Positions 1 to 45,053 of a stretch of 45,053 bases of DNA are shown here, in pieces. Positions within the stretch are counted from its first letter, which is position 1, and each line of letters opens with the position of its first letter. Position numbers and translations under genes: made by a program. The DNA comes from Allorhizocola rhizosphaerae (GTDB lineage Bacteria > Actinomycetota > Actinomycetes > Mycobacteriales > Micromonosporaceae), in contig NZ_QJUG01000049.1 of NCBI RefSeq assembly GCF_003426775.1, forward strand, positions 1 through 45,053. Direction: 5' to 3'. The notes under the pieces are model-generated. The model was not told where the DNA came from, made no database searches, and worked only from the letters and a program-made list of their open reading frames with translations.

Positions 1-186
1 CACGTCGCACTGCGCGGTCGCGACCCGCTCGGCACCGTTCGTCTCGCACTCGCGCCGCGCGGCCTCCAGCCCGGCCGCCCCGCGGGCGATCAGGCCGACC
101 CGCGCGCCGCGCCGGGCATAAACGTTCGCCACCGCGCGGCCGATGCCCGCGCTGGCCCCGGTAATCACGACTGTTTGCGCGTTCAC
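1..186 (-). CDS. Short-chain dehydrogenase/reductase (SDR), N-terminal part
   Basis: Only the first 62 codons are present; the gene runs off the left edge. After a GTG start the protein reads NAQTVVITGASAGIGRAVA, the TGxxxGIG dinucleotide-binding motif of classical SDR oxidoreductases (residues about 8-16), followed by the ARRGARVGLIAR strand-helix unit of the Rossmann fold. This predicts an NAD(P)-dependent oxidoreductase; the substrate cannot be told because the catalytic YxxxK region is outside the window. The GTG overlaps the TGA of the SRPBCC gene (GTGA), so the two are probably translationally coupled and co-transcribed. No other in-frame start is available nearby. Confidence 0.85.
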   Translation of the reverse strand, partial: MNAQTVVITGASAGIGRAVANVYARRGARVGLIARGAAGLEAARRECETNGAERVATAQCDV

Positions 187-629
187 TGTTTGCGCTCCCG
201 TCTCGTCGCCAGGTCCGACAGCCGGCGCAGCGCCTCGCGGTTGCGGTGGTGCAGCATCAGATCGTCGGCTTTGGTGCGCAGCCAGCGCAGCGGGCCCGCA
301 CCCATCTCCTCTTCGAGCGTCACCTCGGTCTCGCGCTCGTTGACCGGAGTCAGCGTGAACCGCACGACCAGCTCGCCCAGCGGCCACAGATGCGGGCGCA
401 TCACCAGCTCGCGCGGCGGATCGCTCGACACGACAACGGTTTTGTCCCGTAGCTTGATCGGCCAGACCCCGGCCTGGTGGTAAATCTGTGACCCGGGCGC
501 GGGCCAGTCGGCGTCCACGTCGCGGATGTGCGCCGTGCCGACCACCCAGTCGCTGTAACTCCATCCATCGGACAGCACCTCGAAGATCCTCTCCGGCGGC
601 GCCGGGATGAGCTGTTGAACCACGGCCAT
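183..629 (-). CDS. SRPBCC (START-like/polyketide cyclase) family protein
   Basis: 148 residues, the usual size of a single SRPBCC domain. It begins VVQQLIPAPPERIFEVLSDG, the typical first strand and helix of the fold (…APPExxFxxLsDg), has the central WPIKLRDKTVVVSSDPPREL strand pair, and ends in a long C-terminal helix (residues about 108-145) that would cover the hydrophobic cavity. The family binds or converts small hydrophobic ligands; no ligand can be inferred. It is first in a two-gene operon with the SDR, which it overlaps by 4 bp. A TAATAG hexamer lies 6 nt before the ATG, so the mRNA is probably leaderless. Family assignment is confident, function is not. Confidence 0.8.
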   Translation of the reverse strand: MAVVQQLIPAPPERIFEVLSDGWSYSDWVVGTAHIRDVDADWPAPGSQIYHQAGVWPIKLRDKTVVVSSDPPRELVMRPHLWPLGELVVRFTLTPVNERETEVTLEEEMGAGPLRWLRTKADDLMLHHRNREALRRLSDLATRRERKQ

Positions 630-717
630 TTTCCGCTATTACCCGGCGTGCCGCGTTTGTAACGGCGAGGCTGGGGGTAGCTGGCGCGGGTGCCGCAGCA
701 CCGAGCACCCGCGGCAT

Positions 718-1956
718 GTGAAACCGCCGACCCTTGGGGGGATGAAGTTGTTCAATCCGCTGACTGAAAAGGGGATCCCGCTCGATCAACACTTGCGCAC
801 CTGGCGCGAGCTCGATTCCGAGCCCATCGATCCGGACACCGCCGACCCATACACCATCTGCCGGGCCATCGTGATGAACGGCATCGAGGTGGAGGCCGTC
901 TTCTTCGGCCATCACCTGGCCCGCGTGTGCACGGACATGGAGCTCAAGCGGGAGCTCGCCTACACCCGCTACATCGAGGCGCAGCAGCAGAAGGCGGTCA
1001 ACTGGCTGCTCCCGCCCATCGCCAGCCCGCTGCAGACGACCATCGCCTACGAGCAGGTAGCCGTCGATCTGACATCGTGGGTGGCCCGGATGGAGCCCGA
1101 CCCCTATCTGCGCCAGGCGTACGAGTTCGGGGTACTGGAAGATTTCGATCATCTCTATCGATACGCCAACCTGTTCGAGATGATCGAGCGACGCAAGGCG
1201 GAAAAGGTCGTCGACTCGCTGACCGAGGTCATGCCCGGCCGACCGACCCGGCTGCACCACCGGCACCCGGCCGACAACGTGCGCGACCACTACGACAAGG
1301 ACACGGCGAACCCGCTGTCGCGGCTGCACGCGCTGACCGTCATGTCCGCCGAGCAGCAGACCATGAACTTCTACATGAACGTCGGCCCGCAATACATGGA
1401 GCCGATCGCGCGCCAGCTCTACATCGAGATCGGCATGATCGAGCAGGAGCATGTCACTCATTACGAGTCGCTGGTCGACCCCGGCGAGACCTGGTGGGAG
1501 CGGCTGGTCACGCACGAATACAACGAGGTTTATCTGTACTACTCGTTCATGCGGCAGGAGACCGACCCGCGGGTGAAGGCCATCTGGGAGCTGCACCTCA
1601 ACATGGAGCTGGCCCACCTGCACGCCGCGTGCGACCTCATGCGCCGCATGGACGGCCGGGAGCCGGAGGAGATTCTGCCACGGGAGCTGCCCGAGCCGGT
1701 CAAGTTTGAGCCCAACAAGGAGTTCCTGCGCGAGCTGCTGGCCACCCAGATCGACCTGACCACACTGGGCACTGGCTATGTACGTGAGGCACACGAGCGG
1801 TTCGAGCGCATGCAGCAGGAGATCAACCGCGACGGCTCGCCCAGCGAGGAGGTCATCGACATGCACGGGGCCGAATTCGGGTCCGACTATCGGGTCGAGA
1901 CCGAGGGGCAGCACCCGGTCGAGGGCCTGCGCCAGATGGCGGAGGCTCAGCGATGA
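718..1956 (+). CDS. Ferritin-like domain protein (putative diiron protein)
   Basis: 412 residues, almost wholly helical, with repeated Glu/His pairs expected of a ferritin-like four-helix bundle: EQVAVD near residue 118, LSRLHALTVMSAEQQ near 205, GMIEQEHVTHYE near 240 and NMELAHLHAACD near 300. EQEH and ELAHLH are candidate metal ligands. No transmembrane segment or signal peptide. It overlaps the following hemerythrin-like gene by ATGA, so the two probably act together, perhaps in iron, oxygen or peroxide handling (inference). The start is uncertain: the GTG used here has no Shine-Dalgarno sequence, and an ATG eight codons later (MKLFNPL) follows a G-run directly. I do not recognise a characterised homologue. 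Confidence 0.65.
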   Translation: MKPPTLGGMKLFNPLTEKGIPLDQHLRTWRELDSEPIDPDTADPYTICRAIVMNGIEVEAVFFGHHLARVCTDMELKRELAYTRYIEAQQQKAVNWLLPPIASPLQTTIAYEQVAVDLTSWVARMEPDPYLRQAYEFGVLEDFDHLYRYANLFEMIERRKAEKVVDSLTEVMPGRPTRLHHRHPADNVRDHYDKDTANPLSRLHALTVMSAEQQTMNFYMNVGPQYMEPIARQLYIEIGMIEQEHVTHYESLVDPGETWWERLVTHEYNEVYLYYSFMRQETDPRVKAIWELHLNMELAHLHAACDLMRRMDGREPEEILPRELPEPVKFEPNKEFLRELLATQIDLTTLGTGYVREAHERFERMQQEINRDGSPSEEVIDMHGAEFGSDYRVETEGQHPVEGLRQMAEAQR

Positions 1957-2423
1957 GGGCCGCGACGACGGTCGTCCGGCAGAAGGATCTGATCGACGTG
2001 CTGCTGGAGCAGCACGCGCTGATCGAGGAGCTGTTCCAGCTCGTGGAAACCTCCAGGGGCAAGGCCAAGAAGGAGGCCTTCACTGAGCTGGCAGCATTGC
2101 TGCAAGCGCACGAGGAGGCCGAGGCCGAAATCGTCCACCCGCTCGCCGCCGCGACCATCGACGCCGGCATCGAGGTCACGCAGGAGCGTCTGGAGGAGGA
2201 GGCGGAGGCCAAGGAACTGCTCGCACAGCTCATCAAGTCCGGCCCCGGCAGCGCGGCCTTCGACGACGACTTCCAACAGCTACGCGCGTCCGTGCTGGAG
2301 CACGCCGTGCACGAGGAGCGCTACGAGTTCAAGCATTTGCGGGCCAGTCAGCCGCCCGAAACGCTGGTCGAGCTCGCCGACAAGTTCCTCAAGCGCCAAA
2401 AGCGCCTCGCCGCGACCGCTTAA
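1953..2423 (+). CDS. Hemerythrin-like (HHE cation-binding) domain protein
   Basis: 156 residues forming a predicted four-helix bundle. The His/Glu pattern fits the HHE family: LLEQHALIEELF (residues 18-29), LLQAHEEAEAEIVHPLA (48-64) and VLEHAVHEERYEFKHL (113-128). Such proteins bind a diiron or other metal centre and can sense or carry O2, NO or iron. The start ATG overlaps the stop of the ferritin-like gene, which makes translational coupling likely. A strong hairpin about 40 nt after the stop closes the unit. The exact ligand and role are unknown. Confidence 0.8.
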   Translation: MRAATTVVRQKDLIDVLLEQHALIEELFQLVETSRGKAKKEAFTELAALLQAHEEAEAEIVHPLAAATIDAGIEVTQERLEEEAEAKELLAQLIKSGPGSAAFDDDFQQLRASVLEHAVHEERYEFKHLRASQPPETLVELADKFLKRQKRLAATA

Positions 2424-2462
2424 GCGCGCGGCGCCGAGACAATCCAGCTAGCCCAGACCCTG

Positions 2463-2501
2463 CGCCACGCTGGCCCGCCTTACTGCCGGGCCAGCGTGGC
2501 G
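2463..2501. terminator. Hairpin terminator after the hemerythrin gene
   Basis: A perfect 15-bp inverted repeat (CGCCACGCTGGCCCG and its complement) with a 9-nt loop and no following T-run, as is common for actinobacterial terminators. It separates the diiron operon from the riboswitch transcript downstream. Confidence 0.75.
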
Positions 2502-2559
2502 ACGCCTGCGGCAGTCATCCTGCGCGGGCGGGAAGCGGGCGTGTTACGGTACCGGCACA

Positions 2560-2672
2560 GGTCATGAGCGCCAGCGCCAAGCCCCGGCTCGCTGGCTGGC
2601 AACCCTCCGTTCGCGGGCGGGGTGCTCCGGGTGAGGACCAGGCTCGGCACACCACGTGCCGGGCAAGCCGCG
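2560..2672 (+). promoter_or_regulatory. SAM-IV-type S-adenosylmethionine riboswitch
   Basis: The leader starts GGTCATGAGCGCCAGCGCC and closely follows the SAM-IV aptamer as I know it. P1 is GGTC with GACC (about 2560-2563 and 2636-2639). P2 is GCCAGCG with CGCTGGC (2570-2576 and 2590-2596). CCCGG (2583-2587) can pair with CCGGG (2627-2631) as a pseudoknot. P3 runs through GGCAACCCTCC with GGGCGGGGT. A further hairpin CGGCAC/GTGCCG follows. The SAM-IV-specific second pseudoknot is possible between CGCGG (2612-2616) and CCGCG (2668-2672), which abuts the AAAGGAG Shine-Dalgarno sequence of the next gene. This geometry suggests translational control by SAM. The match is from memory of the family consensus, not a search. 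Confidence 0.88.
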
Positions 2673-2685
2673 AAAGGAGATTCGC

Positions 2686-3246
2686 ATGACGGTGCTGCGC
2701 TTCCGTTGCGCCGGCCCCGATGACGCCGACCAGGTCGCGCTACTACACGCCGACAGCTGGCGCCGACACTATCGGGGCGCCTACGCCGATTCGTTCCTCG
2801 ACGGCGATGTCGTGGCCGACCGCCGTGCCGTGTGGCAGGCGCGGCTGGCGACACCCGCGGCCAAAGCCGAGACGATCCTTGCCGAGCACCAGCACGACGG
2901 GCGCCTGCTGGGCTTCATCCATGTCGCGTTCGACGAGGATCCGCGTTGGGGCAGCCTGGTCGACAACTTGCATGTTTCCCACGAACTGCGCCGCGCCGGC
3001 ATCGGCACCCGCCTGCTGGCTCACGGGGCTGGAGCCGTCACTCGACGAGCGACGACCGGCACCGGGATGTACCTATGGGTGCTGCAGCAGAACACCGAAG
3101 CACAGCAGTTTTACCGCGCCCGCGGAGCAGCGCCCGCCGAGTCGGCCGCGGTGACGCCACCCGGTGGTGACCCGGCCCGCCTCAACGGCACGCCCCGCAG
3201 CCTGCGCATGGTGTGGCCGGACGCCTCGCTCCTGGCGAGGTCCTAA
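2686..3246 (+). CDS. GNAT family N-acetyltransferase, riboswitch-controlled
   Basis: 186 residues with the GNAT fold: an N-terminal FRCAGPDDADQVALLHADSW segment, an LGFIHVAFDE strand pair near residue 75, and the acetyl-CoA pyrophosphate loop VSHELRRAGIGTRLL (R-R-x-G-x-G, residues about 98-112), then LWVLQQNTEAQQFYRARG, the usual motif-B helix. The ATG is chosen because AAAGGAG lies 7 nt before it; an in-frame upstream start would fall inside the riboswitch. The SAM-IV element suggests expression when SAM is low, so a substrate in methionine, homocysteine or sulfur metabolism is plausible but is inference. It converges on the next gene with a 4-bp overlap. Confidence 0.85.
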   Translation: MTVLRFRCAGPDDADQVALLHADSWRRHYRGAYADSFLDGDVVADRRAVWQARLATPAAKAETILAEHQHDGRLLGFIHVAFDEDPRWGSLVDNLHVSHELRRAGIGTRLLAHGAGAVTRRATTGTGMYLWVLQQNTEAQQFYRARGAAPAESAAVTPPGGDPARLNGTPRSLRMVWPDASLLARS

Positions 3247-3530
3247 TCCGCCCCCAGCTCGATTGCCACCAACAACAGCACGGCGAGCCCCGTCGCGAGC
3301 CCGACCCCAACCCCCAGCAGCAGGCTTCCGCCGACAAACGTGGTGATGAAGCTGGCCAGCCCGCCCGAGATGGCAAACGTCGCCAACGCCGGATAGGGCC
3401 GATGCCGCACGTAGCCCACGGCCGCCTTGGCCACGAACTTCAGGAAGATGCCCAGGAACACGAGGACGCCGATGACGGCGAGCCCACCGAGCACCCACAG
3501 AACGACCTCACCACCCGAGACCCCGGACAT
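3243..3530 (-). CDS. Small membrane protein, last gene of the encapsulin operon
   Basis: 95 residues, start at ATG of MSGVSGGEVV, 10 nt after the stop of the gene before it. Three hydrophobic stretches are visible: VVLWVLGGLAVIGVLVFLGI (residues about 8-27), an alanine/isoleucine-rich stretch near 50-65, and LLLGVGVGLATGLAVLLLVA near 68-87. A YVRHRPYP loop sits between the first two. No known family recognised. Its place at the end of a tightly packed unit suggests co-transcription with the encapsulin and prenyl synthase, but a functional link is not shown. It ends convergently with the GNAT gene (4-bp overlap). Confidence 0.6.
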   Translation of the reverse strand: MSGVSGGEVVLWVLGGLAVIGVLVFLGIFLKFVAKAAVGYVRHRPYPALATFAISGGLASFITTFVGGSLLLGVGVGLATGLAVLLLVAIELGAD

Positions 3531-3540
3531 GCGGCGCAGC

Positions 3541-3987
3541 CTACCGGCTGAAGCTCGCCCGCACGACCTCGTATGCGGCATTGTCCGAAGGCAGATTGAT
3601 CATCGTGAGGATGAGGTCGCCAAGGCCGCTGACGCGGATGCGCCAACCCCAGTCTGGCCCGGGCGGCGCCGCGTAGACGCCCTCCAGCGCAACCTCGAAC
3701 GACGAGGCGACACCCTGCAGGGCCATCCAGTGCGGCGTCTGGTGGAACGAGTCGACCCAGATCCCCCGCGCCTCGTGCGGCGCCGACCCGTCGCCGATCA
3801 GCAGCAGCCCGTCCTGCGGACCGTCCGCATTGGACCACGCATAACGCACGGTCACCAGGCTGCCCGCCGTCACGTCAACCGAAGCCCCGGCTGAGCAGGT
3901 CACGAACTCGTCGTCGGGCATGAACCGCGTCGCGAGCTCGCCGGTCCAGTCGCCCAGCAGATGTTCCAAACTCTGAAGTACTCCCAC
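3541..3987 (-). CDS. Small lipocalin-like (DUF1579/FABP-like) protein
   Basis: 148 residues, mostly beta strand. The start MGVLQSLEHLLGDWTGE resembles DUF1579 and heme-binding/FABP-like proteins, which begin with a short helix followed by G-x-W-x-G-x-G/E. Later strands include VTVRYAWSNADGPQDGLLLI and GWRIRVSGLGDLILTMINL. This would be a small beta-barrel able to hold a hydrophobic ligand, which fits its place right after a polyprenyl diphosphate synthase (9-bp gap), but the ligand is inference. No signal peptide. Family assignment is tentative; it could simply be a conserved hypothetical protein. Confidence 0.6.
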   Translation of the reverse strand: MGVLQSLEHLLGDWTGELATRFMPDDEFVTCSAGASVDVTAGSLVTVRYAWSNADGPQDGLLLIGDGSAPHEARGIWVDSFHQTPHWMALQGVASSFEVALEGVYAAPPGPDWGWRIRVSGLGDLILTMINLPSDNAAYEVVRASFSR

Positions 3988-3996
3988 CCCACGATC

Positions 3997-4997
3997 TTAG
4001 AAGTCCCGATGCGTCGCCAACCTCGCCAACGCGTCCAATTCGGCGACCGCCCGTTCCCCCAACCCCGCCACGCGCAGGTGTTCCAGCGCCCGCGAGAGCT
4101 GTTCGTCGATCTGCGCCAGGCTCCACCGCCTCCCTCCCGCCTCCTCGACCAGCCGGGCCGCGTTGGCCAGGTCGCCCCGCGACAGTTTGTCGTCCCTGCG
4201 ATACAGCGCGGCCAGCGCCCGCCCCGCCGGATTGTCGGCGCTCAGCGCCGCGATCACCGGCAGGGTCTTCTTGCGGCTGCGCAGATCCGAGAACACCGGC
4301 TTGCCGGTGACGGCCGGATCGCCCCAGATGCCGAGCATGTCGTCGACCACCTGGAAGGCCAGGCCCAGCCGCTCGCCGAACGACGCGAGGTGCTCGATCT
4401 GGGCCATGGTGCCGCCGCCGAGCAGCCCGCCCAGCGCGCACGAGCAGCTCAGCAGCGCGCCCGTCTTGCGCTGCGCCATCAGCAGGCACTCACCCAGCCC
4501 GACATCGTTGCGCTTTTCGAACGCCAGGTCGGCGCTCTGGCCGTCGATCAAGTGTTGCACGGCCCGTTCGAGCAGGCTGGTCCCGATACCTTGAAAGCAA
4601 AGGGTTTTGAAGGCCAGGGCCAAAAGGGCGTCGCCGGCCAGGATCGCCTGATTCACGCCGAAGATGCGCCAGGCGGTCGGGCGGTGCCGCCGAGTCTGGT
4701 CGGCGTCCATGACGTCGTCGTGCAGCAGTGAGAAATTGTGCACCAGCTCCACCGCCACCGCGCCGGGCAGGGCGGCTCCGGCCGACCCGCCGACCGCTTC
4801 GGCCGAAACGAGAACCAGCGCGGGCCGCAGCGCCTTGCCCGGCCCGCCGGCCGTGTCCCAGCCGAAATGGTATTCGGCGATCTGCCGGACCGCCTGCGGC
4901 AGATCGGAAACGGCCTGGCGCAGAGCCGGATCCAGCAGGCTCCGGCTCCACGTCAGCACCTCGGGCGCGCTGCGGGCGGCCCGCTCCTCAAGTGTGG

Positions 4998-5001
<4 letters not shown>
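3997..5001 (-). CDS. Polyprenyl (isoprenyl) diphosphate synthase, putative encapsulin cargo
   Basis: 334 residues, a complete trans-isoprenyl diphosphate synthase, which condenses allylic diphosphates with IPP. Visible motifs: GKALRP (55-60, IPP binding), first aspartate-rich motif DDVMD (95-99), second aspartate-rich motif DDMLGIWGD (220-228), and [16 protein letters not shown] after it. A Phe lies five residues before DDVMD, the pattern of short-chain (about C15-C20) synthases, so a GPP/FPP/GGPP product is likely. The ATG overlaps the shell-gene stop (ATGA), so the pair is translationally coupled. Polyprenyl transferases are a known predicted cargo class of Family 2B encapsulins. The N-terminus is only about 50 residues before the catalytic core and lacks the long disordered Ala/Pro/Gly-rich loading extension usual for such cargo. 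Confidence 0.9.
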
Positions 5002-6419
<1,418 letters not shown>

Positions 6420-6433
6420 CGAGAACACCTCTT

Positions 6434-7603
6434 TCAGGTAAGGCCGGTTCGTTGGGCGAGCGCCAGCACATCGGTTCGGATGAGGGCGTCATCGCGCTGC
6501 AGGAGGTCGCGGAGCACGGCCCGCGCCTCGCGGTTGTATCGAATTTCCTCGGGGCACATGTCTTCGGCTTTGAGCAGGGCCAGGACCATCGCGGCGGTGT
6601 TGTCCTGTCGGGCGTGCGCGCGGGCGACCGTGATGTAGTGCCGCGACCGCCGTTCACGGGCCGGTACCCGTTGCACGTCAACGGTTTCGGCGAGGCGCAG
6701 CGCCTGCCGCACCCGCCCCTGGCGCAGCGAGATCCGGACCGCGTGGATCTGCACGCCGGTGGGCCCGAAGGCGCACGAGTAGTCGTTGCGGTCCTCGCCG
6801 AGCCGGACCGCCGTGGCCCGGGCCCGGTCGAGGAGGCGCTCCCCGACGAGGTGGTCGTCGTCGGCGACGGCCGCCTCGGCCGCGGTCAGGTGGAGAGCGC
6901 CTTGCACACAGAGGTGCGCGACATCGTCGGCGTCCAATGTGGACGCGGCGATGAGACACACCTGGCGCGCCTGCGCCGGGGAACCCAGGCGCGCCAGGGT
7001 GTTGCCGAAGCCGTCGATGCACGCGGCCTCGGCCAGTGGGTCGCCGCTTCGGCGGGCGGCGGCCACGGCCCGTTCGCTCGCGAGCAGTGCCGCGGGCAGG
7101 TCGCCCAGTCGGCGCAGCACCGCTGACGCCAGCCTGTGGGCATTGGCGATCAGGTCATCGGAGCCCTCCACTGTGGACAGCGCGCTGATCAGCGCGGGAA
7201 GTCGTTGCAGAGTGGTCGAATAGGGGTGTGGGGATTCGTGCCAGTCGGTCCAGATGTCGTCGAGCCGGGTGCGTAGTTCGAGTTGGTCCACCGAGCGGCG
7301 CGGCGCGGCGGGTGGGCGATAAAGCGTGTCGCGCAACGATTCCACGAGTCCCGGCGGTGGGGCGGCCGGGTCGGCTTTGGGCATCGCGCAGCCCAAAAAC
7401 GACGGTGGGTCGGAAACCTTGAGCACCTTGGCGAGCAAAAGCAGCAGCGAGAGCCGGTCCACCGGGCGGTCGCCGCGCTCCACCTGCCGGACCCACTCCG
7501 AGCTGCGCCCGATCAGATCACCGAGGATCTCGCGGGAGAGCCCGCGCCTGCGGCGGGCCAGCTCGATGCGGCGGCCAAGGGGGAGCTCGATATCGCTGGC
7601 CAT
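6434..7603 (-). CDS. XRE-family regulator with TPR-like helical domain, first gene of the encapsulin operon
   Basis: 389 residues. Residues about 10-65 form a helix-turn-helix of the XRE type ([39 protein letters not shown]). The remainder (about 100-389) is all-helical with repeated Ala/Leu-rich helices such as [20 protein letters not shown] and [15 protein letters not shown], resembling TPR solenoids of actinobacterial regulators that bind a peptide or metabolite. ATG is preceded by GGAGG at 5 nt spacing. It ends 14 bp before the shell gene, so it is probably co-transcribed and may control the unit itself (inference). The 43 bp before it contain AT-rich sequence (TAATACGCTAT) that could hold an internal promoter. 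Confidence 0.85.
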
Positions 7604-7646
7604 CAGCGCCTCCGGGAGGAAATCGGGGCAATATGGACATAGCGTA

Positions 7647-8399
7647 TTAAATCTGCACAGGATTAGCTAGACGGAAAAGTGCGTCTTGCAAGGCATCCGA
7701 GGTCACTGCCAGCCCACGGCTGTATGGAAACTCCAGGTGGTACAGGACCGTCAGCACCAGCCCGATCATCCCGCCGACCACGAACAGCATCAGCCCATTG
7801 GGGAACGTGCGGGCCAGGCCGAACAGGTACAGGAACGCTATGATGATCACACCGCCGCCGATCAGGATCGGCCACATGGGAAGCGGCATGCCGTCGTCGG
7901 CCACGGTGATCCGCGCGCGGCGGGCATCCGCCAGCTCGTTGAGCCGCTTCGTCAGGTTGCTGTCGGGATCGGCGGCCGACTCCGCCTTGGCACGCATCCG
8001 GTTGAACGCCTCTTCGACCTTCCGGCTGGGTACCCGTCTGTGGCGCAGGCCGTCGAACTCGCTGGTGGCAGCCTCGCGGGCGTACTCGATGATCAGGCCC
8101 TGCACCTCGGCGCGGTCCGGCGGTTCGAGCGTCCGCGCCGCCCAGTGCACCTCGATCAGGGCACTGGCCTCGCGCTCCGTGTTCTGAAAGGCCGCGCTGC
8201 GCGGCTCCCACACGGCGACCGCCGCCAACGCCACGATGATCGCGTAGATGGTGGCAATCGTGGAATACAGTGTGCTGGCCGCATCGGTGTCGGCCACCCG
8301 CCATCGAGCCGGGACACACCGCCCGACAACCAGGAAGCCGATCACCGAGGCGCCCGACGCCATCAGCACCGGAAGCACCTGCCTGAACACGGCCGTCAC
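7647..8399 (-). CDS. DUF4239 (bestrophin-like) membrane protein
   Basis: 250 residues. Two transmembrane segments at the N-terminus (about 6-28 and 45-66, the latter TIYAIIVALAAVAVWEPRS) and two at the C-terminus (WPILIGGGVIIIAFLYLFGL and GLMLFVVGGMIGLVLTVLYH), around a cytosolic helical region rich in charge. This layout and the ending FPYSRGLAVTSDALQDALFRL (in part) match DUF4239, described as bestrophin-like. An ion-channel role is only suggested by that name. The GTG start overlaps the stop of the surface-protein gene (GTGA), so the two form an operon; the XRE gene follows after 43 bp. Confidence 0.75.
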   Translation of the reverse strand: MTAVFRQVLPVLMASGASVIGFLVVGRCVPARWRVADTDAASTLYSTIATIYAIIVALAAVAVWEPRSAAFQNTEREASALIEVHWAARTLEPPDRAEVQGLIIEYAREAATSEFDGLRHRRVPSRKVEEAFNRMRAKAESAADPDSNLTKRLNELADARRARITVADDGMPLPMWPILIGGGVIIIAFLYLFGLARTFPNGLMLFVVGGMIGLVLTVLYHLEFPYSRGLAVTSDALQDALFRLANPVQI

Positions 8400-9388
8400 C
8401 TCCTTCGCGCCGCGATGCGAGCCGCGACGGCAAGTGCGGGAATGAGAAGCCCCAACAAAAGAATTCTTGCGGTGGGTACGGGCTGCGCCGCGCGAAGCGT
8501 TGGAGCGACTTCACGTTTGAGTGTCGGGCTCGGACTGTCCACTGAGGACGGCTCCGGCAGGGGTATCGATGGCGGCGGTGGCCTTGGCTGGGCCGGCCGC
8601 ACACTCGGCGATGGCGATGGCGATGGCGATGGCGATGGCGATGGCGATGGCGATGGCGATGGCGATGGAGATGGCGACGGCGACGGCGATGGCGATGGCA
8701 GCGCACGCGGGCACGGCGCAGCATCGGACGTTGTCGTGGGCGACCCAAAATCGGTGAACGTCGCGCTGTCCGGCGCGCTGAGCGGGATGTGATACAGGCG
8801 GCCGCTGGCGTTGTGCAAGGCGTGCAAGGTACCGGCCGGATCCATCACCACGCCTCCGTACGAGCCGTCACCGGGCATGCCGTCCAGCTGTTCGGAAAGC
8901 GCCACGCGGCCGGAGTCCGGATCGATACGGGCCAAGCGCGGCCCGCCGGGCCCGCGAGTGTCCACTCCGTACAGTGCGCCGTCGTCCGGCCACACGTCCC
9001 AGTCACCGATGCGCGGCCTGTCACGCAGCGGCACACTGCGCACCACCGCCAGCGTCCCGAGGTCCAGCACGACGATCGCGGTCCCGTTTGACAGCAGCCA
9101 GCGTCCGTCGGCGATCGTGCCAAGATAGGCACCCTGCAGCCCGCGCGGCACAGGCGCGCGCACCGCAAGCTCGCCATCGCGCGTAATCGTGACCAGGTCA
9201 CGCCCATCGGCGACCGCGTGGTACAGGTCCTGCCCCGGGTCGTAGCCCAGCGCGTTCACCTCCACCGGCAACGGGCCTGTCGGGAACTGCGCGCCGCGCA
9301 CCACAAATACGCAAGGCCCAGCGGCCGGGACCGGGACCGTCCCGGCCGCGATCACCGTGGAAGCGAGCCCGCTGAGCAGCATGAACAC
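8396..9388 (-). CDS. Secreted, surface-anchored beta-propeller-like protein with Ser-Pro repeat stalk
   Basis: 330 residues. An N-terminal hydrophobic stretch (about 3-22) looks like a signal peptide. Residues about 35-220 are made of short beta repeats (VNALGYDPGQDLYHAVADG, GDWDVWPDDGALYGVDTRG), typical of DUF6923/YVTN-like propellers. Then comes a long (Ser-Pro)n tract, a Pro-rich linker, and a C-terminal membrane anchor LLLGLLIPALAVAARI followed by Arg residues. The Ser-Pro tract would act as a wall-spanning stalk. Role unknown; ligand binding outside the cell is inference. The start may be the GTG given or an ATG two codons later, which lies 8 nt behind TACCAT. Overlaps the DUF4239 gene by 4 bp. 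Confidence 0.7.
   Translation of the reverse strand: MFMLLSGLASTVIAAGTVPVPAAGPCVFVVRGAQFPTGPLPVEVNALGYDPGQDLYHAVADGRDLVTITRDGELAVRAPVPRGLQGAYLGTIADGRWLLSNGTAIVVLDLGTLAVVRSVPLRDRPRIGDWDVWPDDGALYGVDTRGPGGPRLARIDPDSGRVALSEQLDGMPGDGSYGGVVMDPAGTLHALHNASGRLYHIPLSAPDSATFTDFGSPTTTSDAAPCPRALPSPSPSPSPSPSPSPSPSPSPSPSPSPSPSPSVRPAQPRPPPPSIPLPEPSSVDSPSPTLKREVAPTLRAAQPVPTARILLLGLLIPALAVAARIAARRR
8608..8700. repeat. Hexanucleotide tandem repeat (CGATGG)n encoding Ser-Pro
   Basis: About 15 copies of a 6-bp unit in phase with the minus-strand surface-protein gene, giving the Ser-Pro stalk. One side has slightly diverged copies (GATGGA, GACGGC). Copy-number change by slippage would lengthen or shorten the stalk two residues at a time without breaking the frame. 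Confidence 0.9.
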
Positions 9389-9435
9389 AGATGGTATGGA
9401 CCTTGACCCACCTTGGCCCGCAACCTTTGTTGGAC

Positions 9436-9693
9436 TATGAAAACCCTTGCCTCCGGCGGGCCTCGGGGTTCCGGGAGGAAACAGGGAAGTGGTGCGGTTG
9501 TACCCCTTAACCCCGTCTGCCCCTTCGGCACGGCACGGTTTTCCGGGTTTTCCCTCCTGGTCAAGGTGGAGCGCCCCACTGGACGTACGACCTTGACCCA
9601 GGATGGAAAACCCGGTTTGCTTTTCGGGCCGAAGGGGCAGACGGGGGTTCCCTCCCCGGAGCCCTAGAGGTTCCCGCCGGAGGCGAAGGGGTT
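9436..9693. repeat. Long imperfect inverted repeat between divergent genes
   Basis: Nearly the whole intergenic region folds back on itself. The inner arms are about 9510-9566 and 9591-9648 (CCCCGTCTGCCCCTTCGG and CCGGGTTTTCC are shared in inverted order) with a loop of about 24 nt. The outer arms are about 9440-9478 and 9650-9692 (CTCCGGCGGG inverted as CCCGCCGGAG). A 30-nt unpaired stretch lies on the left side only. GACCTTGACCCA also occurs as a direct repeat at 9399-9410 and 9589-9600. No gene is seen inside. It could be a MITE-like element or the DNA for a long structured RNA. Confidence 0.8.
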
Positions 9694-9697
9694 TGAG

Positions 9698-10591
9698 TTG
9701 GAACTCGTGTTGGGGGCGGATATCGGAGGCACGTCGACGCGTGCTGTGGTGAGCACACTGGACGGTGTGGTCGTGGGGTCTGGGCGTGCCGGTGCGGGTA
9801 ATCCTGTCACGGTGGCTCCGGAAACGGCCCGTGCCAATGTTGCCAAGGCTTTGCGCGAGGCGCTATCCAATGTGGATGGTGTTGGCTACGCCGTCATCGG
9901 GGCGGCCGGGTCGGTGCGTGCCGAAGTTTTGCGTCCCGTGTTCGAGCGCCTGCTGGTCTGCCCAACCCGTGTCGTGGGTGACGTGGTGGTCGCGTTCGCG
10001 GCGGGCACCACTGCTCCCGTCGGGAGTGTGCTTATCGCGGGCACTGGAGCCGTGGCCGCCAATATCAACGGACTCAACATCACCCGTGTGGGCGACGGGC
10101 TGGGCCCGCTCCTGGGCGATCTCGGGTCGGGCTTTTGGATCGGGCGCGCCGCCGCGACGCACGCCGCCCGGCAGCTTCAGCGGGGGGCGCGGGATCTGCT
10201 CACCGATCTGGTGACCAGCGAAACGGACCATGAGGTGTTCGTGACGGGGGTTCATGACCGCCCGCCCGGCGACCTGGCCAAGTTTGCCCCACTCGTGACC
10301 GAGGCGGCCGAGCGGGGCGACCCGGCCGCGCGGTCCATAGTGGACGACGCGGCCCGCCAGCTCGCTGCGACGGTCATGGATATCCGCGAGCCGGGCGATT
10401 CGACGCCCATTGTGCTGTCGGGGAGTGTGCTACTGCGCTCCGCGCCCGTGCTGGCGGCGGTCCGCGCTCGTCTCACAATGACCGAGATCAATCTTGCGAA
10501 GCCGGGGGAGATCGGCGCCGCGCGTCTAGCCGTGGCCGCTATGACACAGGTCACGCCCGCTGGAGGCCCAGCTCGGGACGGCCGAATGTGA
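9698..10591 (+). CDS. N-acetylglucosamine kinase-like protein (BadF/BadG/BcrA ATPase family)
   Basis: 297 residues with the ASKHA sugar-kinase fold: phosphate-1 loop GADIGGTSTRAVV (residues 6-18), phosphate-2 loop IAGTGAVAANING near 113, GDGLGPLLGDLGSGFWIGR near 130 (sugar/adenosine region) and IVLSGSVLL near 242. Members phosphorylate N-acetylglucosamine or related amino sugars with ATP, as in recycling of cell-wall sugars. The start is TTG, just after the right arm of the long inverted repeat, with AAGGGG about 8 nt before it, so the repeat lies in its 5' leader or promoter. Slightly shorter than typical NAGK. Confidence 0.8.
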   Translation: MELVLGADIGGTSTRAVVSTLDGVVVGSGRAGAGNPVTVAPETARANVAKALREALSNVDGVGYAVIGAAGSVRAEVLRPVFERLLVCPTRVVGDVVVAFAAGTTAPVGSVLIAGTGAVAANINGLNITRVGDGLGPLLGDLGSGFWIGRAAATHAARQLQRGARDLLTDLVTSETDHEVFVTGVHDRPPGDLAKFAPLVTEAAERGDPAARSIVDDAARQLAATVMDIREPGDSTPIVLSGSVLLRSAPVLAAVRARLTMTEINLAKPGEIGAARLAVAAMTQVTPAGGPARDGRM

Positions 10592-10641
10592 CGTAGTGCG
10601 TCGATTGGTGGGATGCCGTAACGATTCTTTCGCCGGGGTCG

Positions 10642-10647
10642 TACGCT
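10642..10647 (+). promoter_or_regulatory. Candidate -10 box (TACGCT) for citrate synthase
   Basis: TACGCT lies 7 nt before an ATG that opens a short uORF, the same spacing as other apparently leaderless genes in the window. Confidence 0.45.
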
Positions 10648-10654
10648 GGGCGCG

Positions 10655-10692
10655 ATGACCTTGTGCAAAGCGACCGAGACCCGGAGTGAAGC

Positions 10693-10711
<19 letters not shown>
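10655..10711 (+). CDS. Leaderless 18-residue uORF overlapping the gltA start
   Basis: ATG followed by 17 sense codons (MTLCKATETRSEACPNSY) and TGA. It starts 7 nt after a TACGCT hexamer, so it may begin at the transcript 5' end. Its last codons overlap the first codons of gltA in another frame, so ribosomes finishing it would pass over the gltA Shine-Dalgarno region. It may couple or tune citrate synthase translation. No homologue known to me; it could be chance. Confidence 0.35.
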
Positions 10712-11976
<1,265 letters not shown>

Positions 11977-11990
11977 CCGTTTGGTGTCCT

Positions 11991-12032
11991 TGCGCCGGGG
12001 CGGCCCGATGAAGGTCGGGCCGCCCCGGCGCA
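11991..12032. terminator. Perfect 18-bp hairpin terminator after gltA
   Basis: TGCGCCGGGGCGGCCCGA and its exact complement flank a 6-nt loop (TGAAGG). There is no T-run. The hairpin starts 14 nt after the gltA stop and overlaps the possible start codons of the TetR gene (one ATG at the loop edge, another at the base of the 3' arm). Confidence 0.85.
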
Positions 12033-12634
12033 TGGCGCCGGAAGACCGCCGGCAGCATCTGATCGATGCGGCCCTGCGGCTGTTTGCCGGCCGACCGCCG
12101 CAAGAGGTGTCGATCGACGACATCGCCGAGCAGGCCGAGGTGTCGCGAGCTTTGGTGTATCGCTATTTTCCGAGTACCGAGGCCATCCACGTGGCCGCGC
12201 TGCGTGCCGCGGCCGACGACCTGATCGGCCGGCTCACCCTGAGCCGCGACGGCACCCTGCTGGAGCAGCTGACCGCCTCGGTGACCGACTTCGTCGACTT
12301 CGCGACCAGTTACGCGCCAACATATCTGGCCCTGCTGCGCACCGGTTCGGTGGTCAGCACGCCCGACACCGACGCGCTCATCGACGACGTGCGGCAGCAC
12401 GCGTTGGCCGAGATCTTCGCACGGGCGGGCGTCACCAATTCGACCCCGCTGATGACGCTGACCGTGCAGTGCTGGATCGCGGTGGTCGAGGGTTCGACCC
12501 TGGCCTGGTTGCAGGACAAGTTCTGCTCGCGCGACGAGCTGGTGGCATGGCACACACGCCAGTTCGTGGCGATGCTGAGCACGACGACGAATGCCGATCC
12601 AGCGATGTCGGCGATGCTCGACGCCCTGCTGTAA
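12008..12634 (+). CDS. TetR/AcrR family transcriptional regulator
   Basis: About 208 residues. The N-terminal DNA-binding domain is typical: RRQHLIDAALRLFA, then EVSIDDIAEQAEVSRALVYRYFPSTEAIH (in part), a helix-turn-helix with the conserved YRYF/K core. The rest is the helical ligand-binding and dimerisation domain. The start is unclear. The ATG used (MKVGPP) and one eight codons later (MAPEDRR) both fall in the gltA hairpin, and upstream in-frame GTG/TTG codons also exist; none has a good Shine-Dalgarno sequence. Translation may therefore depend on readthrough or unfolding of the hairpin. Target and ligand unknown. Confidence 0.85.
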   Translation: MKVGPPRRMAPEDRRQHLIDAALRLFAGRPPQEVSIDDIAEQAEVSRALVYRYFPSTEAIHVAALRAAADDLIGRLTLSRDGTLLEQLTASVTDFVDFATSYAPTYLALLRTGSVVSTPDTDALIDDVRQHALAEIFARAGVTNSTPLMTLTVQCWIAVVEGSTLAWLQDKFCSRDELVAWHTRQFVAMLSTTTNADPAMSAMLDALL

Positions 12635-12694
12635 CACATTGACGCGCTTCGCCGCTTGTTTGTTCACCAGCCAAACTAATCAGCGGAGGTAGGC

Positions 12695-13423
12695 ATGAGA
12701 AGCGCGATCCGCCTCATCACCCTCTCCCTCGTCGCGTCGCTGCTCGGACTGGGCACGGCGACGCCCGCGACGGCGGCGGTGTGGGAATCCTGCGGCACGT
12801 GGGCCAACTGGAGCGAGGGCGGCTACAACCTCTACAACAACATCTGGGGCAGCGGGGCCGGGACCCAATGCATCTGGGCCAACTCCCACAGCAACTGGGG
12901 TGTGACCGCCGACCACCCCGCCACGCCCGGCGTGAAGTCGTACCCGAACAGCGAGCGGCCCAACATCCGTACACGGATAAGCGGTCTTAAAACTCTCACG
13001 AGCACGTTCGATGTCACGGTCCCGAGCGGCGGCGCTTATGCCACGGCATACGACATCTGGGCCGGCCGCAGCTACGAGATCATGCTGTGGGTCAACAAGC
13101 AGGGATCCGTGGCGCCGTGGGCGGACCGATACGACGACTTTGGCAACCCCATCCCGCGCGTGAGCGCCGTGAGCCTGGGCGGGCACACGTGGGACGCGTT
13201 CTACAACGGTGGCCCGCGCGGGCGGCACGTCGTCTCACTCGTGCGGACCGCGAACGCCAACGCCGGTACCGTGGACATTCTGGCCTGTCTGCAATGGATC
13301 CGGAACCAGGGCTGGATCGGCGACATCAGCATCGAGAAGGTGCAGCTCGGTTTCGAGATCTCCGGATCGCCCGGCGGCATGAGCTTCACGATGAACGACT
13401 ACGGCGTGACGTTCAGTCGTTAG
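12695..13423 (+). CDS. Secreted glycoside hydrolase family 12 (endoglucanase/xyloglucanase-like)
   Basis: 242 residues. The signal peptide [18 protein letters not shown]… ends at ATPATAAV-W, an AxA-type cleavage site. The mature part is a GH12 jelly roll: [28 protein letters not shown], then [20 protein letters not shown], where the Glu of YEIMLW matches the catalytic nucleophile, and [16 protein letters not shown], where the Glu of GFE matches the acid/base. Expected to hydrolyse beta-1,4-glucans outside the cell. GGAGG lies 7 nt before the ATG. It overlaps the convergent TIGR03084-type gene by 11 bp. Confidence 0.88.
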
Positions 13424-14210
13424 GCGAGGCAAACGGTTGCCGGCCCGTCCCGGGCGGGCCGGCGAAGGCCTGCGCGATGCCGAGCCAGATCTCGGCGTCG
13501 TCGCCGTGCGTGATGAGTGCCAGGTCGCCGCGGTGCCGGCGCTGCGTGGCGAGCAGGCAGAAGTCCAGGGCCGGGCCGGTGACCCGCTGGGCCGCGTCCT
13601 GCGGGCCCCACGTCCACAGCTCGCCGTCGGGCGCCTGCAACTCGACACGGAACTCCTCGGCAGGCGGGGTCAGGCCGTGCAGGCCGAAGGCGAAGTCACG
13701 CGTGCGCACGGCGAGCCGCGCGATGTGCTTGAGCCGCTTGGTGGGCGGGCGGCTAAGCGATAGAGCATCGTAGATGTCTTGCCCGTGTGCCCAGGTCTCC
13801 ATGAGACGCGCGGTGGCCATGGAGGCCGCGCTCATCTGCGTGCCGAACCAGGGCAGCCGCACGCCGTCAGGCACCTCGGCCAGCGCGACCGCGAGCGCCG
13901 CCCGGCCGGAACGCCAGCGCAGCAACAACTCTCCGGGAGCAAGCTGTGCGGCGTCCTGCGCGCCGGAGTCGACAAAGCCGCCAGGGTCGTCCACGGCCCG
14001 CTTGAGCTGTTGCGCGAACCCCGTCGGGTCGGTCGCGGACAGCCGGGCCACGTGGTCGGTCCAGTGCAGGTGCGAGATCTGGTGGGCGATGGTCCAGCCG
14101 GGCGCCGGCGTCATCTGCGCCCACTGCGCCGTGGGCAGGCCGCCGACCAACCGGTCCAGCTCTTCACTCTCATCGTGCAGGTCGGCCAGCACGGCATTCA
14201 ACGCGGACAT
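13413..14210 (-). CDS. TIGR03084-type metal-binding protein (DinB/maleylpyruvate isomerase-like)
   Basis: 265 residues. The N-terminal four-helix bundle of the DinB/mycothiol-dependent maleylpyruvate isomerase type is seen in [18 protein letters not shown] and [20 protein letters not shown], whose His, with [13 protein letters not shown] near residue 145, would bind a metal. A C-terminal beta-rich domain follows ([36 protein letters not shown]). Mycothiol is the actinobacterial low-molecular-weight thiol, so a thiol-dependent reaction is plausible but unproven. It stands alone, convergent with the GH12 gene. Confidence 0.8.
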
Positions 14211-14219
14211 GTGGGAATG

Positions 14220-14426
14220 CTAGTCGGTCTGCCGGCACGCCTGCTTGGTCCAGTACAGGTGCAGCTCCGTATCCGATTCGGGCGGGAGTGGCAGGCGAAC
14301 TGTTTGCGTGCCCCAGAAGCGTTCCACGCGGATGGGCAGGGGTGCGGGACCGTTGGTGACGGCGTTGCGGTTCGTGATGCGGTAGTGGACCTCGATGGTC
14401 TGCTTCTGGCCGGGCCGGGTGTATCG
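14220..14426 (-). pseudogene. C-terminal remnant of an unidentified protein
   Basis: One frame stays open for 67 codons and ends in a TAG. It reads like a real protein tail (GQKQTIEVHYRITNRNAV … RVERFWGTQTVRLPLPP … LYWTKQACRQTD), with alternating hydrophobic residues as in a beta-sandwich. Upstream it meets a TAA and no start codon is present. It is therefore probably the decayed end of a larger gene whose front is gone. I cannot name the family. Confidence 0.4.
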
Positions 14427-14501
14427 TTAGAGGCCGGGTTGGCTTGCGCCCCAACCGGTCACGCTCACCGGGAGCCAGTGCGAAGCCGGGTGCGGCACGG
14501 C

Positions 14502-14648
14502 ATGACCATCGCGGGCACGCCCGCGAATGCGCGCGAGATCAGGCGCAGGCTGGACGAGGCGGCAAAGCTTTACGCGGCAACGGCACGGCAGCTCGGGGTG
14601 CCGGCGGACGACGCGGTCGACGCCCTCCGCCGGCAGTGGGATCAGTAG
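14502..14648 (+). CDS. Short hypothetical ORF (48 residues)
   Basis: Peptide MTIAGTPANAREIRRRLDEA…DDAVDALRRQWDQ, helical, amphipathic and with plausible codon use. It may be a true small protein or the last part of a decayed regulator. No Shine-Dalgarno sequence is obvious before the ATG. It ends one base before the convergent SGNH hydrolase stop. Confidence 0.3.
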   Translation: MTIAGTPANAREIRRRLDEAAKLYAATARQLGVPADDAVDALRRQWDQ

Positions 14649-14649
14649 G

Positions 14650-16209
14650 TCAGTAGACTCTGCTGCCAATGAAGTCGTTGTAGCCGTAGCCAATTGGGTT
14701 GGCGAAATTGCGCGACTCGAACGACCACTGCTGGCGAGCCGCGCCGCTGCCGCACGCTTGCAGGCGCAGGCGGGGCGCGCCTGACGATGGTGAGTCGAAG
14801 GCGAGGCAGAGACCCGAGTTGGCCGTGGGCTTGATCTGCGTCCCGGTCAGGAGCCAGTCTTGGTTGGTACCGCCATGACAGTCATAAATGACCACCTCGG
14901 TGCCGGCGGCCACGGTGCCACCCTTGATGTCCAGGCAGCGATCGTGAGACAGCTCTGAATGGATCGATTGCTGCGTGGCGTCATACCAGAAGCCCTGGTT
15001 ACGGCCGCCGTGACAGGTGTAGCTCTGCTGGACGGTGCCGTTGCGGGAGTCGTAGCCCTTGCCGTCAACGCATTCGCCGGTGCCGGCATTGCGCAACTGC
15101 TTGAACTCGAACAGCCCGGGATAGAGCACGCTCCGGCCGGTGCTCGCCGGATCGACGCACGTCGCCGTCCGAAGGCTGGTGTTGAAGAATGCGGTCATGC
15201 ACTGGGCGAACATCCCGTGCCCGCGATAGTTGGGATGGAACGATTGCCGGGCCGCGTTCTCGTCCCAGATGCCGATCTCGATGTAAAGTCCGCGGACGGA
15301 AGGGTTGTCCGTGCAAACCTCGTGGCCGTGGAACAACCGGCCCGCGTCGATGTAGCGCACGCCCTGGTTGAGCGCCGCCCGGCGCAGGGCAGTTTCGAAC
15401 ATGGGCACGGCCTTGTTGCGGGCGAACGCGGCGTCGTGCAGATAGATCAGGCATCCGCCGCCGTACCAGCCCGGGAAGTTCGGGTTGTCTTCGACGTCTG
15501 GGCTGCCGGGGCTGGGGTAGGACATGAAGACCAGCTCGTAGTCGGTCGGCAGATAACCGGCCCGGGTCATGGTCTGCTTGATGCTCGACAGCGCCTGCTC
15601 GACCTGCTGCCGGCTCCCCTCGACACGCGTCGCCCACACGTTGGTGTAGTCGGGGTAGCACGGGCCGAGGAAGAACACCCGGCTGATGGCGCAGTCGGTG
15701 GCGACCGGTCCGAATTGGATCGTGCCCTCGCCGTTGGCGCCCACGATCACCCAGATCAGCTTGACCCTGGTGTTGCGGGCCTTGATGGCGAGGTGGTCGC
15801 CCTGATTCAGCTCGTTCCACTGGGTGCGGCCGTTGCCCTCCATGAGGTGGGCGGGTTCGGCTCCCGAGCACGCGATGTTGTACTGGGTGTCGGAGGGGAT
15901 GCCGGTGCGGAACACGGCCTGGTCGAAGGAGCGGTCGCACCAGTTGCCGTCCTGGTGCGTGCCGGGGACGTAGTTGCCGACGCCCTCGCCCGAGATCTGG
16001 CTGTCGCCCATCGTGATCAGTGAGCTCTTGCGCTGATCGATGGGCTTGATCTGCGGGCTGCCGTAGAGGGCCGTGGCCTCGGCGGCACGGATCGCCTCAA
16101 GGTGGGCGGGCAGCGGTTGAATGGGGGGACGGTCCTGCGCCTGCGCTGATGGCGCGGGAAGGGCGAACCCGACGATGAGGGTCGCCGCGATGGCAAGTGA
16201 GCGCCTCAT
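14650..16209 (-). CDS. Secreted SGNH/GDSL hydrolase with C-terminal ricin-type lectin domain
   Basis: 519 residues. Signal peptide MRRSLAIAATLIVGFALPAP with cleavage near AQAQ. The catalytic domain has the GDS block SLITMGDSQISGEGVG (residues about 62-77; Ser nucleophile), the oxyanion Asn region VIVGANGEG and a C-terminal SFHPNYRGHGMFAQCM carrying the His. From about residue 375 a ricin-B/CBM13-like domain follows, with NAGTGECVDGKGYDSRNG, the repeated CHGGRNQGFW and CHGGTNQDWLL (QxW motifs), and RQQWSF. Likely an esterase or lipase targeted to polysaccharide. AAGGAG lies 5 nt before the ATG. Two inverted repeats sit in its promoter region. Confidence 0.85.
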   Translation of the reverse strand: MRRSLAIAATLIVGFALPAPSAQAQDRPPIQPLPAHLEAIRAAEATALYGSPQIKPIDQRKSSLITMGDSQISGEGVGNYVPGTHQDGNWCDRSFDQAVFRTGIPSDTQYNIACSGAEPAHLMEGNGRTQWNELNQGDHLAIKARNTRVKLIWVIVGANGEGTIQFGPVATDCAISRVFFLGPCYPDYTNVWATRVEGSRQQVEQALSSIKQTMTRAGYLPTDYELVFMSYPSPGSPDVEDNPNFPGWYGGGCLIYLHDAAFARNKAVPMFETALRRAALNQGVRYIDAGRLFHGHEVCTDNPSVRGLYIEIGIWDENAARQSFHPNYRGHGMFAQCMTAFFNTSLRTATCVDPASTGRSVLYPGLFEFKQLRNAGTGECVDGKGYDSRNGTVQQSYTCHGGRNQGFWYDATQQSIHSELSHDRCLDIKGGTVAAGTEVVIYDCHGGTNQDWLLTGTQIKPTANSGLCLAFDSPSSGAPRLRLQACGSGAARQQWSFESRNFANPIGYGYNDFIGSRVY

Positions 16210-16227
16210 GTGGACTCCTTGCGGGAT

Positions 16228-16247
16228 GGGTTACCGCAGAGTAACCC
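16228..16247. promoter_or_regulatory. Palindromic operator candidate upstream of the SGNH hydrolase
   Basis: GGGTTAC and GTAACCC flank a 6-nt spacer, a perfect 7-bp inverted repeat about 20 nt upstream of the start codon, where it would overlap the -10 region (TTACTCT on the minus strand). Confidence 0.5.
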
Positions 16248-16253
16248 TCGCAG

Positions 16254-16289
16254 CGGCAAATGTGAATACCTCTCGCGCTTCATTTGCCG
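16254..16289. repeat. Second inverted repeat upstream of the SGNH hydrolase
   Basis: CGGCAAATG and CATTTGCCG form a perfect 9-bp inverted repeat separated by 18 nt, just upstream of the first palindrome. It could be a paired operator or a hairpin. Confidence 0.45.
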
Positions 16290-16403
16290 GACTGTCGGGG
16301 GTGGACGGATTGGCTACGTCGATGAATTCAAACGCCAAACGGGGCGCAGCCTATCGATCGCCTGCCCGGATTCGCCGCATCACCGCCGTCAGCTCGTCAT
16401 CAG

Positions 16404-16520
16404 TCAGCGGCTCCTCGCCAGGTAGACCATCAGGTCCATGATGTCGGCCAACAGCGTCTCCAGCGGTTCGTCGTCCGGCACGCCGGACTTGCGCGACTCT
16501 AGATCATCTGCCTCACTCAA
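16404..16520 (-). CDS. Small hypothetical protein (38 residues), possibly frameshifted
   Basis: Reads MSEADDLESRKSGVPDDEPL…LMVYLARSR from a TTG start that overlaps the last codons of the gene upstream, so it is probably translated with it. Near the end a -1 shift would extend the protein as GEEPLTDDELTAVMRRIRAG to a TAG at 16351-16353, which looks like real protein sequence. Either the gene has a recent frameshift or it uses one. Family unknown. Confidence 0.4.
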   Translation of the reverse strand: MSEADDLESRKSGVPDDEPLETLLADIMDLMVYLARSR

Positions 16521-16995
16521 AGGAAACCCTGTCCAGAATTGGAGTCTCTACTGACCACTGCCAGAGCCCCAGTGCGATGGGATGTGAGAGCAGGTCCGCC
16601 GAAACAATCACGGTCGTATCGGGTATGCCGACGCCGAACTGGAGCGCTGGCACGAGGCGGCTGCCACATTGGATGAACGCATCCCGGAGTGGATGGCGCA
16701 CAAACGGCTCCATCCGATCGGCAACCGCAGTGGGTGTCAGACTATCTTGATCAGCCAAGGCCTCTGCAAGTCGTAGAGCCATAGCCCGGCCGAGTGAAAA
16801 TGGACCGCCGACCAAGGTCAGTCGCGGGTCGTAGCTGGTGATCATGGCTCCTGGCCCGCCAGCGAACCGTTGTCCACGGTGGACGGTTACCGAGACGACC
16901 CGCCGAGCTTGGTCAAGTTGGGGCTCATCGTGCGGCTCTTCCTCCTCCTGTCCGGGAAAATCCCAGACAGGGAACGGGACGGGGCTCGGCTCCAT
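16513..16995 (-). CDS. Hypothetical protein
   Basis: 160 residues, start at ATG of MEPSPVPFPVWDFPGQEEEE with AAAGGAG 7 nt before it. The N-terminus is acidic and Pro-rich. A predicted domain follows (RRVVSVTVHRGQRFAGGPGA, LTLVGGPFSLGRAMALRLAE, QFGVGIPDTTVIVSADLLSH). No known family or catalytic motif recognised. It lies in a three-gene unit with the smaller ORF behind it and the 111-residue protein before it (36-bp gap), all divergent from an XRE-type regulator; such units in actinobacteria often form regulator-effector pairs, but this is inference. Confidence 0.65.
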   Translation of the reverse strand: MEPSPVPFPVWDFPGQEEEEPHDEPQLDQARRVVSVTVHRGQRFAGGPGAMITSYDPRLTLVGGPFSLGRAMALRLAEALADQDSLTPTAVADRMEPFVRHPLRDAFIQCGSRLVPALQFGVGIPDTTVIVSADLLSHPIALGLWQWSVETPILDRVSFE

Positions 16996-17031
16996 AGTGT
17001 TGCTCCTTTCGAACATTTCTTGTGAAACGAG

Positions 17032-17367
17032 CTAAAAGGCCGGAAGGTAAAACAGCTGACCATCCTGAACCTTGGCTAATAGCTGCGGCTCCGCAACATC
17101 AACCGCGTCACCGGGCAAGACATTGAGTCCATGCACCAAGACGCAATTGATCAGCCCGCAAGGTTTCTTGCCGACGATTCGGCCAACGGCAGCCGGATAT
17201 CTCGGCAGGCTTAGCACGACCAAATCCCCGAGGTAGACGGCTTCGTCAGTGCGGGTCGTCCAGCGCCATGGCCCTTTATCGAAGTCTGTGGACCGTGACG
17301 GGCACTCCGTGGCGCCGACTCCATGTGAACGCCGGAAGAAGCCACGCCAAGCGAGACCGTTCGGCAT
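17032..17367 (-). CDS. Hypothetical protein, SH3-like
   Basis: 111 residues. AAGGAG lies 7 nt before the ATG. The centre reads YLGDLVVLSLPRYPAAVGRI and KPCGLINCVLVHGLNVLPGD, the sort of short beta-barrel seen in SH3/KOW-like domains. No signal peptide or membrane segment. First gene of the small minus-strand operon, divergent from the XRE-helical regulator with about 160 bp between them. Function unknown. Confidence 0.6.
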   Translation of the reverse strand: MPNGLAWRGFFRRSHGVGATECPSRSTDFDKGPWRWTTRTDEAVYLGDLVVLSLPRYPAAVGRIVGKKPCGLINCVLVHGLNVLPGDAVDVAEPQLLAKVQDGQLFYLPAF

Positions 17368-17491
17368 TACGCCGCTCCTTCACTGCCAATAGTTATGCGA
17401 GACGCGCGGCACCCGGGTCATTTGGAGTGACCGATGCGCACATAAATAGCCAATCAGGATTAGGCTCAGCGATAGAGATGACAACCGGTGA

Positions 17492-17511
17492 GACAGCGGT
17501 GACACCGTGTC
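17492..17511. promoter_or_regulatory. Palindromic operator candidate before the XRE-helical gene
   Basis: GACAGCGGTGACACCGTGTC is an imperfect palindrome (CGGTG-a-CACCG inside GACA…TGTC). It ends immediately before the Shine-Dalgarno region of the regulator gene and may be bound by that regulator. Confidence 0.5.
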
Positions 17512-17529
17512 CCCAGGAAGGGGCGAGCC

Positions 17530-18861
17530 ATGTCGATGCGTCCTGCTTGGGCGGACCGGCTGCGCGAAGCACGGCTGAAGCGTTCCCCGTCGTGGTCACA
17601 GCTTCGTGCCGTAAGCGCCTTAGAGGAGAAGGCCCGCGAGTTCGGGCTGACGCTACCGGCGCGCGAAAGCCTGCTCCGGATGCTTAAGGGGTGGGAACGC
17701 GGTGACCATGAGCCCAGCGACTTCTACCGTTCGCTGTGGGCGTTTGTTTACGATGCGCCGGAACGCACGCTGTTTGCAGAGCTTCCGCCGTCGGCGCTCT
17801 CCGTGCTTGGCCTGGGGCTTGTAGCGGTGGAGGGCATTGTCGACGCGCCAGGTGGTGATGAGATGAAACGCCGTAACGTACTGCTCGGTGGCTCGTTGCT
17901 CGGCAGCTTCGCTTTCGTAAGTCCGCCTGACCCATATCGGGTAGGCATGAGCGAGGTGCGTGAGGTCAGTTCGGCCGCGCGCACCCTGCAACGGTGGGAT
18001 CGCCAGTACGGTGGCTGGGTGCCATACCAGGCGGCAGCCGGCTACGTAGACAGCGCCGTTCGACTCGTGCGCGGTTCCTACACCGACAAGGTGCGGCGCC
18101 GACTCTTGCCTGCGGTGGCAGATCTGTGCGCCATGACGGGCTGGATCGCTTATGATATCGGCAGATTCGACGAATCGCAGCGCTACTTTGCGCTTGGTGT
18201 ACAGATGGCTCAGCAAGGCGAGGACGCTGCGCTGGCCGCACGGCTGCTGTGCGACATGGCACGCGTCAACGCCGATCTAGGCAACCCGATGCAATCCGTG
18301 GAACTCCTTGGACTGGCAAACCATTTGACGGACAAGGGCGCCGCGACTCCCACTGTGCTTGCCAAGGTGAGAAGCATGGAAGCGAAGACCTATGCCATTC
18401 TGGGCCGGCCTGAGCCATGCCACAGGGCGCTTGCCGCTGCGGAAGCAAATCTGTCCCGAGGCAAGTCGAGCGCGGATCCGGTATGGATCGTCTACTTCAA
18501 CGATGCGCAGTTGGCGGGCGTGGTGGGTTCCTGTTTTAGAGATCTGGCGGCGATGGACCCGGCGTATGCGGTGAAAGCCGAAGAGCCGATTCAACGCGCT
18601 GTTGCGAGTCGCAGTAAAAGTCAGATGCGCAACCAGGCGCTGGACAGAGCCAATCTGGCGACTGCCCGACTGCGCCGACGCGAATTGGACGGAGCCGCAG
18701 AACAGGCCGATCAAGCGATCACGCTGGCAGCGAACCTCAAGTCTAACCGGATCAACATGCGTCTCAAGATTCTGGCCAAGCAGGCGGAGCCATTCAAGGT
18801 ACAACATGCTGGCATGGCAGCCGTCTGCGAGCGGATCGCACTCTTGCCGGAACTCGTCTGA
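17530..18861 (+). CDS. XRE-like regulator with TPR-type helical domain
   Basis: 443 residues. Residues about 5-75 form a helix-turn-helix-like domain (LREARLKRSPSWSQLRAV, RESLLRMLKGWERGDHEPSD). Near residue 112 a KRRNVLLGGSLLGSFAF segment appears, a feature of a group of actinobacterial helical regulators that carry a Tat-like internal motif. The rest is a helical solenoid (DLCAMTGWIAYDIGRFDESQ, AALAARLLCDMARVNADLG). AAGGGG lies 6 nt before the ATG. Divergent from the three-gene hypothetical operon and convergent with the NUDIX gene (9-bp gap). Ligand unknown. Base composition is a little lower in GC than the neighbours. Confidence 0.75.
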   Translation: MSMRPAWADRLREARLKRSPSWSQLRAVSALEEKAREFGLTLPARESLLRMLKGWERGDHEPSDFYRSLWAFVYDAPERTLFAELPPSALSVLGLGLVAVEGIVDAPGGDEMKRRNVLLGGSLLGSFAFVSPPDPYRVGMSEVREVSSAARTLQRWDRQYGGWVPYQAAAGYVDSAVRLVRGSYTDKVRRRLLPAVADLCAMTGWIAYDIGRFDESQRYFALGVQMAQQGEDAALAARLLCDMARVNADLGNPMQSVELLGLANHLTDKGAATPTVLAKVRSMEAKTYAILGRPEPCHRALAAAEANLSRGKSSADPVWIVYFNDAQLAGVVGSCFRDLAAMDPAYAVKAEEPIQRAVASRSKSQMRNQALDRANLATARLRRRELDGAAEQADQAITLAANLKSNRINMRLKILAKQAEPFKVQHAGMAAVCERIALLPELV

Positions 18862-18870
18862 CGTGTGGGG

Positions 18871-19332
18871 TTAGAGCGGTTGACCGTCTTCCAGGTAGGC
18901 TGTCACGCCGCTGTCAAGTGCGGCAAAGGTCTGTGCGAGACGCGAAGCCGCACCACCAGCCTGGACCAGGGTGACCGCTTCATCTCGCGGGGCTGTTCGC
19001 CAAGCAGATATCTCGTTGGGCTGTAGCACAATTGCCTTAAGCTGCCGCTCCGATAGATACCCGCCGTCGAAGACGAACTGCACACATGCGGGGCGGTCTT
19101 CGGTGTCTGACTTAAAATCCACGACCAACAGCCGACGAACCGCAACATCCAGGCCCGTCTCCTCCAAGGTCTCGCGCCATGCCGCTTGACGTGGCGTCTC
19201 GCCGTGTTCCATGAGTCCACCGGGTAGATGCCAAACCTGTTTGTAGTGAGGCTTTACCAGCAGGACATGGTCTTTGTCGTCGCGCAGCAGTAGGCCTGCG
19301 GCTCCCATGAGGACCTTGTGTTGGTCGAACAT
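18871..19332 (-). CDS. NUDIX hydrolase
   Basis: 153 residues from the chosen ATG (MFDQHKVLMGAAGLLLRDDK). The Nudix box is complete: GGLMEHGETPRQAAWRETLE followed by ETGLDV, giving Gx5Ex7REUxEExGU. Such enzymes cleave nucleoside diphosphates linked to another group, using Mg2+; substrate unknown. The Shine-Dalgarno sequence is weak, and an in-frame extension up to 44 residues longer is possible but has no protein-like character and would run into the tandem repeats upstream. Convergent with the XRE-helical gene. Confidence 0.85.
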   Translation of the reverse strand: MFDQHKVLMGAAGLLLRDDKDHVLLVKPHYKQVWHLPGGLMEHGETPRQAAWRETLEETGLDVAVRRLLVVDFKSDTEDRPACVQFVFDGGYLSERQLKAIVLQPNEISAWRTAPRDEAVTLVQAGGAASRLAQTFAALDSGVTAYLEDGQPL

Positions 19333-19418
19333 GCTCACACAGGTAGTCTGCCTGCCTCCAGCAGAGACAGCTGGCTGGATCAGAGAGGTGTCGGATATAG
19401 GTCGCTGTGCGGAAGATC

Positions 19419-19593
19419 GCACCGAGCCGAGCTCCTGCATTGCATCAGGCGGTCTCGGCTCCACGGCTCCAACCCACCAGAGGCGGGTGGCAACCGAAAC
19501 AGTTTAGCAGAGATGCGCCGAGCCGAGATCGCTGTATGCCCAGGGCGGTCCCGGCTCCACGACTCCCAAACCATCCGCGATGGGAGGCGACGA
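19419..19593. repeat. Two tandem structured repeats of about 79 bp
   Basis: Two imperfect copies start at about 19419 and 19515 (period 96). Shared blocks include CCGAGCCGAG, GGCGGTC and CGGCTCCACG, then CTCC. In each copy GAGCCGAG pairs with CTCGGCTC (one mismatch in copy 2) across about 22 nt, and a second small hairpin follows (CCACC/GGTGG in copy 1, CCATC/GATGG in copy 2). Base changes partly preserve pairing. No gene is seen here. They lie between the NUDIX start and the helicase start. Confidence 0.7.
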
Positions 19594-19636
19594 GGGTGCG
19601 GCGGGGAAAAATTAAACCGCTGGCAGTCGGACGGGG

Positions 19637-22600
19637 GTGGGCGCATATCTTGGTGGGGTGGCGCAGCATGGGCGAAGGACACAGGAGTGGGCGCGGCTTC
19701 GGGCCGAGTCGGTGCCCCCTATCCGGTACCCGGAGGAACTCCCGATCGTCCAGAAGCGCGACGCGATCGCCGAGGCCATTCGCGACCACCAGGTTGTGAT
19801 CATTGCCGGTGAGACGGGCTCGGGCAAGACGACGCAGATCCCGAAGATCTGCCTGGAGCTGGGGCGCGGCATCCATGGGCTGATCGGGCACACGCAGCCG
19901 CGCCGGATCGCCGCGCGGACGGTGGCCGAGCGGATCGCCGAAGAGCTGGGCACGCCGCTAGGCACCACGGTCGGGTGGAAGGTCCGGTTCACCGATCAGG
20001 TGGGCGACCAGACGCTGATCAAGCTGATGACCGACGGGATCCTGCTGGCCGAGCTTGCGGGCGACCGGAGCCTGGGGCGATATGACACGCTGATCATCGA
20101 TGAGGCGCACGAGCGGAGCCTCAACATCGACTTTATCCTGGGCTATCTGAAGCAGCTACTGCCCAGGCGGCCCGACCTCAAGGTGATCATTACCAGTGCC
20201 ACGATCGAGACGGATCGGTTTTCGCGGCACTTCGACGGCGCGCCGGTGGTCGAGGTGTCGGGGCGGACCTATCCGGTGGAGGTCCGATATCGCCCGTGGG
20301 AAAGCGACGACCAGATCCAGGCGATCAGCGACGCGGTCGACGAGCTGAGTTTGGAGAGGCCGGGCGACATCCTGGTGTTCCTGTCCGGGGAGCGCGAGAT
20401 CCGCGACACGGCCGACGCGTTGCGCCGCAAGAACTTGCGCAACACCGAGATCCTGCCCCTGTTCGCCAGACTGTCCACATCGGAGCAGCATCGGGTGTTC
20501 CAGCCGCATAAGGGCCGGCGCATCGTGCTCGCGACCAACGTGGCCGAGACCTCGCTCACCGTCCCCGGGATCAAGTATGTTATCGACCCGGGGACGGCCC
20601 GCATTTCGCGCTACAGCAACAGGTTGAAGGTGCAGCGGCTGCCGATCGAGCCGATTTCGCAGGCGTCGGCCAATCAGCGCAAGGGCCGATGCGGACGGAC
20701 ATCCGACGGCATCGCCATCAGGTTGTACGACGAGACCGAGTTCGAGTCGCGCCCCGAGTTCACCGAGCCGGAGATCCTGCGGACCAACCTGGCGAGCGTC
20801 ATCCTGCAGATGACCGCGCTCGGGCTGGGCGACATCGCCGCGTTTCCTTTCCTCGACCCGCCCGACCGCAGGCACATCTCCGACGGCATAGCGCTGCTCA
20901 ACGAGCTCGGCGCGCTCGACAACGGGCGCCTGACCTCGCTCGGGCGCAAGCTGGCCCAGCTTCCGGTCGACCCACGCCTGGCCCGCATGGTGCTCGAAGC
21001 CGACCGCAACGGGTGCGTGGCCGAGGTGCTCGTCATCACCTCCGCGCTGTCCATTCAGGACCCGCGCGAGCGGCCCGTCGACCGCGAGGCGGCGGCGCAG
21101 CAGTCACACGCGCGCTTCCGCGACAAGGATTCCGACTTCGTCACGTATCTGAACCTGTGGAACTACATCCGCGAGCAGCAGAAGGAGCTGTCGTCGAGCC
21201 AGTTCCGCAAGATGTGCAAGGCCGAATTCCTGCACTATCTGCGGGTGCGCGAGTGGCAGGATCTGCACGCGCAGCTGCGCCAGGTCGTGCGCGATCTCGG
21301 CTTCAGGCCCAACTCCGTGCCGGCCGACCCGCAACACGTGCACCAGTCGCTGCTCGCCGGACTGCTGAGCCACATTGGACTGTACGATCCGGACAAACGC
21401 GAATACCTTGGCGCCCGTGGCGCGCGCTTCGCCGTCTTCCCGGGCTCGGCGCTCTTCCGCAAAAACCCGCGCTGGGTGATGTGCGCCGAACTCGTTGAGA
21501 CATCACGGCTTTGGGGCAGGGTCGCGGCGAAGGTCGAGCCCGAGTGGGCCGAATCGCTGGCGCAGCATCTCATCAAGCGCCAATACAGTGAGCCGCACTG
21601 GGAGAAGCGGCAGGCGGCCGTCATCGCCTACGAGAAGGTGCTGCTCTACGGGCTGCCGATCGTGGCCAAGCGCAAGGTGAACTTCGGCCGCATCGATCCC
21701 GTGCTCAGCCGGGAGCTGTTCATCCGGCACGCGCTCGTGGAGGGCGACTGGGACACCCATCACCGGTTCTTCCATGAGAATCGCGAGCTGCTGGAGGAGG
21801 TCGAGGAGCTCGAACACCGGGCCCGCCGCCGCGACATCCTGGTCGACGACGAGACCCTGTTCGACTTCTACGACCAGCGCATCCCGCCGGAGGTCGTGTC
21901 GGGGCGGCACTTCGACTCGTGGTGGAAGCGGGCGCCCAAGGATCTGCTGACCTTCCCCAAGGAGCTGCTCATCACGAAGGACGTGAGCATGGACGCCTAC
22001 CCGTCGCGGTGGGGCGATCTGGAGCTCACGTATCAGTTCGAACCGGGTGACGCGGCCGACGGCGTGACCGTCCACATTCCACTGCCGTTGCTGAACCAGT
22101 TGTCTGCCAAAGGATTTGATTGGCAGGTGCCGGGTCTGCGTGAGGAGTTGGTGATAGCGCTCATCCGGTCGTTGCCCAAGACGATAAGGCGCAACTTCGT
22201 CCCGGTGCCAGACGTGGCCCGGGACGTTCTTTCGCAAGTCGACCCGGCCGAAGGCGTGCCCCTGCTGGAGGCGTTGGAGCGGGAGCTGCGCCGGCTCACC
22301 GGTGTCGTCGTGCCGCACGATGCCTGGGATCTGAGCCAGGTGCCCGATCACCTGAGGATGACGTTCCGGGTCGTGGACGACGGGGCAGTCGTGGGCGAGG
22401 GCAAGGATCTCGACGCGCTGAAGGAGTCGTTGCGCCCGCAGTCGCAGGCGGCCGTGGCCGAGGCCGCCGACGATCTGGAGCGGCACGGGCTGACCGCCTG
22501 GGACTTCGATGAGCTCCCCCGGGTGGTTGAGCGCACCCGCAGCGGGATCGCGGTAAAGGCCTACCCGGCGCTGGTGGACGAAGGCGAGACCGTCGGGATC

Positions 22601-23320
22601 GGGGTGTTCGATTCGGAGGGTGAGCAGTGGGGCGCGATGTGGCGCGGGACGCGCCGGCTGATCCGGATCGTGGCGCCGCCACCGCTGAAGTCGTTGCAGG
22701 GCAGGCTTTCCAACCAGACGAAACTCGCGCTGAGCCGTAACCCGCACGGCGGGGTGGGGCCGCTGCTGGACGATGTCGTGACGGCGGCGATCGACCGGGT
22801 GGTCATCGAGGCGGGTGGGCCGGCCTGGGACGAAAAAGCGTTTGAGGCGCTGGCCTCGCGCGCGCGTTCCGCGGTACCGAATAATATTCTTGAGATTTTA
22901 GGGCAGTTGGAACCCATTCTGCGGGCTTGGTATGAGGCTGATCGGCGTCTGCGGAGCATCACCAATGTGTTGCTCGTGCGATCGGTGAACGATGTCCGGG
23001 CACAACTCGACGGGCTCGTCTTCCCGGGATTCGTTGCGGCTACAGGGGTTCGGCGGCTACCGGATCTCGCTCGCTATCTGCGTGGGATCGAGATTAGACT
23101 GTCCAAATTGGTGGAGAACCCGCAGCGCGATCGCGAGCGGTTGCTCAAACTCGAAGAGGTGCTTGAGGAGTTTGACGACTACCGGGCAGGCAGGCCGGAT
23201 CCGAGCGTGGTGCAGCAGGTCCGCTGGATGATCGAGGAGCTGCGGATCAGCTACTTCGCGCAGGAGCTCGGCACGGCCTACCCGGTCTCGGACGTGCGCA
23301 TCTACCGCGCGATGCGGTGA
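19637..23320 (+). CDS. hrpA: ATP-dependent RNA helicase HrpA (DEAH box)
   Basis: 1227 residues. Helicase motifs in order: Walker A GETGSGKTTQIPK (58-70), TQPRRIAA (86-93), DEAHERSLNIDF (155-166), TSATIE (186-191), VLATNVAETSLTVPGI near 295, and QRKGRCGRTSDG near 350 (motif VI). Helicase-associated domains and a long C-terminal DUF3418 region follow, as in HrpA. The E. coli protein acts on stalled ribosomes and mRNA. The GTG start is uncertain (another in-frame GTG lies seven codons later), and the protein lacks the usual 60-80-residue N-terminal extension; a stop 24 nt upstream excludes a longer form in this frame. Confidence 0.93.
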   Translation: MGAYLGGVAQHGRRTQEWARLRAESVPPIRYPEELPIVQKRDAIAEAIRDHQVVIIAGETGSGKTTQIPKICLELGRGIHGLIGHTQPRRIAARTVAERIAEELGTPLGTTVGWKVRFTDQVGDQTLIKLMTDGILLAELAGDRSLGRYDTLIIDEAHERSLNIDFILGYLKQLLPRRPDLKVIITSATIETDRFSRHFDGAPVVEVSGRTYPVEVRYRPWESDDQIQAISDAVDELSLERPGDILVFLSGEREIRDTADALRRKNLRNTEILPLFARLSTSEQHRVFQPHKGRRIVLATNVAETSLTVPGIKYVIDPGTARISRYSNRLKVQRLPIEPISQASANQRKGRCGRTSDGIAIRLYDETEFESRPEFTEPEILRTNLASVILQMTALGLGDIAAFPFLDPPDRRHISDGIALLNELGALDNGRLTSLGRKLAQLPVDPRLARMVLEADRNGCVAEVLVITSALSIQDPRERPVDREAAAQQSHARFRDKDSDFVTYLNLWNYIREQQKELSSSQFRKMCKAEFLHYLRVREWQDLHAQLRQVVRDLGFRPNSVPADPQHVHQSLLAGLLSHIGLYDPDKREYLGARGARFAVFPGSALFRKNPRWVMCAELVETSRLWGRVAAKVEPEWAESLAQHLIKRQYSEPHWEKRQAAVIAYEKVLLYGLPIVAKRKVNFGRIDPVLSRELFIRHALVEGDWDTHHRFFHENRELLEEVEELEHRARRRDILVDDETLFDFYDQRIPPEVVSGRHFDSWWKRAPKDLLTFPKELLITKDVSMDAYPSRWGDLELTYQFEPGDAADGVTVHIPLPLLNQLSAKGFDWQVPGLREELVIALIRSLPKTIRRNFVPVPDVARDVLSQVDPAEGVPLLEALERELRRLTGVVVPHDAWDLSQVPDHLRMTFRVVDDGAVVGEGKDLDALKESLRPQSQAAVAEAADDLERHGLTAWDFDELPRVVERTRSGIAVKAYPALVDEGETVGIGVFDSEGEQWGAMWRGTRRLIRIVAPPPLKSLQGRLSNQTKLALSRNPHGGVGPLLDDVVTAAIDRVVIEAGGPAWDEKAFEALASRARSAVPNNILEILGQLEPILRAWYEADRRLRSITNVLLVRSVNDVRAQLDGLVFPGFVAATGVRRLPDLARYLRGIEIRLSKLVENPQRDRERLLKLEEVLEEFDDYRAGRPDPSVVQQVRWMIEELRISYFAQELGTAYPVSDVRIYRAMR

Positions 23321-24756
23321 CGGGTGAAAAGGCCCAGCGCGATGTGCAGCAGGCCGGCCGCCACGACGGCCAGGTGCAGACCGTTGACGAAGGCCGTCTT
23401 CGCCTGCCCGGCCGTGGTGGGCGCGAGGCCCGGGAGTTGGAGCGTTTCGTCGAGGGTCGGGGCGAAGCCGGGCCCTTGAAGCCGGAAGACCAGGGCGGCG
23501 AGTGAGCCGAGGAGGGCGATGCCGAGCGCGTTGCCAATCTCGTTGCTTGTCTCCGCGATGGCCGCCGCCGAGCCGGCCCGTTCCGCGGGCACGGCGCCGA
23601 CGGCGGTGTCGGCCACGACCGCGAACGAGATGCCGTAGCCGACGCCCGCGATGACCGTGGACGCGACGTACCAGGCGATCCCGCCCGTGATCGTCGTGGG
23701 GAGCAGGAGCAGCAGGCCGGCCGCGATGCAGAGGTGACAGGCGACGAGCGCGGCCCGTTTGCCGATGCGGTCGACCACAAGCGGTGTGACGATGCACATG
23801 ACGGTGAGCACGACGGCACCGGGAAGCGCCAGGAGCGCCGCGCGCAGGACCGACAGGCCAAGGACGGATTGAAGATAAATCCCCGCCAGGTACGCGGTCG
23901 CCGACCACGCCGCCAACGGCAACAGCCCAGTGATGATCGCCACTGTGAAGAGTCGGTCACGGAACAGCGAGAACTCCATCAATGGGTGCGTGAGATGCCG
24001 CTGGCGTCGAACGAACCACACCAGTAGCACCAGGCCTGCGATAACCGCGACCACCGCAGCGGCCGACAGGCCCGCGGTGGCGGCATGCTTGAGCCCGTAG
24101 ATCGTGATGAGGAGTCCGGCCGCGGAGAGCAGCACGCTGCGGGCGTCGACCCGACCGGGACGGGTCGCGCGCACCTCGCGAAGCAGGATCGGCGCGAAGC
24201 CCAGGAACAGCGCGATGACCGGAAGGTTGATCAGGAAGGCCGATCCCCACCAGAACCGTTGCAGCAGCACGCCACCGAGAACCGGGCCGATGGCGAACCC
24301 GGCGGCGAATGCGGCGGCGAAGATGCCGATGGCCTGCGCCCGCCGCCGCGGGTCGGCGAACAGTTCGCTCAACACGGCCAGCGCTGACGGCAGCAGAGTC
24401 GCACCGGCCACACCCATCAGCGCGCGGGCCGCGATCAAAAGCTCGGCACTCGGGGCGAACGCCGCTGCCGCCGAGCCGAGGCCGAAGACGGTCGCGCCGA
24501 TCATGAGCAGCCTCAGCCGGCCGTACCGGTCACCGATGTTGCCGAACGCGATCAGCAGAGACCCGACGGCGAAGCCGTAGCCGTCGAGGATCCACAGGGC
24601 CTGATCGGCGGTCGGCTCAACGGCCTGGCTGATCCGGGGCATCGCCAGGAAGAGGATCGACCCGTCCATGGAGACAAGCAGTACGGGACCGAGGATCACC
24701 GAGAGCCCGAGCCAGGCCCGTAAGCCGGGGGAATTGCGCGTGTGCAGTGCAGACAT
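23302..24756 (-). CDS. MFS transporter, DHA2 (EmrB/QacA) type drug exporter
   Basis: 484 residues with about 14 hydrophobic segments, the count of the DHA2 family of H+-driven exporters. Family motifs: SMDGSILFLAMPRI in TM1 (DxxIvnvAlP type), GNIGDRYGRLRLL after TM2 (motif A), ARALMGVAGATLLPSALAVL (motif B region) and AAFAAGFAIGPVLGGVLL (motif C, GxxxGPxxGG). The start is taken as the ATG of MSALHTRN. It is divergent from an XRE/MmyB-type regulator that probably controls it. It overlaps the end of the helicase gene by 19 bp, convergently. Confidence 0.9.
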   Translation of the reverse strand: MSALHTRNSPGLRAWLGLSVILGPVLLVSMDGSILFLAMPRISQAVEPTADQALWILDGYGFAVGSLLIAFGNIGDRYGRLRLLMIGATVFGLGSAAAAFAPSAELLIAARALMGVAGATLLPSALAVLSELFADPRRRAQAIGIFAAAFAAGFAIGPVLGGVLLQRFWWGSAFLINLPVIALFLGFAPILLREVRATRPGRVDARSVLLSAAGLLITIYGLKHAATAGLSAAAVVAVIAGLVLLVWFVRRQRHLTHPLMEFSLFRDRLFTVAIITGLLPLAAWSATAYLAGIYLQSVLGLSVLRAALLALPGAVVLTVMCIVTPLVVDRIGKRAALVACHLCIAAGLLLLLPTTITGGIAWYVASTVIAGVGYGISFAVVADTAVGAVPAERAGSAAAIAETSNEIGNALGIALLGSLAALVFRLQGPGFAPTLDETLQLPGLAPTTAGQAKTAFVNGLHLAVVAAGLLHIALGLFTRHRIAR

Positions 24757-24803
24757 GCCCTCGACGCTCGGGCCGGAGGCGCTCGACAACCATCCCTGTG
24801 CTG

Positions 24804-24815
24804 TGGGTACACCCA
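24804..24815. promoter_or_regulatory. Inverted repeat in the MFS/XRE divergent promoter
   Basis: TGGGTACACCCA (TGGGT and ACCCA around AC) lies in the 103-bp gap between the divergent exporter and regulator starts, a likely operator position. Confidence 0.4.
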
Positions 24816-24859
24816 GCAGGTGCACCCTCATCCGTGCCCGGCGGCCTAGGCTCGATGTC

Positions 24860-25696
24860 GTGGAGAGCCTTGCCGCGTTCCTGAAAAGCCGCCGAGACCG
24901 GATCACCCCGGTCGAAATCGGGCTGCGGACCTACGGAACCGCTCGGCGGGTCCCCGGCCTGCGGCGTGAGGAGCTCGCCCAGCTCGCCGGGGTGAGTGCG
25001 GGGTACTACACGCGCCTGGAACAGGGCCAGGCCGAGACCGCCTCAAAGCAGGTGCTCGACGCCCTCGCCCGGGTCCTGCAGCTCGATCACATCGAGACCG
25101 TTCACCTGCACAATCTCGCGCGACAGCCGGCGAAGCAGGCGCTTTCCGAACCGCGCCGGGAGAAACCGCACCCGCGCGTCCTCGCGTTACTGGAATCGCT
25201 CGGTGAAACCATGCCCGCGATGGTCCTCGGCCGGCGGGGCGACGTGCTCGCGTGGAACCGCGCCGGGCACGCGCTCAAAGCCGAGCACATCCCGTTCGAC
25301 GCGCCACAGGACCCGGCGCACCGGCCATCCACCCCACGGATGTTCTTCCTCGACCCGCTCAGCCGCGACCTGCACAGCAATTGGGACGAGCTGGCCCGCA
25401 TCCACGTCGCCTACCTCCGGCTCACTGCGGGCCGGTATCCGACCGACGCACGCCTCGCCGAGCTGATCGGGGAACTCACGATCCGCAGCGACGAGTTCGC
25501 GGCGCTGTGGGCGACCGGGGACGTCGCGGACTGCACGGTCGGCACCATGCGCCTGCAACACCCCACGGTCGGCGCGCTGAGCGTCGCCTATCAGGTCTGG
25601 CTCCAGCCGGACAGTCCAGACCACCGGCTGGAGATCTACACCCCGAACGACTCAAGCTCCGCCGACGCGTTGCGCATCCTGGCGCACCAAAGCTAG
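24860..25696 (+). CDS. XRE-family regulator with MmyB-like ligand-binding domain
   Basis: 278 residues from the GTG of VESLAAFLKSRRDRITP. The helix-turn-helix (RRVPGLRREELAQLAGVSAG, then YYTRLEQGQ) is the pattern of MmyB-type actinobacterial regulators. The C-terminal half (LLESLGETMPAMVLGRRGDV, LAWNRAGHAL, then the NWDELARIHVAYLRLTAGRY region) is the MmyB-like PAS-related domain, reported to bind fatty-acid-like ligands. The GTG is 7 nt after TAGGCT, so the mRNA is probably leaderless. Divergent from the DHA2 exporter, its likely target. Converges on the next gene with a 4-bp overlap. Confidence 0.88.
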   Translation: MESLAAFLKSRRDRITPVEIGLRTYGTARRVPGLRREELAQLAGVSAGYYTRLEQGQAETASKQVLDALARVLQLDHIETVHLHNLARQPAKQALSEPRREKPHPRVLALLESLGETMPAMVLGRRGDVLAWNRAGHALKAEHIPFDAPQDPAHRPSTPRMFFLDPLSRDLHSNWDELARIHVAYLRLTAGRYPTDARLAELIGELTIRSDEFAALWATGDVADCTVGTMRLQHPTVGALSVAYQVWLQPDSPDHRLEIYTPNDSSSADALRILAHQS

Positions 25697-26418
25697 TTGT
25701 CCTTGCGGTCCTTGCGGTCCTGCTCGATTTTGGCGGTGGGCGGTTCGTCGAGCACGCCGATGCGCAGGGTGTCATCGTCTGACACCGGGAGCATCTCGGG
25801 CGGCGGCGGGCTCGGCACGCGCTGCGGAAGCGGGTCGGCGTCGGCGGGCGGCGCGGAGACGACGGGCACGATCGGCGATTCCGCATTCGCCTGCGGATAG
25901 CGCAGCGACGGCGCCGGCACGTCGGGGTCGGGCACCATCCAGCTCCGGTCGTGCACGGGCGGGTAGTAGACCGGCCGATGGGTGGGCGCCGGAGGCGGGG
26001 GCGGCGGCACGGGTTGCGGGTCTTCGCGGCGCCAGCGGCGCGGCGAGAAGAGCGTGCCGATCAGCGGCACACCGAGCAGGATGCCCAGCCCCCACTGGCC
26101 GACCGCGTCGCCCATGTGCACGTCGAGCGGGCTGAACGCGGCCTTGTAACCGTCGATGTCGAACATGGCCCAGCCGCTCAGCCCGACCCCGGCGAGCCCC
26201 GCAAGGCCCGGCCCGAGGGGGGAGAGCCGGGCCATGACCAGGATCCCGTAGAGCACTCCCGCCAAGAGCAGCGCACCGAACGCGGCGATCGCCCCGAGCG
26301 GATCGACCGCCTTGTTGTCGTCGAGGGCGGATGCGAACGCGCTCAGCCCCGTGCCCGTCAGCAGGAACACCGACGGCGCGAAGACGAGGGCGATCAGGAG
26401 TGATCCGAGGTGACGCAT
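25693..26418 (-). CDS. Membrane protein with Pro-rich cytosolic tail (paralogue 2)
   Basis: 241 residues from MRHLGSLLIALVFAPSVFLL. Four hydrophobic segments lie in residues 1-140 (including AIAAFGALLLAGVLYGILVM and GQWGLGILLGVPLIGTLF). A charged, Pro-rich tail of about 100 residues follows with no fold I recognise and ends in TAKIEQDRKDRKDN. It follows its paralogue after only 4 bp, so they are co-transcribed; the shared start MRHxxSLxxxxLFAPxxxxL and SPxRWR before the tail point to tandem duplication. Function unknown. Confidence 0.7.
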   Translation of the reverse strand: MRHLGSLLIALVFAPSVFLLTGTGLSAFASALDDNKAVDPLGAIAAFGALLLAGVLYGILVMARLSPLGPGLAGLAGVGLSGWAMFDIDGYKAAFSPLDVHMGDAVGQWGLGILLGVPLIGTLFSPRRWRREDPQPVPPPPPPAPTHRPVYYPPVHDRSWMVPDPDVPAPSLRYPQANAESPIVPVVSAPPADADPLPQRVPSPPPPEMLPVSDDDTLRIGVLDEPPTAKIEQDRKDRKDN

Positions 26419-26422
26419 GACA

Positions 26423-26968
26423 TCAGGATGACTTATCGGTCCCACTGTCGGCAGTGGAGGCTGGGGCGGCCGGAAGCGAGGCCCACGCCTCCGGCTGCGG
26501 CTTCCACTCCACACTTTCCGAGGTCGCGGGGGTCGAGTCAAAAGCGGGAGCGGCCGGTGCCGGCTTTGCGCGCCACCGCGCGGGACTGAAAGCCGACAGC
26601 AGCAGCATGCCGCCGACCACGCCCAGCACGCCGGTGGTCAACGGGGTCGCCAGGTTGATGTCGTACGCGCCGATCTTGCGGGCGTCGCCGAACACATCGA
26701 GCGCGTACCGCGGTGCGAAGATCATGAACCCGGAAGCGCCGAGGAACACCAGCGACGCGATCAGGGCGCCCAGCGGCGAGGTGCGCAGGCTGCCGATCAG
26801 GCCGAGCAGCAGTCCAACCCCGACGATCAGCAGGCCGCCGAGGATGAAGTCGTTCTTGAAGTCGGACAGTGACTGCCCGCGGCTCGTGGCGCTCTGCCCG
26901 AAGGCGATGAGGAACCACGCGAGCGGCGCGAACAGCACGCCGAGGATGAGACTCCAGATATGGCGCAT
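26423..26968 (-). CDS. Membrane protein (paralogue 1)
   Basis: 181 residues from MRHIWSLILGVLFAPLAWFL. Four hydrophobic segments (also FILGGLLIVGVGLLLGLIGS, GALIASLVFLGASGFMIF, TTGVLGVVGGMLLLSAF) end at SPARWRAKPAP, followed by a shorter Ala/Pro/Ser-rich tail. It has the same topology and landmark residues as the gene behind it. No known family assigned; function unknown. Divergent from the thioesterase gene. Confidence 0.7.
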   Translation of the reverse strand: MRHIWSLILGVLFAPLAWFLIAFGQSATSRGQSLSDFKNDFILGGLLIVGVGLLLGLIGSLRTSPLGALIASLVFLGASGFMIFAPRYALDVFGDARKIGAYDINLATPLTTGVLGVVGGMLLLSAFSPARWRAKPAPAAPAFDSTPATSESVEWKPQPEAWASLPAAPASTADSGTDKSS

Positions 26969-27026
26969 GGCCTCGGACGCTACCTGCCTCGCCGGGTGCT
27001 CACAAACGGAACGTAGGCTGGCCTGC

Positions 27027-27539
27027 ATGATCGAGGGCCGTCCGACCGCGTACTCGCGGGTCACGCTGAGCCGCATCATGACCGCGCAGGACGTCAACCT
27101 GTACGGCACCGTCCACGGCGGCGTCATCATGAAGTTCGTCGACGACGCGGCGGGCGCGGCCGCCGCCCGGCACTGCGGGTTCAACGCGGTGACGGTCGCC
27201 ATCGACGAGATTGCCCTGTTGGTTCCGGTACGGGTCGGGGACCTGGTGCACGCGAAGGCCCAGGTCAATTGGACCGGCAACACGTCGCTGGAGGTGGGTG
27301 TGACCGTGTTCGCCGAGCGGTGGAACGAGGCGGGGCGGGAGCCGGTCAACGTGGCGACGGCATATCTTGTGTTTGTGGGCGTCGATGCGTTCGGCAAGCC
27401 GCGGGAGGTGCCCGCCGTCATCCCGACCGAGGATTCGGACGAGCGCCGGTTCCGCGAGGCCGAGATCCGCCGCGCGCACCGCCTCTCCCGGCGCCGCGCC
27501 ATCGAACAGCATCGCGAGTCGCCGACTGCGCCATCCTGA
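27027..27539 (+). CDS. Acyl-CoA thioesterase (hotdog fold, YciA/BACH-like)
   Basis: 170 residues. The hotdog core is clear: MTAQDVNLYGTVHGGVIMKF then VDDAAGAAAARHCG (the N-x-x-G-x-x-HGG…D signature of YciA-type acyl-CoA hydrolases, residues about 18-50), then AIDEIALLVPVRVGDLVHAK and SLEVGVTVFAE. The C-terminus is basic (RRAHRLSRRRAIEQH). It hydrolyses acyl-CoA to acid and CoA; chain preference unknown. TAGGCT lies 7 nt before the ATG, suggesting a leaderless mRNA. Its stop lies 2 bp before the convergent Doc toxin stop. Confidence 0.88.
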   Translation: MIEGRPTAYSRVTLSRIMTAQDVNLYGTVHGGVIMKFVDDAAGAAAARHCGFNAVTVAIDEIALLVPVRVGDLVHAKAQVNWTGNTSLEVGVTVFAERWNEAGREPVNVATAYLVFVGVDAFGKPREVPAVIPTEDSDERRFREAEIRRAHRLSRRRAIEQHRESPTAPS

Positions 27540-27541
27540 AA

Positions 27542-27934
27542 TTACCCGCCGTAGAGGTCGATCAGGCGTGCCTCGATGTGAGCGACCTCCGTCAGTTCAC
27601 CTTTGGCAACGGCGAGCATGAACGCCTCGGCCGCATCGACGTCGATGTCCGGGATGGCCACGCCATTGAGTGCGAGAAACGTTACCGCCGCGGCCCATGC
27701 CAGCCGTTTGTTGCCATCGAGCAGCGCATGATTCTGGCAGATGGAAAACAGCAACGCTGCCGCCTTGCCAAACAACGTCGGGTAGGCCGTCTGTCCAAAC
27801 AGGACTGCACCTGGGCGGGCCGCCGCAGCCGCAAGCAAACCGGGATCGCGCACCACTGGTCGTCGGCCGAGAATCGTCTCAGCCAAGATGACGAGATCAT
27901 CAACGGAGAGGTAGTCGATGTCGTCCGAGGTCAT
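27542..27934 (-). CDS. Doc-type (Fic-fold) toxin
   Basis: 130 residues. The active-site motif CQNHALLDGNKRLAWAA (residues about 66-82) matches HxFx(D/N)(A/G)NKR of Doc toxins with Leu in the third place. Doc phosphorylates EF-Tu; Fic relatives transfer AMP. FGQTAYPTLFGKAAALLFSI upstream and TFLALNGV downstream also fit. It is second in a toxin-antitoxin pair, overlapping the antitoxin gene by ATGA. The partner here is a ribbon-helix-helix protein rather than Phd. Confidence 0.9.
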   Translation of the reverse strand: MTSDDIDYLSVDDLVILAETILGRRPVVRDPGLLAAAAARPGAVLFGQTAYPTLFGKAAALLFSICQNHALLDGNKRLAWAAAVTFLALNGVAIPDIDVDAAEAFMLAVAKGELTEVAHIEARLIDLYGG

Positions 27935-28149
27935 TGGGCGAGCCGCCGCAGCAGCTCACCATGACGCTCGACGATCTCCGCACCGACCTGGGCGACCCGC
28001 CGCGCACGTTGGCGGCTGCGCACATGTTCGCTGAGGGCGACGACAATGGCCGCGTTGATCGACCGATGGTCGGCAGCGGCCTCCTCCTTGATCGCCTGGT
28101 AAATGTCGGCGGGCAGCTTGAGGGAGGTCGTCACCATCTCCGTAGTCAT
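27931..28149 (-). CDS. Ribbon-helix-helix antitoxin
   Basis: 72 residues. MVTTSLKLPADIYQAIKEEA then ADHRSINAAIVVALSEHVR is an Arc/MetJ ribbon-helix-helix DNA-binding domain (beta strand TTSLKL, helices after it). The basic C-terminal helix RQRARRVAQVGAEIVERHGE probably wraps the toxin. The ATG follows TACGGAG closely; MVTTSLK four codons later is an alternative start. A palindrome about 10 bp upstream is its likely operator. Confidence 0.88.
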   Translation of the reverse strand: MTTEMVTTSLKLPADIYQAIKEEAAADHRSINAAIVVALSEHVRSRQRARRVAQVGAEIVERHGELLRRLAQ

Positions 28150-28158
28150 ACCAAAATA

Positions 28159-28173
28159 GTACCAGATTGGTAC
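28159..28173. promoter_or_regulatory. Operator palindrome of the toxin-antitoxin operon
   Basis: GTACCA-gat-TGGTAC is a perfect 6-bp inverted repeat. A further TACCA (28150-28154) lies beside it. On the minus strand TACTAT and TTGGTAT next to it can serve as core promoter, so binding of the antitoxin would repress its own operon. Confidence 0.6.
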
Positions 28174-28370
28174 GATGACCGTATGGGCGCTTCACTCTGC
28201 GTCACGGGCGGCAATATCAAGACCTGCTGCCGTAACCACAACATCCGATAACCCGACTCAAATTCCTTTCCTGCTTCCCTGCGTTCGTGAATCGCTCCTG
28301 CATCACGGCAATGGTCGATATGCCGCGGAAGAGTTGCGCCCGTCTCGGGAGGTCGATGTTGTCGTTCTGA

Positions 28371-28469
28371 CGGCCTTGTCTCGGCATCGAGCACACGGAC
28401 GACATCGAGGCCGGCGTCGCGAACATTCGTGCCCCACTGCGCCCACATGGCGGGACGGGAAGGGCGTGA
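28371..28469 (+). pseudogene. Possible remnant of a Cys/Met-metabolism PLP enzyme C-terminus
   Basis: In one frame the 334-bp gap before the acetoacetyl-CoA synthetase contains CLGIEHTDDIEAGVANIRAP followed soon by a stop. RLSVGIEHxDDIxxD is the usual end of cystathionine/O-acetylhomoserine lyase-type PLP enzymes. A stop lies just upstream and no other part of the gene is visible. The rest of the gap holds nothing else I can support. Weak call. Confidence 0.25.
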
Positions 28470-28483
28470 GGCAGGATGGCGGC

Positions 28484-30490
28484 GTGACTGTGCTGTGGAC
28501 ACCGGCGTCGGATGTGCGGCAGACCTCGCGCATCGGGGACTACATGCGCTGGCTTGGGCGGGAAGACGCGAGCTATGCCGAGCTGTGGGAGTGGAGCACC
28601 ACCGATCTGGCCGGCTTCTGGAAGTCGATCTGGGAGTACTTCGGGGTTATCGCGCACAGCCCGTACAGCACCGTGTTGGCGGACGAGTCCATGCCTGGCG
28701 CGGACGGTTTTGACTCCGTTCAGGCGAAGCCGTGGTTCGGCGCGGGTGTGCGGGACCGCGAATCGGCTCCCGCACACCCGTTGGGGATCAAGTGGTTTCC
28801 GGGGGCCACGCTGAACTATGCCGAGCATGTGCTGCGCATGCCCGGTGTGGGCGACGACGAGCCGATCGTGCTGGGCTATTCGCAGACGCGGGCGCCGGTC
28901 ACGCTCACCAAGGCGGAGCTGGTCGAGCAGGTGAGGAGAGCGCGGGCGGGCCTGGTCAGGTTGGGCGTCGGGCAGGGCGATCGGGTCGCTGCGTACCTCC
29001 CGAATATTCCGGAGACGTTCGTCCTCTTCCTGGCGGCGGCCAGCCTCGGGGCGATTTTCTCTTCCTGCGCGCCCGAGTTTGGGACGCGGAGCGTGACGGA
29101 TCGGTGGACGCAGATCTCGCCGACGGTCTTGGTGAGTATCGATGGATACCGTTATGGCGAGAAGGTGGTGGATCGGCGTGCGGAGGTGGAGGCGATTCGC
29201 GCCGCGCTGCCGTCGGTCGAGCACACCCTCACGCTGTCCTATTTGGACGGCCAGGTCGGGCTGGGCCCGCTGAGCGAGGCGACCGACGAACCGCTGGCGT
29301 TCGCGGCCGTGCCGTTCGACCATCCGCTCTACGTGCTCTACTCCTCCGGCACCACCGGGCTGCCCAAGCCCATTGTGCACGGCCACGGCGGCATCCTGCT
29401 CGAACACCTGAAAATGCTTGCGCTGCATCACGATCTGGGCCCGGGCGACTGCTTCTTCTGGTTCTCGACCACGGGCTGGATGATGTGGAACTTCCTCGTG
29501 TCCGGCCCGGCCGTCGGCGCGTCGATCGTCATGTTCGACGGTAACCCGGGCCATCCGGACCTCGGCGCGCTGTGGCGGCTGGCCGAGGAGGCGGGCATGA
29601 CGTACTTCGGGACGTCGGCGCCGTTCCTGCTCGCGTGCCGCAAGGAAGGGCTCGTGCCGCGCGAGATCGCCGACCTGTCGCGGCTGCGCGGGCTCGGGTC
29701 GACCGGTGCGCCGCTGCCGCCGGAGGGGTTCCGCTGGGTGTACGAGAACGTGAGCGCAAGCCTGCAGCTGCAATCGCTGAGCGGAGGCACCGACGTGTGC
29801 ACCGGCTTTGTGGGCGCGTCTCCGCTCAACCCGGTCTACGAGGGCGAGATCGCGGCCCGCTGTCTGGGCGCGCGCGTTGAGGCCTACGACTCCGCGGGCA
29901 AACCGGTCATCGGCGAGCTCGGCGAGCTGGTGATCACCGCGCCGATGCCGAGCATGCCGATCGGATTCTGGGGCGACTCCGACGGGTCTCGCTACCGGGA
30001 GGCGTACTTCGAGACATACCCGGGTGTGTGGCGGCACGGCGACTGGATCACGATCACCGAGCGGGGCTCGTGCGTGATCACCGGGCGCTCGGACGCGACC
30101 TTGAACCGGGGCGGGGTCCGGCTCGGCACGGCCGAGTTCTACTCGGTGGTCGAGGGCCTGCCCGAGATCGCCGACTCGCTGGTCGTGCATCTGGAGGACA
30201 CCAACGAGCTGATCCTGTTCGTGGTCTTGCGCGCAGGCGAGCTGGACGACCCCCTGAAGCGGAGCATCGCGGCCGAACTGCGCACCGCCCTCTCTCCACG
30301 ACACATCCCGGACGCGATCTACCAGGTCGGGGCCGTGCCGCGCACGCTGAGCGGCAAGAAGCTGGAGGTGCCGGTCAAGCGGATCCTCACCGGAACTCCC
30401 GTCGAAACCGCCGCCGCCAAGGGCGCACTGGCCAACCCGGAATCGCTGAAAGCCTTCGAGGACCTCGCACACAACCGGATCGCAACATAA
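28484..30490 (+). CDS. Acetoacetyl-CoA synthetase
   Basis: 668 residues, the usual length for acetoacetate-CoA ligases, which make acetoacetyl-CoA from acetoacetate, ATP and CoA. N-terminal WTPASDVRQTSRIGDYMRWL and IKWFPGATLNYAEHVLR are typical of this branch of the acyl-CoA synthetases. The nucleotide loop is YVLYSSGTTGLPKPIVHGHG, then FFWFSTTGWMMWNFLVSG, and the adenylation-domain end carries RSDATLNRGGVRLGTAEFYS and the catalytic Lys region TLSGKKLEVPVKRIL. The GTG start is 6 nt behind CAGGAT and agrees with family length; longer in-frame extensions upstream do not look like protein. Confidence 0.93.
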   Translation: MTVLWTPASDVRQTSRIGDYMRWLGREDASYAELWEWSTTDLAGFWKSIWEYFGVIAHSPYSTVLADESMPGADGFDSVQAKPWFGAGVRDRESAPAHPLGIKWFPGATLNYAEHVLRMPGVGDDEPIVLGYSQTRAPVTLTKAELVEQVRRARAGLVRLGVGQGDRVAAYLPNIPETFVLFLAAASLGAIFSSCAPEFGTRSVTDRWTQISPTVLVSIDGYRYGEKVVDRRAEVEAIRAALPSVEHTLTLSYLDGQVGLGPLSEATDEPLAFAAVPFDHPLYVLYSSGTTGLPKPIVHGHGGILLEHLKMLALHHDLGPGDCFFWFSTTGWMMWNFLVSGPAVGASIVMFDGNPGHPDLGALWRLAEEAGMTYFGTSAPFLLACRKEGLVPREIADLSRLRGLGSTGAPLPPEGFRWVYENVSASLQLQSLSGGTDVCTGFVGASPLNPVYEGEIAARCLGARVEAYDSAGKPVIGELGELVITAPMPSMPIGFWGDSDGSRYREAYFETYPGVWRHGDWITITERGSCVITGRSDATLNRGGVRLGTAEFYSVVEGLPEIADSLVVHLEDTNELILFVVLRAGELDDPLKRSIAAELRTALSPRHIPDAIYQVGAVPRTLSGKKLEVPVKRILTGTPVETAAAKGALANPESLKAFEDLAHNRIAT

Positions 30491-30520
30491 CTCCAACCTC
30501 GGCCCGGTGTGCTGGGCCGC

Positions 30521-31705
30521 ATGATGAAACGCATAGCCGTCGCCGCGTGTCTCGGTCTCGTGTTCTTCGCGGGGACGCCGGCCAACTCTGCCCCCAAGCC
30601 CGAACTCGGAGAGATCCTCAACGCGGGCGCCCCGAACGCCGTGCCAGGAAGCTACATCGTCGTGATGAAGCCCGGGATATCCACAATGGACGTCTCGACG
30701 TTCGGCGCGGCCACCCAGTACACCTACACCACCGCGCTCAAGGGATTCGCCGTCAAGGCGACCGAGCAGCAGGCCAAGCGGATCGCGGGCGACAAGCGGG
30801 TCGACTTCGTGGTGCAGGACCAGACGGTCAGCATCAACGTCAACGTACAGTCGCCCGTACCCTCGTGGGGCCTGGACCGCATCGACGAGCGCTCCCTCCC
30901 GCTGGACAACAAGTACCACTTCCCGAGCGTCGCCAACTCGGTGAAGGCCTACATCATTGACACCGGTATCCGGTTCACCCACCAGGAGTTCGGTGGCCGC
31001 GCGGTGCTCGGCATCGACACGGTCGGCGACGGCCAGAACGGCAACGACTGCAACGGGCACGGCACGCACGTGGCCGGTACGGTCGGCGGCCGTTCGGTGG
31101 GCGTGGCCAAGGGCGTGCGGCTGGTCGCCGTGCGCGTGCTCAACTGCGGTGGCGGCGGCACGTTCGCGGGTGTCATCGCGGGCGTGGACTGGGTGACCGC
31201 CGACGCGCTGCTCTCGCCGAGCGTGCGCAGCGTGGCCAACATGAGCCTCGGCGCGGTCGGCGCCAACGCGGCTCTCGAACTCGCGGTGACCACGTCGATC
31301 GCGGCCAACGTGCACTACTCGATCGCCGCGGGCAACAGCAACCTGGACGCCTGCGGCTTCACCCCGGCCCGCACCCCGCGGGCCACGACCGTCGGCGCGA
31401 CCGACATCAGCGACAACCGCGCGGCGTTTTCCAACTTCGGCCCGTGCGTTGACCTGTTCGCGCCCGGTGTGAACATCTACTCGGCGTGGTCCACGGCCGA
31501 CAACGCCTACAACACGATCAGCGGCACGTCGATGGCTGCCCCGCACGCCGCGGGCACGGCCGCGCTGTGGCGGCATCGCTTCCCGGCCGACAACGCGGAC
31601 GTTGTTGCCGCGGCGCTGGTGGCCAACGCGACTCCGGGTGTCGTCGTCAACCCGGGCGCCGGCTCGCCGAACCTGTTGCTGTTCATGGGAATGGTGCCCA
31701 TGTAA
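30521..31705 (+). CDS. Secreted subtilisin-like serine protease (S8, proteinase K/aqualysin type)
   Basis: About 394 residues. Signal peptide [20 protein letters not shown]; an inhibitor-I9 propeptide ([20 protein letters not shown] to [10 protein letters not shown]); then the catalytic domain with Asp in [12 protein letters not shown], His in [14 protein letters not shown], oxyanion Asn in [13 protein letters not shown] and Ser in [18 protein letters not shown]. No C-terminal extra domain. It would be secreted and mature by removal of the propeptide. Two adjacent ATGs are possible starts; neither has a clear Shine-Dalgarno sequence. A hairpin follows the stop. Confidence 0.93.
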
Positions 31706-31715
31706 AGGTACCGAC

Positions 31716-31745
31716 AGTGGCGATCGGCTCCGGCCGGTCGCCACT
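31716..31745. terminator. Hairpin after the subtilase gene
   Basis: AGTGGCGA and TCGCCACT form an 8-bp stem with extra inner pairing (CGG/CCG), 10 nt after the stop codon. Its last base is the first base of the TATCAT -10 box of the next gene, so terminator and promoter abut. Confidence 0.6.
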
Positions 31746-31756
31746 ATCATCGATCT

Positions 31757-32548
31757 GTGACTATGTCTGTGGAGATCCGGCTGCTCGGGCCGGTGCAGAT
31801 CGCGGGGGAGTCGGGTGCGGTCCGGCTCGGCGGGATCCGGATGCGCACGCTGTTTGGCCTGCTGGCCCTGCGGGCGCCCGACGTGGTCTCGCAGACCGCG
31901 CTGATCGACGGCGTGTGGGACGGCGACCCGCCCGCCAACGCGAGCAAGACGCTGCGCGCTCACATCGCCCACCTCCGCAAGCTGCTGGCCGACGGCGGTT
32001 GCCACGGGGAGCGGGCCCGAAAGGCAGGCAGGTGGGAGATCGACAGCCTGATAACCACCCGCTCTCCGGGGTACGCCCTGTGCGCTCCGGCCGAATCCCT
32101 CGACGTGCACTGGTTCGAGCATCTGGTCGACCGCGGGCGGCTGGCCGTGTCGCGGGGAGCGGTGGCGGCCTCGGTCGAAAACCTGCGCACGGCACTGAGC
32201 CTGTGGCGCGGCGACGCGCTCGCCGACTGCATGGCCGGGCGCTGGGCGCAGGCCGAGGTGACGCGGCTGCACGAGGTACGCATGGCCGTGACCGAGGAAC
32301 TGCTCGCGGCCGAGCTCATGCTCGGCCGGCACGCCCGCGTCGTTGCCGAGCTGCAGTCGCTGGTGACCTGCTATCCGCTGCGCGAACGCCTGTGGGAGCT
32401 GCTGATGCTGAGCCTGTACGAGGCGGGGCGCCCGGGCGACGCGCTGCACGCCTACCAGCGCGCCCGCTCGACGATGGTCTCCGAGCTGGGCCTCGAACCG
32501 GGCCCACGGCTGCGCAACCTGGAGCTGGCGATCCTTAGCGGAAGTTGA
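31757..32548 (+). CDS. SARP-like (AfsR/DnrI/RedD) regulator with BTAD domain
   Basis: 263 residues. An OmpR-like winged-helix DNA-binding domain (EIRLLGPVQIAGESGAVRLG, RTLFGLLALRAPDVVSQTAL, DGDPPANASKTLRAHIAHLR) is followed by a bacterial transcriptional activation domain (WFEHLVDRGRLAVSRG, LSLWRGDALADCMAGRWAQA, LRERLWELLMLSLYEAGRPG, DALHAYQRARSTMVSELGLE). Proteins of this size often activate secondary-metabolite clusters, but none is seen next to it. GTG lies 6 nt after TATCAT, so a leaderless mRNA is likely. Target unknown. Confidence 0.9.
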   Translation: MTMSVEIRLLGPVQIAGESGAVRLGGIRMRTLFGLLALRAPDVVSQTALIDGVWDGDPPANASKTLRAHIAHLRKLLADGGCHGERARKAGRWEIDSLITTRSPGYALCAPAESLDVHWFEHLVDRGRLAVSRGAVAASVENLRTALSLWRGDALADCMAGRWAQAEVTRLHEVRMAVTEELLAAELMLGRHARVVAELQSLVTCYPLRERLWELLMLSLYEAGRPGDALHAYQRARSTMVSELGLEPGPRLRNLELAILSGS

Positions 32549-32582
32549 CCCGTTCCGCCCCGCGCCCAGCGATACTGAACCC

Positions 32583-33803
32583 GTGCTGTTCCGGATGGCA
32601 CTATCGTTTGCGCTGCTCATGCCGGCCGCGCAGCAGGACCTGCTCGCCGTGCTTGCCCAGCAGCTGCAGAAAGACGTGGCCAAGGTCTGGACCCGCACGG
32701 GCGAGATCTGGCCGGGTGTGGATTTCGCCAACCATGCCATCGTGCTCACCGACGGCTCCCGTGCCCTGGCCATCGATCGCGAGGGCGCCACGGAAACGCC
32801 GATGCAGGACATCACCGCGCCGCAGCCGGGCGGGTTCGCGTTCACGACGTGGCAGGGGCGCGACGCCGTCGTGCTGACCCCATATCCGGGACAGACCGCG
32901 CGCGAGCTGTTTGAAACCGCGTCGCACGAGGCCTTTCATCAATACGTGCAAGATGATTGGGCGTCGCTGCGGCAGCTTCAGGGCGCGGGCAGCCGCGCCG
33001 AGCGTTACCCGTTGCGGGCCGAGCCGCGCGTGCTGCGCATGCAGCTGGCCAACGAGCTGATAGCCGGGCACTTGCCGGCCGCCGCCCACTGGCACACCCA
33101 GTGGGCGCAGCGTTATCCGGAGGAGGAGCAGGAGCTGCGCGCCACGGACATCGCCGAGGGCTCGGCAGAATACTTCGGGCGGCGCGCTGCGGCCCTCGCC
33201 GCAGACACCACCCCCGCCCTGAAACCCATGCAGGACAAGAACAAACAATACGAGTCCTATGCGATCGGCGCGGCCGCGCTGCTGCTGGCCGACCAGACCG
33301 GCCGGCCCGCGAAGCAGGATCTCAGCCGCGAGGTCCGGACCCCGGCCGCCGTCGTGCTGGACGGCGTGACGCCGGCCGCGCAGCCGGTCCCGGCCGGCCT
33401 TGCCCAGCGCATACAGGCCCAGACCGACGCCGAAAACGCCGCCCTGGCCGGCATCCTCGACCCGTATCTCAAGGCGTATCAAGAGAAAAGGCCGCTCCTG
33501 GTGGTTCCGGGTGCGTCCCTGGCCGGCAGCTTCCAGCCCACCGGCTTCTTTCAAGTCGAGGGGGTACCGGATGAGATCCTCACCGAGACGTCGGCCGCGT
33601 TCGATCTCTCCACGGGCGGGTTCGAGATCCGCGGCGTGACCGTCGGCATGGACGGCGGCGACTTCCTCGTGCCCATCGAGCCCGGCCAGCCGGGCGTGGA
33701 GCTCACCGACGGCAAACTGATCGTCGACACGCCCGACATGCGCGGCAGTTTTCAGGTCAAGGAAGAGCTCACGGACGGCCGACGATTGTTGCGCGCTCAG
33801 TAG
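32583..33803 (+). CDS. Putative HEXXH metallopeptidase
   Basis: 406 residues. LFETASHEAFHQYVQDDW contains HEAFH (residues about 114-118), a zincin HEXXH motif, and about 70 residues later DIAEGSAEYFGRRAAAL offers the downstream Glu of a gluzincin. The N-terminus has a short hydrophobic stretch (MALSFALLMPAA) that may be a signal peptide. The C-terminal third is beta-rich (residues about 300-406, TGGFEIRGVTVGMDGGDFLV). I do not recognise a named family. GTG is 6 nt after GATACT, suggesting a leaderless mRNA. Overlaps the convergent TIGR03089 gene by 35 bp. Confidence 0.7.
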   Translation: MLFRMALSFALLMPAAQQDLLAVLAQQLQKDVAKVWTRTGEIWPGVDFANHAIVLTDGSRALAIDREGATETPMQDITAPQPGGFAFTTWQGRDAVVLTPYPGQTARELFETASHEAFHQYVQDDWASLRQLQGAGSRAERYPLRAEPRVLRMQLANELIAGHLPAAAHWHTQWAQRYPEEEQELRATDIAEGSAEYFGRRAAALAADTTPALKPMQDKNKQYESYAIGAAALLLADQTGRPAKQDLSREVRTPAAVVLDGVTPAAQPVPAGLAQRIQAQTDAENAALAGILDPYLKAYQEKRPLLVVPGASLAGSFQPTGFFQVEGVPDEILTETSAAFDLSTGGFEIRGVTVGMDGGDFLVPIEPGQPGVELTDGKLIVDTPDMRGSFQVKEELTDGRRLLRAQ

Positions 33804-34491
33804 CCGCGATTTTCTCCACCGACTCGACCCCCTGGCACAGCACGAGCGACGCTCCGGCCGCGATCGGCGCGACCAGGTAGTCCAGCGGCCGCGGGTGCGC
33901 GTCGATGTCGATCAGCACGCGAATTTCTTCCCGCCCCCCAGCCCTTCGGGCCCGCCCCCCTTCGCCGCGCTCGATGCCGAGCTCCTTGGCACGGGCGAGC
34001 GCACGCCGGGCCAGATCGCCGTGCGTCACCATGGTCGGCAGGCCGGACAGCGCGAGTGCGTCTTCGCGCGCGGGCGGGCCGCCGTAGTGATCGCCGTGGG
34101 CGCGGGCCGCGAGGACCCAGTCGCTCGCCGGGCTCGGATCCGGTACCGGCACAGCAAATGGGTGTAAACCAACGGCATAGTCGCATTCAGTCCCGGGTAG
34201 ACCGAAGGTGACATCCGCGGTGACCGAGTCGGAGTGGGAGATGGACAGACCGGCGGTCCAACAGGCCAGCATGATCGAGGAAGTTTGCCAGTGCGGGGGA
34301 AGCTTGACCGCCGCGACGTCGCTCGGCCCGAGCCCGAGCTCGTCCACGAGCAGGTTGGCGGTCTTGGCGACCCAATTGGCAAGGGTCGCACCGGAAAGCT
34401 CGGTCCGCTCGTCGGGCCCATACCACGTCAAGCAGGGGCGTGCCGGGTCCGACGCCACATTATCCGCGAAGAGTGATGCCACCGTGACCAC
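33769..34491 (-). CDS. TIGR03089 family protein (AMP-ligase N-domain-like)
   Basis: 240 residues, matching the short TIGR03089 proteins of actinobacteria that resemble the N-terminal part of acyl-CoA synthetases but lack the full adenylation motifs. Seen here: VASLFADNVASDPARPCLTW, ELSGATLANWVAKTANLLVD, LPPHWQTSSIMLACWTAGLS. No ATP loop or catalytic Lys, so ligase activity is unlikely. These genes commonly lie near mannose-1-phosphate guanylyltransferase genes, as here. GTG is 6 nt behind TAGCAT, so probably leaderless. Divergent from the GT4 gene. Confidence 0.8.
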   Translation of the reverse strand: MVTVASLFADNVASDPARPCLTWYGPDERTELSGATLANWVAKTANLLVDELGLGPSDVAAVKLPPHWQTSSIMLACWTAGLSISHSDSVTADVTFGLPGTECDYAVGLHPFAVPVPDPSPASDWVLAARAHGDHYGGPPAREDALALSGLPTMVTHGDLARRALARAKELGIERGEGGRARRAGGREEIRVLIDIDAHPRPLDYLVAPIAAGASLVLCQGVESVEKIAATERATIVGRP

Positions 34492-34548
34492 GCCGTCATG
34501 CTACTGACACGAACGATAGGCGGACATCGGAGATGGGCGACTCGGGGT

Positions 34549-34554
34549 TAGGCT
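34549..34554 (+). promoter_or_regulatory. Candidate -10 box for the GT4 gene
   Basis: TAGGCT about 66 nt before the GT4 start. Unlike its neighbours this gene would have a leader of about 60 nt, which contains a small hairpin (ACACA/TGTGT) and an AAGGAG Shine-Dalgarno sequence. Confidence 0.45.
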
Positions 34555-34620
34555 AAAGGTGACTGCTGTGAAACGGCACACATTGTTGTGTCAGCCACAC
34601 CCCCACAAGGAGTGTCCACC

Positions 34621-35778
34621 GTGACAATCGCACGTCCTCCCCGGGTGCTTGTGGACGCCACGAGCGTGCCCGCCGACCGTGGTGGCGTCGGACGCTACCT
34701 CGACGGATTACTCGGGGCTCTCGCGGCGCATTCCGACATCGATCTGGCAGTGGTCTGCCAGCGGACCGACCACGAGCGATACTCGCGCATGCTTCCCGAG
34801 GCTCAGGTGATCAGCGCTCCAGCGGCTGCAGCGCATCGCCCGGCGCGCCTGGCATGGGAGCAGACCGGTCTGCCCCTCCTCGCTGCACAGGTGGGCGCCG
34901 GTGTCCTGCACTCGCCTTTCTACACGTGTCCGCTTCGTGCCGGGTGCCCAGTGACGGTCACCGTGCACGACGCCACGTTCTTCACCGAGCCAGAGCACTA
35001 CGACAAGTCCCGAGGCACGTTCTTCCGGTCGGCGATCAAGACATCGATGCGTCGCGCCGAGCGGGTCATCGTGCCGTCGAAGGCGACACGGGACGAGCTG
35101 ATCAGGCTTCTCGACGCCGACCCGACGCGGATCGACGTCGCCTATCACGGCGTGGACCACAACGCCTTCCACGTGCCCACCGACGAGGAGAAGGCGCGGG
35201 TGCGGGCCCGGCTCGGGCTCAACTCTACATATGTAGCGTTCTTGGGGGCGAAGGAGCCCCGCAAGAACGTGCCCAACCTGATCCGCGGGTGGATCGCGGC
35301 CGTGAGTGACCGCCCCGACCCGCCGGCACTGGTGATCGCCGGAGGCCAGGGGCACGACGAGGAGATCGATCGGGTCGCGGCCGAGGTGCCCGCGCACCTG
35401 CGGCTGCTGCGCCCGGGATATCTGCGCTACGCGGACCTGCCCGGGTTCCTGGGCGGCGCGGTGCTGTGCGCCTACCCGTCGCACGGAGAGGGATTCGGCC
35501 TGCCGATCCTTGAGGCGATGGCGTGCGGCGCGCCGGTGCTGACCACCCCGCGCCTGTCCCTGCCCGAGGTGGGCGGTGACGCGGTCGCCTACACCGGGCC
35601 CGAACACGACCGGATCGCCGCCGACATGGCCGCACTGCTCGACGACCCGAAGCGGCGCGCGGAGCTGGGCGCCGCCGGACTCGCCCGGGCCAAGGAGTTC
35701 AGCTGGGCCTCCAGCGCGGAAGCGCACGTGGCATCGTGGGCACGCGCGGCAAAACCGCTGGTGGCAGGCAAACACTGA
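34621..35778 (+). CDS. Glycosyltransferase family 4 (GT-B fold)
   Basis: 385 residues. The N-terminal half has VLVDATSVPADRGGVGRYLD (Gly-rich acceptor loop) and the C-terminal half has LGAKEPRKNVPNLIRGW (nucleotide-sugar region) and the EX7E motif in SHGEGFGLPILEAMACGAPV. This is a retaining GT4 enzyme, probably a mannosyl- or rhamnosyl-type transferase of envelope glycan assembly given the neighbouring GDP-mannose gene; the sugar is inference. GTG is chosen because AAGGAG lies 8 nt upstream; an in-frame start 11 codons earlier would sit before that Shine-Dalgarno sequence. Confidence 0.9.
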   Translation: MTIARPPRVLVDATSVPADRGGVGRYLDGLLGALAAHSDIDLAVVCQRTDHERYSRMLPEAQVISAPAAAAHRPARLAWEQTGLPLLAAQVGAGVLHSPFYTCPLRAGCPVTVTVHDATFFTEPEHYDKSRGTFFRSAIKTSMRRAERVIVPSKATRDELIRLLDADPTRIDVAYHGVDHNAFHVPTDEEKARVRARLGLNSTYVAFLGAKEPRKNVPNLIRGWIAAVSDRPDPPALVIAGGQGHDEEIDRVAAEVPAHLRLLRPGYLRYADLPGFLGGAVLCAYPSHGEGFGLPILEAMACGAPVLTTPRLSLPEVGGDAVAYTGPEHDRIAADMAALLDDPKRRAELGAAGLARAKEFSWASSAEAHVASWARAAKPLVAGKH

Positions 35779-35820
35779 CACGAGGACGAACAAGACATAC
35801 CGATAGGGCATTATGGGCTG

Positions 35821-36903
35821 ATGCTTCACGCCGTCATCCCCGCCGGGGGCAGCGGGACGCGCCTCTGGCCGCTGTCCCGCGCCGGGAATCCGAAGTTTCT
35901 GCACCCCCTGACGGGCACGGCGCAGACGCTGCTGCAGGCGACCGTCGCGCGCCTGTCAGACGTGTCGCCGCCAGCAGACACCCTCGTCGTGACCGGGGTC
36001 GCGCACGCGGCGGCCGTGGCGCGCCAGCTTCCCGAGCTGCCCGAGGCCAACATCATCATCGAGCCTTCGCCGCGCGACTCGTGCGCGGCGATCGGTCTGG
36101 CCGCCGCCATCATCGCGCGGCGCGACCCGCGGGCCGTCATGGGCTCATTCGCGGCCGACCACCTGGTGCGCGACCAGGCCCGGCTCACCGAGGTGCTCAA
36201 GCAGGCCGTGGCCGGGGCCGAGCGGGGCCTGCTGATGACCGTCGGCATCACGCCCACCCACGCGGAGACGGGCTACGGTTATCTCGAATGCGGCGACACC
36301 ATCGACGGGCCGGTGCGGCGCGTGGCGCGCTTCAAGGAAAAGCCCAGCCTTGAGGTGGCGACCGAATATTTGAATTCCGGGCGGTACCTGTGGAATGCCA
36401 GCATGTTCGTCTGGCGCGTCGACGTGTTCCTGTCCGAGCTCAAGCGGCAGCAACCCTCCCTTCACGACGGTCTGCAGGCCATCGCGGCCGCATGGGGCAC
36501 CGATGAGCAGGAGCGCGTGCTGGGCGAGATCTGGCCCACGCTGACGAAGATCTCGGTGGATTACGCGGTCATGGAGGGCGCGGCCGAGGCGGGCCTGGTC
36601 GCCACCGTGCCGGGCGACTTCGGCTGGACCGACGTCGGCGACTTCCACACGCTGGGCGACGTGCTGCCCACCGATGCGGCCGGCAACGTGCTCACCGGTG
36701 ATGGCGCGGCCGACGTCCTGCTCGAAGACGTAACCAACACCATCGTGATCGGACAGTCCGGGCGGCTGGTGGCGGCGCTGGGCGTGCGCGACATCGTCAT
36801 CGTGGACACGCCGGATGCGCTGCTCGTGTGCGACCGCTCCCGGGCACAGGACGTCAAGAAGCTTGTCGATGAGCTGAAGGCCCGGGGCGACTCTCGCCTC
36901 TGA
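35821..36903 (+). CDS. manC: Mannose-1-phosphate guanylyltransferase
   Basis: 360 residues, the single-domain length of actinobacterial GDP-mannose pyrophosphorylases. The signature HAVIPAGGSGTRLWPLSRAG (residues 3-22) binds GTP; RVARFKEKPSLEVATEYL and RYLWNASMFVWRVDVF bind the sugar phosphate; PGDFGWTDVGDFHTLG is the metal/substrate region. It makes GDP-mannose for mannosylated lipids and glycans. CATTAT lies 6 nt before the ATG. It follows the GT4 gene by 42 bp. Overlaps the SemiSWEET-like gene by 50 bp, convergently. In mycobacteria the orthologue was named manB; manC is the general name for this activity. Confidence 0.92.
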   Translation: MLHAVIPAGGSGTRLWPLSRAGNPKFLHPLTGTAQTLLQATVARLSDVSPPADTLVVTGVAHAAAVARQLPELPEANIIIEPSPRDSCAAIGLAAAIIARRDPRAVMGSFAADHLVRDQARLTEVLKQAVAGAERGLLMTVGITPTHAETGYGYLECGDTIDGPVRRVARFKEKPSLEVATEYLNSGRYLWNASMFVWRVDVFLSELKRQQPSLHDGLQAIAAAWGTDEQERVLGEIWPTLTKISVDYAVMEGAAEAGLVATVPGDFGWTDVGDFHTLGDVLPTDAAGNVLTGDGAADVLLEDVTNTIVIGQSGRLVAALGVRDIVIVDTPDALLVCDRSRAQDVKKLVDELKARGDSRL

Positions 36904-37165
36904 CCCGCCGCCGCAGCACGAGGGCGACCGCGATGGTCAGCACGGTGACGGTGATGGCCACGATATTGGGCACGATCAGCGCCCAATCGGCTCGCGCCAC
37001 GCCGTAGCCGAGCCACAGCCCGAAGCCGGGCAGCAGGATGCCGAAATAGCCCAGCGAGAGATCCTCGGATGATCGGGTGCGCAGCATGCGGCGGATCTGC
37101 AGCACGGGCGCGAGAGCCATGAAGACGCCCCACACGGCGGCGAGAATGGCCAAGACGGTCACCAT
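36854..37165 (-). CDS. SemiSWEET/PQ-loop-like small membrane transporter
   Basis: 103 residues with three transmembrane segments: VLAILAAVWGVFMALAPVLQ, YFGILLPGFGLWLGYGVA and LIVPNIVAITVTVLTIAVAL. The segment APVLQIRRMLRTRSSEDLSL resembles the PQ-loop of SemiSWEET sugar facilitators, which work as dimers of three-helix units. Substrate unknown. GAGGTG lies 8 nt before the ATG. Its end overlaps manC by 50 bp on the other strand, a long convergent overlap. Confidence 0.65.
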   Translation of the reverse strand: MVTVLAILAAVWGVFMALAPVLQIRRMLRTRSSEDLSLGYFGILLPGFGLWLGYGVARADWALIVPNIVAITVTVLTIAVALVLRRRVRGESRPGPSAHRQAS

Positions 37166-37233
37166 TGGCAGGTCACCTCGTGATGTGAGGCGCTCGGGCT
37201 GGTGAGCCGCGTCGACCGGCTAAAAGCGGGACG

Positions 37234-37280
37234 CGCGGGGTTGTCCCCGCGGCCTACGGCGAAGTTGACCGGAGGTCAAC
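37234..37280. terminator. Two small hairpins near the truncated Uma2 gene end
   Basis: CGCGGGG-ttgt-CCCCGCG and GTTGACC-gga-GGTCAAC are two perfect 7-bp inverted repeats in tandem. They lie at the 3' end of the Uma2 remnant and upstream of the SemiSWEET-like gene. The first is GC-rich and could terminate; the second, palindromic with TTGAC on both strands, could be an operator. Confidence 0.45.
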
Positions 37281-37617
37281 GAGCCACAGGGTCCGGCTCG
37301 TGGCGATCGGGAGCGCAAACGCGGCCACGGCCATGGTAGCCGGGCAGATCCGGACAACGACCGATGCCGCCATCTTCCCGCGACACTTCCACGCCGATGT
37401 TCGCAAGCACGGCATCGACATCGAGGTGACCTTCTCGAAGCATCCAGTGGGTCAGCCTCGCCACGATCTTTGCATGCTCGGTATCCGCGGGCGGCATGAC
37501 AATGAGCGCTCCCCTGTCCAATTCATAGCGGTGAGTTGGCGCGGCCGCCGCCATTTCGGCGACGTCGTCCAGGGTGAGCGGCCGCGCTGGCAGGCTGATG
37601 TGCGCCTCGAGTGTCAT
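37276..37617 (-). pseudogene. Truncated Uma2 family endonuclease-like gene
   Basis: 113 residues. The start (PLTLDDVAEMAAAAPTHRYE, DRGALIVMPPADTEHAKIVA, LTHWMLREGHLDVDAVLANI) matches Uma2 proteins, a PD-(D/E)XK nuclease-like family of about 190 residues common in actinobacteria. After GGIGRCPDL the family sequence stops and the tail GYHGRGRVCAPDRHEPDPVA is out of character, so the gene has lost its C-terminal half with the rest of the catalytic site. AGGAGG lies 6 nt before the ATG. Probably not an active nuclease. Confidence 0.7.
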
Positions 37618-37671
37618 GCGCTCCTCCTGGTGTCAGATCTTGGGGTTGAGGATACGCCGTACTGTTGTGTG

Positions 37672-38646
37672 ATGCACTTAGTCGAGCTGAGCGCGGCCGG
37701 GAACGAGGCGAGCGATCTGCTGCGGGTCCACGATCCTGAGCTGCTGCGAGAGCTTGGCGCGCGGGCGGCGTACTGGACCGTGCTCGACGAGGGTCCGGTC
37801 GAGGAGTGCCTGGCGCTGCTCGTGCTGGGGCACGACGGGGCGTGGTCGGCGCGGCACGTGCGGGCCGACGCGGGCGGGCAGGCCGGGCGCACGGAGGACG
37901 CCGAGGCGCTGGCGTGGCACGACGGATGGGTCTATGTGCTCGGCTCGCATTTTGGCAAGAAGAAGGGTCCGCTGCGGCCGAAGCGGGCGTTCGTCGCGCG
38001 GTTCCGGGAGTCGCTCGCGCCCCGGCTGGAGATCGTGCGCAATCAGTTTGCCCTGCACCGCGCGGTGAACGACGCCGTGGCCGAGGTGACGGGCACACCC
38101 GCGCCGGGTGTGCGGGAGAGCTTCATCGCGGCGACGATGCGGCGCGGGCTGGAGAAGGGCCGTGCCTGGGTGGATTACCTGTTCGAGGACGATCATCCGA
38201 TCAACGTGGAGGGGGCGGCGTTCACGCGCGCCGGGACGCTCCTGATTGGACTGCGGTGGCCGGTCTCAAAGGTGGGCGAACCGATTTTGGTCGAGGTGGA
38301 GTGGCCGTGGGGCGGCGCGCCCGTGGTCAAGGGTGTTCATGTGCTCCCGATCGGCGGCGGACCGCTGGGGATCCGGGCGGTTTCGGCCCGTGACGATGGG
38401 AGCTTCGACATCGTCGTGGGCTCGATCGACGCGCTGGACAAGGGTTCGGTGCTGCTCGACGAGCATCCGGAGGCGCGCGACGCGACGTGTGCGCATTACC
38501 GTTACGCGCTGGGCGGTGTGGCGCAGCTCGTCGCCGATTTGGCGCCGCTGCACCACGTCGAGGGAGTGTCCGAACTGGACGGACAGCCGCTCTACGTCAC
38601 GGACGAGGATCACCGGATCGCGCTGTATCGCGTCCCAGCTCGATAG
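37672..38646 (+). CDS. DUF3616-like protein
   Basis: 324 residues, rich in beta strands. ALAWHDGWVYVLGSHFGKKK then GPLRPKRAFVARFRE recalls DUF3616 proteins, and INVEGAAFTRAGTLLIGLRW, PLGIRAVSARDDGSFDIVVG and LDGQPLYVTDEDHRIALY look like propeller blades. Assignment is by eye and tentative; no catalytic site is evident. ATG is 6 nt after TACTGT, so the mRNA is probably leaderless. Its end overlaps fbiB by 50 bp, convergently. Confidence 0.65.
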   Translation: MHLVELSAAGNEASDLLRVHDPELLRELGARAAYWTVLDEGPVEECLALLVLGHDGAWSARHVRADAGGQAGRTEDAEALAWHDGWVYVLGSHFGKKKGPLRPKRAFVARFRESLAPRLEIVRNQFALHRAVNDAVAEVTGTPAPGVRESFIAATMRRGLEKGRAWVDYLFEDDHPINVEGAAFTRAGTLLIGLRWPVSKVGEPILVEVEWPWGGAPVVKGVHVLPIGGGPLGIRAVSARDDGSFDIVVGSIDALDKGSVLLDEHPEARDATCAHYRYALGGVAQLVADLAPLHHVEGVSELDGQPLYVTDEDHRIALYRVPAR

Positions 38647-39370
38647 CCTCGGCGGTGCCCAGCGAAAAAAGGTCACTGGCGGCATCGCGGACCAAGGTGG
38701 GGACGATGCCGGCGGCGTCGGTGGTGCGCGTGATGAGCCCGCGCACAACCGCGACCGGCACGCGATCGACCTTGCCCTTCACCAGCTCGGCGGCGGCGGC
38801 GATCTCGTCGGCCACGGCCATCTGGGTGATCTGCAGCTCGTTGCCGTGCGGGTCGATCTCGCCGCGGTGGTCGCGCAGCGGCGCGATCCCGGCGCAGCCC
38901 AGGGCCATGTCGACCAGCCCGTTGCGCCAGGGCCGGCCCGCCGTGTCGCTGATGATGACCGCGACATCGAGGCCGTGGCGCTCGCGGAACGCGGCCCGCA
39001 GCGAACGTGCCGAGCCGTCGGGGTCCTTGGGCAGCAACACCAGCTGCGAACGGTCCACATTGGAGTTGTCGATCCCGGCGGACGCCATGACAAACCCGTG
39101 ATGCGTCTGCACGATGCGCGTCTGCCCGCGCGTGGCCACGATCCGCGCGGTCTCGGAGCGCAGCACCTCCTCGCGGGCGGCCTCGCGCTCGGGCCCGGCG
39201 GTGGGCACGTCGGCCAGCTGTCCCTCCGCCTTGGACACGATCTTGCTGGTGACCACAAGGATGTCGTTGTCGGCGAGCCACGGGGCCGCTTCGGCGATCA
39301 GGCCGACGATGTCGTCGCCCGGACGCACCTCCGGGATGCCGCGCACGGGAAGCACGCTGAAGCCGTCCAT
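38597..39370 (-). CDS. fbiB: Coenzyme F420-0:L-glutamate ligase (CofE-type FbiB, single domain)
   Basis: 257 residues, the length of archaeal CofE, which adds gamma-linked glutamates to F420-0 with GTP. It begins FSVLPVRGIPEVRPGDDIVG and contains NDILVVTSKIVSKAEGQL, THHGFVMASAGIDNSNVD, AVIISDTAGRPWRNGLVDMA and RDHRGEIDPHGNELQITQMA, all typical of the ligase. The C-terminal nitroreductase-like domain of mycobacterial FbiB (about 200 residues, which reduces dehydro-F420-0) is absent. The ATG shares one base with the fbiA stop (TGATG), so the genes are coupled. Confidence 0.93.
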   Translation of the reverse strand: MDGFSVLPVRGIPEVRPGDDIVGLIAEAAPWLADNDILVVTSKIVSKAEGQLADVPTAGPEREAAREEVLRSETARIVATRGQTRIVQTHHGFVMASAGIDNSNVDRSQLVLLPKDPDGSARSLRAAFRERHGLDVAVIISDTAGRPWRNGLVDMALGCAGIAPLRDHRGEIDPHGNELQITQMAVADEIAAAAELVKGKVDRVPVAVVRGLITRTTDAAGIVPTLVRDAASDLFSLGTAEAIELGRDTARSGDPRP

Positions 39371-40287
39371 CAGGGCAGGCTTTCCACGGCGACGCGCACC
39401 ATCTCGGCGGTGGCCTCGGGTGAGGTCATGTAGAGCGGGGTGGGGATGACGCCGACCCCTTCGACCTCGGTGGCCCGGTCCACGGGGTCGACAAGCCACG
39501 ACTTCAAGAGCTCACCGCCATACATGCGGCCGACACCCTGGGCCGAGCATTCCACGCCCACCGCGGACAGGCACTTGTCGGCCATGCCGCGCACCGGCGC
39601 GCCGCCGATGATGGGCGAGACGCCGGCGACGGGCGCGGTGAGGGCCTCACGGATGCCGGGGACCGCGAGGATGGGCGCGATCGACACGACCGGATTGCTG
39701 GGTGCGAGCAAAATCACGTCCGCCTCGGCCAGCGCTTCGAGCACGCCCGCGGCCGGCTTGGCCGACTCCGCCCCGACAAAGACGAAGTTGCTCGCGGGCA
39801 GCTCGGCCCGGTGGCGTACCCACCATTCTTGAAAATGAATTGCCTCTTCAGCCAGTACCACGTGGGTCTCAAGCCGGTCGTCGGTCGCGGGAAGCAGCGT
39901 TATGCCGGGCTGCCAGCGCTCGCACAGCGCGGCCGTGACGGCCGACAGCGGATAACCGGCGTTGAGCAGGTTGGTGCGGACCAGATGGGTCGCGATGTCG
40001 CGGTCGCCAAGCCCAAACCACGTCGGCTCGGCCTGGTAACTCGCGAGCTCCTCCTTGACCTTCCACGACTCGTCGGCCCGGCCCCAACCACGATCGGGGT
40101 CGATGCCTGCGCCCAGCGTATACATCACCGAGTCCAGGTCGGGGCAGATGCGCAGGCCGTGCATCCACACGTCGTCGCCGACGTTGACGATCGCCGTCAC
40201 GTCGGCGCCGTGGCGCTCGGCGTAGGCGCGCACACCCAGGAGGAAGCGAGCACCTCCGATGCCGCCCGCCAGCACAACAATCCGCAT
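39370..40287 (-). CDS. fbiA: Phospholactate/phosphoenolpyruvate transferase FbiA (CofD)
   Basis: 305 residues. It joins FO to the phosphoenolpyruvate- or lactate-derived unit to make (dehydro-)F420-0. Motifs: [17 protein letters not shown] (residues 2-18, Gly-rich loop for FO/GDP), [20 protein letters not shown] with the Asp pair that binds metal, [19 protein letters not shown], and [19 protein letters not shown], then [19 protein letters not shown]. The start is the ATG 7 nt behind TACGAT on this strand; an ATG three codons earlier lies inside that -10 hexamer. Divergent from fbiC with 23 bp between the starts. Confidence 0.95.
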
Positions 40288-40294
40288 GAGTCCC

Positions 40295-40304
40295 ATCGTA
40301 GGCT
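40295..40304. promoter_or_regulatory. Overlapping divergent -10 boxes for fbiA and fbiC
   Basis: ATCGTAGGCT contains TACGAT on the minus strand (40300-40295), 7 nt before the fbiA ATG, and TAGGCT on the plus strand (40299-40304), 6 nt before the fbiC ATG. The two hexamers share the central TA. Both genes would be transcribed leaderless from start sites about 24 bp apart, so one promoter may be used at a time. Confidence 0.65.
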
Positions 40305-40310
40305 GGGCGG

Positions 40311-42761
40311 ATGAGTGAGATCTCTCGCGCCCTCGCGCGGGCCGCCGCGGGGAAGGCGCTCGATCTCGGCGAGGCCACGGCTTTGCTGGGTGCGCGTGGG
40401 CCGGAGCTGGACGAGCTGCTCGCGCTGGCCTCGTCGGTGCGCGACATCGCCAATCCCGCGAGGGTCATCACGTACTCGAAAAAGGTCTTCATCCCGCTGA
40501 GCCGGCTGTGCCGGGACCGATGCCACTACTGCACGTTCGCGACCGTGCCGCACCGGCTGCCCGCCGCCTACCTGGATCGCGACGAGGTGCTTGAGATCGC
40601 GCGCCAGGGCGCGGCGCTCGGGTGCAAGGAGGCCCTGTTCACGCTCGGCGACCGGCCCGAGGACCGGTGGCCCGCGGCGGCACAGTGGCTCGAAGAGCGC
40701 GGCTATGCGTCCACACTGGACTATCTGCGGTCGGTCGCGATCGCGGTGCTGGAGGAGACGGGGCTGCTGCCGCACCTCAACCCGGGCGTCATGAGCTGGG
40801 CCGACCTGCAGCGGCTGCGGCCCGTTGCGCCGAGCATGGGCATGATGCTCGAAACGACCGCGACCAGGTTGTGGGAGTCCAAGGACGGGCCGCACTACGG
40901 ATCGCCGGACAAGGAACCGGCCGTGCGGTTGCGCGTGCTGGAGGATGCAGGCCGGGTGGGAGTGCCCTTCACCACGGGAATTTTGATTGGTATCGGTGAA
41001 ACGCACGCCGAGCGGGTCGAGTCGATTTTCGCGATCCGGCGGGTGCACCGGCAGTACGGGCACATTCAAGAGGTGATCGTCCAGAACTTCCGCGCGAAGG
41101 CGGACACGGCCATGCGGTCCGTGCCTGACGCGACGGTCGAGGATCTGGCGGCGACGACCGCTGTCACGCGGCTGCTGCTCGGGCCCGGGATGCGGGTGCA
41201 GGCGCCGCCGAACCTCATCGACGGGTCGTTCGAGTTGCTGGTACGGGCGGGGATCGACGACTGGGGCGGGGTGTCGCCGTTGACGCCCGACCACGTGAAT
41301 CCCGAGCGGCCGTGGCCGTTCTTGGACGATTTGGCGCGCGCGACGGCCGATGCCGGCTTCTCCTTGAGAGAGCGCCTCACGGTGTATCCGTCCTATGTGG
41401 TCGCTGCCGAGCGGTGGATCGACCCGCGGCTCATGCCGCACGTGTCGGCTTTGGCGGCGCCTGATGGTCTCGCTGTCGAGTCGGCGCCGGTGGCCGGGCG
41501 ACCGTGGCAGGAGCCCGATGCGGTCGTGTCCACCGGGCGCGTCTCACTCAACGAGGACATCGACACCACAGGGCGCAGTTCGGATCGGCGGGGCGACTTC
41601 GACACGGTGTATGGGGATTGGGCCTCGTTGAGCGTGCCGTCTTTTCTCGGCGCGGGCGGCGACGTGGGTCTCGGATTGCGCATCGCGCGGTCCGATCCGG
41701 CGGCGTTGCTGCACCCCTCGTCCGAAGCCGCGGCGTTGGCGTTGTTCCAGGCGACCGGGGAGGCGCTGGACGAGCTGTGCCGGATCGCCGACGACGTGCG
41801 CGCCGACACGGTCGGCGACGACGTGACCTATGTGGTCAATCGCAACATCAACTTTTCGAACGTCTGCTACGTCGGGTGCCGGTTTTGCGCGTTCGCACAG
41901 CGGGAACGCGACGCCGACGCCTATCGGCTGGACGTGGCGCAGGTCGCGCAGCGCGCGTTCGAGGCGTGGGAGGACGGCGCCACCGAGGTCTGCATCCAGG
42001 GCGGGATCGACCCCAAGCTGCCCATCTCCATATACGCGGAGATGGTGCGCGCGATCAAGGAGCGGGTGCCGGGCTTGCACGTGCACGCGTATTCGCCCAT
42101 GGAGATCGTGACCGCCTCCGCCAAGGCGGGAGCCTCCATTCGCGACTGGCTGACGGAGCTGAAGGAGGCGGGCCTCGACACGATCCCGGGCACGGCCGCC
42201 GAGATCCTGGACGACGAGGTGCGCTGGATCCTGACGAAGGGAAAGCTGCCAACGTCCGCATGGATCGAGGTCGTGGAGACGGCGCATTCGCTGGGCATCC
42301 GGTCGAGCTCGACCATGATGTACGGGCATGTGGACAACCCGCGGCACTGGCTCGGCCATTTCCGGGTGCTGGCCGAGGTGCAGGACCGCACGGGCGGGTT
42401 CACCGAGTTCGTCGCGCTCCCGTTTGTGCACACCAACTCGCCGATCTATCTGGCGGGTGTCGCGCGGCCCGGGCCCACGTGGCAGGAAAATCGTGCCGTG
42501 CACGCGATGGCGCGGCTGCTGCTGCACGGGCGCATCCCCAACATCCAGTGCTCGTGGGTGAAGCTCGGTGACGAGGGGACCGTCGCGATGCTTCGAGGAG
42601 GGTGCAACGACCTGGGGGGTACCCTCATGGAGGAAACGATTTCGAGAATGGCCGGTTCATCCCACGGCTCGGCACGCACGGTGGCCCAGTTGCACGGCAT
42701 CGCGGCCGCCGCCGGACGCCCGGCGCGCCAGCGAACGACCGCCTACAGCGTTCTGCCGTAA
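40311..42761 (+). CDS. fbiC: FO synthase FbiC (CofG-CofH fusion)
   Basis: 816 residues. Two radical-SAM domains in one chain make 7,8-didemethyl-8-hydroxy-5-deazariboflavin (FO) from tyrosine and a flavin precursor. The N-terminal CofG-like half has CRDRCHYC (C67, C71, C74) and the C-terminal CofH-like half has CYVGCRFC (C519, C523, C526), each a CxxxCxxC [4Fe-4S] site. Other family segments: [56 protein letters not shown]. Length is normal for actinobacterial FbiC. Divergent from fbiA-fbiB, giving most of the F420 pathway in one locus. Confidence 0.97.
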
Positions 42762-42833
42762 AGCGCTGCCGCAAATTTGTCACACCACACCATCGAGACA
42801 TCCTCGAATCCTCCTTTTTGGCCGAGGCGACCT

Positions 42834-42881
42834 GCGTGTCGTCAAGTGCGACACGCCGAAGAAATTTCTTCGGCGACACGC
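42834..42881. terminator. Complex palindromic structure downstream of fbiC
   Basis: GCGTGTCG (42834-42841) can pair with CGACACGC at 42849-42856 or with a second copy at 42874-42881. Between and across these lies a perfect 22-bp palindrome (42854-42875, centre GAAATTTC). The two pairings exclude each other. It probably ends the fbiC transcript, but it could also be a protein-binding site upstream of the whiB promoter. The surrounding 42762-42960 shows no gene. Confidence 0.55.
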
Positions 42882-42967
42882 CAGGGAACCCCGTTACCGC
42901 AGGCGGGTCTGGATCGATAGGGACGTGAACAGACGGTTGGAGTGACGGCCCTAATAGCAAACTCGGC

Positions 42968-42997
42968 TTGACTATGCACGGATGACACGCGTGTAAT
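42968..42997 (+). promoter_or_regulatory. Sigma-70-type promoter for whiB
   Basis: TTGACT and TGTAAT separated by 18 nt. Transcription would start near 43004, giving whiB a leader of about 200 nt, in contrast to the many leaderless genes nearby. Confidence 0.6.
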
Positions 42998-43017
42998 TCT
43001 CTCGGGTCGGGGGAGCG

Positions 43018-43119
43018 ATGATTGGAGCCACATCGCCGCCAATGTGGACGGTCATACGCCTTCCAGGCGACGTGGAGGTCTCGCAAGGGGATCCGCCGAA
43101 GCGGCGGGACTCCAGGTGA
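43018..43119 (+). CDS. Possible 33-residue uORF in the whiB leader
   Basis: ATG follows GGGGGAG by 2 nt and opens 33 codons (MIGATSPPMWTVIRLPGDVE…) ending in TGA. It begins about 14 nt after the predicted start of the transcript. Could be a regulatory leader peptide or chance. Confidence 0.3.
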   Translation: MIGATSPPMWTVIRLPGDVEVSQGDPPKRRDSR

Positions 43120-43154
43120 ACACCGTGTTGCCGGGAAAAGAAAGGGAAGGCGCC

Positions 43155-43196
43155 ATGTTCGTTGGGGGGTTGCGCCGGGTAAGCCCGGCGGCATGA
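43155..43196 (+). CDS. Possible 13-residue uORF before whiB
   Basis: ATG follows GGGAAGG by 4 nt and encodes MFVGGLRRVSPAA. Its TGA overlaps an ATG that is in frame with whiB (ATGA) and the whiB Shine-Dalgarno sequence starts at once after it. A GCCGGG/CCCGGC hairpin lies within. Its ending position suits translational coupling to whiB. Confidence 0.35.
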   Translation: MFVGGLRRVSPAA

Positions 43197-43210
43197 AGGA
43201 GGCAGCGGAG

Positions 43211-43468
43211 ATGGACGGTCAACCCGTCGTGGCGGATCTGCTGGGCAACGCGCCGGAATGGCAGGAGCGTGCCCTGTGTTCGCAGACGGACCCTGAAGCG
43301 TTCTTTCCCGAGAAAGGCGGCTCCACTCGCGAGGCCAAGCGGATCTGCTCGCGGTGCGAGGTCAAATCGGAGTGTCTGGAATATGCGCTGGCGCACGACG
43401 AGCGGTTCGGCATCTGGGGTGGACTGTCCGAACGCGAGCGCCGCAAACTCAAGCGCCGCGCGATCTGA
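43211..43468 (+). CDS. whiB: WhiB-family iron-sulfur regulator (WhiB2/WhmD type)
   Basis: 85 residues. Four Cys ligands for a [4Fe-4S] cluster: C23, C46, C49, C55 (C-x22-C-x2-C-x5-C), and the G[I/V]WGG turn at 67-71 followed by a basic tail ERERRKLKRRA for DNA. WQERALCSQTDPEAFFPEKG is typical of the WhiB2/WhmD subgroup, linked to septation and cell division. AAGGAGG lies 8 nt before this ATG; an ATG six codons earlier is less likely because it precedes the Shine-Dalgarno sequence. Convergent with the metallopeptidase-family gene (5-bp gap), as in other actinobacteria. Confidence 0.95.
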   Translation: MDGQPVVADLLGNAPEWQERALCSQTDPEAFFPEKGGSTREAKRICSRCEVKSECLEYALAHDERFGIWGGLSERERRKLKRRAI

Positions 43469-43473
43469 GCGAC

Positions 43474-43923
43474 TCAGGGAGCCAAATCGTCGGGGGAGAG
43501 ACCGAGCAGGTTCGCCACCTGTTCGACGATGACGTCGCGGATGAGCGTGCCCAGGTCGTCGCGATCCTGCGCGCGGAACTCCAGCGGCCGGCGATAGACC
43601 ACGATCCTGGGCGGCACGCCGTGCCGCCCAGGACGCCCGGGAAGCAGGCGAGCCAGCGGCACCCGCCCGTCTTCGAGCACATCGGAGTCGTAGACGTTGA
43701 GCTCCGGTGGCACATCCTCCACCGCGAACTCGACCCCGGCCAGCTCGGCGGCATAACGTGCCTCCAGCGACTCGACCGTGTCGAGCACCAGGTCATCGAA
43801 GATCTCTGCCTTCGTCCGCGCCAAGGGCACGCTGGCGGGCACGAGCCGGCCGCGCATGCCCCGGCCGTGCCGATCACGGCGGCGGCGCCACGCGGCGGGT
43901 CGGCGGCTGGCTCGACTTGTCAC
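43474..43923 (-). CDS. Metallopeptidase-family (minimal zincin-like) protein, degenerate
   Basis: 149 residues. The core FDDLVLDTVESLEARYAAEL, GVEFAVEDVPPELNVYDSDV and RIVVYRRPLEFRAQDRDDLG, then LIRDVIVEQVANLLGLSPDD, is the small metallopeptidase family in which other members carry HExxH at the position that reads VEQVA here. The zinc site is thus missing and the protein is probably not a protease. The N-terminus is strongly basic. Beside whiB and DUF3499, as in other actinobacteria. GTG is 6 nt behind TAGATT, so likely leaderless. Confidence 0.85.
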   Translation of the reverse strand: MTSRASRRPAAWRRRRDRHGRGMRGRLVPASVPLARTKAEIFDDLVLDTVESLEARYAAELAGVEFAVEDVPPELNVYDSDVLEDGRVPLARLLPGRPGRHGVPPRIVVYRRPLEFRAQDRDDLGTLIRDVIVEQVANLLGLSPDDLAP

Positions 43924-44011
43924 TTGGCCAATCTAGCGCGTGATCTTGCCTCGGCGTGTCGTCCACGCCACGGGGCGGGAATGTCGGTGGGGTCCGATAA
44001 CGTCACACGCC

Positions 44012-44365
44012 GTGAGGTCTCCACGGCGTTGCTCGCGCAACGGCTGCCCGAGACAGGCAGTCGCCACGTTGACCTATGTCTATGCAGAGTCGACCGCCGT
44101 GGTCGGGCCGCTCGCGGTCAACCCCGAGCCGCACACCTATGACCTGTGCGAATCTCACGCCCGCAGCCTGACCGCACCGCGCGGGTGGGAGCTGGTGCGC
44201 TATGACGGCGAGTTCGAGCCGCCCCCACCGACCACCGACGACCTCGTCGCCCTCGCCGACGCGGTCCGCGAGGCGGCACGCCCCTCCCGAGCAGCCGACC
44301 CCGCGACACCGCCCCCGCCGCCAACCCGTCGCGGCCACCTCCGCGCCGTCCCCCCACCCCAATAA
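44012..44365 (+). CDS. DUF3499 family protein
   Basis: 117 residues. RRCSRNGCPRQAVATLTYVY, AESTAVVGPLA, HTYDLCESHARSLTAPRGWE is the DUF3499 signature, with Cys and His residues (CxxxxC…C.xH) that may form a zinc ribbon. The tail is Pro-rich and probably disordered. The GTG start lies in line with the family beginning. DUF3499 genes are a fixed neighbour of whiB2 in actinobacteria, often followed by a phosphomannomutase gene; here the next gene is an aldehyde dehydrogenase. Function unknown. Confidence 0.88.
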   Translation: MRSPRRCSRNGCPRQAVATLTYVYAESTAVVGPLAVNPEPHTYDLCESHARSLTAPRGWELVRYDGEFEPPPPTTDDLVALADAVREAARPSRAADPATPPPPPTRRGHLRAVPPPQ

Positions 44366-44377
44366 CCCGCCGTCCTT

Positions 44378-44449
44378 TTTCGCATCGATCATGAACTTAT
44401 GTCCATGTTCGACGGCGTGTGGTGGACGTAACTTCATGATGACGCGAAA
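44378..44449. repeat. Imperfect inverted repeat with ATCATGAA core
   Basis: Left arm 44378-44405 and right arm 44423-44449 match in inverted order over about 27 nt (TTTCGC, ATCATGAA, GTCCA conserved) around an 18-nt loop. It lies 13 nt after the DUF3499 stop, so it may terminate that transcript. The ATCATGAA-TTA-GTCCA type recalls scattered intergenic repeats of some actinomycetes (from memory). Confidence 0.6.
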
Positions 44450-44469
44450 GCGGTGGTCCAGGTTGGACC

Positions 44470-44665
44470 AGAGGCGACTGCGTGGGCGGTTGAGCGGGTT
44501 CGGGGTGCGGGTTGGCGATGCTGAACAGCTTGCCGGGGCGGCACGAGCAGGGCGTCGCCGGCGTGGACCGTGTGGGCGGTCTTGCGCGAGCTGCTGAGCG
44601 GGATCGTCGAGCGCGATGGGCAGGAGGATGACCTCGCCCGCGTCCTGCGGCCGTTCTAGGGTTGG
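44470..44665 (-). pseudogene. Decayed cupin-domain gene fragment
   Basis: Three frames on this strand give successive parts of one cupin-like protein: RPQDAGEVILLPIALDDPAQ…, then HTVHAGDALLVPP, then GKLFSIANPHPEPAQPP. Two single-base shifts, both in C-runs, join them. The H-x-V-x-x-GDALLVPPG motif is that of a cupin barrel (AraC-ligand or sugar-isomerase type). Start and end are both missing. It explains most of the gap between DUF3499 and the dehydrogenase. Confidence 0.5.
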
Positions 44666-44668
44666 GGT

Positions 44669-45053
44669 GTGACGACAAGCTTCTGGGTGGCCGGGGAGCC
44701 GGCGACCGGCGATGACGTGGTGACGGTGCGCAGCCCGGTGGATGGCCGGGAGGTCGGGCGAACGAGCTTCGCGACCGAAGCGCAGGTCGAGGAGGCGATC
44801 GCCGCGGCGGCCGGAGTGGCGCAGGAGGCCGCGTTGCTGCCCGCGTCGATCCGGGCCGCCGCGCTCGATCACGTGAGCCGGACCATCGAGGCGCGGGCCG
44901 ACGAGGTGGCCGCGCTGATCACCGCCGAGAACGGCAAGCCCGCGATGTGGGCCAAGGCCGAGGTCGGGCGGGCCGTGTCGACGTTTCGATGGGCGGCCGA
45001 GGAGGCCCGGCGGTTCTCGGGCGACCTGATGCGCCTCGACACCGATCCGATCG
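44669..45053 (+). CDS. NAD(P)-dependent aldehyde dehydrogenase, N-terminal part
   Basis: 128 codons before the window ends. FWVAGEPATGDDVVTVRSPV, VDGREVGRTSFATEAQVEEA, then AALDHVSRTIEARADEVAAL and ITAENGKPAMWAKAEVGRAV followed by STFRWAAEEARR are the standard N-terminal region of the ALDH superfamily (E-xGK block). The catalytic Cys and Glu lie outside. Substrate unknown; succinate-semialdehyde or phosphonoacetaldehyde-type enzymes are possible. GTG is 6 nt behind TAGGGT, so the mRNA is probably leaderless. Confidence 0.9.
   Translation, partial: MTTSFWVAGEPATGDDVVTVRSPVDGREVGRTSFATEAQVEEAIAAAAGVAQEAALLPASIRAAALDHVSRTIEARADEVAALITAENGKPAMWAKAEVGRAVSTFRWAAEEARRFSGDLMRLDTDPI

Follow-up and report, generated by a model that had tools for sequence, protein, structure and literature searches.

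Riboswitches of the SAM-IV class have been reported to control metX/metY and one class V aminotransferase gene (PMC4239095, PMC8269248). The stretch of DNA analysed here, the window, comprises 45,053 nucleotides of Allorhizocola rhizosphaerae (contig NZ_QJUG01000049.1, positions 1 to 45,053) and contains a leader of this kind before a gene for a GNAT-family N-acetyltransferase. This raises the question of what such an enzyme does under the control of SAM. The answer that we favour, with moderate confidence, is that the SAM-IV riboswitch represses a lone small-molecule N-acetyltransferase at high SAM, and that the most probable substrate of this enzyme is an amine that contains sulfur or resembles methionine or cysteine.

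The SAM-IV aptamer

A sequence-only reading of the window had recognised a SAM-IV-type riboswitch from its pairings and suggested an Infernal comparison with the Rfam family RF00634. In a cmscan of the window, this family matches positions 2560-2675 (+) with 97.2 bits (E 1.1e-16) against a gathering score of 38, spanning model positions 1-116 of 116 without truncation. The element belongs to the SAM-IV class, and the proposal is borne out. Its parts are as follows.

2560..2675, +: SAM-IV aptamer (full-length Rfam match)
2560..2563 / 2636-2639, +: P1, GGTC / GACC (sequence, Rfam match, leader alignment)
2583..2587 / 2627-2631, +: PK1, CCCGG (P2 loop) / CCGGG, without variation in 28/28 GNAT-linked leaders
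2610..2616 / 2668..2674, +: PK2, TTCGCGG (P3 loop, GNAT-type) / CCGCGAA, a 7-bp pairing

The leader comprises P1, P2, P3 and P5 plus two pseudoknots, with no P4. PK1 joins the P2 loop to the strand after P3, while PK2 joins the P3 loop to the 3' tail after P5. Every pairing named beforehand (P1, P2, CCCGG/CCGGG and CGCGG/CCGCG) is present in the sequence, CGCGG lying inside the longer TTCGCGG. Across an alignment of 28 related GNAT-linked leaders, this structure is paired in 96.7% of cells, and sliding the partners by 1-3 columns as a control lowers pairing to 29-47%. Changes on both sides occur in 9 pairs, mostly in P5, compared with a shuffled mean of 4.6. PK1 is 100% paired and invariant, so the alignment gives conservation but no covariation information for it; PK2 is paired in 89.5% of cells, with one pair altered on both sides. 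The switch itself is well supported, and SAM is its predicted ligand.

Might this be a variant of SAM-IV tuned to another ligand, one suited to the GNAT? The GNAT-type leaders do differ in their P3 loop and PK2 register, and the basal pair of P3 is G-U in 15/28. However, their core positions fit the SAM-IV consensus at the invariant columns, the match in the window clears the gathering threshold by a wide margin, and the differences fall on the expression-platform side (loop, PK2 and Shine-Dalgarno sequence, SD). A change of ligand is therefore quite improbable.

Promoter and expression platform

The aptamer is embedded in a compact set of upstream and downstream elements.

2463..2501, no strand: perfect 15-bp inverted repeat between the hemerythrin-like gene and the riboswitch (repeat search)
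2542..2550, +: extended -10 promoter TGTTACGGT (TGnTAnnnT), ending ~10 nt before P1 (sequence)
2605..2608, +: CTCC in P3, a possible anti-SD, complementary to GGAG 2676-2679 and in PK2 register
2674..2679, +: Shine-Dalgarno AAGGAG, 6 nt before the ATG at 2686 and beginning where PK2 ends (sequence)
2686..3246, +: GNAT-family N-acetyltransferase, 186 aa (P0001), monocistronic (Pfam PF00583, 7.3e-10)

The motif TGnTAnnnT lies 8-11 nt ahead of P1 in 29/32 GNAT-linked leaders, for a background rate of 0.13%. With this extended -10 element ~10 nt ahead of P1 in the window, transcription probably starts at the aptamer itself. At the other end, the prediction that the second pseudoknot abuts the Shine-Dalgarno sequence proved correct, since CCGCGAA (2668-2674) meets AAGGAG (2674-2679). 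A repeat search found the complementarity between P3/PK2 and the SD to extend over 12 nt, 92% complementary. In 28/32 GNAT leaders, 15/65 aminotransferase leaders and 0/14 ABC leaders, 3 nt or more of the SD are taken up by the duplex of the P3 strand and loop with the tail and SD. The gap from PK2 to the SD is 0-9 nt in nearly all GNAT leaders examined; the SD lies ~26 nt or more past PK2 in ABC-transporter leaders and 17-40 nt past it in many aminotransferase leaders. Because CTCC is common across SAM-IV and the SDs are always GGAG-like, the informative part of this pairing is its closeness and register. Such an arrangement supports a translational expression platform.

In the proposed mechanism, SAM would stabilise an aptamer present from the first nucleotides of the transcript, together with its 3' pseudoknot PK2. 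Abutting the SD and able to extend into it through CUCC of P3 and GGAG, PK2 would then block ribosome binding. When SAM, and hence methionine, is scarce, PK2 would open and the acetyltransferase would be made. With a pseudoknot strand that continues directly into the Shine-Dalgarno sequence, this leader subtype offers a simple model for SAM-IV translational control.

The acetyltransferase and its relatives

The start codon at 2686 lies 10 nt past the end of the SAM-IV match. As described earlier from sequence, the GNAT gene is on its own. Upstream, a hemerythrin-like gene terminates at 2423, and the inverted repeat, a terminator-like hairpin with no clear T run, separates it from the riboswitch; the downstream gene is convergent, overlapping the GNAT gene by 4 nt. 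The protein matches Acetyltransf_1, and its acetyl-CoA loop (Q/R)xxGx(G/A) is present as RRAGIG and conserved among the orthologs. These also keep WRRxYRGAYAD on the N-terminal side, RxGIG, WVLxQNxxAQxFY and a C-terminal GGxPxRLxGxPxKLRxxWPD; one similarity cluster takes in 120 relatives. In a search of curated families, none names the 186-aa GNAT. The closest solved relative by profile is a probable acetyltransferase of Thermus (1wk4/2cy2; E 6.3e-21 across 152 positions), an uncharacterised generic small GNAT with no assigned substrate. It shares the W..YRG..FL motif, and its alignment ends ahead of the C-terminal extension.

RimI-like and Naa10-like proteins are among the weak matches of the GNAT. 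This would suit an enzyme that acetylates a protein at lysine or the N terminus, thereby adjusting a sulfur or methylation enzyme to the level of SAM. The RimI equivalog, however, scores 30.6 where the cut-off is 86.4, the best relative among solved structures is a small GNAT of generic type, and no conserved partner gene accompanies the acetyltransferase, so that protein acetylation appears unlikely.

Distribution of the pair

By its relatives, Jidongwangia (L170) among them, the window belongs to the Micromonosporaceae. A search of 200 genomes of this family for GNAT orthologs was followed by a scan of the ortholog loci with a SAM-IV model built in this analysis. SAM-IV lies directly upstream at 12/40 ortholog loci, or 13/41 with the window, while the remaining 28/41 family orthologs have no SAM-IV within ~7 kb on each side. 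SAM control is thus not essential to the role of the enzyme. At one SAM-IV-less locus (L042), a Guanidine-I riboswitch (1308-1408, -) is found directly downstream of the GNAT ortholog. Among relatives from named genomes, a set that partly overlaps the family set, the riboswitch is directly upstream in 20/80. The named genomes with the pairing include Kribbella (L163, L167, L171), Pseudofrankia (L172), Fodinicola (L179), Amycolatopsis (L165) and Kutzneria (L238).

Gene surroundings of the GNAT orthologs are unlike one another almost everywhere; the leader thus remains with its gene across changing neighbourhoods. Judged by these sequence comparisons, the coupling is not accidental and is kept across several actinobacterial orders. 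Mapping the presence of SAM-IV onto the GNAT protein tree takes 7 changes, compared with 11.2 for shuffled labels. The leader appears clustered yet repeatedly gained or lost, with well-supported branches forcing one change only.

The neighbours of the orthologs were clustered by similarity, not every one being named individually. At this level, the neighbourhoods contain no recurring sulfur genes, no sulfur-salvage genes adjoining the GNAT, and no recurring FMN monooxygenase or M20 deacetylase beside it. Rhodanese-like genes and genes for small multidrug resistance (SMR) transporters occur at few ortholog loci only. The latter are found near GNAT orthologs at L239 (2672-2986), L232, L088 and L209.

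A lone gene of patchy distribution and shifting context also fits self-protection or resistance. Here the GNAT would act on an amino-acid antimetabolite that is toxic through a block in methionine/SAM metabolism, and falling SAM would serve as the inducing alarm through the riboswitch. GNATs of the phosphinothricin / methionine-sulfoximine type are known, copies of the present gene occur on Streptomyces plasmids, and at L239 the SMR transporter gene lies 14 nt upstream of the GNAT gene in the same direction. The SMR neighbours are few, however, and mostly found at SAM-IV-less or closely related loci. Antimetabolite detoxification is the main rival to acetylation of a sulfur-containing or methionine/cysteine-like amine, and we regard it as possible though doubtful; the two overlap, and only the substrate separates them.

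Other SAM-IV targets

What else this riboswitch class controls bears on the choice between such readings. A total of 104 SAM-IV loci were sampled in the family, GNAT members being partly fetched on purpose, so that the counts are not frequencies. A class V PLP enzyme follows at 66 (one a fragment), an ABC solute-binding protein at 14, a GNAT of the window type at 13 and a second GNAT at 7; metY, metX (L150) and a thioredoxin-like gene follow at one each, and one locus has no called gene. Class-wide, the top SAM-IV matches precede class V PLP enzymes or metY with almost no exceptions. Most of the non-GNAT targets sampled are class V PLP enzymes, ABC solute-binding proteins or metX/metY. That sulfur or amino-acid genes make up the other SAM-IV targets of the family and class is part of the case for the favoured reading.

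The source genome has only one other SAM-IV (L001, contig C191, 1486-1608, -). The gene immediately after it is of the class V PLP aminotransferase / cysteine-desulfurase-like kind, the most frequent target in the family. At further Micromonosporaceae loci (L005-L007, L013, L015, L019, L021, L026, L029, L104, L105, L114, L117 and L162), a distance of ~170-290 nt separates SAM-IV from a downstream gene for an ABC amino-acid substrate-binding protein. It is likely that this ABC system is a SAM-controlled methionine or cystine importer. A divergent SAM-IV (L154, 296-427, +) precedes a thioredoxin-like gene and forms the longest branch in the aptamer tree.

A second acetyltransferase with the same leader subtype

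The second GNAT type with a SAM-IV leader comprises 7 Micromonosporaceae genes and is an Acetyltransf_3 protein (one member of the seven scanned). Between this type and the window GNAT, neither BLASTP nor profile comparison detects any similarity. Their leaders nevertheless share a design. The loop CGYGGGYGGG occurs in 21/26 leaders of the window-type GNAT and 7/7 of the second type, compared with 0/112 SAM-IVs before other genes, and the tail AAGCC in 22/26, 7/7 and 0/112, respectively. In this analysis, the subtype with shifted PK2 and adjacent SD was found only before GNAT genes.

In a full-length tree of 116 aptamers, a branch supported at 99/93 has all 32 GNAT-linked aptamers on the same side, the two GNAT types being intermixed. 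A tree of the conserved core only does not recover this grouping (17 changes), which places its signal in the P3 loop, P5, PK2 and SD. Because the two trees disagree, a single origin of the GNAT-linked aptamers was rejected as a conclusion, and only a shared loop/PK2/SD architecture is claimed; the design could reflect either common descent or convergence. A model of the GNAT-type leader (R2) was likewise rejected as a specific marker, as its class-wide matches below ~113 bits precede other genes.

Under common descent and convergence alike, the finding of two unrelated acetyltransferases behind one SAM-IV design argues that acetylation itself is what belongs in the SAM regulon. The recurrence of the pairing in many actinobacteria, together with its use by a second, unrelated GNAT, makes it very probable that a shortage of methionine/SAM turns the acetylation on. 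More tentatively, and with rather less than even confidence, we propose an undescribed SAM-repressed acetylation step in actinobacterial sulfur-amino-acid metabolism, for which one compact cassette (extended -10, SAM-IV subtype and SD-sequestering PK2) would have been joined to two non-homologous GNATs doing the same job. Two unrelated GNAT families with one SAM-IV subtype constitute a strong genetic pointer to an unrecognised SAM-linked acetylation step, and the SAM-IV/GNAT set is a short list of enzymes to assay.

Homoserine acylation

The sequence-only reading had placed the GNAT in sulfur-amino-acid metabolism and named homoserine-like compounds among its possible substrates. The first part can stand in a general form, as the conserved SAM-IV/GNAT link across several actinobacterial orders makes a role in the SAM/methionine regulon reasonable to propose; the homoserine part is not supported. 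That the GNAT might take over a missing MetX/MetA step, as an O-acyltransferase for homoserine or another compound of the methionine pathway, is suggested by the source genome (96.7% complete), in which MetX (generic hydrolase-level matches only) and MetA were not found, and by the SAM-IV that precedes metX in another family member (L150). Yet MetX is missing from ~155/200 Micromonosporaceae genomes, most of which also lack this GNAT. MetX is present in 2/13 genomes with a SAM-IV-linked GNAT of the window type (GNAT1) versus 43/187 others (p = 0.74), and in 15/43 genomes with any GNAT1 versus 30/157 others. MetX is thus no rarer in GNAT-bearing genomes, and this absence of complementarity across the 200 genomes speaks against the GNAT as a MetX replacement. 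Known homoserine acyltransferases, moreover, are not GNATs. Homoserine acylation is accordingly the most improbable of the readings considered.

Relation to known systems

The window leader shares the whole architecture of SAM-IV RF00634, for which a cryo-EM structure is available (PMC6890682): P1, P2, P3, P5, PK1 and PK2. It differs in the shifted PK2 register TTCGCGG/CCGCGAA, in the SD directly behind PK2 and in a target that is not a known methionine or sulfur gene. In Streptomyces clavuligerus, a SAM-IV precedes a class V aminotransferase (PMC8269248). This is the same class before a single gene of unclear role, of the kind also found behind the second SAM-IV of the source genome (L001), but with another loop and tail type, an SD usually further downstream and a PLP enzyme in place of the GNAT. 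The open-access papers searched, a scope outside which the original SAM-IV paper (Weinberg 2008) falls, contain no description of a SAM-IV/GNAT pair. With the riboswitch class known, what appears to be new here is the leader subtype and its two GNAT targets.

For the enzyme, the best functional precedent is acetylation in the salvage of S-modified cysteine in Bacillus. Bacillus subtilis ScmL (YxeL) is an acetyltransferase in S-(2-succino)cysteine breakdown (PMC12757645). The likeness, that of an acetyltransferase whose substrate is a sulfur amino acid, is one of functional analogy only. The ScmL gene is in an operon with a monooxygenase and an M20 deacetylase, whereas the window GNAT stands alone, and the FMN monooxygenase plus M20 deacetylase of ScmL/YtmI-type operons do not recur beside its orthologs. 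By comparison with ScmL on S-succinocysteine, acetylation by the window enzyme could serve sulfur salvage, or it could disarm an antimetabolite; its function is probably in sulfur-amino-acid salvage or detoxification.

Other features of the window

At 3997-6419 (-), a gene for an encapsulin shell protein that includes a cNMP-binding domain (SrpI-like, PF19307, 469.9 bits) adjoins a polyprenyl synthetase gene, an arrangement suggestive of a family 2 encapsulin with terpenoid cargo. A match to Rfam Sernc350 ('Saccharopolyspora sRNA 350'; 141 bits) at 5877-6383 (+) lies wholly antisense inside the encapsulin coding sequence and probably reflects coding conservation rather than an RNA. The region ~8510-8720 is strongly repetitive, reading AIAIAI or RHRHRH in overlapping ORFs, and is probably a simple tandem repeat.
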